In this document: positions 1 through 55,111 of the stretch, piece by piece
How positions within the stretch are numbered: the stretch's first letter is position 1
Layout: every line of letters begins with the position of its first letter
From: a virus
Reading direction: 5' to 3' (one strand)
Length of the DNA: 55,111 nucleotides
Virus record (IMG/VR): IMGVR_UViG_3300033153_005557
Location: 1-55,111 of that record
Position numbers and translations under genes: made by a program
The notes under the pieces: model-generated
Told to the model about the DNA's origin: nothing
Database searches by the model: none
What the model saw: the letters and a program-made list of their open reading frames with translations, nothing else

Positions 1-114
1 AACTCCAACGCCTTTTGTATGTTTGCTACGGTTAGTTTCAATGATGTATCCCATTCGATATGGTCGAGCACCTGGTCTACTATCCACTGCTCTATACAAC
101 ACAACTCAAACCAT
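1..114. repeat. Terminal direct repeat (left copy), contig closure
   Basis: These 114 bases recur exactly at the right end of the window. A minus-strand gene reads without interruption through them when the two ends are joined, so this is most simply the overlap left when a circular or circularly permuted genome is assembled. A true short terminal repeat of a linear virion genome cannot be excluded from sequence alone. Confidence 0.95.
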
Positions 115-224
115 ATCTTATCGTCCAGAATCTTTCCGATGGACTTATATTCATAGCTTTCTGGCTTGCCCTTCTTGAATCCCACCGGTATTGGTAACTT
201 TAAATCATACAGATTTATCTTCAT
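1..224 (-). CDS. Hypothetical protein, N-terminal part (gene spans the contig join)
   Basis: The first part of a 101-residue protein whose remainder lies at 54916-54997. The ATG at 222-224 follows a weak AAGAGAG Shine-Dalgarno site and overlaps the end of the upstream 55-aa gene. The joined product starts MKINLYDLKLPIPVGFKKGK and ends in a basic GKKGK tail. It has a central amphipathic stretch with two adjacent Cys and no recognisable catalytic motif. The gene links the small-gene region to the replication and conjugation region in one transcription unit. Function is unknown. The evidence that it is real is the uninterrupted frame across the join, the start signal and the tight packing. Confidence 0.75.
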   Translation of the reverse strand, partial: MKINLYDLKLPIPVGFKKGKPESYEYKSIGKILDDKIWFELCCIEQWIVDQVLDHIEWDTSLKLTVANIQKALE

Positions 225-372
225 TGGCACTCTCTTTTTCAAAAGCGTCTAATTGTTTATTATACTTTTTGATGAAATAACGTAACTTCGCCAAGGTACA
301 TGTCTTAGTGCAATTAGCACATAAGTTTTCTACACCTTCTAAATCTTCTATAAACTGTTTAATTTGATGCAC
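205..372 (-). CDS. Small Cys-rich protein, 55 aa (GTG start)
   Basis: A GTG start at 370-372 lies six bases after a GGAG site and opens a 55-codon frame. The nearby ATG, one base upstream in another frame, stops after eight codons. The product contains LCANCTKTCTLAKL, a C-x2-C-x3-C cluster that could bind a metal ion, followed by a helical Lys-rich segment. Its 3' end overlaps the start of the next gene by 20 bases, as is common here. Function unknown; the call rests on start signal, packing and protein-like composition. Confidence 0.6.
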   Translation of the reverse strand: MHQIKQFIEDLEGVENLCANCTKTCTLAKLRYFIKKYNKQLDAFEKESANEDKSV

Positions 373-385
373 ATATTACTCCTTT

Positions 386-694
386 TTAGCCTATAAAAAC
401 AATTAAACATTGTATCATATGCAGCCCTTGATCAACCCAGAGATGCCACGACAGGAATTCTTTTGTGGATTTACATTTCCACTCATCTATCGTGTAATGA
501 AGCCCAATTAAAAATATCCATTTCCATAATGGTGTCGGTATACCAAGGTATTCAAGGGCAAAACAAATACAACCAGCCCATATTATTGAATGCCATAACA
601 TACACCACCAAATTTTTCCCTTATTCATGGCAAGAAACTCACCCTGTAGAGCTATGTCTCCTATAACATGAGCAAATATTAACCACAAAAACAT
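386..694 (-). CDS. DUF3307-like integral membrane protein
   Basis: A 102-aa protein with three or four hydrophobic segments. The N-terminal pattern FAHVIGDIALQGEFLAMNKG, the HS in the second segment, HYTIDEWK in the third and a terminal DQGLHMIQCLIVF match the conserved His and Asp pattern of the DUF3307 family found in phages and bacteria. The family's biochemical role is not known. The start follows GGAGAAACAAA and lies inside the end of the upstream gene (16-base overlap), suggesting translational coupling. Inner-membrane location is inferred from hydrophobicity. Confidence 0.8.
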   Translation of the reverse strand: MFLWLIFAHVIGDIALQGEFLAMNKGKIWWCMLWHSIIWAGCICFALEYLGIPTPLWKWIFLIGLHYTIDEWKCKSTKEFLSWHLWVDQGLHMIQCLIVFIG

Positions 695-945
695 TTTGTT
701 TCTCCTTTCCGTTCCAGAATAACCGGAATATTAAGATAATTACCAAACGGCTTGTCACGCTTATAACCGCGTATGCGTTGTCTCCGTAGATACCGAAACG
801 CACGATTGTATATCTCTGCACCACCCAACGTAGGTGTTGATAGCTCTACGGTGGCAAAGAAACAGTCATCACACATACGGCTGTCCAAGTGTGAACAGCT
901 ATTACAATGAACTTCGATTTGGTCCCTCAAATCTATACTTGGCAT
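679..945 (-). CDS. Hypothetical Cys-rich protein, 88 aa
   Basis: The ATG follows TAGGGAGACTTATT. The N-terminal third has CNSC and CDDC separated by seven residues (with a His between), a likely zinc site; another CFC lies near the C-terminus. The middle is rich in Arg and Tyr (RAFRYLRRQRIRGYKRD), which would suit nucleic-acid contact, but no family was recognised. A 61-aa frame on the same strand (639-824) is taken as its shadow. Confidence 0.7.
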   Translation of the reverse strand: MPSIDLRDQIEVHCNSCSHLDSRMCDDCFFATVELSTPTLGGAEIYNRAFRYLRRQRIRGYKRDKPFGNYLNIPVILERKGETKCFCG

Positions 946-997
946 AATAAGTCTCCCTATAAAACATTTCTTGATGTTACCCCCATGGCAGCTACTA

Positions 998-1804
998 TTA
1001 CCGCTGTTGTTTTGCTTTTAATGTTACTTCTATACGGCGGAGGTTTTCAATAAACTCCTGAAAATTCTCAAGGGTAAACGACGCTAACCGACAACTAAAT
1101 GCAAGCTCTACTAAATGTATAGAGTCTTCATAGCCTTTTATAGTACATCCCCCACTTGCTTTCATCTCAAACTCTTCCAGCGGTTCACTGAGTGCGGCGA
1201 TATCTCCTATAACACCCTTAAGATCGCCAATAACGGTGAATCCTGGATTTATCTTATCCCTAATTGCTACGATAGAAGCAAACTTGTTTTCTTGTAATGA
1301 ATACCACCATAATTCACCATTTTTATTCAGAACAACATAAAATTGTTCAAGATTATTCCATTTTACCAAACTTCCATGTTTCAAAGGTGACTTTGTTATT
1401 ACTTTATATTTACACATCTTTGCTTTTTCTTCCGCGATCTTACCCCCGATATACTTACATATATCGGCCTCGGCTTGTTGGAAAGCGGCAAAATTGGCGT
1501 TAGAGTGGTCATCTTGAAAATTGTTAAAAGTTCGCTGTACTGGTTCCCATGCACCTTCAGCACATTTTGGACCCGAACACCCTTTTGGAGCTAAAATACA
1601 TATATCTCCTGAATACATGTATTTAACACAACAAGCACAAAGAGTACCATAAATATGAAATTTATCATCTTTTATCGCTGTTACCAACTCTAACGCCGTT
1701 TCTACGTCACGGCCTTGTTTGTGATGCTCTAACGAGCACTGTAACGCGGGCAATAAACCTGCGGCTGCCGCCTGTTTAATTTCTTCTATTGTTAACCAAT
1801 TCAT
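998..1804 (-). CDS. Hypothetical Cys-rich protein, paralogue of the gene at 4097-4786
   Basis: A 268-aa protein starting MNWLTIEEIKQAAAAG after GGAGACAAGCAA. Its first half aligns by eye with the 229-aa protein encoded 2.3 kb away. Shared points are NWLT/DWLT, a HH..QGRD segment, a CACCVKY cluster, a second Cys cluster (CSGPKC versus CGSNCC), and an F..AE.D.C.YI.GKIAE helix. The C-terminal half, containing VKWNNLEQFYVVLNKNGELW, resembles small beta-barrel modules and differs from the paralogue. The paired Cys clusters suggest a structural metal site. Function is unknown; the small-gene setting suggests an accessory role. Confidence 0.75.
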   Translation of the reverse strand: MNWLTIEEIKQAAAAGLLPALQCSLEHHKQGRDVETALELVTAIKDDKFHIYGTLCACCVKYMYSGDICILAPKGCSGPKCAEGAWEPVQRTFNNFQDDHSNANFAAFQQAEADICKYIGGKIAEEKAKMCKYKVITKSPLKHGSLVKWNNLEQFYVVLNKNGELWWYSLQENKFASIVAIRDKINPGFTVIGDLKGVIGDIAALSEPLEEFEMKASGGCTIKGYEDSIHLVELAFSCRLASFTLENFQEFIENLRRIEVTLKAKQQR

Positions 1805-1860
1805 TTGCTTGTCTCCGTATGTACATTAATGTTCTATCTTCCCCGTACAAGCCACACGCG

Positions 1861-1872
1861 GTCCGTACGGAC
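1861..1872. promoter_or_regulatory. 12-bp perfect palindrome GTCCGTACGGAC
   Basis: A perfect palindrome 57 bases upstream of the ATG of the 268-aa gene, in a 284-base stretch without a convincing gene. It could be an operator or a restriction/modification target. No regulator can be assigned. Confidence 0.4.
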
Positions 1873-1952
1873 GTTAAATTGTTATTTAGATTGTTTGGTG
1901 CCATAAATGATTATGACAGTTCTACGGTCGCCTATGGCTCCCTGTTAAAACA

Positions 1953-1980
1953 ACGGCCACCGGGCTACCCCGATGACCGT
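1953..1980 (-). terminator. Terminator-like hairpin, 12-bp stem with 4-base loop
   Basis: On the minus strand ACGGTCATCGGG pairs with CCCGGTGGCCGT (two G-U pairs) around a GTAG loop, followed by TGTTTTAAC. It lies after the gene ending at 2089 and before the gene starting at 1804. The T-rich tail is imperfect, so it may be an attenuator or processing site rather than a full terminator. Confidence 0.5.
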
Positions 1981-2040
1981 GTTTAGTTACGTTTAAGCTG
2001 GCTGTAAGACAAAATATGGCACGCAGAAACCAATTTATAT

Positions 2041-2065
2041 GCCAGACACCACAGCGGTGCCCGGC
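2041..2065 (-). repeat. Intergenic hairpin, copy A of a repeated 25-mer
   Basis: The plus strand reads GCCAGACACC-acagc-GGTGCCCGGC, ten-base arms around a five-base loop. The same 25-base element with four differences lies at 3632-3656, also directly after a gene end. The arms stay pairable through G-U or compensatory changes, which points to selection on RNA structure. Nothing else coding is convincing between 1805 and 2088: a 42-codon frame there lacks a ribosome site. Confidence 0.6.
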
Positions 2066-2088
2066 TGAACTACGATAAATCTTTAATA

Positions 2089-2523
2089 CTATTCTTCGAT
2101 GAAGTCAAGCGCTTTACCGATTTCTTCCCATATCCACTCGTCACCATCTTCAGTTACCAGATAAGCCATACCCGCTTCTGGTGCATCGCTAAACCTATCA
2201 CGACATTCTTCATCGTTAAGTATTTGACGACTGTGGGGTAGGTTTTCACTGTTACGGAAATATGGCTGGTCTAAAGCACCGCTACCAAACCATGTTTCAC
2301 AGCCTTCTGTGTACTTCTTTAAGCCATGCATTGCATCCCAGACATAGATACTGTCATTATCGTCATCAGAATCTTGTGTTACGATATAACCAGCTTCTAT
2401 GGGGTTTTCGACAGTTTCATGGTTAATAGCAACAAAGGGTGTAGAAGTTTCTTCGGTTGCTGTCTTATTCCTCGTATTGAACGCAAAAGGGACGTACAAC
2501 AACCTCCACCTCCGACATATCAA
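2089..2523 (-). CDS. Hypothetical acidic protein
   Basis: The frame gives up to 144 aa, but its first 20 codons overlap the upstream gene. The true start is uncertain: the ATG at 2523 lacks a good site, and a TTG near 2502 follows a GGAGGTGGAGG sequence. The product is strongly acidic (DSDDDNDSIYVWD, EEIGKALDFIEE) with several Trp and Tyr residues and no basic region. Such acidic small phage proteins sometimes mimic DNA or bind host proteins, but nothing here proves that. Function unknown. Confidence 0.6.
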   Translation of the reverse strand: MICRRWRLLYVPFAFNTRNKTATEETSTPFVAINHETVENPIEAGYIVTQDSDDDNDSIYVWDAMHGLKKYTEGCETWFGSGALDQPYFRNSENLPHSRQILNDEECRDRFSDAPEAGMAYLVTEDGDEWIWEEIGKALDFIEE

Positions 2524-2701
2524 CAGTAGCGGGAATCTTGGCTAACTTCTGAGCCTGAACCCCGGCGTTCTTCTCATCATACGCCGCGATGATGCCAGAA
2601 CCGAGAATCTTCTTCTCGATTTTTTCAATCTGGCCGCTTTTTGCGTCCTTAACGTTGATGTTTTCTGTTACTGCATACTGAAAAATACTTTGTGTTTTCA
2701 C
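2465..2701 (-). CDS. Hypothetical protein, 78 aa (GTG start)
   Basis: The GTG at 2699-2701 follows AGGAGATTTACC and is preferred over upstream in-frame codons without a site. The protein (start VKTQSIFQYAVTENINVKD) is a mix of short beta-like segments, with a GSGIIAAYDEKNAGVQAQKL stretch and a C-terminal EVEVVVRPF strand. No family recognised. It overlaps the downstream acidic gene in another frame, so the two may be translationally coupled. Confidence 0.65.
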   Translation of the reverse strand: MKTQSIFQYAVTENINVKDAKSGQIEKIEKKILGSGIIAAYDEKNAGVQAQKLAKIPATVDMSEVEVVVRPFCVQYEE

Positions 2702-2767
2702 GGTAAATCTCCTGATAAACGTTACACTACACCGATGTACCACATAGCACACCGTCTTATACTACAC

Positions 2768-2908
2768 CTACGCCCTCGGCTGTGTCTTACGGGTTAAAGC
2801 TAGCTTGACCCATAATACAACGAATACGCAGGTCATAAACATCCATGACACGGAAACACCATCCTGGCTAAAACATAACTGAGCTACGATAATGTTCCAA
2901 ATACTCAT
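2768..2908 (-). CDS. Small membrane protein, 46 aa
   Basis: The ATG at 2906-2908 overlaps the TAA of the upstream lipoprotein gene (TAATG) and follows AAGGAGGCTCTATA, one of the best ribosome sites in the region. The product has one clear hydrophobic helix (WMFMTCVFVVLWVKLAL) with a basic C-terminal tail (TRKTQPRA), so a single-pass inner-membrane protein is likely. Coupling to a lipoprotein gene is reminiscent of lysis or superinfection-exclusion pairs, but that is only a guess. Confidence 0.6.
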   Translation of the reverse strand: MSIWNIIVAQLCFSQDGVSVSWMFMTCVFVVLWVKLALTRKTQPRA

Positions 2909-3156
2909 TATAGAGCCTCCTTCATCGCTTTCATCCGCTGTCGCATACGTTCTTGCCAGCCGACAGTCTCTTCCATTTGCTCCATACGCTGTGGTAGAGC
3001 TCTCTGGTTAACCTTGTAGAGCTTTGGCTCCAACGACGCGATATTCTGCGTCTCATGGTTAACAATGTCTTTAGAGATGCCCATACGAGCATTCTCCCAA
3101 CAACCCGCCAGTAGCAATACACATACTACCAGCACCACCAATGATAAAATCTTCAT
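2908..3156 (-). CDS. Predicted lipoprotein, 82 aa
   Basis: The N-terminus MKILSLVVLVVCVLLLAGCW is a lipoprotein signal with an LAGC lipobox. Mature chain begins at Cys19. The mature part is helical and charged, with many Met, Glu and Arg residues (MRQRMKAMKEAL), and may form a coiled coil. It sits directly before a small membrane-protein gene. It could be an outer-membrane spanin subunit or an exclusion lipoprotein; no inner-membrane spanin partner is obvious beside it. Start follows GGAAGAGAA. Confidence 0.75.
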   Translation of the reverse strand: MKILSLVVLVVCVLLLAGCWENARMGISKDIVNHETQNIASLEPKLYKVNQRALPQRMEQMEETVGWQERMRQRMKAMKEAL

Positions 3157-3188
3157 TTCTCTTCCTTCCTACTAACATTCATTAGGGT

Positions 3189-3208
3189 GATACACCACAT
3201 AGTGTATC
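3189..3208 (-). promoter_or_regulatory. Perfect 7-bp hairpin covering a ribosome-site-like sequence
   Basis: On the minus strand AAGGAGATACACTATG overlaps a perfect stem GATACAC-tatgtg-GTGTATC. The ATG opens a 15-codon frame (MWCITLMNVSRKEEK) whose stop overlaps the ATG of the lipoprotein gene. This has the layout of a leader peptide with a site hidden in a hairpin, or is another member of the intergenic hairpin family. Confidence 0.4.
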
Positions 3209-3211
3209 TCC

Positions 3212-3598
3212 TTATTTACCTATTGTGATAGACACGCTTGATTCCTGAGCGTGCTTAGACTTCGCTTCTTCTCCAAGAGCTTTGTTGAGTTCAAAAGCTT
3301 TATTAAGCTTTTCATGAGTTTTAACATCTTCTGAAACAACAAACTCCATTTTATACCCATTCGGATAATGTTTCTGGAAACCTTCATGTCTGTCGCTTCT
3401 TGTTCCTTTAAGTATACCAAGGTCTCCTGGCATAAAATGTTCACCTGAACAACAATGACTACCAAGGCCAGAGCCATCTTCAGCGAGTAATATGGCATAT
3501 AACATTCCAGCATTGCCTCCGTTATTAAAACCCATTATAACAGGTAGTTCTTCTTCCGGTATGTCTTTTGGATTAAATACTTCTACTTCTTTTCCCAT
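3212..3598 (-). CDS. Hypothetical protein, 128 aa
   Basis: Start chosen at MGKEVEVFNPKD, which follows GGAGACCGTT; the longer frame upstream runs through a hairpin and has no site. The protein has a central HCCSGEHFMPGDLGILKGTR segment with neighbouring Cys and His residues and a C-terminal helical part ending SVSITIGK. No family recognised. It is one of a run of similar-sized genes each preceded by a GGAGA-type site, and is probably an early accessory protein. Confidence 0.65.
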   Translation of the reverse strand: MGKEVEVFNPKDIPEEELPVIMGFNNGGNAGMLYAILLAEDGSGLGSHCCSGEHFMPGDLGILKGTRSDRHEGFQKHYPNGYKMEFVVSEDVKTHEKLNKAFELNKALGEEAKSKHAQESSVSITIGK

Positions 3599-3631
3599 AA
3601 CGGTCTCCAGTACTACATTTAATATTACTGT

Positions 3632-3656
3632 GCCATACACCACAATGGTGTCCGGC
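3632..3656 (-). repeat. Intergenic hairpin, copy B of the repeated 25-mer
   Basis: Plus strand GCCATACACC-acaat-GGTGTCCGGC, homologous to 2041-2065 at 21 of 25 positions and placed just after the stop of the gene at 3659. Position and conserved folding suggest an RNA processing or mRNA-stabilising element rather than a terminator, since no T-run follows. Confidence 0.6.
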
Positions 3657-3658
3657 TT

Positions 3659-4039
3659 TTACATTAACTTGTCAAGATACTCCAACAGGAACAGTCTTGG
3701 GGCGATCAGTATTTGAAGCCAACCATTGTATCCAAATATTGCTATTGAACTAAAACTAATTGTTACAAGCCAAGTGAGTACATTAACTGCCGGCCAATTG
3801 CAATCAGGCTTTTGCTTATCATAAGCGATAAGAGCCTCTTTGTAATATCGCAATACCAACCAAATAGTAGTCGGCACTGCTAACGTAAAGAGAAAACAGA
3901 TAAAACTTGTTACCCCTTTGTACCATAGTATTTCCTTAACTAACACCGGTGCTTCTGTCTGTAATGTCTCCAGTACAGCACCTAGTCCACCCTTTACCGT
4001 CTCCGGGTCGGGCAGATACTCTAACAATTTTTCATTCAT
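3659..4039 (-). CDS. Membrane protein, 126 aa, holin-like topology
   Basis: Start MNEKLLEYLPDPETVKGG follows GGAGATTTATC. Two hydrophobic helices (GVTSFICFLFTLAVPTTIWLVL and VNVLTWLVTISFSSIAIFGY) are separated by a short charged loop, and an N-terminal amphipathic region contains VLETLQTEAPVLVKEILWYKG. Size and two-helix topology fit a holin or another small inner-membrane phage protein, but no lysis enzyme is adjacent, so the holin label is tentative. Confidence 0.7.
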   Translation of the reverse strand: MNEKLLEYLPDPETVKGGLGAVLETLQTEAPVLVKEILWYKGVTSFICFLFTLAVPTTIWLVLRYYKEALIAYDKQKPDCNWPAVNVLTWLVTISFSSIAIFGYNGWLQILIAPRLFLLEYLDKLM

Positions 4040-4073
4040 GATAAATCTCCGATAATATATTATCATTACGCCC

Positions 4074-4089
4074 CATATCACACGATATG
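4074..4089. other. Perfect 6-bp inverted repeat CATATC-acac-GATATG
   Basis: Lies between two genes, just after the stop of the 229-aa gene and upstream of the membrane-protein gene. It could be a short RNA hairpin or an operator. Weak on its own, but it matches the recurrent presence of hairpins between genes here. Confidence 0.3.
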
Positions 4090-4096
4090 ATGGCTA

Positions 4097-4786
4097 TTAC
4101 TTCTTTTTACTACCCGCCATCGGACCAACTAGCTGTTTCTTCGCGTTGTCCCAATAACGGATAATAGGGTTTGGTATTCCAGCTATTTCAGTCATTTCGC
4201 TGTCAGTAATACGATGGTTGTCATGAACTTCGACCAAATTACCAAAACTAACACCGGATTCTAACACAATAAGATGAACATATTTATATGGTTGTGTTTC
4301 ACTTAATAATAGCTTGCGACCACTTCCTACTCTATGCTCGCCTATAACAAACCGATCACCGATAGAATACGTCTCTTCTACCATCTTTGCCGCTAGCTCC
4401 GCCGCTTCCACTTCCGCGATCTTACCCGCGATATACACGCATAGATCGTCTTCTGCGGTACGGAATGCCTTTAAATTGGTGTTTGAGAAGTCGGCAAGTA
4501 AGGCAGTAAAAGACAAATCAACCGCATTCCAATTATCCTCACAACAATTAGAACCACACCCACATCCGCTAAATGGGCACTGTTTTCTATCAGGATACGT
4601 ATATTTGACACAGCACGCACAATTTGGTGAGCATCGTGGGTCAAGCACATCAGTTCTTATTACTGCCATTAATTCTGATTTATCCGCATCTCTGCCCTGT
4701 TCGTGATGAAGCAACGAGTTTTTCATCGCGTCCAGCATAGTTCCCTTTGCTGCCTGTTCCACTTGTTTTAATGTTAACCAGTCCAT
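4097..4786 (-). CDS. Hypothetical Cys-rich protein, paralogue of 998-1804
   Basis: The ATG at 4784-4786 (MDWLTLKQVEQAAKG) follows GGAGACAAAA; an upstream TTG would sit inside that ribosome site. The 229-aa product shares with the 268-aa paralogue the N-terminal helix, the HHEQGRD segment, a NCACCVKYTYPD cluster and a Cys-rich insert containing CPFSGCGCGSNCC, then a helix with DDLCVYIAGKIAEVEAAELA. The C-terminal part (SIGDRFVIGEHRVGSG) looks like a beta module. About nine Cys within 30 residues suggest metal binding. Function unknown. Confidence 0.75.
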   Translation of the reverse strand: MDWLTLKQVEQAAKGTMLDAMKNSLLHHEQGRDADKSELMAVIRTDVLDPRCSPNCACCVKYTYPDRKQCPFSGCGCGSNCCEDNWNAVDLSFTALLADFSNTNLKAFRTAEDDLCVYIAGKIAEVEAAELAAKMVEETYSIGDRFVIGEHRVGSGRKLLLSETQPYKYVHLIVLESGVSFGNLVEVHDNHRITDSEMTEIAGIPNPIIRYWDNAKKQLVGPMAGSKKK

Positions 4787-4809
4787 TTTTGTCTCCAATT
4801 AAATATTAG

Positions 4810-5127
4810 TTAATTATTGGGGTTGTTTTTTTCTGACCAATGTTCTTTATTTTCTTTAAGTACAGACAATCTCGCTTTTTTGATTTCTGCCCAGGTAACT
4901 TTGGTTATTGTTCCATCTGGAAGTCTAACCAAATACCTATTAATTTCGATAAACCCGATTGTTTTTACAATAATACCCGTGATATTTTCTGTTGATATCT
5001 TATCTCCAAGTTTAGGTTTATCCTCTATGGCATCGTTACAACTACCAATTGTACCTATTGCGATGCAAAAAAATATTACAACAAGAACAAATATCTCTAT
5101 AGTGCCTTTTCTTTTTGTGTTAAACAT
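4810..5127 (-). CDS. Membrane-anchored or lipoprotein candidate, 105 aa
   Basis: Start MFNTKRKGTIEIFVLVVIFF follows AAGGAGATAGTT. The first 30 residues form a signal or anchor with a possible lipobox ending GTIGSC. The exported part includes KLGDKISTENITGIIVKTIG and YLVRLPDGTITKVTWAEIKK, two beta-hairpin-like stretches. No family recognised. It is one of at least three exported or membrane proteins in this early region, consistent with modification of the host envelope during infection. Confidence 0.65.
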   Translation of the reverse strand: MFNTKRKGTIEIFVLVVIFFCIAIGTIGSCNDAIEDKPKLGDKISTENITGIIVKTIGFIEINRYLVRLPDGTITKVTWAEIKKARLSVLKENKEHWSEKNNPNN

Positions 5128-5162
5128 AACTATCTCCTTAAAATACACTGTTAATATAAAAT

Positions 5163-5196
5163 GGACGGCCAGCACCCATAGGTACACCGACCGCCC
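5163..5196 (-). other. Strong intergenic hairpin
   Basis: On the minus strand GGGCGGTCGGTG pairs with the downstream GGTGCTGGCCGTCC arm through about 12 pairs, several of them G-U. It lies between genes ending at 5274 and starting at 5127, with no T-run after it. It fits the recurrent class of stable stems between genes here. Confidence 0.5.
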
Positions 5197-5273
5197 GTTT
5201 GAAAACAAACGAGCGATTATTGCCACTGACAGGACAACAACCACTCGCACACCAAGAATCTACTGTAATACAG

Positions 5274-5588
5274 CTATGTCACGATCTCAACCGCGGAATC
5301 GGCCTCTACGGACTCTAGGGCTGTTCTCATAGTTGCTTGTGCAGCCGTGAGTACTGCTATTGCTGCACCAACCTCACGAAGCCCGAACAGAGGTACGTTG
5401 ATATTCGTGTATTTCGTATCATCACGTTTACGATAGCCCTTCTGTAGCGTTGCACTGATACGTCCGTCATTGTTCCAGACCGTAGTCTGGATGTTGCCAC
5501 AATCACTGTGGCGACATTTTTTCAGTATTGTCCCACCCGCTGTAGGAACATTTACTGTCTTGTCGGCAACTTTCTTTGCGTCTGCCAT
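5274..5588 (-). CDS. Conserved small phage protein, PC4-like pattern, 104 aa
   Basis: Start MADAKKVADKTVNVPTAGG follows GGGAGACATACA. The middle reads NDGRISATLQKGYRKRDDTK followed by YTNINVPLFGLREVGAAIAVL. This is the layout (beta strands, a Lys/Arg-rich turn, then a helix) of many small phage proteins that resemble PC4/YdbC single-strand DNA binders. A CRHSDC pair precedes it. The resemblance is by pattern only; a nucleic-acid-binding role is an inference. Confidence 0.65.
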   Translation of the reverse strand: MADAKKVADKTVNVPTAGGTILKKCRHSDCGNIQTTVWNNDGRISATLQKGYRKRDDTKYTNINVPLFGLREVGAAIAVLTAAQATMRTALESVEADSAVEIVT

Positions 5589-5656
5589 TGTATGTCTCCC
5601 ATAAATGGAGTTAATATAAATACCGCTTCTACAACACAGCAGAAGAACGGTAAAAG

Positions 5657-5676
5657 AACATACTAAGAAAAGGTCG
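5657..5676 (-). repeat. Degenerate third copy of the upstream 25-bp element
   Basis: Minus strand CGACCTTTTCTTAGTATGTT matches 17 of 20 positions of the CGACCTGTTCTTACGATGTT core found at 6489-6513 and 7580-7604. Like them it lies in the leader of a small gene, here about 70 bases before the ATG at 5588. Confidence 0.45.
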
Positions 5677-5800
5677 AAACGGAGGAGTAGAAGATAAGGT
5701 GGCAAAGCTACAGAAGCTTGTTTAAGCCGTTAAACCATTTACCCCACCCAATCAGCTATCTTGGTGCGTTCGGGCGTTACGCGGAGCGTGAGGGGGCTTG

Positions 5801-6004
5801 TTAGACCTCTACATCTTCAAAGCATACTGAATTATAATATACATCACCGATATAATACCGAGTATGCCATGAGTGAACTTCTGGAGTAACAGTATACACC
5901 TGGCCTTCTACCAGACCATCTCGTGTGTCTGTATATCTGTGGCCTCCGTATTTTAGCTGTGTGTCACTGTTATGTGACACTAGACGAACTTTTATTTGTT
6001 TCAT
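5801..6004 (-). CDS. Hypothetical protein, 67 aa
   Basis: Begins MKQIKVRLVSHNSDTQLKYG after GGGAGATATC and ends SVCFEDVEV. The alternation of short strands and GLVEGQVYTVTPEVHSWHTR suggest a small beta-barrel of SH3-like type. Its ATG overlaps the stop of the upstream 55-aa gene (ATGA). Function unknown. Between this gene and the next (5706-5800) nothing coding is visible. Confidence 0.65.
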   Translation of the reverse strand: MKQIKVRLVSHNSDTQLKYGGHRYTDTRDGLVEGQVYTVTPEVHSWHTRYYIGDVYYNSVCFEDVEV

Positions 6005-6168
6005 GATATCTCCCGGTTAACGTCAACCATACCTAATTCCCACTCTTTAACCGTACAAGCGTCTTGTGCCCGACGATACTCTCGTTTTTGCGTGGTTGTT
6101 TCCAATAACTCCGCGAACTGACGTGCACGCACACATTGTTCGTTCAGCTGTACCAATGTCTGTATCAT
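6001..6168 (-). CDS. Hypothetical protein, 55 aa
   Basis: The ATG at 6166-6168 follows AAGGAGTAATACA. The product MIQTLVQLNEQCVRARQFAE followed by a charged helical tail is predicted mostly alpha-helical and may coil. It is the third in a chain of four genes (6459 to 5801) linked by one- to four-base overlaps or gaps, which argues for one co-translated block. Function unknown. Confidence 0.6.
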   Translation of the reverse strand: MIQTLVQLNEQCVRARQFAELLETTTQKREYRRAQDACTVKEWELGMVDVNREIS

Positions 6169-6172
6169 TGTA

Positions 6173-6283
6173 TTACTCCTTAAATTCTTTAAGTAACGCG
6201 TTAATAACGTTAAGTTCCGGTTTACCGGTAAACATTACACTGTCAACCCAAGTATTAAATTGGCATTTACGACGCTTTTTCAT
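6173..6283 (-). CDS. Hypothetical basic mini-protein, 36 aa
   Basis: ATG at 6281-6283 after AGGGAGATATC, overlapping the stop of the upstream 59-aa gene (ATGA). The product begins MKKRRKCQFNTWVDSVMFTG and is basic at its N-terminus, with a helical ending (VINALLKEFKE). Its own last codons provide the AAGGAG ribosome site of the next gene. Too short for family assignment; the call rests on perfect operon spacing. Confidence 0.55.
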   Translation of the reverse strand: MKKRRKCQFNTWVDSVMFTGKPELNVINALLKEFKE

Positions 6284-6459
6284 GATATCTCCCTTGTTAC
6301 GTTATTTATTGTAACATATCCATTTTCCAGTCCATAATAAAAGCTTGATAAATCATCTTGCATACCGTTATCTACCGCTTTCCGTATTGCTGCGTCTTTT
6401 GTTTCTGCTTCAATGACCCATACCGAGCCATCATCTGTGATGAATGCGTACTTGCTCAT
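6280..6459 (-). CDS. Hypothetical protein, 59 aa
   Basis: ATG at 6457-6459 after AGGGAGTATAAGC. The sequence MSKYAFITDDGSVWVIEAET, then KDAAIRKAVDNGMQDDLSSF, has the beta-beta-alpha look of a small folded domain in which a repeated strand precedes an Ala/Asp-rich helix. It is first of the coupled four-gene block and follows the 25-bp element at 6489-6513. Function unknown. Confidence 0.6.
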   Translation of the reverse strand: MSKYAFITDDGSVWVIEAETKDAAIRKAVDNGMQDDLSSFYYGLENGYVTINNVTREIS

Positions 6460-6488
6460 GCTTATACTCCCTAAAACAGTATTAATAT

Positions 6489-6513
6489 TAACATCGTAAG
6501 AACAGGTCGAGGT
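6489..6513 (-). repeat. 25-bp repeat upstream of a small-gene block (copy 1)
   Basis: Plus strand TAACATCGTAAGAACAGGTCG continues AGGT. It is identical over 25 bases to 7580-7604. Both copies lie 30-55 bases before the ATG of a small gene, and a looser copy occurs at 5657-5676. No fixed sigma-70 hexamers are shared by all copies, so it may be a protein-binding site or conserved leader element. A 34-codon frame at 6471-6575 through it has no ribosome site. Confidence 0.6.
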
Positions 6514-6601
6514 AGTGCGATTGTGAAGGTGGCGTAGAGACGGCGTAACGGGCGGTAAAAGAGGTATACCACCATAATCGTTATATTATACACGATTGTC
6601 G

Positions 6602-6742
6602 TTATGAGAACGCGTATCGAACAAAACAAACCACTGGAACCCAAATGGGAATGGATAAGAATGCGAATACAATAGCTATAACAACAGCACCTATCATACA
6701 CAATAACCACCACCCAAGTATCGTAAACAACGTTTTAAACAT
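6602..6742 (-). CDS. Small membrane protein, 46 aa
   Basis: ATG at 6740-6742 after GGAGATTATT. Nearly the whole chain is hydrophobic: MFKTLFTILGWWLLCMIGAV continues through a second helix to VVCFVRYAFS, giving two tight transmembrane segments with almost no soluble part. Such proteins are typical of small phage holin-like or exclusion proteins. Longer same-strand frames through this region are alternative-start shadows. Confidence 0.6.
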   Translation of the reverse strand: MFKTLFTILGWWLLCMIGAVVIAIVFAFLSIPIWVPVVCFVRYAFS

Positions 6743-6991
6743 AATAATCTCCAATCTGAACGGACAGCAATACCATTCCGCTCTATAACAGTAAGAACAT
6801 ACAGTACACCTAACAAGATATACTGATAAACAACTACATAACATCTCCAGTAGTTGTACGTTTGTACAAGTTAGCTCTAGATGAAAGGTAGTATATAGGC
6901 CTTTCTACGAGTTCCACTCAAGCCATTAAGGGCTCTCTAGGCTCTATACAGAGGGTTTTTAGGGGATTTCTCCCCTGTGACCCCTACGTCG
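6743..6991 (-). other. Non-coding leader region, 249 bases
   Basis: No frame with a ribosome site is visible. The stretch contains two adjacent palindromes (6830-6869), a GAAAGG/CCTTTC inverted repeat near 6880-6905, an AGGGGA/TCCCCT inverted repeat near 6960-6976, and a TGTTCTTAC motif (around 6790) shared with the 25-bp element. It probably carries control signals for the genes below 6742. Confidence 0.45.
6830..6869. promoter_or_regulatory. Two adjacent palindromes, operator or hairpin pair
   Basis: ACAACTAC (6830-6837) and GTAGTTGT (6850-6857) are perfect 8-base arms. TTGTAC-gttt-GTACAA (6854-6869) is a second perfect inverted repeat sharing bases with the first, so the two structures are mutually exclusive. 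On the minus strand a GGAGATGTTATG lies in the first loop but opens only a start-stop (ATG TAG). Overlapping dyads of this type suit an operator or an RNA switch. Confidence 0.4.
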
Positions 6992-7138
6992 CTATGCTCC
7001 CGATACTGCGTGTTCAGCGGCCTTCCGCTCGGCTTCTTTGTGGTGTTTACCCTCATAATGAGCGTTTCCACGGACCCTGAAACCGCACACACAACACCGT
7101 CTCTTACTCGTTCTTGGCAGTCTTCGTGATGCTTTCAT
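6992..7138 (-). CDS. Small zinc-finger-like basic protein, 48 aa
   Basis: ATG at 7136-7138 follows AGGAGAGTACT. The product is very basic (MKASRRLPRTSKRRCCVCGF) with a C-C-x-C cluster followed at finger-like spacing by HYEGKHH. Cys and His residues could form one zinc finger, which with the Arg-rich N-terminus suggests nucleic-acid binding. Short DNA-binding proteins in phage early regions often act on host transcription; that role is inference. Confidence 0.6.
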   Translation of the reverse strand: MKASRRLPRTSKRRCCVCGFRVRGNAHYEGKHHKEAERKAAEHAVSGA

Positions 7139-7285
7139 AGTACTCTCCTAAAATAATTGACATAAGTCCAGTGTTTTCAGACGCCCATATCTCCAAAAAC
7201 CCCTCTGAGTGTCTGGAAATACGGGCGAATACAATTAAATGCGGTAAAATAAATATCAACGTAAATAAAGGACTTACGTGCGTTT

Positions 7286-7546
7286 TTACCGTGCTGTTTC
7301 AGCGTCAACAGGAGGCTCAGTCACCATATCACTGGGTATTTCAGCGTCCAGCTTGATCAATGCCAGCATTCTGTTGTCCTCGGCGATGCGTTGCTTCATA
7401 AGCTTGCGTTCCTTATGGCGTCCAGCAATGCCACTGACAGCCCCACCAAGCCACGAACAGCCACCACTGGCTGCATTCACTACCTTACGTGCGTTGAAGT
7501 CCAGCAACGCCGCTGTGATACACTGTGTGTCTATTGTAATCTTCAT
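7286..7546 (-). CDS. Hypothetical protein, 86 aa
   Basis: Start MKITIDTQCITAALLDFNAR follows AAGGAGCATAGT. A Gly-rich middle (ASGGCSWLGGAVSGIAG) is followed by a Lys/Arg-rich helix (RHKERKLMKQRIAEDNRML) and an acidic tail. The Gly-rich segment resembles a short membrane-associating glycine zipper. This is the first recognisable gene after the end of the virion operon and so heads the early region. Function unknown. Confidence 0.65.
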   Translation of the reverse strand: MKITIDTQCITAALLDFNARKVVNAASGGCSWLGGAVSGIAGRHKERKLMKQRIAEDNRMLALIKLDAEIPSDMVTEPPVDAETAR

Positions 7547-7836
7547 ACTATGCTCCTTAAAAGAGGTTAAAAAACAAAATAACATCGTAAGAACAGGTCG
7601 AGGTGGGGGAGTAAAGGCGGAGCCCCCCCCTTAAGGGCTTTAGCGTAACCTAAATCCATAAAGACCGGGGGTATCATGCCTGTATAAGAGTAATCCTCTC
7701 CTGCGGGCATAAGGTATAGGCCGTCTATATATATAAAAATCTGTATTTTTGAACTTCTCTAGAACAAGACACGTCTTATCGGTAAGGGATGTGTGTTGTT
7801 TACTGTGTATATGGGAGAACGGGTATGGCGGTCTGT
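7547..7836. other. Non-coding region at the head of the early genes
   Basis: About 290 bases without a supported gene. On the minus strand it contains a GGGGG...CCCCC hairpin just above the 25-bp repeat (about 7600-7628) and an AT-rich run with TTTTTATATATATAG (around 7730) preceded by TTCAAA, at best a weak promoter. A 71-codon frame here starts inside the terminator and lacks a ribosome site. The early promoter is expected here but is not clear. Confidence 0.45.
7580..7604 (-). repeat. 25-bp repeat upstream of the first early gene (copy 2)
   Basis: Identical over 25 bases to 6489-6513, followed on the minus strand by a T-rich leader and AAGGAG before the ATG at 7546. The identical placement relative to two different genes argues for a shared control element. 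Confidence 0.6.
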
Positions 7837-7868
7837 AAGAAAAGCCCCGCAACATATTACTACGGGGC
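7837..7868 (-). terminator. Rho-independent terminator of the virion operon
   Basis: Minus strand GCCCCG, a 13-base loop, CGGGGC, then TTTTCTT. It stands about 60 bases after the last gene of the virion module, where an operon end is expected. Confidence 0.8.
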
Positions 7869-7926
7869 CCGGAGCCGGTGAAAAGAGCCTTTATTGGTTG
7901 GTTTTTGTTCTTCTATGACCGGCTGT

Positions 7927-8115
7927 TTATTCTGTTGCTTTAGAAATCTCTATTTTCAACATTGGTCCGTTCATTTCGAGCCACGTCATTGTAGCCGCCT
8001 CGGCCTGTGACAGGTTTAGATCGTTAAATACCAGCTTACACCCCGACTTACAGGGGATAAAAGCCATTTGTGAGTTATTGAATTCTATTGTGATTTCTTC
8101 TTCTATTTCTGGCAT
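7927..8115 (-). CDS. Hypothetical protein, 62 aa, last gene of the virion module
   Basis: Start MPEIEEEITIEFNNSQMAFI follows an AGGAATATT site. It has an acidic N-terminus, a CKSGC pair, and an LNLSQAEAATMTWLEMNGPM helix. It lies 20 bases after the giant virion gene and before the terminator, so it is co-transcribed with structural genes. No family recognised; a minor virion or assembly protein is possible. Confidence 0.65.
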   Translation of the reverse strand: MPEIEEEITIEFNNSQMAFIPCKSGCKLVFNDLNLSQAEAATMTWLEMNGPMLKIEISKATE

Positions 8116-8136
8116 AATATTCCTCTTTCCTGTAGG

Positions 8137-11100
8137 TTATTTTCCTTTGTCTGAGCCCATCTTATCATACGTTCTGCTTACGTCTAAGCCGAGACCAGCC
8201 TTCATGGAGCCGGTAACGACGTTTGCTTCGCCTTCGAGTACGTCAAAGACGTTTCTTGCTTGTATTGGCAGTGTTTGTAATACTTGGTAGACCATGTATG
8301 ATGGCCACTCTGCGGGACCTAACGGTCCTCTTCGGTTGCTCTCCCACGTATACAGGCCCTTTTGGCCGATCTGGGTTATCGGGGTGGGTCGTTTTTGGTC
8401 GAACCGTGTGCCCGCTACCAGGTCTACAACCGGTTTTGCCACGGCGGATGACTTATGGTACATCATTTTTACCGGGCTGGAGATCATTTTTGCCGGGTCA
8501 AGGAAGTGACCGAGCGTGTTCAGATAGTGATCTGTCTGCTGTGAGCCGCCTAGAATGTGGATTGCGGGTGATATATCGGCTTTCAGTGCGTTAAATTTAC
8601 CCCTTTTTACCGCCTTCTTGTACCGTTCCATCAGATCATCGTCGTCAAGACCGGCCATTGCGAAGTTTATCAACGTAGCCAGTATCAATGACCGCCCGAT
8701 GATACGGAGCCAGAACATCTTATATATCTCCTGTTCCATATCAGACCCGGAAAAAGCGGTACCAACGCCAGAGAAGCCCACCCCCGGCTTCTTATACAGT
8801 TTTAATACGGATATGACGTTCGATGCCGTCCAGTCAGGACCCAAGAGTAACAGACGCATCGTGTCTTGTGCCGTCTTGCTGGCTCCCAGCCGATCTGTGT
8901 TTAGGCCGCCAAAGTCGGCATTCGCCATTCCGGCTACTGCACGATAGATATTGGCCTCTGTCTCCGAAAAATACGATTCCTCGTTGATCTCGGCCTTACC
9001 AAAGGCGGAGTTGTACGTGATATGGTGCGGAGCTAGCGCCGGTGGTGTTGCATTCTTCGATGCTTGCTTCTCTTCGAGAATCTTCTCGCCATGCTTAATT
9101 AACAGTGCCTGTGCCTCGTTAAAAGCCGTTGCGGTCTTTAGTGACGACCCAAACACACCGAACATCTCGCCTTGGAGGCGTTGTGTAAGGTCTGACATAC
9201 GTGATATCAGCAGATTTGCTTGTTTTGTTGGGACGTTTCGTAGCTCACCAGCAGTGAATTTCTCCAATCCCGTCTTGAATTGTAGATTCTTGATACCAAC
9301 GTCCTGTACCTGGAACGCGGTCATGCCGTAATGCACGAGAGCGTGGAATTGTCTGGAGTTCCCCAGAATCGCGTCCAGTCCAAGTTGCCGACGTGAGCCG
9401 TAATCCAGCCGTGTCTTCAACTTACCCAGAAAATCGCCTCTTCCGGTGAAATCGTCCAGCTTCCACTCCGTGCCAGGAGCCGCACGACCGCCGATCATAG
9501 CGGACCATAACAATCCTCGTCTGTGAAACATGCCCCAGGCGATCTTGATGAGCTTCAGTTTCGCGTTAAACGCCATCAGAGACAGCCCAAACTGCGTTCT
9601 ACGGAATGTAGATGTCTTTGTGATGCGATTTACGAAATCCGCGATCTCTGTCGGAGCGTAGACATCACGGAATTGTGGGCGGATATCACCGCCTTTGGCC
9701 TTCTGTACTGATACTGCGTCCTCGAAGGTGGCTAGATTAGCCGCTAGGACCTTCCCGTTGGGACCGACCACCTGTAGGGTCATAAGTTTGCTTCCGGCGG
9801 CCTCAAGAAGCTTAAACCCCCCGTCAGGCCCCAATTTAAAGAAGCCTGACGATATATTGCTGTCTATCATATGCTGGTTTGCCAGAACATTTGCGACGTC
9901 CTGGTTGCCTGCTATGTAGTTTGCGAAGAAATCCGGGAACTTTAGTATTCTGCCATCCGCTAAATGTGGAGCTAAGGTCTCGAATTTACGACCCAATAAC
10001 CTCCCTGTAACCACCTTGAATACGTTCTCGGGCGTCTCACCCTCTTCTGCCGCCTTTCCCTCGGTAAATACGCGTGGAGAGTAGAACTGTTCTTGCTGGC
10101 CTGCGAATCGTGAGCCAGAGGCAATCAGATTCCAGTTCTCGTCCGCCATATTGGAATACTCGTTCTCGATGAAGTGACGTATCTTCCCGCCAAACTCGCC
10201 CTCGCCAAGCACAATTTCGCTTGATAACGGCATAACAGACAAATACCGCTTATATTCTGCCAGCTTGAAGTTTTCTTCGTTCGTTAGTGAAGATTTCGCC
10301 TCCAGTGCCTTTATGGTGTTTCTGACCGCTATCCCCTGTCTCGACAGTGTCTCGACTGCATTCTCCGTATTCATAGCGTCAACAGCGAAATGCATCGCCA
10401 ACGAGTATTGTGCAGCGGTATTACGGATGCCCATGTCGCGTTTGGCAATATTCTTCAATATCGTCCGAAGTTTAAACTCCGGTTGGATGCCGAATATCTC
10501 CATAAACGCCGTATGCAGCTTCAGACCGTCCGTTTGTACTTTCATGTTCCGTACATCACGCAAGGCGAATGACTGCTCCTGGAACTCTACAAGCCGCATT
10601 GCCAGTGCGGTACGGATGGATGCGTCCTTCAGGGCTTGGTTTCGCACATTCTTGTTGTAATGGTCGATTGATTTCTGTAGCCGTGATGCTTCTGCTACCA
10701 GTGCTTCTCCTTCCGGGTCGGCTGTTAAATATTCATCTAACAAAGCCGCACGTTCAGCGGATACAATACTCTGTGGGTCTGTGATATCACGGATAATATT
10801 CTGTACCGTCGCTAATGCATCGGCTTTTGCACCTAATGTCTTTGATGACAATGCCTCGTCTACCATAGCCGCAAGTGCGGCTTTTACGTCCTGTGGGCTG
10901 GAATCAGCGACGTTCTCCGCGGCAGCACCTTCTATGCCAGCCAGGTCAATCCGGCTCATGAGATTATAGCTCTCCATCACCTTATTCAGTATAAACCCGA
11001 TCTCTCGGGCGATATCCTCGCCCTTGCTTTGCAGCAATGGCCCTACAAGCCCACTGACGTTCTTTTCACCCTTAAAGTTGATCGCTCGTGCTACAGTTGC

Positions 11101-14100
11101 CATCGGGGATGCTGCTACACCACGATCTCCGCCTACCCTGTCGGACTTGCCAGCCATACCGCGAATCTCTGGTGCGGTCAGATTGGCGGTAAGAATCTCT
11201 GATAGATACCGTAACGTCTCTCTGGCGGCGTTCTGGGCCGTTAAATCCGTAGAGATGGTTACGGGAGCAGAACCGGGTTTTGTAATCAGGTCAGACGTCA
11301 CAGGTAGGTTCTCGCCCTCAATGAGCGGAATACCCAACCGTTGTGCGTTTTCTGCTTCAAGTTGGCCTGCGGTCTCTGATGTACCTAATTCTGACAGCAA
11401 CACGGAAGAACCGTCATCCGGCAGTCCTTTGGAGATGAAAAACTGCACGATGTCATCTGCTGTTATGCGTGCGTCAACGGCCACATCGAATGAGGTGTCG
11501 GCTACTGTCACTGGAACCGTGCTGTCTGATTGTGTAAATAACGCGAATAACGATGCTGCTGCGACGCGTTTGCGTAATTTCGGAGATACACTCTTATACA
11601 GTGTGCCGTCGATAAGTTGTGTATTGATTTCTTCCAGATTCTTGATCGCGGAAGCTAGATCGGTGTCTGCCTTCAAATGATGTGCTTCTGCCGTTATCGC
11701 CCACATTGGTCCAAACAGCTTTGTCAGGTCGTTAAGGCGGCGTATATCGCTGGATGATTGGAGATCAAATTCTAGATTACCAACCCGCAATACGGTTGTT
11801 TCACCGTCAATACCGTGTGTTGACCGGTTTTGGTCTGAAGGTAGGTCCAATGCACGGAATATATCGACGTATGCCGCCTCAGACAACGGGAGGTATACAT
11901 CCTCGAATCTCTGTTCGCTTAATTGTCCGATGCGTCGTATTGATTTTATTGTAGGACCGACCACTCTGGCACCAATCGGCTGTACTGAACCCGTCGTAGA
12001 TGCCGCTTTTGCTTGGAATTCTTCTCTTGATAACGCTTCTTCGGTGTTAATATCGTCATTTTCAGAACCGATCTCGCGCGCAGCATCTACTTTTGCCTTA
12101 TCACGCATTACTCCCGCGTCAGTATTCATCTGCCGGACACCACCGAGGACCTCGTCAAACCGACCTGACGGTATCAACTCCTTGGCTAATGCCTCAAAGT
12201 CCGCTCTTGTCGCAATAACACGCGGGTCTCCGGCCTTGATATCCAATAATCTTAATGCACCCTTAGACGCGTTAGTCAGTAATTGCTGCAAGCGTGCTTC
12301 CTTGGCTTCGCTCCATGTTGCCGTGACATCACGCTTTGCCCAATTAGATGCAAAGTCATTTAGAATACGCCTTGCCCGCTTTGACCGGCTGGTTTCCTTA
12401 ATTACCGGGTCACGGGATATCTGTCTTGCGACTGCACGTAGTCCTGTTTTACCGCCTACAAGCCCGCCAATGGCGTTTATCGCACCAACGTGCTTACTAA
12501 CCTCGGCAAACTCTGGAATCGGTTTATTGTTTAGTTTGGCAACCACAACGCCAGTGAGAAATCTCTGTAATGCAATCTGCTCGGAATCAGCCATATCGAA
12601 CTTACCGGCGTACAAAGCTATATATTCAGTGATTCTATGCCGTAGCTCTTGTACTTTTGTGTCATGCTGCTCTTTCGCGTCTACCGTCTCAATACGCAGG
12701 CGTATATTATCAGATGCCTTAACGGACGGAAACAACGGCTGGCTGACCGGGCCTTGTGGCCCCTCACCCTTTATTGAAGGTTGTGCGTCCTGTGTGGCCG
12801 CTGTGGGCGTCTTAATCGTTTTACCTATCCTAGACAGGAATCCACGCTTCTTGGCAGCAGCGGAAGCCCTAGGGCCTCTAACCAACCTCTCTGCCGCAGC
12901 GAATACGTTACGAAACGTCGCACGTACCGGCTGTTGCCTCTGTTCCTGCTGGAATTCTTCGAATGCTTCTGCGGGAGCCTCTTGCACATCAGAGTCTGCT
13001 ACATTGAACATATCCAATACCGCATCCCGAGATTCTCCCTCCATCTGTTGTATAACGGCATGGACAACTTCATGACCCAATGTAGAGCCCTGATAAGTGT
13101 TTATGGCAATAATGTTCTGATTCAGTCCCTTTTCTTCGAGTTGTAACCATAATTCTTCACTAACACCTACGCTTTTAGCACCTGACGGACTCTGATGGAA
13201 CTGGGCGGCTACGGCCTCTCCCGCTGACCCTGTCAGAGTATCCGACTTAACAACAGCGATCTTCTGACCGTTTATCGTCATTGTCAGTGCCTGGCCGGGT
13301 ACGAACTCTTCTATGTTAACGCTGCCGCCATGATCTATCATAATGGCCTGTAGCGGGTTATTTCGGAGATTAGCGACCGCATTCTCTATTGCAGTCGCGT
13401 TTATGTTTGCTCTCTCTTTCAGTGTTAAGTCTCTACCACCATTGACCTTACGTAGCTTCTCTTCCTCAGTGATAGATTCCATAACAACATGACGTGCGAC
13501 GAAATCCAGTGATTCATTACTGAATTCCGGTATATCTGCTCGGAGTTGACGTTTTACTTGATTAATGAAATCTGCGGTCTTTAAGCGGGTATTAAGCCCA
13601 CGAACCGCCATTGCACCACCGATAAGCCCTTCAAGAAAGAATCCGGCAACAAAGGCGTCACCCATCTGTCCGAGTACTTCATCCATGTTTACCGTACCAT
13701 CTATATTGCGGGGAAGTATCCCCTCTAACCCCTCTACTTGCAGTGTGCCTTCTGTCAGAGCCATCTGCATACCTTCTTGCAACCACTCCTCAACACCACC
13801 AACAAACGCCTCTGTAGCTCCGGCCCTGAATAACTGTGTTAGTGCCTGCATACGGGAAGTGTCGCTAAACACCTCTTTCAGTATTTTGCTCATCCCAAGA
13901 GTGTTTACCTTGCCGGTGCTACCCGCTCGTGCGATATCGTCAAGTCTGGTGGAACCACGCCCGATTGCGGTACGAAGAAGCTTTAAACGCTCCGCTCTGC
14001 TCGCAGAACCAACCAGTCCTCGCAATCCAGGTACCGCTCTTGCTGTTTTAACCAGTGCCGTACCGGTGAATATTTCTACCGCACCCAGGGCTGCACCGCC

Positions 14101-14952
14101 GAGAATGGACATATCACGTGCAAGTGACTGTTCCACACCTGCCCGTCTAAGGTCATAGAACATATCAGTGCCCATATGAGAGCCGATGACACCCGCACTA
14201 AGAGCGGGGCCAACGACCGGTACCATAGCCGCTAAAAGAGCGGCACTCATTGTAGGAGCGTTAGCCGCAACCAGGTTAATAAACCCGTCTATTGGTCCGT
14301 CTGGTTCGTGGTACCCAATAAGCTGTGCTGCTTCTTGATAGGCCATGCCGGTAGCCTCACCTTGGAGACCCAGCCTTGCGGGACCAGCAAGCAGTTCTAT
14401 GCCCTGTGCTGCGGAGTTAAAGATCGACCGTAGGTGTCCATACTCTATCTTATTCTGTATATCCTTGCTCTGGGCGTTAAGTCCCTTGATAATGTCTTCT
14501 ATAATCTGGCCCTCTTGCTGGCGGTTCTGTTTTGCTGATACAACCGCGGCACCCTCTGTAAACGCCTTTTTGGCCTTCAAGGAGTATTTTGGGTCCTTCC
14601 ATACCTTCTCTAGCGAGGCATCGTACGTCTTTATGTTCTTTGGAAGCAGTTTACCAGGAATCGCCTGCACACTACCGTGTTGTTCGGCAAGGAACGGTTC
14701 TGCGATATCCAGGCCCTTCTGTATCTGTGTGTCATAGAACTCATCTTCCGTGACTGGTTGTGCGAACTTAGCCCGTCTTACCTGTTCTGCGTTGCTTACC
14801 GTCCGGTTATTGAAGTCTATCTGTGAGAAGCGGTTCTTCTCCTGTGCCGTCAACTCGGCTACAGTCAGATCGGAGTCAACGCTTTCAAGCCCGCGTTCTA
14901 TCGTAGCGGTGTCTTTACTGGTGGTCGCACCGAGAGGTCTATTCTTCGCCAT
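8137..14952 (-). CDS. Giant polyvalent protein with HEVVH metallopeptidase motif and LPD38-like C-terminus, 2271 aa
   Basis: By far the largest gene, last-but-one in the virion operon. Residues 230-300 hold two hydrophobic Gly/Ala-rich segments. HEVVH at 627-631, in the context GSTLGHEVVHAVIQQMEGES, is a zincin-type metallopeptidase motif. The C-terminal part, around 2000-2110, contains FGGLNTDRLGASKTAQDTMR and LLLLGPDWTASNVISVLKLY, the pattern of the LPD38 domain of large polyvalent phage proteins. Such proteins are packaged and ejected with the DNA. Here the size, membrane segments and place beside internal-protein genes suggest an internal virion protein that enters the host or lines the ejection channel. 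Long plus-strand frames opposite it are shadows. Confidence 0.85.
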   Translation of the reverse strand: MAKNRPLGATTSKDTATIERGLESVDSDLTVAELTAQEKNRFSQIDFNNRTVSNAEQVRRAKFAQPVTEDEFYDTQIQKGLDIAEPFLAEQHGSVQAIPGKLLPKNIKTYDASLEKVWKDPKYSLKAKKAFTEGAAVVSAKQNRQQEGQIIEDIIKGLNAQSKDIQNKIEYGHLRSIFNSAAQGIELLAGPARLGLQGEATGMAYQEAAQLIGYHEPDGPIDGFINLVAANAPTMSAALLAAMVPVVGPALSAGVIGSHMGTDMFYDLRRAGVEQSLARDMSILGGAALGAVEIFTGTALVKTARAVPGLRGLVGSASRAERLKLLRTAIGRGSTRLDDIARAGSTGKVNTLGMSKILKEVFSDTSRMQALTQLFRAGATEAFVGGVEEWLQEGMQMALTEGTLQVEGLEGILPRNIDGTVNMDEVLGQMGDAFVAGFFLEGLIGGAMAVRGLNTRLKTADFINQVKRQLRADIPEFSNESLDFVARHVVMESITEEEKLRKVNGGRDLTLKERANINATAIENAVANLRNNPLQAIMIDHGGSVNIEEFVPGQALTMTINGQKIAVVKSDTLTGSAGEAVAAQFHQSPSGAKSVGVSEELWLQLEEKGLNQNIIAINTYQGSTLGHEVVHAVIQQMEGESRDAVLDMFNVADSDVQEAPAEAFEEFQQEQRQQPVRATFRNVFAAAERLVRGPRASAAAKKRGFLSRIGKTIKTPTAATQDAQPSIKGEGPQGPVSQPLFPSVKASDNIRLRIETVDAKEQHDTKVQELRHRITEYIALYAGKFDMADSEQIALQRFLTGVVVAKLNNKPIPEFAEVSKHVGAINAIGGLVGGKTGLRAVARQISRDPVIKETSRSKRARRILNDFASNWAKRDVTATWSEAKEARLQQLLTNASKGALRLLDIKAGDPRVIATRADFEALAKELIPSGRFDEVLGGVRQMNTDAGVMRDKAKVDAAREIGSENDDINTEEALSREEFQAKAASTTGSVQPIGARVVGPTIKSIRRIGQLSEQRFEDVYLPLSEAAYVDIFRALDLPSDQNRSTHGIDGETTVLRVGNLEFDLQSSSDIRRLNDLTKLFGPMWAITAEAHHLKADTDLASAIKNLEEINTQLIDGTLYKSVSPKLRKRVAAASLFALFTQSDSTVPVTVADTSFDVAVDARITADDIVQFFISKGLPDDGSSVLLSELGTSETAGQLEAENAQRLGIPLIEGENLPVTSDLITKPGSAPVTISTDLTAQNAARETLRYLSEILTANLTAPEIRGMAGKSDRVGGDRGVAASPMATVARAINFKGEKNVSGLVGPLLQSKGEDIAREIGFILNKVMESYNLMSRIDLAGIEGAAAENVADSSPQDVKAALAAMVDEALSSKTLGAKADALATVQNIIRDITDPQSIVSAERAALLDEYLTADPEGEALVAEASRLQKSIDHYNKNVRNQALKDASIRTALAMRLVEFQEQSFALRDVRNMKVQTDGLKLHTAFMEIFGIQPEFKLRTILKNIAKRDMGIRNTAAQYSLAMHFAVDAMNTENAVETLSRQGIAVRNTIKALEAKSSLTNEENFKLAEYKRYLSVMPLSSEIVLGEGEFGGKIRHFIENEYSNMADENWNLIASGSRFAGQQEQFYSPRVFTEGKAAEEGETPENVFKVVTGRLLGRKFETLAPHLADGRILKFPDFFANYIAGNQDVANVLANQHMIDSNISSGFFKLGPDGGFKLLEAAGSKLMTLQVVGPNGKVLAANLATFEDAVSVQKAKGGDIRPQFRDVYAPTEIADFVNRITKTSTFRRTQFGLSLMAFNAKLKLIKIAWGMFHRRGLLWSAMIGGRAAPGTEWKLDDFTGRGDFLGKLKTRLDYGSRRQLGLDAILGNSRQFHALVHYGMTAFQVQDVGIKNLQFKTGLEKFTAGELRNVPTKQANLLISRMSDLTQRLQGEMFGVFGSSLKTATAFNEAQALLIKHGEKILEEKQASKNATPPALAPHHITYNSAFGKAEINEESYFSETEANIYRAVAGMANADFGGLNTDRLGASKTAQDTMRLLLLGPDWTASNVISVLKLYKKPGVGFSGVGTAFSGSDMEQEIYKMFWLRIIGRSLILATLINFAMAGLDDDDLMERYKKAVKRGKFNALKADISPAIHILGGSQQTDHYLNTLGHFLDPAKMISSPVKMMYHKSSAVAKPVVDLVAGTRFDQKRPTPITQIGQKGLYTWESNRRGPLGPAEWPSYMVYQVLQTLPIQARNVFDVLEGEANVVTGSMKAGLGLDVSRTYDKMGSDKGK

Positions 14953-16639
14953 TGTCTTCCTCTTTTACTTTGCGAGCTCCGATTGACCGGAGGAAGCCAT
15001 CAATACCAAGGCCTATTCCAACACGGATACCTTTTTTCTTACCCTGTTCGATGATGTCCTCGCTCTTCTGACCTGCTTTGATTGTTCCACGAACAGCCTT
15101 TCCACTGACTTTTACACCGGCATCCAGTATAGCTTTCGCAATCGCTCTGTCAACCGTATCACCCGTCACCAGAGTAACCTCATTGGAAACCAGGTCCTGC
15201 ATCTTCCAGAAAGCGAGTTCGTCTATATCTGCTGCGGTATCAGGAGCAAGGTCATCACCCAACAAAGCTCGTTTCTGGTCATCCGTCATCTCTTGTAATG
15301 CTTCTGTTGCCAGTTTCGTGACCTGTCCAGTACGGTGTAATGTTGCAATAACCTCCTTCTTGATCTCCGGCACGGCCTTCTGTAGTTCTGCTCGTGTTAC
15401 GTCAGGACGTGCGATGTCTCGTCCAAGTCGCTTAAGTTTATCTTTCGTTCCACCAAATGCTTCGATTATTGGGTCTGCAACAACACCAGCGGCTACCACT
15501 GCTCCGCCACCAAGCACATCTCTCGCTGCAATAGCTGTTGGAATCGGAGCAATCGCACCCAATGCTCCGGCAAGTGCGGGAGATTTGTCTATTAGTTTGG
15601 TTATTGCATTGCCGAGTTTGGGCCTTAGTTTGGTTCTTACCGCCCTTGTGGCTATCTCAACCGGGTCTCCTGGGCCGAGTTTATCCACTTGTGCGTCCAG
15701 TTTTGCCTTCTCGCCCTCACTAACGTCTAATCCGGCTATGGCGTCATGGAACTTGTCCACAATGATATCCTGTGCTATTGGATGAAGAGCGGCGTCATTC
15801 TGGACGAAATTGTCGTCAATCTGTTTTCCTATCTGGGATTCTATGTTTCGTGCGATCTTGGTGAATGCTGCTTCTGCTACATCGGAATCTTCCGGAATAG
15901 CATTGATATTGAGTTTATTGGCGAATTCTTCAAAACTTTTCACTTCACCAAGACCAGGAATATCTATTTCGAGGTCTCGTATTGCATCCCGCGTCTTATT
16001 TTCTACGGTTATTATGCCCTTATCACCCTCTCCGGCTTCTACTGGGGCCTTTTCCGCAATAGGGCTGTTAAAATCTGGTTGCGTACCAAACTCTGCCGTT
16101 GTCTTTGTCTTAAACAAACCACGTTCTGTCCGGATTACCTGTACACCGTCTTTGGTCTCAACCGTAGGCCGCTGTCTTGGACCGATACCTCTTATCGGTG
16201 ATGGCGGGTCTTGCGTTGTATCTGGTTCTCCTGCTACCGCACCCGGCTTAGCAGTTCCAATACGAGAAATCGGTACTGTTGTCGCGGATGGTGTGCGTAT
16301 TTGCCTTACCGGAGCTCCATCCCCACCAAAAGTAGTACGTAGACTTTCTTCGCTTGTAGCGATACCTCTTTTCAGAGCACCGATAGAGCCAATAACGGCT
16401 GGATTTCGGAATGTCTGGTTCTCCAGTTGTGCAATCTTAACCCTACTAGCTGTGTTTTGTGTCCGTGCTTGTTCCGTGACCTGGAACTGCTGTACTCGGT
16501 TTTGCAGTTTCTGCTGGTCCATTGCGATCTTGAACCTGAATAGGTCTGCCTGCCGGGCAAGATGTCGCTCATATGATCGTGTCAGCCCCGTTACCAGTGC
16601 AGCACCACTCTGAACACCAAAGAATCCGTCTTGTGCCAT
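14939..16639 (-). CDS. Internal virion or ejection protein candidate, 566 aa
   Basis: Begins MAQDGFFGVQSGAALVTGLT and overlaps the giant gene by 14 bases. Residues 25-60 (ERHLARQADLFRFKIAMDQQ and on) are a helical Gln-rich segment; the middle is Pro- and Thr-rich and low in complexity; a hydrophobic segment (IAPIPTAIAARDVLGGGAVV) lies near residues 365-395. This alternation of helix, linker and amphipathic segment is typical of ejected core proteins in short-tailed phages, but no specific family is recognised. Confidence 0.7.
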   Translation of the reverse strand: MAQDGFFGVQSGAALVTGLTRSYERHLARQADLFRFKIAMDQQKLQNRVQQFQVTEQARTQNTASRVKIAQLENQTFRNPAVIGSIGALKRGIATSEESLRTTFGGDGAPVRQIRTPSATTVPISRIGTAKPGAVAGEPDTTQDPPSPIRGIGPRQRPTVETKDGVQVIRTERGLFKTKTTAEFGTQPDFNSPIAEKAPVEAGEGDKGIITVENKTRDAIRDLEIDIPGLGEVKSFEEFANKLNINAIPEDSDVAEAAFTKIARNIESQIGKQIDDNFVQNDAALHPIAQDIIVDKFHDAIAGLDVSEGEKAKLDAQVDKLGPGDPVEIATRAVRTKLRPKLGNAITKLIDKSPALAGALGAIAPIPTAIAARDVLGGGAVVAAGVVADPIIEAFGGTKDKLKRLGRDIARPDVTRAELQKAVPEIKKEVIATLHRTGQVTKLATEALQEMTDDQKRALLGDDLAPDTAADIDELAFWKMQDLVSNEVTLVTGDTVDRAIAKAILDAGVKVSGKAVRGTIKAGQKSEDIIEQGKKKGIRVGIGLGIDGFLRSIGARKVKEEDNGEE

Positions 16640-16653
16640 GTCTATACCTTTCG

Positions 16654-17556
16654 CTATGAAGCAATTCTATTATATGCGTCCTGCTGTGCCTGTCCAGCCT
16701 GTATTCTGCCAGCACCGCTGATTATACCACCAATCGCTGCACCCTTCTGGGCCGATAGCAGGTTATTGGTCAGGAAACTTGATAGTCTTGAGCTATAACT
16801 GAACGACGCTACCTGATTCTCGACGTTTGTTATATTACCAAGCTGTTTAGCTGCATTTATTAAATCTTCTTTCCGGAATGCGTTCAGTACCGATGTCGGA
16901 GCAAACAGCCCTTCCATGCGTTCTGAGAGCTCACCTAGCTCTGCCTTTACCGTTCTACCACCTATAGCTGCCCCGCCACGTTGATCGGGCCTTACGTTGC
17001 CAGCAGTCGCCTGTTCGGCTTGTATGTTTCCCGTTGTCGCTCGTGTACGTAGCCCTTCTGCCACCTTAAGTCTATTAATGCTTCCAGCGGCCTTACGGTC
17101 TACGTCACCCGCCTTTGCTTTCGACACATCTCCTTGTATCGCCTTTACCCATTGAGACTTAAGTTGCTTTGCCCGCTCTGAAAGAGCCGGTTTGTCTTGT
17201 GGTTGGGCACCGGTAGTACTTCCACCAGCAGCCAGTGACAGACCTGCGGCACCAAGGAATAGTGGACTTGTGAACGATAGACCCGGTATAATTGGTTTTG
17301 TCAGTAGTTTACCGCCTGCGGCAAGCTGACCACCTAAACTCGTGCCTACGTTAGCCGCTGCTGATGGCGGACCAACAAAACCGGCTCCGCTTCCCGTCCC
17401 TGCGGTTGTTCCACCAAAACCACCACCAAAGCCGAACCCGGCTGCTGCACCGATACCGGCACCGGTAAGCGTTGATTTTGTATTACCACCGGTTAGCTGA
17501 CCTACGCCAGCCCCGATTCCGGCTCCTACTGCCATTGCTAATAATGGTAAAGGCAT
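16654..17556 (-). CDS. Gly/Ala-rich internal virion protein candidate, 300 aa
   Basis: The N-terminal 110 residues are a glycine-zipper-like membrane-active region (MPLPLLAMAVGAGIGAGVGQ, GAGIGAAAGFGFGGGFGG). A central Lys/Arg/Ala helix-rich part follows, and a C-terminal GAAIGGIISGAGRIQAGQAQ-type segment. The pattern resembles small ejection proteins that insert in the host membrane to extend the tail. It lies between two other internal-protein candidates. Function inferred from composition and position only. Confidence 0.7.
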   Translation of the reverse strand: MPLPLLAMAVGAGIGAGVGQLTGGNTKSTLTGAGIGAAAGFGFGGGFGGTTAGTGSGAGFVGPPSAAANVGTSLGGQLAAGGKLLTKPIIPGLSFTSPLFLGAAGLSLAAGGSTTGAQPQDKPALSERAKQLKSQWVKAIQGDVSKAKAGDVDRKAAGSINRLKVAEGLRTRATTGNIQAEQATAGNVRPDQRGGAAIGGRTVKAELGELSERMEGLFAPTSVLNAFRKEDLINAAKQLGNITNVENQVASFSYSSRLSSFLTNNLLSAQKGAAIGGIISGAGRIQAGQAQQDAYNRIAS

Positions 17557-17568
17557 TATATATCCCTT

Positions 17569-18168
17569 CTAAGATGCCATCTTTTGTGCGAATAAGAAAT
17601 CACCAACGCCGCTGCCAATCCCGCCCGCGACATTCGTCGCAAACGTTCCGAACTGGCTACGGTTTGCTTGGTTAGCTGTTAAGGCCTGGTTATACGCCTG
17701 AGCGGAGTTTACACCAAGTCGTTGTTCGTTTGCTATTGTAGTTGCCGCGATATCACGACTTAACGTTTCATCTCCTATGGCCTCGTCCTGGAAGCCACGA
17801 CGCTGTGTGTCCTGTGCGGAGGTATAAGCACGGTTCAGAGACGTATTAAGAAAGCTACGTACTCTGGTATCCCTCGGGTCCAGCGTGCGGTTTAACTGCG
17901 AATTCAGTTCTCCACGTGCCTGTCCGAAGCTACGTTTGAGTCCCGCTGATGCGGTCAACTTGCGCTGCTCCAGTGCACCCGGAGGCCCAAATCCGGTACC
18001 CGCCAACCCAGACTCGATAAAAGGGAATAGCTCAGACTTAGCCTCACGGCCGATACCCGTCTCCGTTATCGTAGAAGTTGGTTGTGGCGGACTCTTACCA
18101 CCACTCTTGAATCGTACGAATGGGTCAATACCGAATACTTCTTCTAACGTATTTTTTCCGATTATCAT
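17569..18168 (-). CDS. Virion-associated protein, 199 aa
   Basis: Start MIIGKNTLEEVFGIDPFVRF at 18168 follows AAGGAATTATA and overlaps the stop of the upstream gene (TAATG); the longer frame upstream is inside that gene. The product is rich in Gln, Arg, Ser and Ala, with a helical central part (RGELNSQLNRTLDPRDTRVR), and ends with a Gly-rich segment. Similar helical, Ala/Gln-rich proteins adjoin internal core proteins in podoviruses. No family assigned. Confidence 0.65.
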   Translation of the reverse strand: MIIGKNTLEEVFGIDPFVRFKSGGKSPPQPTSTITETGIGREAKSELFPFIESGLAGTGFGPPGALEQRKLTASAGLKRSFGQARGELNSQLNRTLDPRDTRVRSFLNTSLNRAYTSAQDTQRRGFQDEAIGDETLSRDIAATTIANEQRLGVNSAQAYNQALTANQANRSQFGTFATNVAGGIGSGVGDFLFAQKMAS

Positions 18169-18593
18169 TATAATTCCTTTTCCATGCGTACTTCTTTTGA
18201 TACTACCATTCCCCATAGCTTCGAGAACGCGTCAGGACGCCTCACAGTGTCCACTTTGAATCTTTTGGCACCAAACCCTCTCATCCACTCTTCGGCAAGC
18301 CCAACGGCCTCCAGAGCCCTTTTATGGTTACATCCCTTAGAAGAGCAAGAGAACGGTAAGAACGCAGATGTCGGGTCCAGTAACCCAGGAGCTTCTGCCT
18401 GCGTAAACCCAACAATCTTGCCGTTACGGCGTACTATGAATATAGCTATATTGGCTCGCCAGTTATAGTCCAGATACGCCAAATAGTTCTTTGCAGAACA
18501 TGTACGACCCGGAATCTTCTTAAAAAGATTCAACACAGCAGCAATATCCGCTGGTGTTGGTTCTAGTAACCGCTCTACGATGTATTCTGCCAT
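18168..18593 (-). CDS. GNAT-like acetyltransferase fold protein, 141 aa
   Basis: The sequence has the order expected for a small GNAT fold: an N-terminal helix (TPADIAAVLNLFKKIPG), a strand with IAIFIVRRNGKIVGFTQAEA, a charged helix (ALEAVGLAEEWMRGFGAKRF) and a late strand (FKVDTVRRPDAFSKLWGMVV). GNAT-like proteins of about this size occur in the tail or internal-protein region of many podoviruses, where their substrate is unknown. The acetyl-CoA-binding loop is not canonical, so catalysis is uncertain. Two Cys (SCSSKGC) are near the middle. Confidence 0.6.
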   Translation of the reverse strand: MAEYIVERLLEPTPADIAAVLNLFKKIPGRTCSAKNYLAYLDYNWRANIAIFIVRRNGKIVGFTQAEAPGLLDPTSAFLPFSCSSKGCNHKRALEAVGLAEEWMRGFGAKRFKVDTVRRPDAFSKLWGMVVSKEVRMEKEL

Positions 18594-18604
18594 TGTATAC
18601 CTAC

Positions 18605-18835
18605 CTATGTTATCATTGCACTTACCATTGCGTCAGTCTCTGCGATCTTTGCCTTAATGTCTACCAACTCTGTCTGGAAGTTACTAACATTGTCCAGTAT
18701 TGTCTTAATCCAGACAAGGCTAACCGTGTCGCCGTTTGCTACATCAGCGGCAGCGGCTACATCAGCCAGTGCGTTAAACTCTGTGTACGTCAGACTGACG
18801 AATACTTTGTTCCCTGAATCCGCTAATTTAATCAT
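18605..18835 (-). CDS. Hypothetical tail-region protein, 76 aa
   Basis: Start MIKLADSGNKVFVSLTYTEF follows AAGGATATACTT; the upstream 11-codon extension lacks a site and overlaps the preceding gene. The middle is Ala-rich (NALADVAAAADVANGDTVSL) and the C-terminal half forms a heptad-like helix (LDNVSNFQTELVDIKAKIAE), suggesting a short coiled coil. Placed directly after a fibre-like gene, it may be a small fibre chaperone or minor tail part. Confidence 0.6.
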   Translation of the reverse strand: MIKLADSGNKVFVSLTYTEFNALADVAAAADVANGDTVSLVWIKTILDNVSNFQTELVDIKAKIAETDAMVSAMIT

Positions 18836-18846
18836 AAGTATATCCT

Positions 18847-19362
18847 TTAATATCCTATCGCTGTCCAATAATTAGATTGTCCGCCATTTGACGTAATAGT
18901 AAACCCAGCTACAGTTACTGACGATACCTGGGCCATCACATTAGTAGTGGTGGTTATTTTTGTAGCGGTGATAGAAATTACACCATTAGGAAATGCAGTA
19001 CCAAACGAAACGGCTCCATTACTAGCTTCACCGCTTTTTATTATTAATCCGCCACCGAAGGTATGAGACTCACCGCCAGTATATGTTGGGTCAGCAGCAG
19101 CTGCAACCGCTGTGGCAATAGCATCATCGGCATATTTCTTTGTAGATGCCTGTAGGTCGGTTGTCGGAGCGGGAACCACTGGAGAACTGCTAAAAGTCTT
19201 TACACCTGCAATAGTCTGGTTCCCTTCGGTCGCAACACATTTAGATTCCAACTCGGCGTTATTGGCGTTTACCGCGTCAATACGCGTTATTTCGTTCGCG
19301 GCGTACAGCTTCTGTTTGGCAACTACGTCGGTCTTCGATAAATCTGTTAGCTCAATAGCCAT
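18847..19362 (-). CDS. Short tail fibre-like protein, 171 aa
   Basis: The N-terminal helix (KLYAANEITRIDAVNANNAE) and the segment QASTKKYADDAIATAVAAAA are common in phage fibre shafts. The C-terminal 65 residues (SGEASNGAVSFGTAFPNGVI, ISITATKITTTTNVMAQVSS and a terminal NYWTAIGY) match the pattern of the gp53-like/H-type fibre tip domain with its FP.. and aromatic-rich end. It likely contributes to host recognition. Located just downstream of a coiled-coil membrane-like protein and the main tail protein. Confidence 0.7.
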   Translation of the reverse strand: MAIELTDLSKTDVVAKQKLYAANEITRIDAVNANNAELESKCVATEGNQTIAGVKTFSSSPVVPAPTTDLQASTKKYADDAIATAVAAAADPTYTGGESHTFGGGLIIKSGEASNGAVSFGTAFPNGVISITATKITTTTNVMAQVSSVTVAGFTITSNGGQSNYWTAIGY

Positions 19363-19371
19363 AATATCCCT

Positions 19372-19461
19372 CTATTTCTTTTTCTTTTTCTGTACCTGTA
19401 CCTTTGGTTTCGGTTGTACCTGTACTTTTGGTTTTGGCTGTACTTGCTTTTTCTGTGTCAT
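19372..19461 (-). CDS. 29-aa basic Pro/Lys repeat peptide
   Basis: ATG at 19459-19461 after AAAGGGAATC opens a 29-codon frame: MTQKK, then two VQPKPKVQ-type units, ending KKKKK. The gene fits the gap between the neighbouring tail genes with only short spacers. The charge is extreme (about half Lys) with no acidic residue, so it could bind DNA or act as a disordered linker. A low-complexity artefact is possible, but spacing and start are as good as those of its neighbours. Confidence 0.45.
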   Translation of the reverse strand: MTQKKQVQPKPKVQVQPKPKVQVQKKKKK

Positions 19462-19471
19462 GATTCCCTTT

Positions 19472-19780
19472 CTACGGCACCGTTACCGGGTGCGGAGTTC
19501 TCATTAAACCGTCTACCTGTTTCTCCATCTTGCTGACGGTGGTTTGTATTGTGTCCAGTTTTGTGCTTACAACTCCCTCCAGGAAGGCCTGCTTGGTCTT
19601 CATGTCCGTCTGGTTCGTCTTTATGACCTTAATATCGTCCTGTAACGGTGTGATGTCCTCTTTGATGCTCCGGACGTCTCCCTGCATATTACCGATAAGG
19701 GTTCCGCATGTCAATAAGGTCACAATACAAGCTATAACCGAGCACGCTATCACTATTCCGTTCTTTCTTGCCTCTGCCAT
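19472..19780 (-). CDS. Membrane-anchored coiled-coil protein, 102 aa
   Basis: One N-terminal transmembrane helix (GIVIACSVIACIVTLLTCGT) is followed by about 65 residues with heptad character (DVRSIKEDITPLQDDIKVIK, FLEGVVSTKLDTIQTTVSKM). The topology, an N-in anchor with an extended periplasmic coil, is that of an inner-membrane spanin or of a haemolysin-XhlA-like lysis protein. No outer-membrane partner lies adjacent, so the spanin label is tentative. Confidence 0.65.
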   Translation of the reverse strand: MAEARKNGIVIACSVIACIVTLLTCGTLIGNMQGDVRSIKEDITPLQDDIKVIKTNQTDMKTKQAFLEGVVSTKLDTIQTTVSKMEKQVDGLMRTPHPVTVP

Positions 19781-19793
19781 GTTGTCCCTTTCG

Positions 19794-22700
19794 TTAAGCT
19801 ATAAGCGGTAGTGCCTTCCAATAAAGCACTATATACAGTATCTTTAGATTACGCGAGTCATTTGATGTCAGTGTTACCCCAATAGCATTGGATTTTATCA
19901 CTCTTCTGATCTTCTTATGCAGCGTAGCCAGTGCCTTTCCCTCGAATCCGGCGTATCCAGCCTCGTCTGCGTCTCCTGCTGCTGCTTCTGTGCCTACACC
20001 GACCGCATAGACACTCTCATCGAATACAAAGGCGAATGTAGTTATCTCTTCTGCGGTAACTCCAGCGGTAAAGGTTTTCAGTACCGAGAATTCGTTATTC
20101 TCCGCTGATAACGTAGCGTCGATGTCTACTATTGACCCCTCTGCTTCTATGCTCAGTGAGGATATGAAGGTTTTACGGAAGTCACCGGAGATACGAGTGT
20201 TAAGCCGTTCTATGGAAGCCGTGATGTTAGCCATACCGCCATAAAAAGTATCTTCTTTGTTATTAAGTGCCGCTGCATCAGACTCTGAAACATAAAAGTC
20301 ATAAATGATTATATTATCTAAAATCTGGTCACTGATATTATAATGGCCTGTTGCACTTGTTCCAATGCCAACTGGAGAGCTACTTGACGCCATGCCGGGA
20401 TAATCCCCACTATCTGATACCAATAATGTTTCATCTACACCATTAGCAAATACATGTAAACCTCTAGCAACTTCGTTACCGGCATATGCCGCTGCGACAT
20501 GATTCCATGTATTAACTAATAACGGAGTAGTATTTCTTGCTTCTATAGTATGACTGCTATCGTCCCATTCCCTACACTTAAAATATACACGTCCTCCTGA
20601 GTCAACTTCTAAAAACCATTCGCCTTGGTCTGCATTCTCATCTAATTTTGCAACAAGAAAATCAGTTCCAGCCCAGGCGGTGTCTTGATACAGAAATATA
20701 GAAACAGTAAATGGCAAGTCGCCGGCACTATTAAAAAAGCTAAACAATGGACTATCTGCCACCTCTGCGTAACGTATACTTGCCATATCTAAAGCATCAC
20801 CATCTGTACCTGTTACAGAAAACCCGGCTGTATTTGTATTTACGCTTGTGACTCCATTATTAAGCCCAACCTCATCCGTTAATACGGTATCTGCTGCATC
20901 ATCATCCATCTTCCAGTGTGCAAGTGGGGCTAGTATATATTCATAATCATGGTAATCCTTTCCATCGTATTCCGATCTACCCGTTACAGTTGTTACGGTA
21001 GCATTATAATCATGTTCATACGCATAATGTTTTGTTAATATACCGTTTGCTACTTCTCCCATAGAAAATAGTGTTCTGTCTCCACGAGCCCAAAACAAAT
21101 GAGTAGCCGAGTGCTGTGTCCATGCATCTATATCAACATCATAAACGTATGTTCTTGGTAGATTATCTTCCGTATCTGTGTATGTTACGTAGTACCGTCT
21201 CTCAAAGAATACCGAACTTACGCTGAAGTCGTCGTCTCTGCGTAGCACGGAAGAAGCGATTCTGTGTCCGATATCTTTTGGGAAATCTCCTTTAGAGCCG
21301 TATTGCTGTACAAAGTCGGCAAAATAGACCGTATCATAATCCATCCAGGCAAGGCCGGAGCCAACATCTTGTAATGTTCTTCCGTCCGTACATCCGATAT
21401 TGCTTATCCGTATTGCGGCAGAATCCATATCCGTCTTCTGGTATGTTGATGTCTTGGTGAAGATATATATCTGTCGGTTGAAATCTATCGCCGCTTTGCC
21501 GGTATCGTCCAGGTAATCGAAGTTCAGTGGGTTCCATACATCCGGACTCTCTTTATTGCTCCACACGAGCTTGTGAGGCATCGTAGTGTCGAACCCCAAC
21601 AAGTATGCCCCAACCGTCCGAACGTTCTGTAGAATCAATTCTGAGCCACTCAGCGAGGGATTAGAACCCGCAGGTAAGTCTTCCACTCCCTCATGGTCCC
21701 ACGGAGTCGTATCAACGAAGGTTGTTATCGCAGTAGTGGATGTTACCTCGGTCTCACCAACGAGTCGATACGGCCCTTCTGGGGTAGAATCCGGAGCTCT
21801 GTATATTATGACCTTGGACACAGTCGATGGAACAGTGACTGTCGTGAACGCTATTGATATTTTGGCTTTCTTCGTGGCGTCCAGTGTGACCGCCACACCA
21901 GTATCCGTGTTTCCGTCCGTTACCACCGTTGTAGATGATTCTCCGTACCTTGTTGTTATATTCGCGTCATCATAGAAGAAGGCAAACTTGTAGTATGCAA
22001 CTCCTGCTGCGACCCTTTCCAGACCTTCTGCACTGTCACTTAGCGTACCAGTGGCGGTAAAAGAGTCTGCTGCGGTTGGGGGAGTAAGCCCAACATCTGA
22101 CATAACACCAATGATGTCTGGTCCGAGCGTCGCACTACTAGGGCTCCAGCGTTCCGGGTTCCCAGAGGCTGTATTCGGGAATATCATCAGATCGAATGCC
22201 TGGTTGATCTTGTATGGTGCTACCGAGACGCTTGTTGTCCCAGAGGCGGCTGCTCCCCATATCCGTGTCCATTGTTCGTTTGTCGTGTTATAGACCACAA
22301 CCATGTATTGATCTGCTACTGTACCGTATAAATCTTCGAAAACTCCCGAGATCACGTGAACTTCGTCGTTATACGACCATCCATTGCTTAAGGTCTCTCG
22401 GAAGACCTGGTAGTTTTCTAGCTCTTTTGGGACAAAGTACACCGTTGCAACAGAATCTGCGTCTGCTTCATCCGCAACCCACGTGTCCGTGAATTCAAAG
22501 ATATTCGCGTCTTGTTTGTCGATTAGATATGCTCCATTGTAGTTTGTTGTACCGGATATTGTTACCCTATCGTCCGTAGAGAGTCCATGCCCAGTGACCG
22601 TGGCATCTACCTCTCCACCTCCACCATCCGCGAATAGCGTGATAAGCTGATGATACCCTACTTTGCACTGCGTATCTATCACTGAAGACCCAAATACGTA

Positions 22701-22898
22701 CGGTCTGTATGGAGGCCGTGAGTATATTGTACCCTGCCGATTAAAGTAGTAGTTCAGCATGGAAGTAAACTGGTTTGGCGGTAAAGTCACTATTGGGTCT
22801 GTAATGTTCAGACCGCCAGAGAAATCTGTCACTGCCAGTTGCTCGAAGTCATCCGGCGAGTATGTCGCTTCTTGTATTTCTTTTATCGGATATACCAT
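19794..22898 (-). CDS. Large tail tube or nozzle protein with LamG-like domain, 1034 aa
   Basis: The N-terminus contains AVTDFSGGLNITDPIVTLPP and NQFTSMLNYYFNRQGTIYSR, the pattern found at the start of large podovirus tail tube B or nozzle proteins. Middle residues are beta-rich. Residues about 652-880 form a concanavalin/LamG-like insert: LAHWKMDDDAADTVLTDEVG near its start, NTWNHVAAAYAGN in its core and ILDNIIIYDFYVSESDAAAL at its end. Such a domain could bind surface glycans. The start overlaps the upstream adaptor by one base, the usual order of adaptor then nozzle. Confidence 0.75.
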   Translation of the reverse strand: MVYPIKEIQEATYSPDDFEQLAVTDFSGGLNITDPIVTLPPNQFTSMLNYYFNRQGTIYSRPPYRPYVFGSSVIDTQCKVGYHQLITLFADGGGGEVDATVTGHGLSTDDRVTISGTTNYNGAYLIDKQDANIFEFTDTWVADEADADSVATVYFVPKELENYQVFRETLSNGWSYNDEVHVISGVFEDLYGTVADQYMVVVYNTTNEQWTRIWGAAASGTTSVSVAPYKINQAFDLMIFPNTASGNPERWSPSSATLGPDIIGVMSDVGLTPPTAADSFTATGTLSDSAEGLERVAAGVAYYKFAFFYDDANITTRYGESSTTVVTDGNTDTGVAVTLDATKKAKISIAFTTVTVPSTVSKVIIYRAPDSTPEGPYRLVGETEVTSTTAITTFVDTTPWDHEGVEDLPAGSNPSLSGSELILQNVRTVGAYLLGFDTTMPHKLVWSNKESPDVWNPLNFDYLDDTGKAAIDFNRQIYIFTKTSTYQKTDMDSAAIRISNIGCTDGRTLQDVGSGLAWMDYDTVYFADFVQQYGSKGDFPKDIGHRIASSVLRRDDDFSVSSVFFERRYYVTYTDTEDNLPRTYVYDVDIDAWTQHSATHLFWARGDRTLFSMGEVANGILTKHYAYEHDYNATVTTVTGRSEYDGKDYHDYEYILAPLAHWKMDDDAADTVLTDEVGLNNGVTSVNTNTAGFSVTGTDGDALDMASIRYAEVADSPLFSFFNSAGDLPFTVSIFLYQDTAWAGTDFLVAKLDENADQGEWFLEVDSGGRVYFKCREWDDSSHTIEARNTTPLLVNTWNHVAAAYAGNEVARGLHVFANGVDETLLVSDSGDYPGMASSSSPVGIGTSATGHYNISDQILDNIIIYDFYVSESDAAALNNKEDTFYGGMANITASIERLNTRISGDFRKTFISSLSIEAEGSIVDIDATLSAENNEFSVLKTFTAGVTAEEITTFAFVFDESVYAVGVGTEAAAGDADEAGYAGFEGKALATLHKKIRRVIKSNAIGVTLTSNDSRNLKILYIVLYWKALPLIA

Positions 22899-23530
22899 TA
22901 TTGCTCCATTTGTGCTCGGTATAATTGTGCTGCCTGCACTCGCATTGCCTCATATTCTGCAAATGCTCCGTTTGCTAACCCGGCATCTCTGTCCAGGATA
23001 CGGCAACAGTACACGATATAATGCACTAACGCTTGTGCCCATTCATCCGGTATCAGGATATTGTCTGTCGCAATGACATCATTCGGGGAGAACACACAGT
23101 ATACGTTGACGTCTGATAGTGCCAGTGTTGCACTCTCATGAGTGTCAAATACGATTTCTTCACCAAACAGTGTATATCGTGTTGGTATCAGCGTTGTTAC
23201 CGCCAAAGTGTTCTTCATCTCACTTATTGGTGCCTTTGGTAAGAACGGAGACACCGTAGAGTCTGGCACTTCCACCTTTACAACGAATAGTATACCCAGT
23301 GCGTCTGCAATGGCTGCTGCCAATGTAGCGTATGTGATCGTCTTCGTTGTCACGGATGACAGGTCTACTATCGTTTGGCAACAGAACGTCTCTGCTGCAA
23401 ACCGCCTTTGTCCTTCGTTAAGGAATGACAACATCGGTTGGCTGGTAGAAGTATCTCTATATGCATCATCTTCTATATCTACAAGGAACCGTTGTGCCAT
23501 ATCCATTATGTTATTCGCGGTAAAAGCCAT
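22898..23530 (-). CDS. Head-tail adaptor or tail tube A-like protein, 210 aa
   Basis: Helical N-terminus (ANNIMDMAQRFLVDIEDDAY) with LSFLNEGQRRFAAETFCCQT, a beta-rich centre and a C-terminal helical region (EWAQALVHYIVYCCRILDRD). This arrangement is that of phage connector proteins near the portal. One-base overlaps with both neighbours (adaptor upstream, nozzle downstream) support a tail-completion role. Assigned by pattern and position. Confidence 0.65.
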   Translation of the reverse strand: MAFTANNIMDMAQRFLVDIEDDAYRDTSTSQPMLSFLNEGQRRFAAETFCCQTIVDLSSVTTKTITYATLAAAIADALGILFVVKVEVPDSTVSPFLPKAPISEMKNTLAVTTLIPTRYTLFGEEIVFDTHESATLALSDVNVYCVFSPNDVIATDNILIPDEWAQALVHYIVYCCRILDRDAGLANGAFAEYEAMRVQAAQLYRAQMEQ

Positions 23531-24219
23531 TATGGTATCCTTCCTTCAATACTGCGTGTGTTAGATACAAGATATGTACGCCCGATGTGTTTTGGGCTAT
23601 TATCGTTGTATCCGTCTTTGATCTTGGCGATTATGTCTTCATAGGCGTTCCTGAACCCGGATTGCAGTTGTGGCATCCCGAGACCAAGGACGGCCAACTC
23701 CTTTGTCTTGTTCTTGATCGCACTCATAAGGTTTGATGGAAACTCTGTTAGTTCATCTTCCGGGTACTGTAATACGTTTAGTGTTACCGTATAGACTGCG
23801 TCTGGAGTCGGATACAGCAACAGTCGCATTACGTTCAGCGTACCAGAGTTAAGGAACGAGTATGTGTCCGGTAGTCCCGTCTCTGACAAGTCTGGGTCTA
23901 CAGCGTATACCTGTGTCTCGTCGATGACGGAGAGAATGTGGTCTTCTGCGGTTATCCGCACCGTACCAGCAAGAACCTTGTATACATATGTATCCAGGTC
24001 AATATAGTTCGTTCCGGACGTTGTATCGACCTCTATGGTCTGTTCTTGGAACTTGAACGTCTCAACACCATATTCCAACAGAACATACTGCATTGCGTCT
24101 ACGATAGAGCTATAGATGATATCTGTCTCTATCGCGGTAAGATTGGGTCGTCCGGTGACATTCTTGTATAGAATTTCCAACTCTGTCTTGATATCGTTTG
24201 TAGTATTATAAAGTCTCAT
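23530..24219 (-). CDS. Head-tail adaptor protein, 229 aa
   Basis: N-terminal helices (DIKTELEILYKNVTGRPNLT, TAIETDIIYSSIVDAMQYVL), a beta-rich middle with YIDLDTYVYKVLAGTVRIT, then a C-terminal helix with KNKTKELAVLGLGMPQLQSG. This is the arrangement of connector or tail tube A-type proteins of short-tailed phages that plug onto the portal ring. It is followed by the second adaptor and the nozzle protein. No catalytic motif is seen. Confidence 0.65.
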   Translation of the reverse strand: MRLYNTTNDIKTELEILYKNVTGRPNLTAIETDIIYSSIVDAMQYVLLEYGVETFKFQEQTIEVDTTSGTNYIDLDTYVYKVLAGTVRITAEDHILSVIDETQVYAVDPDLSETGLPDTYSFLNSGTLNVMRLLLYPTPDAVYTVTLNVLQYPEDELTEFPSNLMSAIKNKTKELAVLGLGMPQLQSGFRNAYEDIIAKIKDGYNDNSPKHIGRTYLVSNTRSIEGRIP

Positions 24220-24596
24220 TATCCGGTTCTCCGGGCTCTCGGGGTCATAAATGTTTTCTTGCCGCTGGCTACTGCTTGCATCGTGTGTCGTACCTCATGC
24301 ATAGCCGCTTCTTCTTTGTCTGTCACCAACTTGTCGTTGTGCTTATCAATCTCTGCAAGAATCTCCTTCGCACGTCTGTTCTCAAAAGCCTGTCTAGCTC
24401 GCAGGAGCTTGATAGCGTGCCAAACGTTCTCACAGGTAGTTATCTTATAGGGAGCACTGTTCTCGGGCTTGTACCACGCCTCAAACGCGTGAGTCTTGAT
24501 GTTACGGCCGAAGACAATGTGTTTGTCGCCAAATTCTCTCTGTAAACGTTCCTGGTCATCATCCATTATTACTATGTATCGTATACCGGATTGCAT
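24219..24596 (-). CDS. Hypothetical virion-region protein, 125 aa
   Basis: Start MQSGIRYIVIMDDDQERLQR follows AGAGGAAAGCA. The C-terminal two-thirds is helical and charged (FENRRAKEILAEIDKHNDKL, EEAAMHEVRHTMQAVASGKK) and ends in a basic TPRARRTG tail. It lies between the exported repeat protein and the adaptor. No family recognised; a small virion completion protein is plausible. Confidence 0.65.
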   Translation of the reverse strand: MQSGIRYIVIMDDDQERLQREFGDKHIVFGRNIKTHAFEAWYKPENSAPYKITTCENVWHAIKLLRARQAFENRRAKEILAEIDKHNDKLVTDKEEAAMHEVRHTMQAVASGKKTFMTPRARRTG

Positions 24597-24615
24597 TGCT
24601 TTCCTCTCAAAGTAT

Positions 24616-24641
24616 GGGCAGAGGCCAGATTGCCCCTGCCC
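24616..24641 (-). other. Intergenic hairpin after the exported repeat gene
   Basis: Minus strand GGGCAGGGGC pairs with the GCCTCTGCCC arm (one G-U pair) around a six-base loop. No T-run follows on the minus strand, so it is more likely an mRNA-stabilising or processing stem than a terminator. Confidence 0.5.
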
Positions 24642-24649
24642 GTTTTTAA

Positions 24650-26731
24650 TTAAACTGCATCAGCGAAAACTGGAGCCGTATCAGAGTAGATAATCCCGGT
24701 TATATACCAATTAGTTCCATCGCATGTAATCTTTATGTAAGATCCTGCCTCAAGGTTATTGAGAGTAATCTTCGCATTTGACGAACCATTACTATAGACC
24801 TCAGTGATAGAATTATCATCACTATCAATAAACTGAACTCCACCAATATAGTAATTCGCATTAGCCTCTGCGTCTATGATGTGGTCATGTGTTTCTACAG
24901 ACCCACCAGTGTACCAAAACTCATAATTCAATCCATCCACTTCAGCGGGTAAATCAATAGTTGTGTTTTGCGCTAAGTTGTTAATAGGATGAATCTTTCC
25001 TGATGTAGCTGCCGTCAATGTAACACTGGCTTGGTCAGTTATAACTGCATCAGCAGTGACCGTCGCTCCAGCAGTTAAAGTAGAGTCAGCATCCATTGTT
25101 ATGTCGGCAGCAGTAAGAACAAAAGCATTTGCGGTAGTATCCCATAACGCTATGGAGCTTGCTGTATCGCCGAAGAAACTTACATCAACGCCATCCCCGT
25201 CTACACCGAAAATCCATTCGTCCCCGGATTGGTCCCACCACACAACATGAGACGCAGTTTCACCGAAAAACAAAACATCAAGCCCAGCCCCATCAGCACC
25301 ATGGTTAACCGTACCAGCAGTAGCTCGCAAGAAGTTAAGTGCCTTTGACGTACCGAGAGTGACATTCAATCCAGTTCCGTCAGATACTATTGTGCCCTCT
25401 GCGGCACTATCACCAAAACCAAGAGACATATCATCACTGAACGTCATTAAGTCGCCGTCATAGTCAATAGAGATGGTTCCTGCTGTCTCGAAATAATATG
25501 CCAAATCAAAACCAGTAGCAGTGCCACCTATAGCAAGTGGTGTATCTGCGGCAAGGGCAAATATCTCAAAGTTAGTACCGTCAAATGACATCGTAACGTC
25601 ATCAGCGTCACCGAAGTTGACTAAATCTGCATCCAGTATAGTCAAATCAAATCCATTAAATTGAACATCCTCAGCAGATGTGTCAAAGGTTACCGCATCA
25701 GTATTCGTGTCACCGTATACAATTATATCAATGTTATTGGTATAACCATACTTGATAACACTATCAGAGGTTGCACCTTCAACAATGAGGTCTGTGGCGT
25801 CCCATGTCATAGTTATATCGTCACCGTCACCGAAGTTAAGAATATCGGTGTCTAGTAATGTCAGGTCAAACCCATTAAAGCGTACGTCTTCTGCGGAAGT
25901 GTCAAATATAACATTATCGGTGTTTGTATCACCATAAATGTTGATATCGAAGTTGGTTGTTGCACCAATCTTCCATGTGTCATCCGCCGCAGCAGCTTCC
26001 ATAAGCAGGTCCGTGCCATCATAAGATAGAGTTATATCCGCAGCGGCGTCATGGGCTCCACCAAGGCCAAGGACAGCGTTGTCTTGGAAAATAAACTGAT
26101 CTCTACTTGTGTCCCATGCAACATCATATGTGTCATCAAAAAGAACATCTGACGTAGTGACGATCAATTCTCCAGTAGTAGTAAAACCTACACCAACAAC
26201 AGCACCAGCTTTTGATACAGTAAAGTTATCACCTGTTCCTGCGAAATCTTTTCCAGTACCGGTGTTCTCTATCTCGATGGCGTTCTCTGTTGAATTTGAA
26301 CCAGTTGTTACTTCCAGACCACCAAGGGCAGCAGAACTGCCTGGAACGGCACTTAACTGTAGCATAAACTGAGTGTCTGCGTCTGTACTCGAAATAGTAA
26401 CAGAGCCGTCTGTGGCCCCTATTGTTCTTCCAGTACCTGCGCCACCAAAGTTATATGCACCGTCAAGCGTTGTGCCGCTGCCGGAATATGACGCCCAGGT
26501 GGACCCAGTATAGGTATACAGGGTGTTTCCTGTAGTATCCCACCAGGTATCACCTTCCCGCTTTGTCCATACACCAGACGGAACAGCGTCTCGCTGTGTG
26601 GATGTACCGGAGAAGTGCAGCGTAAAATTACCGCCGAGCGATTTCTTCCAGCACTGCGCAGGCGTCAACTTACCGTAACATGGCAGTGTCGCAAGCAGCA
26701 GTATTGTCATAAATACAATAAACTTCTTCAT
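24650..26731 (-). CDS. Exported repeat protein in the virion operon, 693 aa
   Basis: The start MKKFIVFMTILLLATLPCYG is a standard signal peptide and follows GAAAGGAAACAAATT; the longer frame upstream lacks a site. The mature chain is acidic, beta-rich and repetitive. Two units of about 60 residues (around 267-325 and 327-385) share YGDTNTD, FDTSAEDV, FNGFDLT and NFGD; two further FFGETAS/FFGDTAS units follow near 520-560. The C-terminus (HIIDAEANANYYIGG, YIKITCDGTNWYITG) resembles fibre tips. A cleavable signal peptide is odd between coat and tail genes. The product may be a secreted or surface-displayed adhesin, or a fibre whose signal is not used. Confidence 0.7.
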   Translation of the reverse strand: MKKFIVFMTILLLATLPCYGKLTPAQCWKKSLGGNFTLHFSGTSTQRDAVPSGVWTKREGDTWWDTTGNTLYTYTGSTWASYSGSGTTLDGAYNFGGAGTGRTIGATDGSVTISSTDADTQFMLQLSAVPGSSAALGGLEVTTGSNSTENAIEIENTGTGKDFAGTGDNFTVSKAGAVVGVGFTTTGELIVTTSDVLFDDTYDVAWDTSRDQFIFQDNAVLGLGGAHDAAADITLSYDGTDLLMEAAAADDTWKIGATTNFDINIYGDTNTDNVIFDTSAEDVRFNGFDLTLLDTDILNFGDGDDITMTWDATDLIVEGATSDSVIKYGYTNNIDIIVYGDTNTDAVTFDTSAEDVQFNGFDLTILDADLVNFGDADDVTMSFDGTNFEIFALAADTPLAIGGTATGFDLAYYFETAGTISIDYDGDLMTFSDDMSLGFGDSAAEGTIVSDGTGLNVTLGTSKALNFLRATAGTVNHGADGAGLDVLFFGETASHVVWWDQSGDEWIFGVDGDGVDVSFFGDTASSIALWDTTANAFVLTAADITMDADSTLTAGATVTADAVITDQASVTLTAATSGKIHPINNLAQNTTIDLPAEVDGLNYEFWYTGGSVETHDHIIDAEANANYYIGGVQFIDSDDNSITEVYSNGSSNAKITLNNLEAGSYIKITCDGTNWYITGIIYSDTAPVFADAV

Positions 26732-26757
26732 AATTTGTTTCCTTTCAATAAGCTGGC

Positions 26758-26791
26758 CGGGGTCGGAAGAAAGTAGCAAAGCCGAACCCCG
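26758..26791 (-). other. Hairpin between coat and exported-protein genes
   Basis: Minus strand CGGGGTTCGG and CCGACCCCG pair with one bulged T around a 15-base loop. It lies 13 bases after the coat gene stop. A stem directly after a coat gene is commonly used to stabilise or end the abundant coat mRNA; the following TTTC is too weak for a certain terminator. Confidence 0.55.
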
Positions 26792-26803
26792 ACACAGCGA
26801 TTA

Positions 26804-28150
26804 TTATGAATAGCTAAGTCCAGTAGCCTTAAGCTGGCCGTTTGGATTTTCGCATACGAAGTTCATGTAGCTTACGGCTGTGCCGAATACTGCATCCGAA
26901 GTCTCGAAGTTACGTAGAATCTTACCACCGTCTTCAATCCACTCGAACCCGTTTGTTGCACGAGCGAACTTAAAGTCGCCTGTATTCAACATAAACAACG
27001 TTCCAGGAGTCAGAGACGTAAGACTCTGTAACAGAAGGCTGTACTGGTCAATGACAACGCCGATGCTCTTGAAACCGAACATGGAGTCCATTACCGTCAT
27101 ATCAAATCGCCTGTCTTCTTTACGGTTACTGAAGTACTTAAGCCGACTCTTCGGGTCTGTTACCAGAACATTCGGAGTGGACTGTTTGATATTAACCAGA
27201 TCAAGAATCCAGTCAATCAGCAACTCTTCGTCCAGTTCTGCACTCGCAGCCGCTTTTACCGTACTCTTAAGAGCGTGTGGGTAAGTGCTTCTTGTGAGGT
27301 TCCAGATAGTCGAATACGTGTCGCCATCATCAACAAGGTTGTACAGACCATTTGGTTCAAGAATAGAGTCGGCGGTTACTGTACCAGGAGCTTCAATATC
27401 TCCATATGCGTCTTCCAGTGTTAAGAAGATTTCGTCACCAGTTGCAACCGTGATACTTGCGGCTGGTGTCAATGTTGCTGTGCCAGCCTCATAATCGACC
27501 GCACTGATAACAGAACCACCACTGGATGTCACAATTGTACCACTCTCGTCGGTACACAGGTCAACTCTCAAACCTTCACAGAGCCACTGTGCTGCTGTAT
27601 AACCACCACTCTTAGTTTGTAGGGTTATTGTTGCAGCGGTAGAAGCTCCAGAGTTCCATGTCGAAGGAGCAAGGAAGCTGGCAATTGTACCATTACCGGA
27701 CCCACCTATAATACGTTCCATCTGCATCCTGCCAAGACGAAGTGTATCATCCATTGCAGAAGGAACTGCGTCTACGTATGCGCCTTCTCCAGCACGAATT
27801 GTACGTACTGCCGGACCTGTGAGCGAGAAGAATGCATTCAGGAATTTAATCCTCTCGTATCCCTGGAAGCCTGTTTGCTTCTTAGCGGTAACAAAGCTAC
27901 CACCTTCAGGAATACCACCAAAGCCGCCCGCTCCTTGGTGCTTGAATGCTTTAATTATTTTATTACCGACAAAGTCGATAACTCCGCCAAACTCCCCAAA
28001 CATCTCCATAAGTGGAGTTGCGTGGAAGATTGTGTTGTTCAGTGCAGGAATATACACCTGCTTCAGTAAACCGTCTACTGAGGCACTGTACTGAAAGTCC
28101 TGTCTGAACTGTGGTGCCGTTGAAGCGGCATTTACATCACTTGTAGCCAT
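26804..28150 (-). CDS. Major capsid protein, 448 aa
   Basis: Position after portal and scaffold and length identify the coat protein. The sequence includes FRQDFQYSASVDGLLKQVYI, a long N-terminal helical arm, then GAGGFGGIPEGGSFVTAKKQ, a loop typical of HK97-fold coats. The middle (residues about 170-260) is a Thr/Ser/Ala-rich beta insert. The end part MLNTGDFKFARATNGFEWIE resembles A-domain strands. No cleavage protease gene is seen. It would assemble the icosahedral shell around the scaffold encoded immediately upstream. Confidence 0.8.
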   Translation of the reverse strand: MATSDVNAASTAPQFRQDFQYSASVDGLLKQVYIPALNNTIFHATPLMEMFGEFGGVIDFVGNKIIKAFKHQGAGGFGGIPEGGSFVTAKKQTGFQGYERIKFLNAFFSLTGPAVRTIRAGEGAYVDAVPSAMDDTLRLGRMQMERIIGGSGNGTIASFLAPSTWNSGASTAATITLQTKSGGYTAAQWLCEGLRVDLCTDESGTIVTSSGGSVISAVDYEAGTATLTPAASITVATGDEIFLTLEDAYGDIEAPGTVTADSILEPNGLYNLVDDGDTYSTIWNLTRSTYPHALKSTVKAAASAELDEELLIDWILDLVNIKQSTPNVLVTDPKSRLKYFSNRKEDRRFDMTVMDSMFGFKSIGVVIDQYSLLLQSLTSLTPGTLFMLNTGDFKFARATNGFEWIEDGGKILRNFETSDAVFGTAVSYMNFVCENPNGQLKATGLSYS

Positions 28151-28164
28151 GATTTACCTTTCGG

Positions 28165-29211
28165 TTATACCACACCCTTATTGTGAGCCATAAACTGCCT
28201 TGCTGCATCGGTATGGTTAGTTCTGTTCACACCGGCATATTGGTTCTGCGGAGCAACTGCGTCTCCACCAGGACCTGCCGGATTGGGTATGAAAGTATTA
28301 TTAGGAGAAGCACCTGGGGACAATCCCGCACGTACTTCATTCTGACCCTTTGTTTGATAAAATTGAGCCAGTTTACCAAGTTCGACTTCAGCCTTTGTCT
28401 GGAAATAAGCGTATTGCTGTGGAGTTAACGTAGACGGGTCAAGACCCATCTTTGTTGCTTCCTGATCTGCAATAACACCTGTTACGGCAAGATTAACCGT
28501 ATCAAAGGTTCCCTGAAGTCCTGTATCCATCTGAGCATACTCAGGTGCTTTCCGTGCTCCAACTAGTACCGCGTTCACATTTTCGCTTGCCTGACGAGCC
28601 ATAAGATCGCTTTCACGAGCTTGTGTACTGTCGGCTAACTGTCGCGTAACGTTCGCTATCTTTGCATCGTTGAGACCCTGTATCGCTCCCATATAAGCAG
28701 TATTCGTATCGAGTGATATCTCACCCGTCGCTGCTTCGCCATCATACTTCGCTTTTGCCGTGTCAAAGTTTGCTTGTGCTACCACAACCGGATTCTCTAC
28801 TCCCGGCTGTGCTGCTACGCCAGGCATTGTTGGAGCCGAAGCTGTAGGGCCCATCACATGACGCCTTATCATCTCTTCTGTTATGACTCCGGACTCCAAT
28901 TGCTCTGCCATGTCGCTGAGTGGGTCTAACCCAACAGCAGCCATTAGCTTTGCGTTACGTGCATTCACCTGCTTCAGACGCTCGTTTACAGCCCCGATAT
29001 CCTCTGAGGCTTGTTCGGTGCCCTCTACTGGTTTTGTCGCATCCACGGGAGCCCTAGACAGGTCTACGGGCCCCTTGTTGAACTCATCGACTGTTTGCTG
29101 TGTACCCGAGACCGGAAAACCTTGACTCGTGTCAACCGATGGTGCTGCGATGTCATTTACTACGCCGCTAGTATCCACTGCGGGACCTGCGTTGTTAGCA
29201 TTTTCTACCAT
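28165..29211 (-). CDS. Scaffolding protein, 348 aa
   Basis: Start MVENANNAGPAVDTSGVVND at 29211 follows AAAGGGAAGTAAA; the longer frame upstream lies inside the portal gene. The sequence is Ala-, Asp-, Gln- and Pro-rich, with helical segments (VNERLKQVNARNAKLMAAVG) and a low-complexity N-terminus. These are features of scaffold proteins placed between portal and coat genes. The C-terminal NRTNHTDAARQFMAHNKGVV is basic and may dock on coat protein. Assigned by position and composition. Confidence 0.75.
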   Translation of the reverse strand: MVENANNAGPAVDTSGVVNDIAAPSVDTSQGFPVSGTQQTVDEFNKGPVDLSRAPVDATKPVEGTEQASEDIGAVNERLKQVNARNAKLMAAVGLDPLSDMAEQLESGVITEEMIRRHVMGPTASAPTMPGVAAQPGVENPVVVAQANFDTAKAKYDGEAATGEISLDTNTAYMGAIQGLNDAKIANVTRQLADSTQARESDLMARQASENVNAVLVGARKAPEYAQMDTGLQGTFDTVNLAVTGVIADQEATKMGLDPSTLTPQQYAYFQTKAEVELGKLAQFYQTKGQNEVRAGLSPGASPNNTFIPNPAGPGGDAVAPQNQYAGVNRTNHTDAARQFMAHNKGVV

Positions 29212-29212
29212 T

Positions 29213-31408
29213 TTACTTCCCTTTCGTTTCTGGTTTCTTTGCTTCAAAATTCATTTTCTTAAGAACTAATTGTCGCTCCGTTGTTCCTTTTATCATCATC
29301 TGTGCTTCCAGTTCCTTAACAAATGCTGCTTGCTGGGCCTGCTGGACTAGCTGTTGGTGCTCTATTATATGCATATTGAACCGATTTAGCAACTCTAAAT
29401 GTAAAGGATTGCCAGAAGACCGGAATTTCCAGAAGTTATCTATCATGTAATTGTTGTGCACCATAATATGTATCATATGGTCATCGAAGGCGTTTATATG
29501 CGGTATAAAGAGATATCCCTCGATTAGCTTTGCCGTCTCTTCGGACGATAATCCTTCCGGAATATTTATATCTTTTAAATTCTCTGTGGCGGAAACAAAC
29601 TCCTTCATGGCGAAGTTTTTCTGTTTTGAGTGCTTTTGGAGTAACATATCGTTGTTCCCGAGATGCATCTGTTCCATCACCCATGTCCGGAGTTCTGGGT
29701 CGTTCGGGTCACCAAGCAGACCAGATTGCCATATCTGGAACGTCTGTGCCTTTTCCTTCTCCTTATCCAGCGGCAGCGAAGAGCCCCTGCGTACGATAAC
29801 GTTGAATTTGCCCTGTAGCTGTTTCTTGTCCAGTTCAAAGATTGTCCATTCGTAGTCCGTACCAACGACATTCAGCATCTTACCGTTCGGATAGTTTGTC
29901 AGTGCAAGTGATAATGCCTGATAGGCAACACGTTCGTCTGCTTCTTCGAAGGCCGCAACAATCGGACCAAGATGCTTTATGTCCGCAGTCTCTAGTTGTG
30001 CCAGTGCCTTTCCACTCTCGATTCCCTTGGGTGCAACACCCTGTGATGGTTCGTGGAATGCGAATATGCCGTCAATAGCACGCTTTGTGTCTGCTATGTA
30101 CGCAAACACCTGGCTGTTCATCGGTATTCCAGGCTCTCGTGTGGGCTTACCAACCGGACCGTCATACTCGATTATGTTACCAGCATGGTTGTCCAGCGTC
30201 TTGTACCGCAGTTTTGCTTGCCTAGGAGCCATTATGATCGCGTTGCCCATGACATCTATGTTTTCCTTGGCCTGGCTTCTTAGTTCATTGTACTCTCTTT
30301 GCAATGGCCGCGCTTGTGATATACGGCTTATAGCACCGTTCATGGCGTCTATGATTGACAATGGAGCTACCGGAACAAACGGAAGCTCTCCATGTGGATA
30401 CTGTTCTATTGGGTACGGGCTATGGGCCACCACTTGCGTACCAAGCATTACGGCAAAGACACCTGTTGGCATTGTCTTTGTCGGCTTCTCCCAGTATTCA
30501 TAATAATCAATATTCTTATCTGATTCTAACAACACCTGATGTGACTCTGGTTGTTTCGGTGTTACTGTCTGGTTGGTATTACCACCACTGAAATATGTGT
30601 TACCGAAGCGACTCCATATCCTTGCCTCAAACGAGTCCTCGCCATTCTGGCGTCCGGTAGAGAATTGTGTCTTGAGTTTGCTATAGACCTCTGTACCAAA
30701 TCTATCTACAACCCAGTTAGCGTTTACACGCTTTCCTTGTATCATCCAGTTATGTTTTGTTGGGTCTGTTTGCCTGAAGTCGTATATTAAATGGTTTGCA
30801 GGTACAGAATCTACCTGAACCTCGCCTTCCATTATTGCTTCACCTACCGGAATTTCCGCTATATGTGACGGATTCGCAGAGCCATCCTCGTTTACCGGTG
30901 CAGGATTCACCCCCAATACAGAGAAGTTTGGGTCCCAGTATACCTTTCTCCAGCCAATCCCGGCTATGTCATACCACAGTACCGCGTCAGCACGCTTGAA
31001 GCCCCCACCAATGCGTCTTCCCAGATACTTGAGTATCTTGGTACCGGCAATAGCTGTGGCCTTGTCGTCCGCGTCAGAGCCTGCTGGGACAACATCGAAG
31101 ACGGGAGCCGTACCGGTGGCTACTGCTATGTCCTTCTGAACAGCAGGGAGAATGACGTTCGCAACACTCTCTACGACACGCTCCTTGTTGAGCGGAAGAA
31201 TTGCGTCACCAACAAGCCGGATGTTCTGTTCCCCGACCAGATAGGAGATATTTGCCATTATTTCCGTGCGTATTCGCCTCCGGTGTGGATTAAATGTCTC
31301 CATCCGCTTTACCATTATTTTGCCGATATTCTGACTCTGTTCGTCGGTTAGTACGAACTGAGCAGTATTCTGCATCGTGCCGTCTGTGTTTTTCCTGTCT
31401 TCACTCAA
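29213..31408 (-). CDS. Portal protein, 731 aa (TTG start)
   Basis: The TTG at 31406-31408 (LSEDRKNTDG) follows AAGGAGAATTAACC and overlaps the stop of the zinc-ribbon gene. An ATG 11 codons later is the alternative. Residues include RTEIMANISYLVGEQNIRLV, GWRKVYWDPNFSVLG, a wing-like region with YEYWEKPTKTMPTG and FVPVAPLSIIDAMNGAISRI, and a long C-terminal helix-rich crown with QLVQQAQQAAFVKELEAQMM. Length and helix content fit the P22-type portal family. It would form the dodecameric DNA gate between terminase and adaptors. Confidence 0.8.
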   Translation of the reverse strand: MSEDRKNTDGTMQNTAQFVLTDEQSQNIGKIMVKRMETFNPHRRRIRTEIMANISYLVGEQNIRLVGDAILPLNKERVVESVANVILPAVQKDIAVATGTAPVFDVVPAGSDADDKATAIAGTKILKYLGRRIGGGFKRADAVLWYDIAGIGWRKVYWDPNFSVLGVNPAPVNEDGSANPSHIAEIPVGEAIMEGEVQVDSVPANHLIYDFRQTDPTKHNWMIQGKRVNANWVVDRFGTEVYSKLKTQFSTGRQNGEDSFEARIWSRFGNTYFSGGNTNQTVTPKQPESHQVLLESDKNIDYYEYWEKPTKTMPTGVFAVMLGTQVVAHSPYPIEQYPHGELPFVPVAPLSIIDAMNGAISRISQARPLQREYNELRSQAKENIDVMGNAIIMAPRQAKLRYKTLDNHAGNIIEYDGPVGKPTREPGIPMNSQVFAYIADTKRAIDGIFAFHEPSQGVAPKGIESGKALAQLETADIKHLGPIVAAFEEADERVAYQALSLALTNYPNGKMLNVVGTDYEWTIFELDKKQLQGKFNVIVRRGSSLPLDKEKEKAQTFQIWQSGLLGDPNDPELRTWVMEQMHLGNNDMLLQKHSKQKNFAMKEFVSATENLKDINIPEGLSSEETAKLIEGYLFIPHINAFDDHMIHIMVHNNYMIDNFWKFRSSGNPLHLELLNRFNMHIIEHQQLVQQAQQAAFVKELEAQMMIKGTTERQLVLKKMNFEAKKPETKGK

Positions 31409-31649
31409 GGTTAATTCTCCTTTCAATCCCGTTCTCAACCGATACGAGATATCTGTTTTTACATTCCATGCAAGAAACTATCGCCTGCGACGCTAAAACG
31501 GTCATTCCTTTGTGTTTTATCACCACAAAGTCGCCATGCTCTGCAACCGCAGACACCTTGCACAACTTTCTATAACACTCTGGGCAACGATACACCCTAG
31601 AAGCTGTTATCTTACAGGATGATATCTTTGTCTGCGTCGTTGTTGTCAT
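31401..31649 (-). CDS. Com-like zinc-ribbon protein, 82 aa
   Basis: CPECYRKLCKVSAVAEHGDF and SCMECKNRYLVSVENGIERR form a two-knuckle zinc ribbon (C-x2-C twice, about 40 residues apart), the pattern of Com-type translational regulators in phages such as Mu. The gene overlaps both neighbours and lies directly upstream of the portal. A role in RNA or DNA binding is likely from the fold; translational control is an analogy only. Confidence 0.6.
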   Translation of the reverse strand: MTTTTQTKISSCKITASRVYRCPECYRKLCKVSAVAEHGDFVVIKHKGMTVLASQAIVSCMECKNRYLVSVENGIERRINLE

Positions 31650-31872
31650 TTTCGTCCTCTTGTGCGTCTGGGTCGCCGTATCCAGCGATTATTAGTTCTA
31701 TTTTAGCCATATCCGGTATTAAATGCTGATGCTTATACTTCAACATCATCCAGCAGTTATGGAAAAAGTTATCTCTCCGCAACATCTCGTCGTTGGTTGG
31801 CGGTGCCTGCCTTAATGCTGTTTCAATAGCAGTATCCACGTTTACCTCTGTGTCTTTTCTGAAATTAAACAT
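31612..31872 (-). CDS. Hypothetical protein, 86 aa
   Basis: Start MFNFRKDTEVNVDTAIETAL follows AGGAGAAACA. Helical with a hydrophobic middle (NCWMMLKYKHQHLIPDMAKI) and a very acidic C-terminus (DPDAQEDENDNNDADKDIIL). The gene overlaps the zinc-ribbon gene by 38 bases. Unknown, but its place between terminase and portal suggests head assembly. Confidence 0.6.
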   Translation of the reverse strand: MFNFRKDTEVNVDTAIETALRQAPPTNDEMLRRDNFFHNCWMMLKYKHQHLIPDMAKIELIIAGYGDPDAQEDENDNNDADKDIIL

Positions 31873-31880
31873 TGTTTCTC

Positions 31881-32594
31881 CTATAAAATTACGCCTTGCT
31901 TGTTACTTCTGGCTGTTGCTAGTTGCTGCCTGAACTGTCTCCAGGCCTTTGTCGCTTCCGGAGCGATCTTCTTTTTCTGTATCTTTGCCGCTTCTGGCCG
32001 TATAAAAGGGTATAAACGAGCACCATGATAGGCCAACATAAGAGCCATAACAGTATCATCGTTAAATCCATCTGCCCCACCCGCTTTCTTCTTGCTCGAC
32101 TGGTACACGAAATTCAGGAACTCTGAGATCGTTACGGTGTCGTTAATCCGTATCTCGTTGTTCGCCAGTGCTAATTGTGTCTCGTTTATCAGCATCCACT
32201 TTGTCGCTTCTGTTGTACGGAAACCGTACTTACATGATATGTCAATGTCCTCGTCAAGATGAGACTCTGCCTGGTAATTACGTGGGTAATGGTAGTAAGA
32301 CAGCAATGCGTCTTGTACGGAGTTACCTGGATAGTTGACCTCGCATACCATTAATGCCTCGTTGTACCACCTGCCAAGGCGATCTACGAACTTGCTGACT
32401 TCGTTCACCGGCCACTTAGCACGGAAAACAGCGACCTGCTCATACGGAATCGTGTTAGAGATCACTTGGGCACACGAATAGTCATCAGCGAGACCGGTAG
32501 AAGCATCAATTCCAAGCGTGTATACCATGCCCATTTCTGGAGCACGGAATAGTTTCAGGGGTCCCATTTCTTGTTCCAAGAAACTATACAACAT
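31881..32594 (-). CDS. terL-C: Terminase large subunit, nuclease-domain half, 237 aa
   Basis: The RNase H-like nuclease module of a large terminase made as a separate protein. The acidic site appears in order: GIDAST (first Asp), VCEVNYPG (second acid), DGFNDDTVMALMLAYHG (closing Asp pair). No ATPase motif is present. The ATG at 32592-32594 lies inside the end of the sponge-like gene and follows GAAGGGACAC, so its translation is probably coupled. The ATPase half is at 32963-34981. An intact large terminase would run these as one chain. The two products would have to associate for packaging. Confidence 0.85.
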   Translation of the reverse strand: MLYSFLEQEMGPLKLFRAPEMGMVYTLGIDASTGLADDYSCAQVISNTIPYEQVAVFRAKWPVNEVSKFVDRLGRWYNEALMVCEVNYPGNSVQDALLSYYHYPRNYQAESHLDEDIDISCKYGFRTTEATKWMLINETQLALANNEIRINDTVTISEFLNFVYQSSKKKAGGADGFNDDTVMALMLAYHGARLYPFIRPEAAKIQKKKIAPEATKAWRQFRQQLATARSNKQGVIL

Positions 32595-32946
32595 GTGTCC
32601 CTTCTACGCCTCTTTGCTCGCGTTCAGTAGTTCTGTGGTTTAAGTGTCCCAATGCTTCCTCTAGTTTTGCTAATGCCAGTGCATTGTCTTTACATCGGTA
32701 TTCACTACACTGAAAGCACTTGAGACGGTCAATAACAATAACAAGAAGGTCTTCATTCATTACACCATTAACTCCATGCTCTTTGATTGGGCCATTTTGG
32801 AAACAAATTCTTGTGTCCATTTTTGCAATGTCTCCGGCACGGTCAATAGAATGCACCTCATAAATATGGTTTGCATGGCCGTGTCCCGCCTTATCCATTG
32901 CACTTACCTTTGTGTATTTTTTTGTTCCAATATTTAGTTCTCTCAT
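32584..32946 (-). CDS. Acb2/Tad1-type cyclic nucleotide sponge candidate, 120 aa
   Basis: The C-terminal half carries the pattern I recognise as the Acb2/Tad1 hairpin domain: FQNGPIKEHGVNGVMNEDLL, VIVIDRLKCFQ, then DNALALAKLEEALGHLNHRT and a closing RGVEGTHVV. The N-terminal half (NHIYEVHSIDRAG) adds short strands as in Tad1. Known family members bind the cyclic nucleotide signals of CBASS or Thoeris and so block abortive infection; target choice is not predictable here. The start follows AAAGGAAAGCAAA, 16 bases after the stop of the terminase ATPase half, and the end overlaps the nuclease half. Confidence 0.7.
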   Translation of the reverse strand: MRELNIGTKKYTKVSAMDKAGHGHANHIYEVHSIDRAGDIAKMDTRICFQNGPIKEHGVNGVMNEDLLVIVIDRLKCFQCSEYRCKDNALALAKLEEALGHLNHRTTEREQRGVEGTHVV

Positions 32947-32962
32947 TTTGCTTTCCTTTCTT

Positions 32963-34981
32963 CTATGCGACCGCTAGTATACCTTCTGTGTACGTTCCAG
33001 CCGCTTCTTCCATTGCAGCCAGTATCTTACGGTTAAACACCGGTCTGCCACCAAACTGTATATACGAGCCTTCTACACGCACCAGACGCTCGTCTTCCGG
33101 TAAGGTCTTACACAGCTTATCAATTTCATTCATCGGTATATACGGGTTTTCCCGCATACCAGCCATTGTATAAAACACTTCTTCTCTGTCCAGTATGTCT
33201 TTCAGCCACTTTGTTCCTTCTACCGGAGTGGCGGTCATCAGCCACGGTGCCTGTTTATCCAACATTCTTAGCTCCAGTTCACGGAAGACGCCTTCCTTTA
33301 GCGGCTCTTCGTCAACCCATGCAAAGTCAATCGCGTCTCCCTGGAACTTGGCACGACCGGATTCTACCGATTTGTACCATACTTCCCATTCTCTACCGTC
33401 TGCCTTCAGTGTCCAGTATTGATGCTTTCCGTTCCATTTACCGTTCTCCATATACCTCTTTGGCATATGTCCCTCGAAGTAGGGCTTCTCTACGCCTTCG
33501 AGAACCTTGCTGTCAGGCCCCACAATCCACGCACGGCCATTCTTAGGGCTCTTATACGTCGGGTGCTGCCCAGTCACTATTAAAGCGGTAATAAAACCAC
33601 CAAGATGGCTGTTGCAGGTTGCTACGAAGTCACCAACAAGGAAACAATGGTCTGGATGGTCGATTTCGATGCAGTAGCACTGGTGCTTTCCGGTAGGTTC
33701 TATCGAACGAACAATGCGACTCGTATAATCACAGTTCCTTTTTGTTCTTTCTGGCATCTTATATTTCAACTCTACTGGAATATCGTATGCTCGCCATGTG
33801 ACATTATGGTATGTACCCTTTTTTGGGCCATCTTTAGCATTTGTACACGTTTTCTCTACTACTTGTATAGTTGCTTTTCCTCCAAGGCTACGCACTAGTT
33901 TTTGAAAACCATCCGCTAGCATCGGAGATTTCACACAGAAGCCAAATTTGAATCCGTCAGTGTCGATTAAGCCTGCCAGTAACTGCTTTCTGTCTTCTAT
34001 TGAGGCGGAAAGGTATATCTCTGGGATAAATTTTGTCCCGGACTTAGTGCCCATTAGTCCTAACTTATCGAGTTTATCCGCCAACCCTTCGGCTTTAATC
34101 AATCCGTGAGATATGGACTTTGTTCGTCTTGATATCAAAGCTAATCCATCCAGGTTCTCTTTTAAGCGGTTGATTATTGTTTCGTCTTTTGAGGTTACCG
34201 CTAATGAGTTTTTATTAACAATCGACCCGTCACCAAGCAGCACTCCCAGTACATATGGATGTACCGGCAAAGTGATTGATGGTAGATATTCTACCGACAC
34301 AGGACTCAACATTCGTGTCCGTAGCGATATAGCATTGCCTAGTCGTGGCCTAAGCTCATCAATAGTCCTCTTAACAACCTTAATCGGTTCCTTGCGGCCT
34401 CTTGGTCGTGAGATATATTTCCCGCTACGTAGTTTCACCGGAAATGGGTGTGTACCGGCCGTTTCAACCGATGCACCGTCGCTAAATGTTATTTTATAAC
34501 AATCAAGCATCCCATTGTCCCATTTATTTGTTACTATTACGGGCTTTGCTTCTCCACTTTTAATATCATAACTCAGCACATAGTCGCCGATTGCGATGTC
34601 TCGCATTGTTTTATACGAACCGTCGGCCATTGGAACTACCTGGGTCTCAGTTAATTCCTTACCAATTCTGTTCGCTCCGCATGCTACGCAGCCCTTATAC
34701 TTCGGCATGTTCCATATTATCTCGTACTGCCAACTCGGTGACCCGTCCGACCGATTCCGGTATGGGACCATCTTGTAATAGGGCTCTTTCGCGCGTTGCA
34801 AAGTCTCCTTTATTATCTTCTGATTCCCCTGCAACCACCTCAAGGCCTCTTTCCCCTTGGACGTATGACTCGACATGGCGGCGTCCTCTCTGAGCCTTGT
34901 CAATTTGTTCAAAGAGCTCTGCATCCGATGATATGGAAACTGTAAGCGTAGTATCTTTTTTTGTTGCGGCGTAAACTCCAT
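32963..34981 (-). CDS. terL-N: Terminase large subunit, ATPase-domain half, interrupted by an intein, 672 aa precursor
   Basis: After removing residues 109-457 the host protein reads GANRIGK joined to SHLGG, restoring a Walker A motif GANRIGKS. The Walker B and catalytic Glu are in DAIDFAWVDEEP (about 549-560), and the coupling segment is LMTATPVEG (581-589). The chain ends after the linker (RPVFNRKILAAMEEAAGTYT), just where a nuclease domain would start; that domain is a separate gene at 31881-32594. The start MEFTPQQKKI follows AGAGG at long spacing; the first 95 codons overlap the small-terminase gene in another frame. Spliced size would be about 323 residues. Confidence 0.85.
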   Translation of the reverse strand: MEFTPQQKKILRLQFPYHRMQSSLNKLTRLREDAAMSSHTSKGKEALRWLQGNQKIIKETLQRAKEPYYKMVPYRNRSDGSPSWQYEIIWNMPKYKGCVACGANRIGKELTETQVVPMADGSYKTMRDIAIGDYVLSYDIKSGEAKPVIVTNKWDNGMLDCYKITFSDGASVETAGTHPFPVKLRSGKYISRPRGRKEPIKVVKRTIDELRPRLGNAISLRTRMLSPVSVEYLPSITLPVHPYVLGVLLGDGSIVNKNSLAVTSKDETIINRLKENLDGLALISRRTKSISHGLIKAEGLADKLDKLGLMGTKSGTKFIPEIYLSASIEDRKQLLAGLIDTDGFKFGFCVKSPMLADGFQKLVRSLGGKATIQVVEKTCTNAKDGPKKGTYHNVTWRAYDIPVELKYKMPERTKRNCDYTSRIVRSIEPTGKHQCYCIEIDHPDHCFLVGDFVATCNSHLGGFITALIVTGQHPTYKSPKNGRAWIVGPDSKVLEGVEKPYFEGHMPKRYMENGKWNGKHQYWTLKADGREWEVWYKSVESGRAKFQGDAIDFAWVDEEPLKEGVFRELELRMLDKQAPWLMTATPVEGTKWLKDILDREEVFYTMAGMRENPYIPMNEIDKLCKTLPEDERLVRVEGSYIQFGGRPVFNRKILAAMEEAAGTYTEGILAVA
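33611..34657 (-). mobile_element. Intein with LAGLIDADG endonuclease inside the terminase Walker A motif
   Basis: Residues 109-457 of the precursor. The N-splice block ELTETQVVPMADG begins with Glu, not Cys/Ser/Ala; block B holds GTHPF (His178). The homing endonuclease has two motifs, VLGVLLGDGS (244-253) and LAGLIDTDG (335-343). The end is QCYCIEIDHPDHCFLVGDFV then ATCN, followed by extein Ser458. Missing first nucleophile, Cys437 in block F and Thr455 before the terminal Cys-Asn match much of the class 3 intein pattern, but the usual Trp two residues after the block B His is Phe180 and the penultimate residue is Cys rather than His. Confidence 0.85.
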
Positions 34982-35324
34982 AGATTTTATGTACCTCTTG
35001 TATTGCCTTTAATTGCGTTGGCCGGTCCGGCACGCTGGTTATCGACGTACTTCCGTCTGCATTCTCTGTAACAATCGGCTTTGTTGCGTCTAATGCCTTG
35101 ATAAGCTTGCTTGTAGTACCCGTTAGGCCCTTCAGTTTGCTATTGTCAAGGTGTGCTATCGCCATCATACGGAAATCATCGGAGCTCTTGTACGTGTGTA
35201 TCGTCTTCCTTGACACACCAAGCTCTTTGGCACACTCACCGATGCTCTTGTGATCAATGATATGCGATTTAAGCAACTTTATCTTATTTTTTGTTGATCG
35301 TTCCTTTTTTTCGCTGTCCTTCAT
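34695..35324 (-). CDS. terS: Terminase small subunit, 209 aa
   Basis: Residues 20-50 (HIIDHKSIGECAKELGVSRK, TIHTYKSS) form a helix-turn-helix for packaging-site recognition. A central helical region with RPTQLKAIQEVHKIYGVYAA resembles the oligomerisation part of small terminases. The C-terminal 95 codons overlap the large-terminase start in another frame (287 bases). The product sits just ahead of the large subunit as usual. The start follows AAAAGGTTACTA. Called from HTH, size and position. Confidence 0.75.
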   Translation of the reverse strand: MKDSEKKERSTKNKIKLLKSHIIDHKSIGECAKELGVSRKTIHTYKSSDDFRMMAIAHLDNSKLKGLTGTTSKLIKALDATKPIVTENADGSTSITSVPDRPTQLKAIQEVHKIYGVYAATKKDTTLTVSISSDAELFEQIDKAQRGRRHVESYVQGERGLEVVAGESEDNKGDFATRERALLQDGPIPESVGRVTELAVRDNMEHAEV

Positions 35325-35778
35325 TAGTAACCTTTTTTGTTATATACAACTTTTCGGTTTTTGTGCCGTCCAGATCGTCTGTCACGGAAGAAACGATATG
35401 TTTCTGGGCAAGATGCAGCTTCATCCCGTGTTCGGTAAAAGTCTTTCCGCATTTCTCACATGGAAAACGCTCACCACCGGGTTTTATACCCGGCTTCTTA
35501 TGTCGTCCACGCTTCTTTCCCGCGACCTGTGGCTTTCTTGGGTGTTCACCGAACTTGATGTCCGTCTTGCCTTCTACCGTGATCTGCCTTCCAAGGGTTA
35601 TCCGGACAATACACTCGTTACAGATACCCGTGTCCTTCTTTTCCGGAGCGGTATGCCTGACAAGAAGACCGTCTGCTCGTCTACCACAGACAGAACAGTT
35701 CTGTTTCTTACTGCATCGCTCGTATATTCTTGCCTTGTATAGTACTCTTTCGGTCTTGATTCTTACTAATACTGACAT
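35284..35778 (-). CDS. C2H2 and zinc-knuckle protein, 164 aa
   Basis: Two metal sites are visible: NCSVCGRR with a later GICNEC pair, and a classical C2H2 finger FPCEKCGKTFTEHGMKLHLA with QKH closing it. Basic linkers (KKRGRHKKPGIKPGG) suggest DNA binding. It overlaps the small terminase by 41 bases, so it may assist packaging or regulate the head operon. C2H2 fingers are uncommon but known in phages. Function inferred from fold only. Confidence 0.7.
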   Translation of the reverse strand: MSVLVRIKTERVLYKARIYERCSKKQNCSVCGRRADGLLVRHTAPEKKDTGICNECIVRITLGRQITVEGKTDIKFGEHPRKPQVAGKKRGRHKKPGIKPGGERFPCEKCGKTFTEHGMKLHLAQKHIVSSVTDDLDGTKTEKLYITKKVTNEGQRKKGTINKK

Positions 35779-35794
35779 AGTTTATTCCTTTCTA

Positions 35795-36295
35795 TTACCA
35801 CGGACGGGCGTATACCTTGACTCGGCCTGTTGCCCCGGCCTGTGTTATTGTTACTACCTGGATAACAATGTACTTAAACCCTCTTGTATCGAATGAAGCC
35901 GTACCACAGTAGCCCGCTGCATCATTATTGGCTATCGTGTATGCACCAGCAGAATCGACAACAAAGCTTTCTGCACAAAAATAACCATCGTCATCTACTT
36001 GTGCTCCGCCAGCTATTGTACTTAGCGTGTCTACAAGCACAGCAGGGCCGTTTTCTGCATACCCCCATACAGCTATTTTGACGTTTACCTCTGCATCAAG
36101 TAACATACTAACTCGGAGTTCAAGCCCGTTGGTATGATCGTTAAGCTGTAATACATCTTGTGTGGCGGCAACAGATGCTGCTTTTCTGAACGCTTCCGTT
36201 CTCTGCGTGGCGGCAACTAATATAGTTTCTACGTTCGCCTTAAGGACGTTCCTTATTAGCTTCCACGGTGCCTGTTTTGTGTTAAGGTAACTCAT
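35795..36295 (-). CDS. Virion surface protein candidate, 166 aa
   Basis: Helical N-terminus (LIRNVLKANVETILVAATQR) and a beta-rich C-terminal two-thirds (LELRVSMLLDAEVNVKIAVW, FKYIVIQVVTITQAGATGRV) end in KVYARPW. The pattern fits jelly-roll decoration or fibre-associated proteins. It follows the collagen-like fibre gene by one base. No family recognised. Confidence 0.6.
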   Translation of the reverse strand: MSYLNTKQAPWKLIRNVLKANVETILVAATQRTEAFRKAASVAATQDVLQLNDHTNGLELRVSMLLDAEVNVKIAVWGYAENGPAVLVDTLSTIAGGAQVDDDGYFCAESFVVDSAGAYTIANNDAAGYCGTASFDTRGFKYIVIQVVTITQAGATGRVKVYARPW

Positions 36296-36296
36296 A

Positions 36297-37001
36297 TTAT
36301 TCCTTTCCTTCTAGTTCACTTAATTTTGCTTTAATCATTAAAATTTCATTCGTGAAGTATGCAATCTCACTCGGAGCGATACCTGGAGGCCCTTCTTTAC
36401 CTCTGGCTCCTGGGTACCCTCGCTCACCGAGTAATCCATTCTTTCCATCTGTACCGTTCCTGCCATCTGCTCCAGCAGGACCGAGAAGGTCTCTAGCTTC
36501 GCCCTGAGAGCCGTCGGGGTTCTCGAAGGTTATTTTGGTGCCATCCCATATATGGACCGGTACAGAGCCAGCCAGGCCATCTACACCATCTACGCCATTG
36601 ATTCCATCCTTGCCGTCTTTTCCGTCTTTACCTCGATGTCCGTCAAGGCCGTTTGCACCGTCGATGCCGTCTGCTCCATCGAGCCCGTTTATATAATCTT
36701 TCCCAGGGACCGGTGTGTAACCATCTTTACCGTCAACGCCGTCAATGCCGTCTCTATAATCTTCTCCCTTTTTGGGAGTGTATCCGTCTTTTCCGTCCTT
36801 ACCATCCGTTCCGTTGGCACCAGAGGGGCCCTGTGAGCCTGTGTCGCCCTTATCGCCCTTTGCCATCATTTCGATTGGCTCTTTAGAGTTACCGAAATAC
36901 ATCCTTCCTTTACGAAACACCATTTTTGACATTAATTCTTTTGCAAGCATCTGTTCTTTTGTGGCTTTTTGGTCGCCAGTGAATCTGTCTCGTGAGCCCA
37001 T
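36297..37001 (-). CDS. Collagen-like fibre protein, 234 aa
   Basis: Residues about 48-205 are Gly-x-y triplets (GDKGDTGSQGPSGANGTDGK, then GKDGKDG, GLDGADGIDGANGLDG), broken by two inserts of the type GYTPKKGEDYRDG and GYTPVPGKDYING. Collagen-like trimeric shafts occur in many phage fibres. The N-terminal helix could attach to the tail; the short C-terminal helix (EIAYFTNEILMIKAKLSELE) may register the trimer. Repetitive DNA makes length change by recombination likely. Confidence 0.85.
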   Translation of the reverse strand: MGSRDRFTGDQKATKEQMLAKELMSKMVFRKGRMYFGNSKEPIEMMAKGDKGDTGSQGPSGANGTDGKDGKDGYTPKKGEDYRDGIDGVDGKDGYTPVPGKDYINGLDGADGIDGANGLDGHRGKDGKDGKDGINGVDGVDGLAGSVPVHIWDGTKITFENPDGSQGEARDLLGPAGADGRNGTDGKNGLLGERGYPGARGKEGPPGIAPSEIAYFTNEILMIKAKLSELEGKE

Positions 37002-37013
37002 AATATTCCTTTC

Positions 37014-37601
37014 TTAATCTGCTATATACCTATGCCTATGTGACTGCCAGCGATTCTCGACGGAAAAGGTACCCACAACAGCGGTTATCGTCTCTCCGCC
37101 GATGGTTGCACCACTTATGACCACGCTGTAATCTGTTTGTTTGTCATAGTTTGCCTCTGTTATTACGACCGAGACGCTGTGTATGTTCACTTCTGAGCCG
37201 ATATCTCTGTCCAACGTTGCTTGGGCGGTGCCGAGCGGCGATGTTTCATTGTTCTTGAACACCCGCAACGCACCTGCCGCAGTATACGACTTGCTGGTAG
37301 AGAATGTAAAGTACAAAGTCTCGTTCATCTTATAGTCGCCGACGTATCCGGCAGACTCTACTATGCCCGCACCGTACCCAACCGCAGAAACCGTTTCACC
37401 AAAACCGACCACCTCGGACCCTTCTTTGACGACAACAACGTCATCTAAGCCAACAGCAGCGTCTATAACGGTAAAATAACCAGGGGCAGTTCCGCTCTCT
37501 GGCAAGGACGCACCGGCAGCGGTGATCTCTGTACCGTCTTCCTGGTACGCTCCGTATGTCAGCGTAGAACCTATTTGCCATCCAAACTTAAGGCGAGACA
37601 T
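37014..37601 (-). CDS. Beta-rich virion protein, 195 aa
   Basis: Contains GWQIGSTLTYGAYQEDGTEI, a Val/Gly-rich strand region (IDAAVGLDDVVVVKEGSEVV), and an Ig-like end (TDYSVVISGATIGGETITAV, VGTFSVENRWQ). Such proteins often lie near fibre genes as minor capsid or base proteins. The start overlaps the upstream gene by one base. Family unknown. Confidence 0.6.
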   Translation of the reverse strand: MSRLKFGWQIGSTLTYGAYQEDGTEITAAGASLPESGTAPGYFTVIDAAVGLDDVVVVKEGSEVVGFGETVSAVGYGAGIVESAGYVGDYKMNETLYFTFSTSKSYTAAGALRVFKNNETSPLGTAQATLDRDIGSEVNIHSVSVVITEANYDKQTDYSVVISGATIGGETITAVVGTFSVENRWQSHRHRYIAD

Positions 37602-37891
37602 TATTTATCCTTCTTTTTCTCTGTTAATGTATCCATATAGTCGGAAAAAGCTTTTCGTGCGAAAGTGAATATTTTACTTTCCGGGTTTTCGACAAGCTGC
37701 CGCATCTCTTTAATATGAGATGCTGCCATCTCAACCTCTTCGCCCTTGTTTATCGCCCTTGCGATCTCCACAAGGTCAAGACTCCGAGCCTTTCCGTATA
37801 ACAGGTCGGCTATTGTCTTGTAAAACTTGGCGTCCTTGATTACGTTACCATCAATGTCTTTTAATTCTACTTTGCTTAAATCTACTTTCAT
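37601..37891 (-). CDS. Hypothetical protein, 96 aa
   Basis: Begins MKVDLSKVELKDIDGNVIKD, a short beta-hairpin, then helices (LVEIARAINKGEEVEMAASH, IFTFARKAFSDYMDTLTEKK). Similar small proteins with an LxDxDGN opening are found in fibre or tail clusters as chaperone-like factors. The tail of charged Lys residues is compatible with a cytoplasmic role. No family assigned. Confidence 0.6.
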   Translation of the reverse strand: MKVDLSKVELKDIDGNVIKDAKFYKTIADLLYGKARSLDLVEIARAINKGEEVEMAASHIKEMRQLVENPESKIFTFARKAFSDYMDTLTEKKKDK

Positions 37892-37903
37892 TCTCTTTTT
37901 CCT

Positions 37904-38143
37904 TTACTCTACTATTAAGTCTTCATCAGTTATTGCTACCACAGCCTTACTTTGGGCTATGTCTATTTTCCTTTTCTCTCGCTTATGGATACCTCGCTTA
38001 ATATCCTTTACGGCCTGTAATTTCGCCCATGCCCCTTCAGCCATTATAGGCTCTTTGTTTTCGTCGATGTCTACGGGCAGACAGGAGGCGATGTGCCTTG
38101 CTATTAGTGCGTCTGAAAATGTAAGTGTTATTTGTGTTGCCAT
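37904..38143 (-). CDS. Hypothetical protein, 79 aa
   Basis: Starts MATQITLTFSDALIARHIAS. A short N-terminal strand and helix, an acidic middle (DIDENKEPIMAEGAWAKLQA) and a basic helix (VKDIKRGIHKREKRKIDIAQ). It lies in the fibre region between two virion genes. Function unknown. Confidence 0.6.
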   Translation of the reverse strand: MATQITLTFSDALIARHIASCLPVDIDENKEPIMAEGAWAKLQAVKDIKRGIHKREKRKIDIAQSKAVVAITDEDLIVE

Positions 38144-38152
38144 TTTGTTCTC

Positions 38153-38932
38153 CTAGTCGTCTACTATTATTAACTCAAACCCCGCAGATACCGATTGGCC
38201 CGTTATTGCTGCATCTACTATTGCCGCCCGCATCTCAATATCGGACTTGGCCTCTATTTTTTCCGGTATGTCGTGGTGATGATACAAGTAGCTGGTGCCG
38301 TCTTCTATTAGGTCTGCCTTAAACTTAATCTTAAACACACCCCCGATTGGCTTTACTCGTAATTTTACATCTACCGGTGTTGCCTTTTTTGCGCCTTCCA
38401 GAGAAAACCAAAAATTAGTCATATAAGCAGTCTTGCCGTTTGGTACGGTATATATCGACATTAGCGTCTGATTATTGCCCGGCTGTATTATTGCTCTTAC
38501 GTCGGCTAACGTATCCGGCACGCCATTGGTTTCCCCATCGGTATCCTCATAGACGTAAATTGTACCGGCGTTGTCAGTGGCATTTTTGTTTTTAATCCTA
38601 AACACTCTCCGAAGCGGTGTGTCTAATGCCGTGAGTGTTTGTCCTGCTGCTGTGATGGTCTGGACTGTTAAATCCCAATTAACATCAAGCCCCTGAATTT
38701 CATAATCCTGCGTATCTCCATTGTCGCTTGACGATATGGCATCTATGTCCGCACCAGATGAATAGTTGTACTGCATTTCATTCAACCCGCCATCGTCGGC
38801 ACCATCCCATATCGTTACGGCTAAATCACTTGTATCAAAGTCGGGTGCTTCACCAAACTTGTGGACATAGGTTGTACCGGGTATATTTCCCTTCGCAATT
38901 TCAAGGCCGTAGCTTCTATTTAAGTGACTCAT
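38153..38932 (-). CDS. Virion protein, 259 aa
   Basis: The sequence is rich in beta structure: VRAIIQPGNNQTLMSIYTVP, NGKTAYMTNFWFSLEGAKKA, and FKIKFKADLIEDGTSYLYHH before a closing SAGFELIIVDD. The strand pattern resembles receptor-binding or decoration jelly rolls. It directly follows the 560-aa fibre gene. Assigned to the virion by neighbourhood. Confidence 0.6.
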   Translation of the reverse strand: MSHLNRSYGLEIAKGNIPGTTYVHKFGEAPDFDTSDLAVTIWDGADDGGLNEMQYNYSSGADIDAISSSDNGDTQDYEIQGLDVNWDLTVQTITAAGQTLTALDTPLRRVFRIKNKNATDNAGTIYVYEDTDGETNGVPDTLADVRAIIQPGNNQTLMSIYTVPNGKTAYMTNFWFSLEGAKKATPVDVKLRVKPIGGVFKIKFKADLIEDGTSYLYHHHDIPEKIEAKSDIEMRAAIVDAAITGQSVSAGFELIIVDD

Positions 38933-38941
38933 ATCGTTCTC

Positions 38942-40624
38942 CTAAAATATCCAGTATTTAGTACCGTCAGAGTATATGCCTATTGCTTCATATTGAACTA
39001 AATCAAACGTATTATTGTTGTCGATAACCGTCCCACCGTCCACGTTGGCGTCAACGGTTACGGTGGCCGCGTTTATATTTTTTATCCAGTAGATTTTCTC
39101 GGCTACAGGAGACGGCAGGTCTACCGTAAACGCTACCGTAGCGTGATTGCATAACAAAGCAACGTCCGTCGCGGTTAAATCTGTGTTTGCTGTGACCGTC
39201 CTACCTTTTAGTTCTAAACCTTGGAGATTTGCTGTTGCCGACCCCGCCTGTGATATACCGCCTGTTGCAGAGAACTGTGTCTCATTCGTGTCGTCACCAA
39301 TAACAGCAGAAGCAAAAGAGCCTTTCCCGTCTTTATCTATGTTAGCAAGCAAATTATCATTCTCGTCGGTAATATCCAACATATTTGCTGTTTGGCTTGC
39401 AATCCCTTTAAGTTTTAATGGCCCTACGCCTGTTGCTTCTGTTTGGATTAACACCCTATAATTAGCAGAAGGAACAATGGCATTTGCAAAACTTGTGTGC
39501 CCTGCAATATCTATCCGGAAAAAATCCATACTAGCAAGTGGATTCCCTGCTAAAATTTCTGCAAGCTCTCTACCTTGGATACTAAATGTTTTATTAGCTC
39601 CACTATCTATTGGGAACATAAAAGCATTAGCATTAATACCTGTAGAAAGTCCAAGTGCATTGGGATTTGCTCCTGATGTCTTAGAAATAATGATACTAGC
39701 TTTTCCTCCTATTGATACTAATACATTATTTCCAAAAGTCCCTCCCCCGCCAACAGTCAAGTCACCGGCACCGGAAGCGTCAAACGTCAATCCGGCATGA
39801 GTTTTGGCCGCAAGGTCGCCATCTGTGGTGTCAAACATCGCTATAGAGCTTGTCGCATTTGTACCGGCCACAACCACTACCGTATCTGCCCTTGCTACCT
39901 GTAGCGTGCCGGAGTCAACGTACCCCCACTTCGTGTCTGTACCTGTCTGGTAGACAAGGTAATCAGTTGTGCCGACTGCTTGAGGAAGGTCGTATTCTCC
40001 ATTGATAGTAGTTGTGTCAACATTACTAGCACCAAGCTGTGTGTCATCACTTACAATCAAATCAGCATTTATGGTTACCGTATCATCGGTGCCTAGCAAT
40101 AGCTGGTCTACATTCCCCCCCACATAGATACTGATAGGGTGATTGTCGCCAGTACCGGCACTACTAGAGGCGATGATGTATTTATCTACTGCGTTATAAT
40201 AAATTCGCAACGCTTCAAAGTTATCGAACGAACCAGGCACCCCCTGTGCAAAAAGTTCATACGCTACCTCATTCCCGCCATCTCCTGTTTTTGGAAAGAG
40301 ACCGAGGGCTGATAGTGTATCTTCGGTTTGAGCAATCAGGGTAGCTTGACCGCCGCCACGAGTCGAAAGAATATAATCTTGATTACCGTCAATGGTTAGG
40401 CTAACGGCCTGTATAGCGTGCGAGAACGTCACCAGTCCGTCGCCTGCCGTCATGGTGGTGGACTGACCTGATACGTCAAAGGTCCAGACGTTAGAGGCGT
40501 TGGTGCCGTCACTCCATGTCGTAGCGTCGATGAGGGTGGAGTCCCAGCTAAACGTACGAGAAGACTCCGTTATGGGAGCCGCCGCCGAATATTTAACTAT
40601 TGGATGTATTCCGTTACCTGACAT
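38942..40624 (-). CDS. Fibre or tailspike-like protein, 560 aa, first gene of the virion operon
   Basis: A Thr/Ala/Asp-rich, beta-repetitive chain (TFDVSGQSTTMTAGDGLVTF, LSTRGGGQATLIAQTEDTLS) with a C-terminal module (ATVAFTVDLPSPVAEKIYWI and DLVQYEAIGIYSDGTKYWIF) like those ending many phage fibre and tailspike proteins; a related module ends the exported repeat protein. The ATG at 40622-40624 is only seven bases after a perfect TATAAT, with no ribosome site between, so this mRNA may be leaderless. Confidence 0.7.
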   Translation of the reverse strand: MSGNGIHPIVKYSAAAPITESSRTFSWDSTLIDATTWSDGTNASNVWTFDVSGQSTTMTAGDGLVTFSHAIQAVSLTIDGNQDYILSTRGGGQATLIAQTEDTLSALGLFPKTGDGGNEVAYELFAQGVPGSFDNFEALRIYYNAVDKYIIASSSAGTGDNHPISIYVGGNVDQLLLGTDDTVTINADLIVSDDTQLGASNVDTTTINGEYDLPQAVGTTDYLVYQTGTDTKWGYVDSGTLQVARADTVVVVAGTNATSSIAMFDTTDGDLAAKTHAGLTFDASGAGDLTVGGGGTFGNNVLVSIGGKASIIISKTSGANPNALGLSTGINANAFMFPIDSGANKTFSIQGRELAEILAGNPLASMDFFRIDIAGHTSFANAIVPSANYRVLIQTEATGVGPLKLKGIASQTANMLDITDENDNLLANIDKDGKGSFASAVIGDDTNETQFSATGGISQAGSATANLQGLELKGRTVTANTDLTATDVALLCNHATVAFTVDLPSPVAEKIYWIKNINAATVTVDANVDGGTVIDNNNTFDLVQYEAIGIYSDGTKYWIF

Positions 40625-40631
40625 CTTGTAT

Positions 40632-40659
40632 ATTATACCCTTTTTCTGCTGTTTGTCAA
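40632..40659 (-). promoter_or_regulatory. Near-consensus sigma-70 promoter of the virion operon
   Basis: Minus strand TTGACA (40659-40654), a 16-base spacer, TATAAT (40637-40632). Both hexamers are perfect matches; the spacer is one base shorter than optimal. It lies between the terminator at 40724-40760 and the first virion gene. Predicted transcription start falls at or within a base or two of that gene's ATG. No phage RNA polymerase gene was seen, so host polymerase presumably uses it. Confidence 0.9.
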
Positions 40660-40723
40660 ATTATTTTACAGCTAGTGGTTATGTATTGTCCGTTAAAAAT
40701 AATAAATTCATCATAACCACCAT

Positions 40724-40760
40724 AAAAAAAGGCGATAGCCGCCCGAAGGTAACTACCGCC
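40724..40760 (-). terminator. Rho-independent terminator closing the replication operon
   Basis: Minus strand GGCGGTAG, a 14-base loop, CTATCGCC, then seven T. One G-U pair. It follows the gene ending at 40776 and separates replication genes from the virion promoter. Confidence 0.9.
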
Positions 40761-40775
40761 AATTACAATGGAGAC

Positions 40776-41447
40776 CTACAATGAACTACTCTCGTTATGT
40801 AACAATTTTTTTTGTACTCGTGTGAAATTCTGTACGATCATATTACCCAATGATGGGTGTAGATCATCTGGGTTTAGTTTATTCCAGTGTATATCCGGAT
40901 ATTCTGTATGACTGAATGTTAGTATTTCCGGAAAAGCAACCAACAACACAATAAATACCGCTTCCGTGCACCAGACGTAGTTTTTCCGCCCCGGTATGAT
41001 TCTTCGTTTGGATATAAATGACAGCACAACACGGCTTGTGTCGTATTTAAAGGGGTTAGGACCGCGGTAGCAGAAACCTGATAACTGTAAATCATTTTTC
41101 CATAGGCTAGAACTAAATATATCATCATAAGTCCAATTTATCATCCCCATCATATCTGCCATCTTGCACGCCTTAGTGAACATATTGCTCTCTTGTTCCA
41201 CAGTTACCCACAACTTAACAGAACACCACCTCTCGGGATGAGAGTATCCGATCATCTTGAACCGAGCACACTTACAGCCATCTTTCAGTGTGGCGGAGAA
41301 AGATATACCTCCGTACCTCTCAGAGAACTGTATCTCTGTGTGTGTTAACTCGCTGCGTAGATTGATTAAGCGGTCCGTCTTTGACTTCTTTTTACCGTAC
41401 AAAGCGGCCATTATTGGGTTATATGAGTGTATTGTTATATACGACAT
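40776..41447 (-). CDS. Permuted papain-like (NlpC/P60-type) hydrolase candidate, 223 aa
   Basis: LRSELTHTEIQFSERYGGIS holds a His in the place of the permuted NlpC/P60 catalytic His, and NYVWCTEAVFIVLLVAF holds a Cys in a WCTE context typical of the nucleophile. Between them is the CARFKMIGYSHPERW segment seen in related phage proteins. These enzymes cleave peptide or amide bonds, often in peptidoglycan. The gene ends the replication operon beside the virion promoter, so it might be a cell-wall or virion-associated hydrolase; its true substrate is unknown. Confidence 0.55.
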   Translation of the reverse strand: MSYITIHSYNPIMAALYGKKKSKTDRLINLRSELTHTEIQFSERYGGISFSATLKDGCKCARFKMIGYSHPERWCSVKLWVTVEQESNMFTKACKMADMMGMINWTYDDIFSSSLWKNDLQLSGFCYRGPNPFKYDTSRVVLSFISKRRIIPGRKNYVWCTEAVFIVLLVAFPEILTFSHTEYPDIHWNKLNPDDLHPSLGNMIVQNFTRVQKKLLHNESSSL

Positions 41448-42223
41448 TCTATAGCTTCCTTTAAATGTTCATTGTTTTCCGCCCACTCTCGGGCATCTTT
41501 GCACTCTACTAACGGCATTATTACGGTTGCTTCGCCCTGGAGCGTCCTGCTTAGCTTGTAAGCTTCTTTTAACCCAAGGCTGTCTTTGTCCCGATCTGCG
41601 ATAATAACGGCTCTACACGTCCCCAGCAGCTTACACAGTATAAACTGACACGTAGACGCTGACGCCCTGCCCACTACGTTATAACCCAAGTCCAGCATTG
41701 CCGCGGTGTCCGACTCTCCCTCGCATATTATGACGGCGGAAGAAGTAACAAACGTTGACGGCAAGTATACACCAAGCCGAGAATGGCGCACACACCACTT
41801 CTTTTCTTGCAGATTTCGTCGCTTTATACCGATCATTTGCCGTTTTGCGTCGTACATAGGAAAGTCCCATGCCCTATCAGACTTGCCAACCCCAAGGCAG
41901 CGTAAGGAGTATACACTAACCTTGAGGTGTCTGGCAAGCGGTAGTAATGCCTGCGAGCTAAAATTTAGCCCTTTGTACACAGACCGAATATGAGCAAAGT
42001 TGGGCTTATACAGTTTGCTCTTTACTACCTTGATTGGCGACGTCATCGCGGATGTTACATCATGGATAAAGCCGCACTTATACGTCTTTATGGCTCCGTG
42101 TTCCACTTTTGTACATAGAACACGCTCACCGTTGTCACTGACCATACAATACTTGATACGGCCGCATACCGGACACGGCATACGTACGGTACAGCGATTG
42201 TAGTTATATCTACCTAATTTCAT
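41435..42223 (-). CDS. Toprim DNA primase, 262 aa
   Basis: The N-terminus has a zinc knuckle (MPCPVCGRIKYC, with later VLCTK and YKCGF), as in phage and bacterial primases that read templates. The Toprim catalytic pattern is AVIICEGESDTAAMLDLG (acidic Glu) and AVIIADRDKDSLGL (the DxD). No helicase motif is fused, so the RecA-like gene at 42980 is its likely partner. It would make primers for host polymerase, since no phage polymerase is visible. Confidence 0.85.
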   Translation of the reverse strand: MKLGRYNYNRCTVRMPCPVCGRIKYCMVSDNGERVLCTKVEHGAIKTYKCGFIHDVTSAMTSPIKVVKSKLYKPNFAHIRSVYKGLNFSSQALLPLARHLKVSVYSLRCLGVGKSDRAWDFPMYDAKRQMIGIKRRNLQEKKWCVRHSRLGVYLPSTFVTSSAVIICEGESDTAAMLDLGYNVVGRASASTCQFILCKLLGTCRAVIIADRDKDSLGLKEAYKLSRTLQGEATVIMPLVECKDAREWAENNEHLKEAIECRI

Positions 42224-42648
42224 GCATATTCCTGTATAGCCATATGCGTTGAAGCATCAGCACTCCAATTCTTTGACGCATTTACGTCAACAACCAGCTT
42301 ATCGTCAACATAAAGGTGTTTATTGCACGCATCCAGCACAAATTTAATAAGATTGTCGATGTCCGGAATCTGTGTATGGAAGTCCGGAGCATTGTCTTTC
42401 ATGAACTTACTATTTTTCCCCGTTCCGTAGTGTCCTTTTGGTCGTGCAAAGTTAAAAGACAAGAAGACTCTGCAAGCAGTGTCAAATGGTTCGAACTTTT
42501 CCGGTAACCTCTGTTTGACCAAAGAAAGGAAAACTGCTTTGTCCTTTGCGGACGGGTCGTACGTCATTGCTTTTCCGCCTCGCATGAATTGCCGATGTCT
42601 TTTTAGCGGCAACGGTTTCCCCGGTATCACCAGTTGTATCTGTTTCAT
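42220..42648 (-). CDS. rusA: RusA-like Holliday junction resolvase, 142 aa
   Basis: Start MKQIQLVIPGKPLPLKRHRQ follows GGAGACAGAG. The RusA core is present: HTQIPDIDNLIKFVLDACNK and VDDKLVVDVNASK supply the conserved Asp residues (PDxDN and the DD pair). RusA-type enzymes cut four-way junctions and can resolve branched DNA before packaging. The start lies within the coding sequence of the upstream zinc-ribbon gene (167-base overlap). Confidence 0.8.
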   Translation of the reverse strand: MKQIQLVIPGKPLPLKRHRQFMRGGKAMTYDPSAKDKAVFLSLVKQRLPEKFEPFDTACRVFLSFNFARPKGHYGTGKNSKFMKDNAPDFHTQIPDIDNLIKFVLDACNKHLYVDDKLVVDVNASKNWSADASTHMAIQEYA

Positions 42649-42787
42649 CTCTGTCTCCAATAAAATTTTCACAGTCGCCGTTTTTGGGATAACGTGATAT
42701 TGCTTTTCCGGTTAATCCACAATATCTGCCATGTCCGTATACCTCAACAAGCTTGCATTTCATACATAATATCATTGATTCAGGCAT
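42482..42787 (-). CDS. Small zinc-ribbon protein, up to 101 aa
   Basis: MPESMILCMKCKLVEVYGHG then YCGLTG and GDCENF give four Cys at ribbon-like spacing in the first 45 residues. The start follows GTGGAGATTGTAG within the preceding gene. The last 55 codons overlap the RusA gene and are low in complexity, so a functional part may be only the first half. DNA-binding accessory to replication is possible; no family recognised. Confidence 0.55.
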   Translation of the reverse strand: MPESMILCMKCKLVEVYGHGRYCGLTGKAISRYPKNGDCENFIGDRDETDTTGDTGETVAAKKTSAIHARRKSNDVRPVRKGQSSFPFFGQTEVTGKVRTI

Positions 42788-42983
42788 CTACAATCTCCAC
42801 TTCTTCCCATGCGGCGAGATGAACAATCTTTCCTGCACTATCGTGGCAGAACGAGTACATTCCGTCAATATGATGGAATTTTATTACCTCACCGGCTGAT
42901 ATAATTGGTGCTGCGGGTGGTATAACCGCTTCTTCGCTTATCACCCTGACATTAGTTTCTTGTGGGACTTCGTATAGTTTCAT
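42780..42983 (-). CDS. Hypothetical protein, 67 aa
   Basis: Begins MKLYEVPQETNVRVISEEAV after AGGGAGAGACA. Contains VIKFHHIDGMYSFCHDSAGK and ends HLAAWEEVEIVDA, the look of a small beta-barrel. It overlaps both the helicase upstream and the zinc-ribbon gene downstream. Its position next to a helicase suggests a replication accessory, but no family is recognised. Confidence 0.6.
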   Translation of the reverse strand: MKLYEVPQETNVRVISEEAVIPPAAPIISAGEVIKFHHIDGMYSFCHDSAGKIVHLAAWEEVEIVDA

Positions 42984-43846
42984 TGTCTCTCCCTTTTAAC
43001 AATCGGACCGTGTTCGGTCATGGTTAAGTTCTTATGTTCAAACGTATACGCCAGCCGTACGCCCTGTCCACGTCCGTTACGGGCCTTAAGAACGTGTATG
43101 GTGCGGTTATGTTCATAGTCTACCGCACCTATTGACGTCTGTACACGGCTTTCTTTCGGTTCATGCCATTCAAGCCAGAGAACACTTTGTGCAAACCGGC
43201 TGTATGAGGCGGAACCAGCCAGAGACGCCATATCCGGTCTGTCACCGATCACCTTTGTTGGGTGTGTCACAAGCAGCATGGAGCATTTATACTTGACCGC
43301 AGCCCGTTTGATTCGTTGCAAAAATACATTTTCTTCAACCCAGGGCTTTCCGTTAACACAAGGAACAGCGGTTATCGGATCAACACAAATGACTCGATAT
43401 CCCTCCTTGGCTCTTGCCTCACACCATCTTGCAACATCACCCAACTCTGGCAATACTTCTGATGTCCACATACTCTTCGCAAATTCGTCGATAAACTCCG
43501 TGTTGTCTTCGATTATGCGGCTTGCCTGCTCGTAGTTCTCGTTGACCCAGGTGATATCAGAGATGCCCGACAAGTCTGATTTCTGAGCAAGTACCCGAAG
43601 TGTATGAAACTCTTTATCCTCTTCTAGCTCGTATACGCACGCTTTTATACCTTCACTGTGCCAGTGTAATAGACATTGCAGTATCATAAAACTCTTTGAA
43701 GCTCCCGGTGTGCCGCACAATAGTGTGGTCGTACCGGGTAGCAATGCCTTGCTGGCATTGGTCAGCACCGTCCACGGGAACGGTATTTCACAATAATCTC
43801 CCGTAGATATGTCTTTTATACGAGCGGAAAGAGATTTTGATATCAT
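42980..43846 (-). CDS. RecA-fold replicative helicase/ATPase, 288 aa
   Basis: Walker A is TTLLCGTPGASKSFM (GTPGASKS); Walker B is YRVICVDPIT; LLVTHPTK and SVLWLEWHEP follow in the order of the DnaB/RepA/KaiC-like RecA superfamily. Length is that of a single RecA domain without the N-terminal DnaB domain. With the primase two genes away it probably forms the phage replisome core. Protein starts after GAAGGACAATAA. Confidence 0.75.
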   Translation of the reverse strand: MISKSLSARIKDISTGDYCEIPFPWTVLTNASKALLPGTTTLLCGTPGASKSFMILQCLLHWHSEGIKACVYELEEDKEFHTLRVLAQKSDLSGISDITWVNENYEQASRIIEDNTEFIDEFAKSMWTSEVLPELGDVARWCEARAKEGYRVICVDPITAVPCVNGKPWVEENVFLQRIKRAAVKYKCSMLLVTHPTKVIGDRPDMASLAGSASYSRFAQSVLWLEWHEPKESRVQTSIGAVDYEHNRTIHVLKARNGRGQGVRLAYTFEHKNLTMTEHGPIVKRERQ

Positions 43847-44487
43847 TTATTGTCCTTCCTGATAGCGGCGAGGGCGTTGGTGGCTATAATATCACAGTCA
43901 CAGAAATCTCCCACACCTCTTTTAGCAAGCCTCTCCAACGCCTTCACCGCCGTCTTGAGCTTTTCGGCCATTACAGATTTGTTAATCTCGCCTTGCAGGT
44001 CTGGATGTGACAGGCCATTTTCTCGGTGGTATAGGACTAGGTTGAGTTTCTTGTTTTCCTCCACCGCCGCGTCGAGCTTGGCTTCAGTAGCCGTCAGTTG
44101 CCCGTGGACTTCATGCCACAACTCGTTTTTAAACTCCCATTGCTCTTTGTATCCCTGTGAAACCAAAGACAGTTCTTCATTAGTCGCCACCGCCGTCTTG
44201 AGTTGGGATTGGAGGGAACGGATGTCTTCCAGCATTTTATAAGCTGTTTTGATATGCGACTTCGCACTGAGTTCATGTGCCTTTATTAAATTGCAATACT
44301 CAAATTCGTATTTTTCTTGAGTACCTTCCATGTTTAGCTCCTTTTCCGCAAGTCTCTTTTTCTGAGACAATTCTATTTCTTCTTTAGTTCTGGCTATTTG
44401 CTCAAGCCAAGAATGCCCACAATGGCGACAGAAAGTGCATGACGCCTCTATCCACCTTAAACATCTATCGCATTGTATCGCTCTCAT
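43843..44487 (-). CDS. Zinc-ribbon coiled-coil protein, 214 aa
   Basis: Start MRAIQCDRCLRWIEASCTFC follows GGAGGTGGACG. Two C-x2-C pairs (CDRC, CRHC) form an N-terminal ribbon, then a long heptad-rich coil (EIELSQKKRLAEKELNMEGT onward, QLTATEAKLDAAVEENKKLN). The C-terminal half resembles phage proteins with an ALERLAKRG...CDIIATNALAAIRK ending. It overlaps the helicase by four bases. Possibly a structural or loading factor; role unknown. Confidence 0.65.
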   Translation of the reverse strand: MRAIQCDRCLRWIEASCTFCRHCGHSWLEQIARTKEEIELSQKKRLAEKELNMEGTQEKYEFEYCNLIKAHELSAKSHIKTAYKMLEDIRSLQSQLKTAVATNEELSLVSQGYKEQWEFKNELWHEVHGQLTATEAKLDAAVEENKKLNLVLYHRENGLSHPDLQGEINKSVMAEKLKTAVKALERLAKRGVGDFCDCDIIATNALAAIRKDNK

Positions 44488-44534
44488 CGTCCACCTCCAC
44501 AAAACGGACATTTTTTACTCTCGGTATTAGGCAT
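44484..44534 (-). CDS. 16-aa CPFCGG mini-ORF
   Basis: ATG at 44532-44534 after AAGGAAATAACA encodes MPNTESKKCPFCGGGR; its TGA overlaps the ATG of the zinc-ribbon coiled-coil gene. CPFCGG is the start of Lar-like zinc ribbons. It could be a leader for coupling, a genuine micropeptide, or the detached beginning of a fuller ribbon. Confidence 0.35.
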   Translation of the reverse strand: MPNTESKKCPFCGGGR

Positions 44535-44536
44535 TG

Positions 44537-44755
44537 TTATTTCCTTTTTGCTTCAATAGTAGCAAAAAATTCTTCGGGTGTCATAATTTTACCCATATAT
44601 TTCACTTCAACCATGTCCACGCCGATTACGGGTTTTGTAAAGACCGGGCGAGAAGCAATGGTGTTTTTTAGGGTTTCTATCCTACTAAGCATATCAGAGA
44701 CAATTTGATCAAACTCGTTGGCGTTTTTGGTTAGCCGTTCCCTAAACCGTTTCAT
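44537..44755 (-). CDS. Hypothetical protein, 72 aa
   Basis: Start MKRFRERLTKNANEFDQIVS follows GGGGGGAGTG and overlaps the end of the upstream gene by 14 bases. A helical, charged N-terminus is followed by FTKPVIGVDMVEVKYMGKIM and a helix ending EEFFATIEAKRK. Function unknown; lies in the replication cluster. Confidence 0.6.
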   Translation of the reverse strand: MKRFRERLTKNANEFDQIVSDMLSRIETLKNTIASRPVFTKPVIGVDMVEVKYMGKIMTPEEFFATIEAKRK

Positions 44756-45173
44756 CACTCCCCCCTTCCCCTGCACACAAACACGCAGCTTTGATATAGT
44801 GGATGGGTTCGCCTGAAATAACAAAATGATACATTGTATATCTCAGCTTTGATGTGAAACTCCACTTAACATACTTTCTTTCAGGGACCATTGACATATA
44901 AACTTCTATCAAGGCGTCACGGAACTTATCGCTACCATACTTCTCCACGCACCAATCTCGCCACTTCATAGCTTCGGGCCATGTGAGGGGGACGGGGTCG
45001 GGTTCAATACAGCCAGCCTTTACTGCCATCGTCTGTTCTGTAATGACGTTACATTTTATACAAAAAAGTTCCCCCGAATAATCGTGTTCCCATAGTTCCG
45101 GTGGGATGAGTATTCTCGCCGCAATCCTCGGCAGGCTTTCTTCTGTGGCTTGGATTATTTGGTCTGGTTTCAT
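44742..45173 (-). CDS. Hypothetical protein with zinc-ribbon-like Cys, 143 aa
   Basis: Start MKPDQIIQATEESLPRIAAR after GAAAGGCCAACACA. A C-x2-C pair (LFCIKCNV) and a later lone Cys (AGCIE) and CLCAG near the end are visible. The middle is Trp- and Tyr-rich (AMKWRDWCVEKYGSDKFRDA). No family recognised; overlaps its downstream neighbour by 14 bases and sits in the replication operon. Confidence 0.6.
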   Translation of the reverse strand: MKPDQIIQATEESLPRIAARILIPPELWEHDYSGELFCIKCNVITEQTMAVKAGCIEPDPVPLTWPEAMKWRDWCVEKYGSDKFRDALIEVYMSMVPERKYVKWSFTSKLRYTMYHFVISGEPIHYIKAACLCAGEGGSDETV

Positions 45174-45544
45174 TGTGTTGGCCTTTCTACTTTTACCATT
45201 ATCGTTCTGCGCCCCCATTCCAACGCCTCTTGGTGAGTGGGAAATAGGAGGTCCAGCTTGTTCCCTTTAATCGCGCCGCCACGGTCTTGACAAACGTATA
45301 CGACGCCGTCTACGGTGAACTTTGTACCAAAGGGATATTTTAGGTCGGCTGCACAGATTAAGCCTTCTGCGGGCACACCAGAGGCCGTTATACCGTCACT
45401 CCATTCACCACAGCAACACGGACCGCTGCAATACGCTGTAATTTCCATTTCTATAACGTTGCTCTGTAATGCTATAAGTGCTATTGGGGCCAATATCAAC
45501 ATACCTAGCCAAAATACCAATCCACTCAAAGGTGTATCATTCAT
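45170..45544 (-). CDS. Membrane-anchored 3D-domain protein (lytic enzyme candidate), 124 aa
   Basis: Start MNDTPLSGLVFWLGMLILAP supplies an N-terminal transmembrane anchor. The remainder has the Asp-rich 3D domain of MltA/RlpA-like fold: MEITAYCSGPCCCGEWSDGI, LICAADLKYPFGTKFTVDG, VCQDRGGAIKGNKLDLLFPT with the conserved Asp, and a closing strand. 3D domains occur in lytic transglycosylases and phage lysins. The anchor could act as a SAR-type signal; the preceding 30-aa membrane protein makes a holin-lysin pair plausible. Extra Cys (CCC) are unusual. Confidence 0.7.
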   Translation of the reverse strand: MNDTPLSGLVFWLGMLILAPIALIALQSNVIEMEITAYCSGPCCCGEWSDGITASGVPAEGLICAADLKYPFGTKFTVDGVVYVCQDRGGAIKGNKLDLLFPTHQEALEWGRRTIMVKVERPTQ

Positions 45545-45633
45545 CTCTTTTTCCTTAAATTCTTTGATATTAACCAACAAAACAGCACATACAGTGCTAT
45601 TAACGCCCAACAGACAATCTTGTCTGTATCCAT
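45541..45633 (-). CDS. 30-aa membrane protein, holin-like
   Basis: ATG at 45631-45633 follows AACAGGAAGGCGT; the stop overlaps the ATG of the 3D-domain gene (ATGA). MDTDKIVCWALIALYVLFCW continues LISKNLRKKR: one transmembrane helix with an acidic N-terminus and basic C-terminus. Size and adjacency to a putative murein enzyme suggest a small holin or anchor. Too short for a firm call. Confidence 0.5.
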   Translation of the reverse strand: MDTDKIVCWALIALYVLFCWLISKNLRKKR

Positions 45634-45658
45634 ACGCCTTCCTGTTACTCAGGGTGTT

Positions 45659-46084
45659 CTATAATAATTCTTTTGCACGTGCCTGGCTGATCGTTTTAGA
45701 CGCCGCCTCCGGTTCCACCGCCTCTTCTATCTCATTCTCCCACTCTGCTCCGTTTAGCCATACGGACGGATGCGGGATGTATTTCTTTAACCCGTCCGCG
45801 GTCGGAGACAACCGACCACCGAATTTAGATTGCAGCTTTACGGCGGTAAGAATGGTCTCAAACAGCCCATTCCCGAATTCTCCCTCCTTATGTAGACGTA
45901 GCCATACCTTCATGGCTCCCTTACGGCCGACATGACGCGTGTAGAGCTTATAAAACACATTAAAGGTAGATTCTACGTCGTCGGGGAGTTTCTTGGTTCT
46001 ACGGGCCTCCAGACGCCTCCAACGATGTATCTCTTTTTTCATTTCGTCGATGGTCATGTCTTCTGGTTTTATCGGTTTAGGCAT
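45659..46084 (-). CDS. Replisome-organiser or helicase-loader-like C-terminal domain protein, 141 aa
   Basis: The chain FNVFYKLYTRHVGRKGAMKV followed by an ILTAVKLQSKFGG segment and YIPHPSVWLNGAEWENEIEE follows the pattern of the C-terminal part of phage replication initiators (helical then YIPHPSTWLNxxxWxDE). It lacks the usual N-terminal winged helix, but an HTH-like gene lies two genes upstream. It may bind helicase for loading. Confidence 0.65.
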   Translation of the reverse strand: MPKPIKPEDMTIDEMKKEIHRWRRLEARRTKKLPDDVESTFNVFYKLYTRHVGRKGAMKVWLRLHKEGEFGNGLFETILTAVKLQSKFGGRLSPTADGLKKYIPHPSVWLNGAEWENEIEEAVEPEAASKTISQARAKELL

Positions 46085-46386
46085 TATGCTATCCGCTTTC
46101 CGTTAACTTTATCATCTGATATATCAAAATATTTACCATAAAACTTTTGTAATCTTTTTACGGTTATAGGCATATAGCTACGATCAAGCTTCGTTTTGCT
46201 CCCGTTAGAGTAATCATCCTGTGACCCAGCAGTTTGAACAAAAGCAGCCCGATGTGAATAAAATACAGCACCACATTTATTACACCGATAAACTATAGCC
46301 ATATTATACGGCATATCTTTTGGGTTATACCACGACATTGAATCAATAGAGCTATAAATCTTACATTTGCACTTAAATGGCCACAT
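46084..46386 (-). CDS. Zinc-ribbon-like protein, 100 aa
   Basis: Starts MWPFKCKCKIYSSIDSMSWY after AAGGACTATATA. Two Cys pairs (CKC at 6-8 and CNKC at about 35-38) suggest a metal site, with a VFYSHRAAF segment next to the second. The C-terminal half is basic (ITVKRLQKFYGKYFDISDDK). Overlaps by one base both neighbours. Unknown. Confidence 0.6.
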   Translation of the reverse strand: MWPFKCKCKIYSSIDSMSWYNPKDMPYNMAIVYRCNKCGAVFYSHRAAFVQTAGSQDDYSNGSKTKLDRSYMPITVKRLQKFYGKYFDISDDKVNGKRIA

Positions 46387-46715
46387 TATATAGTCCTTAT
46401 ATTCTTTTCAGTAATTTTTATACAATGATGCAGTAAACCGGCTCTGTCTAAGTCATACACGCTGTGTGGGTTCGTAAGCCCGAGAAATTTCATTATATCT
46501 GTCATAACCATACCGTATGCCCGTATATACTTAGTATCGTTCTTGCAATACCGTTGGCGTTGAAACTCTTCCGGGTTGTCCAGAAATATTTGTAACCGAC
46601 CCCGCTTATGCAGATCGGAGTACGACTGACGTGTACCACCCCATTTCTCTGCCATCTCTGCCGCGGTCATGCCGTACAGCCTTCTGTACTTTGACGTATG
46701 CTTTTTTATGCCCAT
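46386..46715 (-). CDS. HTH-like DNA-binding protein candidate, 109 aa
   Basis: YGMTAAEMAEKWGGTRQSYS and YGMVMTDIMKFLGLTNPHSV are two helix-turn-helix-like segments of similar layout, each followed by a charged part (DLHKRGRLQIF, DLDRAGLLHHC); the protein may be a duplicated unit. Start follows AGAAAGGACAAACAGT. It leads the block below the non-coding region 46716-47075. Regulator or origin-binding role is an inference. Confidence 0.6.
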   Translation of the reverse strand: MGIKKHTSKYRRLYGMTAAEMAEKWGGTRQSYSDLHKRGRLQIFLDNPEEFQRQRYCKNDTKYIRAYGMVMTDIMKFLGLTNPHSVYDLDRAGLLHHCIKITEKNIRTI

Positions 46716-47075
46716 ACTGTTTGTCCTTTCTTGATAGACCGAGTTTAACTGGGTTAACCCCAGCTACGATATCGAGGCGAAGCCTTTGTATATTGTAACC
46801 AGTAGCAGTTCACAACCAACTCTACCCTCCAGCATTGTTTACCCAGCAAGCAGGACAATTGGTGAGGTTTCACATTACCACCAAAGTCTCGTATGTCCAT
46901 TCGTCAGGAATAGCGTAGTCGTTAGGCTTTTTTCGATATTAACTTTTTATTTTGGTGGAGGCACCCTTGTATCTGGTATCAATTAATAGGGTCTTTTAGT
47001 CTCACGGTAGGCAGGCAAGATAATTAATCGTGTCCACCACGGTAGGGTCTAACCAGAAACCTCCATATTAACTTT
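46716..47075. other. Non-coding region, 360 bases, candidate control or origin region
   Basis: No convincing gene: a 48-codon frame near 46760-46903 (MDIRDFGGNV) lacks a ribosome site, and plus-strand frames lack context. The stretch contains a 13-base direct repeat (ATATTAACTTTTT at 46936-46948 and 47065-47077), a GGGTTAACCC palindrome near 46751-46760 and several CCACC/GGTGG complementary blocks. Its length is unusual for this compact genome, so an origin, packaging signal or structured RNA is possible. Confidence 0.5.
46936..46948. repeat. 13-bp direct repeat, copy 1
   Basis: ATATTAACTTTTT, repeated exactly 129 bases later at 47065-47077. AT-rich direct repeats bounding a non-coding segment could mark a recombination scar or iterated protein sites. 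Confidence 0.45.
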
Positions 47076-47077
47076 TT
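47065..47077. repeat. 13-bp direct repeat, copy 2
   Basis: Second exact copy of ATATTAACTTTTT, overlapping the stop codon of the gene at 47076-47351. Confidence 0.45.
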
Positions 47078-47351
47078 AACCTTTTTTAGTGGCTGCATCT
47101 TCTATAGCAGTCATTACTTGGCGGATACCAATTTCTGTATAGCCACTATATCTATCATAGTAGTCTCGTTCATGTAACAACGGACTTATCAAGTCTTTTA
47201 ACTCTGCCACGGAAAACACTACTTTGTCCATTTCGGTACTGCGAACTGCTTGTAATTTTTCAATTTCAGTATTCGATTCTGCTCTAATTTTGCTTATTAG
47301 AGCATCAATACGAGTTACGATTGTTTTAGGTGCTACCTTCGGTTTTACCAT
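47076..47351 (-). CDS. Hypothetical helical protein, 91 aa
   Basis: Begins MVKPKVAPKTIVTRIDALIS after GAAAGGAATAT. Heptad-like (KIRAESNTEIEKLQAVRSTE), then a second helical part with LLHERDYYDRYSGYTEIGIR. First gene of the operon below the terminator at 47.5 kb; its leader carries a very stable hairpin (47375-47404). Function unknown. Confidence 0.65.
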   Translation of the reverse strand: MVKPKVAPKTIVTRIDALISKIRAESNTEIEKLQAVRSTEMDKVVFSVAELKDLISPLLHERDYYDRYSGYTEIGIRQVMTAIEDAATKKG

Positions 47352-47374
47352 ATATTCCTTTCTTTCTCCCTAAA

Positions 47375-47404
47375 GCCAAGGGCACGCGTGAACGTACCCC
47401 TGGC
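47375..47404 (-). promoter_or_regulatory. Stable 5-prime leader hairpin before the gene at 47351
   Basis: Minus strand GCCAGGGGTACG pairs with CGTGCCCTTGGC (two G-U pairs) around a six-base loop; flanking CTAAA/TTTAG extend it to about 17 pairs with a two-base bulge. It ends about 6 bases before the Shine-Dalgarno region, so it may stabilise the mRNA or control translation. Confidence 0.55.
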
Positions 47405-47423
47405 TCTTTAGAGGAGGTGATAT

Positions 47424-47442
47424 GTTCGGTATTGCACCGAAC
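47424..47442. promoter_or_regulatory. Perfect 7-bp inverted repeat GTTCGGT-attgc-ACCGAAC
   Basis: Lies between the terminator (47466-47507) and the leader hairpin (47375-47404). Symmetry and position suit an operator; an RNA stem is also possible. Confidence 0.4.
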
Positions 47443-47465
47443 GTGTGATAGGAAAATGCATCTGT

Positions 47466-47507
47466 AAAAAAAGCCCGATGTGGCATGTGCGAGACCCCAA
47501 TCGAGCT
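47466..47507 (-). terminator. Rho-independent terminator at the end of the 55-47.6 kb operon
   Basis: Minus strand AGCTCGAT, then a loop, ATCGGGCT followed by seven T in all. The eight-base stem contains one G-U pair and can be extended inside by TGG/CCA. Just upstream another short stem (ACTGGG-acaagatg-CCCAGT) is present at about 47517-47536. A 64-codon frame through this region (47370-47564) lacks a ribosome site and is not called. Confidence 0.75.
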
Positions 47508-47600
47508 AATTTTTAACTGGGCATCTTGTCCCAGTAATATTTTATTGTGATTCGCACATATCATATTACATAATATACACTACATTTTTCGTGATGCAAA

Positions 47601-47753
47601 CTATTTTTTCAAATTTAACAATTTTTCTCGTATTCGTGCCGATTTAGCCGCGTTGTATTTCTCACCTACCTGCGTGTAACAGTCGGAAACCTCGTCTCCG
47701 AGCTGTTTTGCCATACGACGCAGCTTATCTATCGCATTATCATATTGTCCCAT
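47601..47753 (-). CDS. Small helical protein, 50 aa
   Basis: ATG at 47751-47753 follows TATCGGAGATACA. MGQYDNAIDKLRRMAKQLGD then EVSDCYTQVGEKYNAAKSAR and a basic end (IREKLLNLKK): a predicted amphipathic, basic helical protein. It is the last gene before the terminator. Function unknown. Confidence 0.6.
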   Translation of the reverse strand: MGQYDNAIDKLRRMAKQLGDEVSDCYTQVGEKYNAAKSARIREKLLNLKK

Positions 47754-47774
47754 TGTATCTCCGATAAAATTAAT

Positions 47775-47805
47775 GGTGTCGGGCTATTCACCACGACCCG
47801 ACACC
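47775..47805 (-). other. Intergenic hairpin, perfect 9-bp stem
   Basis: GGTGTCGGG and CCCGACACC pair perfectly around a 13-base loop, followed on the minus strand by ATTAATTTTATC. It shares the GACACC/GGTGTC arms of the 25-mer hairpins at 2041 and 3632. Lies just before the ribosome site of the 50-aa gene. Nothing coding is evident from 47806 to 47899. Confidence 0.6.
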
Positions 47806-47899
47806 AAAAGAAAGAATTTGAATGCCGCCGTTTTTATCTTACCACCACGCACGGCTGGGTGGCTTTAAGGAGCCTCTATCATGAACTAATAGAGAACTT

Positions 47900-48202
47900 T
47901 CAATTATTCGGGTCGGCAACGATAATCCGGCTTGGTACTACCTGTGCTTCTATTGGGTGATATATATTAAGCCTTTCGAAGACCTTGCTTATCAATTGGC
48001 GATTATATACGGTGTTATACGCGATCTGTACGTCTAAACCGTCTCCATACGCCTTTATCCAACTGGCGTGTGTTGGTACTAGCTGTTGTTCGATGGGCTT
48101 GATGGTACTCGTTTTGCCCATTTCTCTACCGAGAAGGAACAATGTACCGCACAACAACACTATTCCTACTATTAAGAGTATATTTTGTCCTTGTTGCTTC
48201 AT
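47900..48202 (-). CDS. Membrane protein with exported C-terminal domain, 100 aa
   Basis: Start MKQQGQNILLIVGIVLLCGT after GAAAGGCAACAG. One transmembrane segment (residues 8-26) and an exported or cytoplasmic helical part (LISKVFERLNIYHPIEAQVV). The start overlaps its upstream neighbour by four bases; the longer frame lies inside that gene. Function unknown. Confidence 0.65.
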   Translation of the reverse strand: MKQQGQNILLIVGIVLLCGTLFLLGREMGKTSTIKPIEQQLVPTHASWIKAYGDGLDVQIAYNTVYNRQLISKVFERLNIYHPIEAQVVPSRIIVADPNN

Positions 48203-48555
48203 CTGTTGCCTTTCTCTAGGTTTTGTTTGGTTTCTTCCGATATGCTGTCGGTGACATCCTTGCCGGTTTCGTCGAAGTATCGTACTTCTTTGCGGATTAC
48301 CTTCGCTTTTTCTATTATTTCTAGACAGAAAAACGGATACCACCAAAAAATACACTTATTGCCTGAATCCAATTGTATCCCAGATTGGTCCTGAATAGCC
48401 TTTACGATACAAGTTTCCCCAACAATACTTTTACCTCCAGGTTCACAATTCCATCCCATTTCATACGATTTAGGGTACCGAAGAACTTTTACTTTGTCTC
48501 CAACACCAATGCCATATTTATCCTGCATTACTATATACGCTTTTTTAATGTCCAT
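48199..48555 (-). CDS. SH3/KOW-like protein, 118 aa, paralogue of 53652-53990
   Basis: YGIGVGDKVKVLRYPKSYEM then CIVKAIQDQSGIQLDSGNKC and FWWYPFFCLEIIEK have the strand order of a KOW/SH3-like barrel. The end VRYFDETGKDVTDSISEETK matches VRYFCDGKDITGSISEETRR in the 112-aa paralogue. Such domains often bind RNA or ribosomes. The two genes sit 5 kb apart on either side of the conjugation cassette. Confidence 0.7.
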   Translation of the reverse strand: MDIKKAYIVMQDKYGIGVGDKVKVLRYPKSYEMGWNCEPGGKSIVGETCIVKAIQDQSGIQLDSGNKCIFWWYPFFCLEIIEKAKVIRKEVRYFDETGKDVTDSISEETKQNLEKGNR

Positions 48556-48567
48556 TCGCTACCTTTC

Positions 48568-48702
48568 TTAAACTACCTCTTTTTTTTGTTTGAATATTTT
48601 GTATTTCACTACTTCAGTGTAGATTTTTATGCAATTGTGGACCAATAGACAATTAACAACCACTAGCCCAATATTTGCTAACAACATAACATTTTCACTC
48701 AT
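48568..48702 (-). CDS. Small membrane protein, 44 aa
   Basis: ATG at 48700-48702, with AAAGGAAACC somewhat distant (11 bases), opens MSENVMLLANIGLVVVNCLL followed by VHNCIKIYTEVVKYK and a basic end (IFKQKKEVV). One transmembrane helix predicted. Overlaps the preceding gene by four bases (ATGA), a common arrangement here. Confidence 0.55.
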   Translation of the reverse strand: MSENVMLLANIGLVVVNCLLVHNCIKIYTEVVKYKIFKQKKEVV

Positions 48703-49178
48703 AGACACGGTTTCCTTTTACAGTCATACATTGTATTAAACTTATTGAAGAAAATCAACTCACAAGCGTTAAGAAACTCCATATACGCCTCCGGGGTCAA
48801 CGCCTCGGTTGATATAACGTGATATCCGTCTACCGTACCCAATATTGTCCGCTTCAGGTCTTCTTTGACCTCTGCGAGTGTATAATACGGCTTTGACTCA
48901 CCAGACGCGGCTTCATTTAACGCCTTCTGGAACGCGGGAACAATGACGCCATGAAAGAAATTACGCATTGGCTCTCTGTCCCAGTCGATAATTTCGATGA
49001 AATTAACGGCAACATGCTTGATTCCGTCTTCTTTCATCTCTTTTATCAACTCGGTAAAATCAACTCCGGGAAAGATATCCGCCTTCTGTGCGGCATCCGG
49101 CGAGAACTCTGTGAAGAATTCCCACCGCCGTGCACGTATTTTACCGCCACTGTCGTTATCTGTGGTTTTACTAGTCAT
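48699..49178 (-). CDS. NinB-like or recombination-associated protein candidate, 159 aa
   Basis: The pattern EPMRNFFHGVIVPAFQKALN, YYTLAEVKEDLKRTILGTVD, STEALTPEAYMEFLNACELI resembles proteins near phage recombination genes, some annotated NinB-like or related to lambda Orf; no catalytic motif is obvious. Cys-containing C-terminus (YDCKRKPCL). It lies directly after the conjugation cassette and is coupled to the 129-aa gene by an eight-base overlap. Confidence 0.5.
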   Translation of the reverse strand: MTSKTTDNDSGGKIRARRWEFFTEFSPDAAQKADIFPGVDFTELIKEMKEDGIKHVAVNFIEIIDWDREPMRNFFHGVIVPAFQKALNEAASGESKPYYTLAEVKEDLKRTILGTVDGYHVISTEALTPEAYMEFLNACELIFFNKFNTMYDCKRKPCL

Positions 49179-49560
49179 CGTCTTCCTCTGGCTTTAGCAC
49201 CAAAGTCTCCACATACGTCTCTCGCAGGTCTTTTAATGCTTCCGGCATCTTTATGTTACCTTCAATATAAAGGTCACTGACGGCAGCGACAAGCGTTGCT
49301 ACGGCCTTCTGGTCGATTGGTGTAAACTCACGTGCTGCTGAAGCTCTTCTCCGAAGCCATTTTATACCAAGCTCAAGCGTAATGCTCATGAGATTGGCGA
49401 GAACAACCTTGTTGCCACACAACGTGCTTACGATTACCAGGGCCTGGTCCTTTGTGATCGAGCCATCCTCGATGATTTCTTTATTTGCTTCTGCCCAGCC
49501 CCATATTTGTACTCTGTTTGCCAATGATAATCTATTCTGTCCGTGTTTCGTCTTCTCCAT
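49171..49560 (-). CDS. Hypothetical helical protein, 129 aa, downstream of E1
   Basis: Predicted almost entirely helical: RLSLANRVQIWGWAEANKEI, QALVIVSTLCGNKVVLANLM, QKAVATLVAAVSDLYIEGNI. Ends in acidic LKPEEDDD. It overlaps the E1 gene by 29 bases and may be translated with it, so it could be an adapter or target of the cascade. No family recognised. Confidence 0.6.
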   Translation of the reverse strand: MEKTKHGQNRLSLANRVQIWGWAEANKEIIEDGSITKDQALVIVSTLCGNKVVLANLMSITLELGIKWLRRRASAAREFTPIDQKAVATLVAAVSDLYIEGNIKMPEALKDLRETYVETLVLKPEEDDD

Positions 49561-50263
49561 CTGCTTGTGCCCTTTCGTCTATTTCTATTGGTATAATATC
49601 TGTAACGACCATCTCGTTTGCCAGCAGATTTAACTGTATATCTGCGTCAACCGGATAGTCCCGTAAAAACTTGGTGAACTGGCTTACCATTATCCCCGCA
49701 GCCACATTAGCACAGTATATCGTGCTACGTGCGGTACAAGAGCCTTGATAAGCCTCTTCTGGTGTAAACAACGTTGTTGGGTAATATTTTCTACTATCAT
49801 AGTCCGATGCTGTAATGACTCGCAGCGTCTCTGCTGACATACGTCCGTCAACAAAGAACTCCGTTTTTGCTTGTACCGCGTCCCATATCTCTTTCCGAGT
49901 AGATATTGAGTCTACGCAACAAAAGACACATGAATGTATCTGTTCGTTTGAGGTAAACCTAGACTCATACGTAGCAACCATTATAGATTTGTTTATCGTT
50001 TGGCACCGGTATTTTACTGAATCCACCTTGTAACGGCCAATATCGTCTTCTTCGAATCCCTGTGTCACACAATTAACCTCTTCTATTTTGTCATGATCGA
50101 AGAGTTGTATCTCCGGAACACCGATAGAAGCCAACATTAATGCTACCTGGCGGCCAATCGCACCAACACCGATTACGGTCACCTTTGAAGCAAGAATACG
50201 GTCACGAGGTACAACATCGTTTTGTCGAGAATATCGGTCTTCAGTTGTATCTTCAATATCCAT
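49532..50263 (-). CDS. E1/ThiF-like ubiquitin-type activating enzyme, 243 aa
   Basis: Contains the family signposts: RYSRQNDVVP at the start (residues 10-19, like RYSRQ of MoeB/ThiF/E1), the nucleotide loop VTVIGVGAIGRQVALML (28-44), LFDHDKIEEVNCVTQGF (54-70) with the adenylate-binding Asp, and CVDSISTRKEIWDAV. CTARSTIYCAN offers candidate catalytic or metal Cys residues. E1-like enzymes adenylate the C-terminus of a beta-grasp protein. Here the neighbours are a JAMM protease, an E2-RING fusion and a beta-grasp protein, so activation of that modifier is the likely role. Confidence 0.85.
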   Translation of the reverse strand: MDIEDTTEDRYSRQNDVVPRDRILASKVTVIGVGAIGRQVALMLASIGVPEIQLFDHDKIEEVNCVTQGFEEDDIGRYKVDSVKYRCQTINKSIMVATYESRFTSNEQIHSCVFCCVDSISTRKEIWDAVQAKTEFFVDGRMSAETLRVITASDYDSRKYYPTTLFTPEEAYQGSCTARSTIYCANVAAGIMVSQFTKFLRDYPVDADIQLNLLANEMVVTDIIPIEIDERAQADGEDETRTE

Positions 50264-50957
50264 ATTTTCTTACCCTTTCTTCATATGTCAGCTTGTTATA
50301 ATCATCCCAGTATGCATCTTCTTCTGAGATAATCACCTCACTGCCGTCAAGAACGTTACCGCTTATGGCCTTCTGTTTACGACGTTCTTCATCTTTTATT
50401 GCCTGCTGCTGATGCCACGAAAGGTTTGTACGAACATATACAAGAGCTACTTCCGTTTTCTCATCGTATTCCTCTTTCCAGGCGGCAAAGTCGGTTGCAT
50501 TAAACGGAACCGAGTAATCTACGACAACGGGTAACTTAATTGTTCCACCCGGTCCAGCACTGAATCTTAACCGGCAATATACTTCTTCATCTGAAGAGAC
50601 AATACACATAATGGACCAGTCACAAGAACTAAATACCCGTTCAAACGTTTCTTCGTCTATAAAGCTTGGTAATGCCGACATACCCGGATGCGTATGAACC
50701 CAGATACGAGCAAATTGTGACGGATGCAAACCCGCTTCTACCATATCTTCAAAATAATCCGCGACACCCTCGTCATCAAAATCCACCGAAGCCGTACTTA
50801 CTTCCTGTTTTACAAGTTTTATGTCTTCTATCAACAACAAGTCATCCTTGTTGCTGATACCAAACGCACCTACCTCATTTTTTGTCAAATCTCGCAAGTA
50901 AACAAGCTTTGCCCATGCCGTAGGTGTAAACTTTAACTCTATGATCTTTTTTAACAT
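50253..50957 (-). CDS. JAMM/MPN metalloprotease (deubiquitinase-like), 234 aa
   Basis: The full JAMM motif is visible: Glu28 (KNEVGAFG), then HTHPGMSALPSFID at 88-101, which fits H-x-H-x7-S-x2-D exactly. The fold start is typical (FTPTAWAKLVYL). A C-terminal extension (SWHQQQAIKDEERRKQKAIS onward) is helical and charged. JAMM proteases cut isopeptide bonds or trim modifier C-termini. Lying between E2 and E1 genes, with TAATG overlap to E2, it would mature the modifier (ending DGASR) or reverse conjugation. Start follows GAAAGGAGTAGTTA. Confidence 0.9.
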   Translation of the reverse strand: MLKKIIELKFTPTAWAKLVYLRDLTKNEVGAFGISNKDDLLLIEDIKLVKQEVSTASVDFDDEGVADYFEDMVEAGLHPSQFARIWVHTHPGMSALPSFIDEETFERVFSSCDWSIMCIVSSDEEVYCRLRFSAGPGGTIKLPVVVDYSVPFNATDFAAWKEEYDEKTEVALVYVRTNLSWHQQQAIKDEERRKQKAISGNVLDGSEVIISEEDAYWDDYNKLTYEERVRKYGY

Positions 50958-52111
50958 TAACTACTCCTTTCATCTACAACCCTACCGGTTGTAACAGGTG
51001 TCGAAGCAAACCCTACGGACACCGGTGTGGCATTTTCTCGTTGCGATTGACACCTACCACAGCTACAACCGGCTTCTGCTCCACCAACGGCGGGATACTT
51101 TATTGCTTTTTCGTCTCTTGTTTTACAACTCTTACATACACCGTCTTCGATGTGTTTTGGGCAAAAATAATATGAACAACGGTTACACTTAAGCTTCGGT
51201 GAACACTCCACACAGACTACGTTAGAGCAAACATAACAAGTTCTAATACAAGCTGTACAAAAAGATTTTCCACAGACAAAACACTTGTCGTCGCATTTAG
51301 GACAGACATTACTGCCACACTTTGAGCATTCTTTTACATTATAATCACCATCATTAAAGAAATACTCACACCGTGGACACCTAGTATGCGTCCATTCTTC
51401 TATCTGTACATACGGGTCTTGTTCGTTGTATGTACGTAACCACTGGCAAAGAACGGTAAATAAATCATATATTCTACCGTCTTTTGCCGCATTGTTTATC
51501 AGTGTTGCCGCCTCACCAAGGCATATATCTTCTGGAGACACATGTGGATGTGTATAATGACTTCCACTTTGTGGGTTAACAGGTTCTTTCGCCTGTACCC
51601 ATACAACGTCAGACGCACAATAGTTCCTTCCAAACCGAGAAGTATCAACGCTCATCTCGAATGGGCCGAGATTTACGCCACATAATACAATCGGTTCTGT
51701 GGTGAAACATACACGACTGCTATCAGCACGAAAAGTACCAGGAAACTCTTTATCCAAGGCACAAAAGTCCTCGAATATTTCCGAGGCACTTATTTTTACC
51801 TCAAGAGTGCAATTGGAATACTGCTCTAAAGCACCCAAAGCTCTATATATTGTTTGCTGGTAAGTAGTTATTTCCTGGCGAGAATTTCGTCTATCATTTT
51901 CACCAAGAGAAACATACGCAGCCAAATGCTTCGCAAACGCATCTAACGCGAAAACCGTATCTGCAAAATATCTATTGAAATGCTCTTTATGAACTATTGC
52001 CTGTGCACCGGCCGAAGCGAATATTTTATTTGTCATACACGCAAAAATGTAATATTTATCAAAGACCGGACTATCTAATGCAATCTGGTCTATTCTGAGT
52101 AATGTTGCCAC
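50957..52111 (-). CDS. E2-like conjugating domain fused to a RING-like multi-zinc domain, 384 aa (GTG start)
   Basis: Residues 1-100 are helical. About 135-236 have E2 layout: strands with LGPFEMSVDTSRF and VVWVQAKEPVNP, then HYTHPHVSPEDICLGEAATL, where HPH (188-190) precedes Cys197 as HPN precedes the catalytic Cys (HPN..ICL) in UBC folds, and YDLFTVLCQWLRTYNEQDPY resembles the following E2 helix. Residues 245-329 hold many C-x2-C pairs (TRCPRCEYFF, CSKCGSNVCPKCDDKC, CFVCGKSFCTAC, CYVCSNVVCVEC), a RING- or treble-clef-like array. The chain thus looks like an E2 with a built-in E3. GTG start follows AAGGAGATTTACG. Confidence 0.75.
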   Translation of the reverse strand: MATLLRIDQIALDSPVFDKYYIFACMTNKIFASAGAQAIVHKEHFNRYFADTVFALDAFAKHLAAYVSLGENDRRNSRQEITTYQQTIYRALGALEQYSNCTLEVKISASEIFEDFCALDKEFPGTFRADSSRVCFTTEPIVLCGVNLGPFEMSVDTSRFGRNYCASDVVWVQAKEPVNPQSGSHYTHPHVSPEDICLGEAATLINNAAKDGRIYDLFTVLCQWLRTYNEQDPYVQIEEWTHTRCPRCEYFFNDGDYNVKECSKCGSNVCPKCDDKCFVCGKSFCTACIRTCYVCSNVVCVECSPKLKCNRCSYYFCPKHIEDGVCKSCKTRDEKAIKYPAVGGAEAGCSCGRCQSQRENATPVSVGFASTPVTTGRVVDERSS

Positions 52112-52148
52112 CGTAAATCTCCTTCATTGTTTAACATAAACAATAGAT

Positions 52149-52177
52149 GTGAGGCATGGCATACAGCCATACCCCAC
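52149..52177 (-). other. Hairpin between modifier and E2 genes
   Basis: Minus strand GTGGGGTATGGC pairs with GCCATGCCTCAC (two G-U pairs) around a five-base loop. No T-run. A stem here could let the small modifier be made in excess over the enzymes by processing or attenuation. Confidence 0.55.
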
Positions 52178-52191
52178 ATAACACGTTGCTG

Positions 52192-52422
52192 TTAACGACT
52201 TGCACCATCAATTTTTGTTGGTGTGATAGCGATACGGTCGTTTGCGACTAGTACCTGGTCACGAGACGTCTGCTGGCGGTTAACCCGAATCATGAAATTT
52301 TCCGGTTCTCTGCCAGGCATTTTTTCCTTGAAAAACGCGTCTACCGTTATTCCGCTTGCGATATTCAGTGTGTCGCAATATCCGCCACCATCGTTGTTAA
52401 TGTACGTGATCTGAATACTCAT
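52192..52422 (-). CDS. Beta-grasp ubiquitin-like modifier candidate, 76 aa
   Basis: The length equals that of ubiquitin, and the order of strands fits a ThiS/MoaD/ubiquitin beta-grasp: SIQITYINNDGGGYCDTLNI, helix with VDAFFKEKMPG, strand NFMIRVNRQQ, a QVLVANDRIAITPTK end. The tail is KIDGASR, not Gly-Gly. If the JAMM protease trims ASR, a C-terminal Gly would be exposed for E1. The start follows AAGGGAAAGTAGC. Hairpins flank the gene on both sides. Confidence 0.7.
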   Translation of the reverse strand: MSIQITYINNDGGGYCDTLNIASGITVDAFFKEKMPGREPENFMIRVNRQQTSRDQVLVANDRIAITPTKIDGASR

Positions 52423-52447
52423 GCTACTTTCCCTTCAAGAAAGGTTG

Positions 52448-52466
52448 TGTGACATTCCATGCCACA
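52448..52466 (-). other. Hairpin upstream of the modifier gene
   Basis: Plus strand TGTGACAT-tcc-ATGCCACA: eight-base arms with one G-U pair and a three-base loop, 26 bases above the modifier ATG. With the stem at 52149-52177 it brackets the modifier gene. Confidence 0.45.
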
Positions 52467-52510
52467 AAATACCCCGTATAAGCCACGCGACTTCTTGGGG
52501 CGTTAGTTTT

Positions 52511-52960
52511 TTACTCGGTTGCGAAGCAACGTTTTGTCCAATCTTGTAAAAACGTCTCTACCGCCAACTGATCTTCTGCTGATGTTCCCTTGTGTATCTG
52601 GCCGCCCTGGATGGCCGCTGCGACGAGAAGTGTCATTATCTTGCCTCGGGCCTCTTTATCAAAGTTACGGCCTTCAGCGGCTTGCTGCGCTCCTGACGGA
52701 GCTTGCTGACTTCCACCACCGCCACCTTCAAACTGCGGATTAACCTTTTTGAACTTCATGCCGTGTTCCGCGTTCATAATGGCCTCAACAATGATCTCTT
52801 GACCGACAACCAGTGGATAGCTGGCAGATTTAGAATTAATCCCGCCAGTAAGCATACCCTGTTCGTCTTCAATGGTCATCTTGAACGCGTACAGCCTACC
52901 ATGTGCTGTTACAAAGTCTCCATCTGGTTGTATATCTCTGATGATTCCTGTTCTTTGCAT
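52511..52960 (-). CDS. OB-fold single-strand DNA-binding protein candidate, 149 aa
   Basis: GIIRDIQPDGDFVTAHGRLY, FKMTIEDEQGMLTGGINSKS and YPLVVGQEIIVEAIMNAEHG are five-strand OB-like segments, followed by a Gly/Gln-rich linker (GGGGGSQQAPSGAQQAAEGR) and a helical C-terminus. Linker plus short tail is typical of SSB-like proteins, although the acidic tip is missing. It likely coats single-stranded DNA in replication. Confidence 0.65.
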   Translation of the reverse strand: MQRTGIIRDIQPDGDFVTAHGRLYAFKMTIEDEQGMLTGGINSKSASYPLVVGQEIIVEAIMNAEHGMKFKKVNPQFEGGGGGSQQAPSGAQQAAEGRNFDKEARGKIMTLLVAAAIQGGQIHKGTSAEDQLAVETFLQDWTKRCFATE

Positions 52961-52977
52961 CTGTACCCTTTCCTGTA

Positions 52978-53322
52978 TTATTCGTCCAGTAATTCTAGTT
53001 TATGATCAACTCTATGCCATCGCCAGTCCTTGCCGTTGGCGTGAGGGAAGACTAGCCATGCTTCTTCTTTCTCACAGTGGTCGAAATAAACCTCATCAGA
53101 TTTATCATCTTCCAGTATGTAGCCTTGATCGTTAAATGGCATAGCATCATTGGGACAATCGGCGTCTTTGGGTTGTTCAGCAAACTCTATGCATCCGACC
53201 TTTTTACATATCCCAAGACTTGCGGGCGATACATGGGCTGCGCCACCACTACTGTCTTTTGCGATATAAACCGCACCCGGCGTGTAGTCTATCATTGATT
53301 TCACTAGCTTCTTCTTTGCCAT
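52978..53322 (-). CDS. Hypothetical protein with Cys/His cluster, 114 aa
   Basis: Start MAKKKLVKSMIDYTPGAVYI. Residues 35-90 hold GICKKVGCIEFAEQPKDADC and VYFDHCEKEEAWLVF, four Cys and a His that could bind zinc; a closing FPHANGKDWRWHRVDHKLEL is Trp-rich. No family recognised. Between SSB-like and gyrase-like genes, so probably related to DNA metabolism. Confidence 0.6.
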   Translation of the reverse strand: MAKKKLVKSMIDYTPGAVYIAKDSSGGAAHVSPASLGICKKVGCIEFAEQPKDADCPNDAMPFNDQGYILEDDKSDEVYFDHCEKEEAWLVFPHANGKDWRWHRVDHKLELLDE

Positions 53323-53343
53323 CTTTTTCCCTTCTGAATCTAT

Positions 53344-53637
53344 CTATGATATTTCTGTTACAGCTACTACTTCATCTTCTCCACGAAGACGAATAGCTCT
53401 TACGCCCTGGCAATTACGTCCGGTTTCACGGATATGACCTACCTTAACCCGAACACTATAACCACGCTTTGTTACAATTAGCATATCTCTGCTTTCACAG
53501 GGATTAATCGCGGCCACTACGTCTCCGTTTCTGTCTGACGTTCTGACAGCCATGACACCTACACGGCTAAGACGCATGGTAGGGAAATTGTACGCAGGTG
53601 TACGTACTATATACCCGTTTTTAGTTACAAAAATCAT
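53344..53637 (-). CDS. Stand-alone GyrA C-terminal-domain-like protein, 97 aa
   Basis: The chain repeats the beta-pinwheel blade pattern of gyrase/topoisomerase IV subunit A. Blade one is MIFVTKNGYIVRTPAYNFPT with GVMAVRTSDRNGDVVAAI. Blade two is DMLIVTKRGYSVRVKVGHIR with GRNCQGVRAIRLRGEDEVVA. A full GyrA C-terminal domain has six blades and a GyrA-box; here only about two blades exist and no breakage-reunion domain. It might bind DNA, interfere with host gyrase or recruit it. Confidence 0.75.
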   Translation of the reverse strand: MIFVTKNGYIVRTPAYNFPTMRLSRVGVMAVRTSDRNGDVVAAINPCESRDMLIVTKRGYSVRVKVGHIRETGRNCQGVRAIRLRGEDEVVAVTEIS

Positions 53638-53651
53638 GTTTTTCTCCTATT

Positions 53652-53990
53652 CTATTTATGTAAGTTTCGTCTGGTTTCTTCGCTGATGCTACCCGTGATG
53701 TCTTTACCATCGCAGAAATACCTTACTTCAATGGTTTTGACTGACTCAATGATTTCAAGCACAAAGAATGGGAAATAGTCATAACATCCACTGGTGTCTA
53801 GTCTAATATCACCATCACGGTGCACTCTGGTAACAGTAAATACCTTTCCTACTGCATTATCTTTACTTATGTCATGGATAGCATGACACCCCATTTCGTA
53901 AGAACTAAACCTTCTCAGTACTTTTACTCTGTCACCAACTTTAATACCGCTTCTTTTTGACATTACATTATAAGCATTTTCGGTTGCCAT
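53652..53990 (-). CDS. SH3/KOW-like protein, 112 aa, paralogue of 48199-48555
   Basis: Start MATENAYNVMSKRSGIKVGD at 53990 follows ATAGGAGAAATT; the longer frame lies in the nuclease gene. GDRVKVLRRFSSYEMGCHAI and GKVFTVTRVHRDGDIRLDTS give the barrel strands; FPFFVLEIIESVKTIEVRYF, GKDITGSISEETRRNLHK is the conserved end. Sequence and size match the paralogue well. Translation or RNA-related role possible. Confidence 0.7.
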   Translation of the reverse strand: MATENAYNVMSKRSGIKVGDRVKVLRRFSSYEMGCHAIHDISKDNAVGKVFTVTRVHRDGDIRLDTSGCYDYFPFFVLEIIESVKTIEVRYFCDGKDITGSISEETRRNLHK

Positions 53991-53998
53991 AATTTCTC

Positions 53999-54850
53999 CT
54001 ATACTGGGCGATACCCAGCTTGCTGTGCGTACGGGCATACGGATACAACTTGGCAATAATACTTGCACTTAATATCTTCCGCACGACGGTTAATGGCGGC
54101 TTTCGACTGTGCCGCCGGTTTCATTTGATTAAAATACGTTAACGCGTCCGCATAATTGTCTGTAACTCGCAGAGCTCGCTTACGGTCGCGACGTTCCACG
54201 GCAAACTTAACAGACCCAAAGTTCCGTTCTTCCATTGTACACGGTCTCTCTGGCTGTGCTGTGTGATCTATGATACGGTTAGCAATAAAGGCGAATACTT
54301 CATTTCGTAGCTTTACAGCTACCTCACGCGTTTGCATCATACACTGTGGCTTTGTGTGGTCACGAGCGGCACCAATAGTGGTAAAATCCTTAAGAAACAT
54401 CCGTACAAATAGCTTAAAATGGTCTTCCGGCACCATTGCACCAAGTAAAATCCGATAGATATTCAACTGCCATTGGTAATCTGTTTTTACCGGGTAGTTC
54501 ATATGGCTTATCATGCCGGTCTTGTTATCCTTGATATGCGTCATATTGGGGTCAATAAGTAAAGTTTCGTCTATTGTACCGAATATATTGCACTCCGGAA
54601 CACCGTTATCTTCCGCGATACAGATATTAACTCTTTGCTCATACGCAACAGTGCTTGTTGTCTCGCCCTCACACAGCTTGTGGAAGGCAGTACCAAACAT
54701 CATCGGTAAATAGAAGCTACAGTCAATAATTAGCTCGTCGCTGTCTCTGTGCCTCGCAAACAATGTTTTCGGCAACGGTGCACCGATTAGCTCCGTTACA
54801 CGGAAGTTTATATCACCGGTGTCTTGGTCGTCTTCATACGGATTATGCAT
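53999..54850 (-). CDS. Cas4/RecB-like PD-(D/E)XK exonuclease, 283 aa
   Basis: MMFGTAFHKLCEGE (G..H motif I) is followed by FGTIDETLLIDPN with the catalytic Asp, THIKDNKTG (D-x-K) and YQWQLNIYRILL (Q-x3-Y), the order of Cas4/AddB nucleases. A C-terminal CKYYCQVVSVCPYA offers three Cys of a probable 4Fe-4S site; the fourth may be Cys in LCEGE. Such exonucleases act in recombination or host DNA breakdown. The ATG lacks a ribosome site; an in-frame ATT at 54911-54913 sits nine bases after AAAGG and could be the true start. Confidence 0.8.
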   Translation of the reverse strand: MHNPYEDDQDTGDINFRVTELIGAPLPKTLFARHRDSDELIIDCSFYLPMMFGTAFHKLCEGETTSTVAYEQRVNICIAEDNGVPECNIFGTIDETLLIDPNMTHIKDNKTGMISHMNYPVKTDYQWQLNIYRILLGAMVPEDHFKLFVRMFLKDFTTIGAARDHTKPQCMMQTREVAVKLRNEVFAFIANRIIDHTAQPERPCTMEERNFGSVKFAVERRDRKRALRVTDNYADALTYFNQMKPAAQSKAAINRRAEDIKCKYYCQVVSVCPYAQQAGYRPV

Positions 54851-54915
54851 GATGTCTTGTAAAATCTTATTATATACTACTTTTGGGATATTAAATTTAT
54901 TAGTTAATAAAATAT

Positions 54916-55111
54916 CTATTTTCCTTTCTTACCCGTCTCACGGTCTTCGTCCGTGGCATACATACAGCCCGTTGGTTTGATATCCAGTACGGAGAACAAC
55001 TCCAACGCCTTTTGTATGTTTGCTACGGTTAGTTTCAATGATGTATCCCATTCGATATGGTCGAGCACCTGGTCTACTATCCACTGCTCTATACAACACA
55101 ACTCAAACCAT
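54916..55111 (-). CDS. Hypothetical protein, C-terminal part (gene spans the contig join)
   Basis: Continuation of the 101-residue protein whose N-terminus is at 1-224; bases 54998-55111 repeat the start of the window. The stop TAG is at 54916-54918. The C-terminal part reads VANIQKALELFSVLDIKPTG and ends KTGKKGK-like basic residues. Its last bases supply the ribosome site for the next gene (nuclease). Nothing else is coded in the AT-rich gap 54851-54915. Confidence 0.75.
   Translation of the reverse strand, partial: WFELCCIEQWIVDQVLDHIEWDTSLKLTVANIQKALELFSVLDIKPTGCMYATDEDRETGKKGK
54998..55111. repeat. Terminal direct repeat (right copy), contig closure
   Basis: Exact copy of bases 1-114. 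Joining the ends at this repeat gives a circle of 54,997 bases with one continuous gene across the join. Confidence 0.95.

Follow-up and report, generated by a model that had tools for sequence, protein, structure and literature searches.

Bacterial ubiquitin-like (Ubl) systems have mostly been discussed as antiphage defence. The Bil system (BilABCD) comprises an Ubl, an E2, a JAB protease and an E1, the latter (BilD) combining an inactive and an active adenylation domain, and PRTRC systems, located on mobile DNA, include genes for ThiF, JAB, an Ubl and an E2-like protein. Bub is also an Ubl conjugation set. The operon of the archaeon Caldiarchaeum subterraneum encodes ubiquitin, E1, E2, a RING-type protein and an Rpn11 JAMM protease that matures pro-ubiquitin (PMC5654768). 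In lambdoid bacteriophages, TAPI and TAPK represent a phage Ubl and JAB pair (PMC1779556).

The window studied here, that is, the whole stretch of 55,111 nucleotides that was analysed, contains four adjacent co-directional genes in the order Ubl-E2-JAMM-E1 (Table 1), located where an earlier note on this DNA had placed them. By the features tested, this cassette does not belong to Bil, PRTRC or CBASS. Membership of Bil was rejected since the E1 has only one ThiF domain in its 243 aa and its BilD match (26.5 bits) covered part of the profile. PRTRC was discarded as well, with 39.2 bits for PRTRC_ThiF against a cut-off of 144.75 and no other match to the PRTRC A-F models among the cassette proteins and scanned neighbours. 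The same applied to type II CBASS (Cap2/Cap3), which is marked by an E1-E2 fusion together with a CD-NTase: E1 and E2 are separate, Cap3 gave 14 bits vs 200, and no CD-NTase was found among the scanned window proteins. The E1 profile matched the ThiF domain of BubCD (9ea5), but this is similarity of the domain only, as the BubCD chain has 458 aa, of which region 183-293 was matched, whereas the present cassette encodes a small E1 and a small E2 separately. Of the solved structures, the closest JAMM and one of the closest Ubls belong to the C. subterraneum operon; however, this operon is archaeal, has a separate small RING gene and its modifier ends in Gly-Gly. TAPI and TAPK lack E1 and E2 and lie in a tail gene cluster.

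Operons of Planctomycetota share with the phage cassette all four genes and their order, up to 58–60% E1 identity, an E2 tail with about 21 Cys, a GA-tailed Ubl and a hairpin after the Ubl gene. Unlike the present record, they often form a larger module including a Cdc48-like AAA+ protein, a DUF1257-like protein, an HTH regulator and others. A set with the same order, E1 and JAMM homology, an E2 with the His..Cys pattern and an Ubl with K-I-x-S-G was identified in crAss-like and Flavobacterium phages, where the Ubl nevertheless has a long C-terminal domain after the Gly and the E2 shows HSH..C with longer spacing and no Cys-rich tail. In the open-access PMC literature we found neither a published name for the planctomycete operons nor a description of the four-gene set, although this does not show the absence of a prior report.

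We interpret the cassette as a working, self-contained Ubl-conjugation pathway of a tailed phage acting on DNA-metabolism proteins, with a probability of roughly three in four; its catalytic steps and its target are inferred, without biochemistry.

Organization of the cassette

Table 1. Features of the Ubl-conjugation cassette and its surroundings (positions in the window).
Feature	Position	Strand	Size	Characteristics
Four-gene Ubl-E2-JAMM-E1 cassette	49532-52422	minus		
Unknown-function ORF	49171..49560	minus	129 aa	Co-directional; overlaps E1 gene by 29 bases
E1/ThiF-type activating enzyme	49532..50263	minus	243 aa	Single adenylation domain; predicted catalytic Cys176-Thr177
JAMM/JAB protease	50253..50957	minus	234 aa	E28, H88-x-H90-x7-S98-x2-D101
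E2-like protein	50957..52111	minus	384 aa	N-terminal helices, UBC-like core (~residues 100-242), Cys-rich C-terminal domain
Tandem CxxC zinc-knuckle-like array	51041..51379	minus		22 Cys and 10 CxxC in tail; putative E3-like or target-binding module
E2 active-site stretch	51521..51550	minus		H188-P-H-V-S-P-E-D-I-C197; invariant residues in relatives
E2 Shine-Dalgarno	52119..52124	minus		AAGGAG (sequence)
Attenuator-like hairpin between modifier and enzyme genes	52147..52179	minus	14 bp	z -4.45 vs dinucleotide shuffles
Predicted JAMM maturation site	52201..52206	minus		Codons Gly73/Ala74; conserved KI(D/E)GA, then variable tail; inferred
Ubl modifier	52192..52422	minus	76 aa	Predicted beta-grasp; single C-terminal Gly73, then Ala-Ser-Arg tail
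Exonuclease (recombination gene) upstream of cassette	53999..54850	minus		phrog_2139, 5.5e-17

The enzyme genes overlap by 1 base (E2/JAMM) and 11 bases (JAMM/E1). The GTG start of the E2 gene is supported by its Shine-Dalgarno sequence. No relative of the 129-aa ORF was present in the loci fetched. Pfam by itself identified only the E1 among the four proteins, and the other three were settled through their relatives. Chance ORFs were rejected because the E1 matches Pfam ThiF (2e-27), the gene order recurs in many independent genomes and the pairwise distances of the cassette genes are matched (r 0.72–0.84, against a permutation maximum of 0.27), which indicates that the genes are co-inherited.

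The hairpin lies within the 80 bases separating the Ubl and E2 genes. Hairpins with z<-2 occurred at the same place in 46 of 56 relatives, compared with 24 of 157 positions following other genes and 4 of 56 following JAMM; this conserved structure 3' of the Ubl gene is new in the present analysis. Sigma-70-like promoters were not more frequent than expected by chance.

Predicted functions of the four proteins

For each of the four roles proposed in the earlier note (modifier, E1, E2 and JAMM), support came from homology, a predicted structure or invariant residues of the active site, and all the motifs on which it relied (RYSRQ, GVGAIG, HTHPGMSALPSFID and HPHVSPEDICLG) were found, with Cys197 of the E2 and His88 and His90 of the JAMM correctly numbered. 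The 76-aa protein is predicted to be an ubiquitin-like beta-grasp modifier with a C-terminal Gly. Its AF2 model was a confident beta-grasp (pLDDT 91), so that the outcome which would have refuted the modifier did not occur, and Foldseek matched it to MoaD, Caldiarchaeum ubiquitin, SUMO and ubiquitin. Gly73 was invariant in an alignment of 16 Ubls. The C-terminus reads KIDG followed by ASR, with one Gly and not Gly-Gly. The KI(D/E)GA motif is kept in phage and cellular Ubls, beyond which mostly short tails of unrelated sequence follow; from this pattern of a constant motif and a divergent tail, a precursor cut after the Gly may be inferred.

The 234-aa protein fits a JAMM/MPN+ protease with the pattern E-x(n)-H-x-H-x7-S-x2-D. 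The Pfam Prok-JAB match was weak; however, the family profile matched Caldiarchaeum Rpn11 (1.2e-5) and all the metal ligands were invariant in 17 sequences, which agrees with the protease claimed from the exact H-x-H-x7-S-x2-D motif. All 69 cellular and all 20 phage-clade proteins carried this motif, as did 51 of 57 crAss-like ones. A search of the PDB with the crAss JAMM profile did not find a JAMM.

The 243-aa protein can be assigned on sequence grounds to the E1/ThiF superfamily, as had been claimed, by its ThiF adenylation domain, GxGxxG loop and catalytic residues: it matched PF00899 at 2.4e-27 (96 bits vs a cut-off of 28), and C176, T177, R13, D56, D58, K79 and D118 were invariant in 18 E1s. 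The best matches of its profile were UBA5, UBA1, MccB, ThiF and MoeB. By pattern matching, the catalytic Cys-Thr or Cys-Ser was detected in nearly all of 158 E1s, none of which (0/158) carried more than one CxxC motif, in contrast to the zinc-binding ThiF/MoeB enzymes. Gln68 occupies the position that, from our reading of the alignment and established knowledge, we take to be that of MoeB Arg73; this residue, like the single Gly of the Ubl, counts against the conjugation reading. A catalytic Cys-Thr without a zinc CxxC pair is the mark of a protein-conjugating E1 as opposed to sulfur-carrier ThiF/MoeB. As these marks are generally understood, and with no rhodanese among the scanned neighbours, the enzyme would fit the protein-conjugating type.

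These data bear on whether the cassette could be a sulfur-carrier system of the ThiS/MoaD type, serving a modified nucleoside or cofactor and not protein tagging. MoaD was the best match of the Ubl model by E-value, the E1 is ThiF-like by Pfam and many records label it as a thiamine biosynthesis protein. However, the Ubl has a tail that must be removed and is accompanied by a JAMM and an E2 with a conserved catalytic Cys, the E1 shows the Cys-Thr known from E1s that tag proteins and lacks the paired CxxC zinc site, and no rhodanese or sulfurtransferase was seen among the scanned neighbours. A sulfur-carrier function alone was rejected on these grounds, and we consider this explanation very improbable.

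Within the E2 of the proposed conjugation pathway, H188, P189, C197, G199 and W240 were invariant in 16 phage E2s and likewise in 47 phage and cellular segments. In hhalign comparison with yeast UBCs (E=4.6e-5) the HPH..C motif aligned onto HPN..C, and UQ_con matched one of 47 members (8e-4). The top Foldseek match was a Leishmania UBC, with a probability of 0.82 but a weak E-value of 0.04 (all E2 E-values were >0.001), and the sequence profile of the UBC region retrieved no UBC chain from the PDB. The UBC-type E2 with Cys197 proposed earlier thus did not meet its refuting outcome, the lack of a UBC fold; the fold, the HPN-like motif and the catalytic Cys are those expected of a UBC, with moderate support for the fold.

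The RING-like E3 module attributed to this protein was retained only in part. A Cys-rich tail exists, formed by tandem CxxC-x4-CxxC-x3 units of variable number; a canonical RING was rejected, since the C3HC4/C3H2C3 cross-brace spacing is not met. Similarity to RING or treble-clef domains was only weak and possibly due to biased composition. E3 function remains unproven because the array is non-canonical and is absent from crAss-like E2s.

Distribution in phages and bacteria

Single-sequence scans of viral contigs with E1 or E2 gave no match, tblastn detected no E2 relatives in phage or plasmid records and a search for JAMM relatives in phages was negative; in the viral contigs, relatives came to light only with alignment-based scans. 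The Ubl-E2-JAB-E1 order recurred in about 17 related phage records, and E2, JAB and E1 were found together in 58/61 crAss/Flavobacterium-phage-like loci, whose sets are annotated merely as ThiF, metalloprotease or hypothetical. Profile comparison linked the crAss-like E2 and Ubl only weakly to the present ones: the comparison of the Ubl sets (E 0.06) was too weak for use, and that of the crAss E2 with yeast UBC failed (E 0.37).

Catalytic residues were essentially invariant across relatives. This bears on whether the cassette is mere cargo of a mobile module, without function in the phage cycle, as its multi-copy and patchy occurrence in bacteria could suggest. Such an explanation is hardly credible, given that phages with as little as ~20–30% identity still retain the complete cassette and every catalytic residue and that in some crAss-like phages group I introns lie within the JAMM active-site motif. 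Introns of this kind tend to sit in conserved phage genes.

Most of the cellular loci identified, which belong almost entirely to Planctomycetota, had this gene order too, and it is in that group that the closest E1 sequences (58–60% identical) occur. Cellular cassettes are sporadic (15/392 planctomycete genomes, with up to 6 copies per genome), and their modules also contain an HTH regulator, AAA+ and further genes. A role in conflict is plausible because they are sporadic, multi-copy and modular and because their neighbours include integrases, restriction and AbiEii/Fic genes. The phage could accordingly have captured a planctomycete host Ubl system for counter-defence or competition, diverting, saturating or reversing that of the host. 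We regard this as rather unlikely: crAss-like phages of Bacteroidota carry a near-constant four-gene set with no homologous host cassette shown there, and no antiphage activity is known for the planctomycete modules. In addition, the host of the phage is not settled, because the search for TerL among 392 planctomycete genomes yielded nothing better than distant, partial-length matches (28–44% identity) in 10 of them. The suggestion that the phage inverts an antiphage role holds only in part: the complete set is viral, yet the nearest E1s are cellular and their antiphage role is not shown.

Gene context and proposed pathway

In phages, the cassette usually adjoins DNA-replication or recombination genes. 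It lies between SbcC and helicase-DnaB-primase-polymerase in one relative (L015), precedes exonuclease VIII in L007 and RNA ligase in L019, and in crAss phages occurs in a primase...UDG...exonuclease context. Tagging of the virion (its tail or capsid proteins), to control assembly or to affect host range, could be proposed since Bil is reported to tag phage tails (as cited in PMC12135933) and lambdoid phages keep Ubl and JAB in the tail cluster. It is nonetheless improbable with the cassette sitting beside replication or recombination genes here and in relatives and, within the window, separated by >15 kb from the genes for terminase, portal and head. A replication-linked target fits this context better than the virion one suggested earlier.

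For the conjugation pathway acting on DNA metabolism, gene set, order, families, catalytic residues, hairpin and context were observed, and each catalytic step, the expression ratio, the AAA+ link and the target are our inference. The JAMM would cut the Ubl precursor after Gly73 and could later strip the tag; the E1 would adenylate Gly73 and load the Ubl onto Cys176, from which it would be handed to Cys197 of the E2 and attached to lysines of the target, while the zinc-rich tail would guide the target or the E2~Ubl. The hairpin probably reduces enzyme expression, leaving the tag in excess. The likeliest targets, inferred from gene neighbourhood alone, would be phage or host proteins involved in replication or recombination.

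Finally, an AAA+ homologue was observed in 10 of the close phage loci, with a strong match in 11/17 such records, and its best PDB match was Cdc48/p97 (2e-57). This ATPase near the cassette in many relatives is new here; it was not found in the present 55-kb record nor in its near relative L007. In most large relatives, it probably acts on the tagged proteins. As a tentative extension, for which we would give somewhat less than even odds, a five-part pathway may be common to large phages and some planctomycetes, made up of the Ubl, the E1, an E2 whose zinc-array tail is ligase-like, the JAMM and a Cdc48/p97-class AAA+ pulling tagged proteins apart, by which phages would remodel DNA replication or recombination complexes.

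A complete Ubl set is viral here and is kept in distant phage lineages, including crAss-like gut phages (crAss001 record, L082). Because it is viral, conserved across lineages and tied to replication or recombination genes, protein tagging may serve phages in their own cycle. The system is open to direct test, since crAss001 can be grown in culture and named strains of Rhodopirellula carry planctomycete copies. The Cdc48-like ATPase encoded nearby is relevant to how the ubiquitin-Cdc48 partnership arose and, if the five-part pathway is true, that pathway would be a bacterial-world counterpart of the ubiquitin-Cdc48 system, with the present record carrying its four-gene core.

Organization of the cassette

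The four minus-strand genes that the earlier note had interpreted as an apparently complete phage ubiquitin-like (Ubl) conjugation cassette were all found exactly where it placed them, and the overlaps of a few bases among the enzyme genes were also confirmed (E2/JAMM, 1 base; JAMM/E1, 11 bases). A gap of 80 bases separates the Ubl gene from that of the E2, which has a GTG start with an AAGGAG ribosome site, and the next ORF after the E1 gene shares 29 bases with it. The phage origin of this viral contig of 55,111 bases is sound because it also encodes terminase, portal, major head protein, RusA and a DnaB/RecA-like ATPase. Another ORF, of 97 aa, contains nothing but the beta-propeller blades of the DNA gyrase A C-terminus (PF03989, 1e-21), making it a free-standing GyrA-CTD fragment encoded by a phage.

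Features of the window and of related loci (L-numbers)
Feature	Locus	Coordinates	Remark
Ubl	window	52192-52422 (-)	
E2	window	50957-52111 (-)	
JAMM	window	50253-50957 (-)	
E1/ThiF	window	49532-50263 (-)	
GyrA-CTD ORF	window	53344-53637 (-)	
Second E1-like gene	L015	2-661	upstream of cassette
Second E1-like gene	L022	495-1193	upstream of cassette
Tandem Ubl, 245 aa	L015, L017	3381-4118	three Ubl-like units
Cdc48/p97-class single AAA+ ATPase	L010	11530-13104	roughly 270-aa N-terminal region; homologues in large phages
Group I intron (Rfam) in JAMM	L032	5862-7040	
Group I intron (Rfam) in JAMM	L067	5472-6656	
Group I intron (Rfam) in JAMM	L053	6121-6413	

Identity of the encoded proteins

The E1 matches Pfam ThiF at 2.4e-27, and R13, the glycine loop, D56, D58, K79, D118 and the Cys176-Thr177 pair were invariant across 18 E1s. 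The top solved matches of the family profile were UBA5, MccB, UBA1, ThiF and MoeB, with scores all close. The window JAMM scored under the cut-off against Pfam Prok-JAB; a 17-member profile matched Caldiarchaeum Rpn11 at 1.2e-5, and the metal ligands did not vary in that alignment. As had been proposed, the 76-aa protein is predicted to be a beta-grasp modifier, its model being confident (pLDDT 91) and grouped by Foldseek with MoaD, Caldiarchaeum ubiquitin, SUMO and ubiquitin.

The E2 assignment is likely but unproven. The window protein alone had no Pfam match, one member of a 47-member set matched UQ_con at 8e-4, and His-Pro, Cys, Gly and Trp were invariant in the alignment of this set. Against four yeast UBC sequences, the E2 profile gave an E of 4.6e-5 (probability 68), with HPH..C aligned on HPN..C. 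The AF2 model (pLDDT 76) had a Leishmania UBC as its top Foldseek match, but only at E 0.04, and the profile search of the PDB found no UBC chain.

The RING-like domain claimed for the E2 held only in part. A Cys-rich tail does exist (22 Cys and 10 CxxC, these numbering 4 to 21 in relatives), but a canonical RING was rejected given its CxxC-x4-CxxC-x3 rhythm and the weak similarity to RING and other treble-clef zinc fingers, for which cysteine content is a possible cause. We infer that the tail could act in cis as a ligase-like or target-binding part.

Distribution and descent

A scan of IMG/VR with the E1 alignment gave 116 relatives, of which 80 were kept. Among these, about 17 large-phage records, mostly with 41–58% E1 identity, have the whole or nearly whole set in the same order. 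E2, JAMM and E1 occur together in 58 of 61 other loci, including crAss001 and Flavobacterium phages, and Ubl in most; in the Ubl of this group, a Ser-Gly that never varies precedes a separate domain. Since profile scores with the window proteins are weak, the link of the E2 and Ubl of these loci to them rests chiefly on position, motif and gene order.

A single scan of genome contigs gave 153 relatives; the 80 kept were nearly all from Planctomycetota, with E1 identity up to 60% and the same cassette in most intact loci. In an even sample, 15 of 392 planctomycete genomes had the E2. One of these (G245) carries six copies (L170-L175) dispersed on one 8.3-Mb contig, all within a larger module of HTH regulator, lipoprotein-like, DUF1257-like, AAA+ ATPase and small proteins with Ubl-E2-JAB-E1, which is probably a mobile or conflict-related element.

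In the E1 tree the window groups with the large-phage clade, adjoining cellular sequences (SH-aLRT 82, weak); host-phage transfer is therefore likely, its direction being unproven. The cassette is also present in a 4.94-Mb chromosome titled Heimdallarchaeota (L136) and in a genome titled Thermoplasmata (L140) with three E2-like places. Misbinning or a provirus is possible in both, because their E1s cluster with those of phages.

Over 69 loci the four proteins gave concordant pairwise distances (r 0.72-0.84; permutation maximum 0.27), which shows that the cassette moves as one unit.

Genomic context

The cassette is flanked in L015 by an SbcC-like gene and helicase, DnaB, primase and polymerase, and is followed by exonuclease VIII in L007 and by RNA ligase in L019. 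In crAss-like phages, primase lies on one side and uracil-DNA glycosylase, resolvase, exonuclease and ribonucleotide reductase on the other; the window has an exonuclease gene upstream of the cassette. Proximity to DNA-metabolism genes is thus retained across distant phage lineages. Two phages also have a second E1-like gene (Table).

In 10 close phage loci a homologue of the planctomycete AAA+ ATPase is encoded about 2-7 kb from the cassette, with a strong match in 11 of the 17 such records. Among solved structures, this phage ATPase matches Cdc48/p97 best (2e-57), the same group matched by the planctomycete protein. It was not found in the window record, L007 or the six crAss-like records searched.

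Proposed Ubl processing and expression control

Ubl proteins keep a KI(D/E)GA end, beyond which the sequences are unrelated. This pattern would be that of a precursor cut after Gly, by analogy with Caldiarchaeum pro-ubiquitin, whose cleavage by its Rpn11 was shown experimentally (PMC5654768). In the tandem Ubl proteins (Table) only the last unit keeps the KGA end. Several crAss-like phages have the JAMM gene split at the active-site HxH motif, by group I introns in three (Table); inserts at about the same position in L046, L051 and L069 had no Rfam match.

Downstream of the Ubl stop there is a strong hairpin (z -4.45 in the window). With z-scores from mononucleotide shuffles for the relatives, z<-2 was reached after Ubl in 9 of 11 phage and 37 of 45 cellular loci, compared with 24/157 sites after other genes, 4/56 after JAMM and 8/56 before Ubl; 27/56 after E1 is as an operon end would give. 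Our reading is an attenuator or processing site holding the modifier in excess. The mechanism in the window is left open because its hairpin lacks a strong U-run.

Relation to known systems

The cassette failed the defining tests of Bil, PRTRC and CBASS, and membership of these systems was rejected on those features. Iyer et al. 2006 (PMC1779556) described E1/E2/JAB/Ubl operons in bacteria and, for phages, lambdoid tail clusters that encode both a Ubl and a JAB. Searches of the open-access literature turned up no earlier account of this cassette from a phage, nor of ThiF in crAss-like phages, which does not prove novelty. The cassette is real and widespread, and probably constitutes a working Ubl-conjugation pathway, a new viral form of already known Ubl-conjugation systems.
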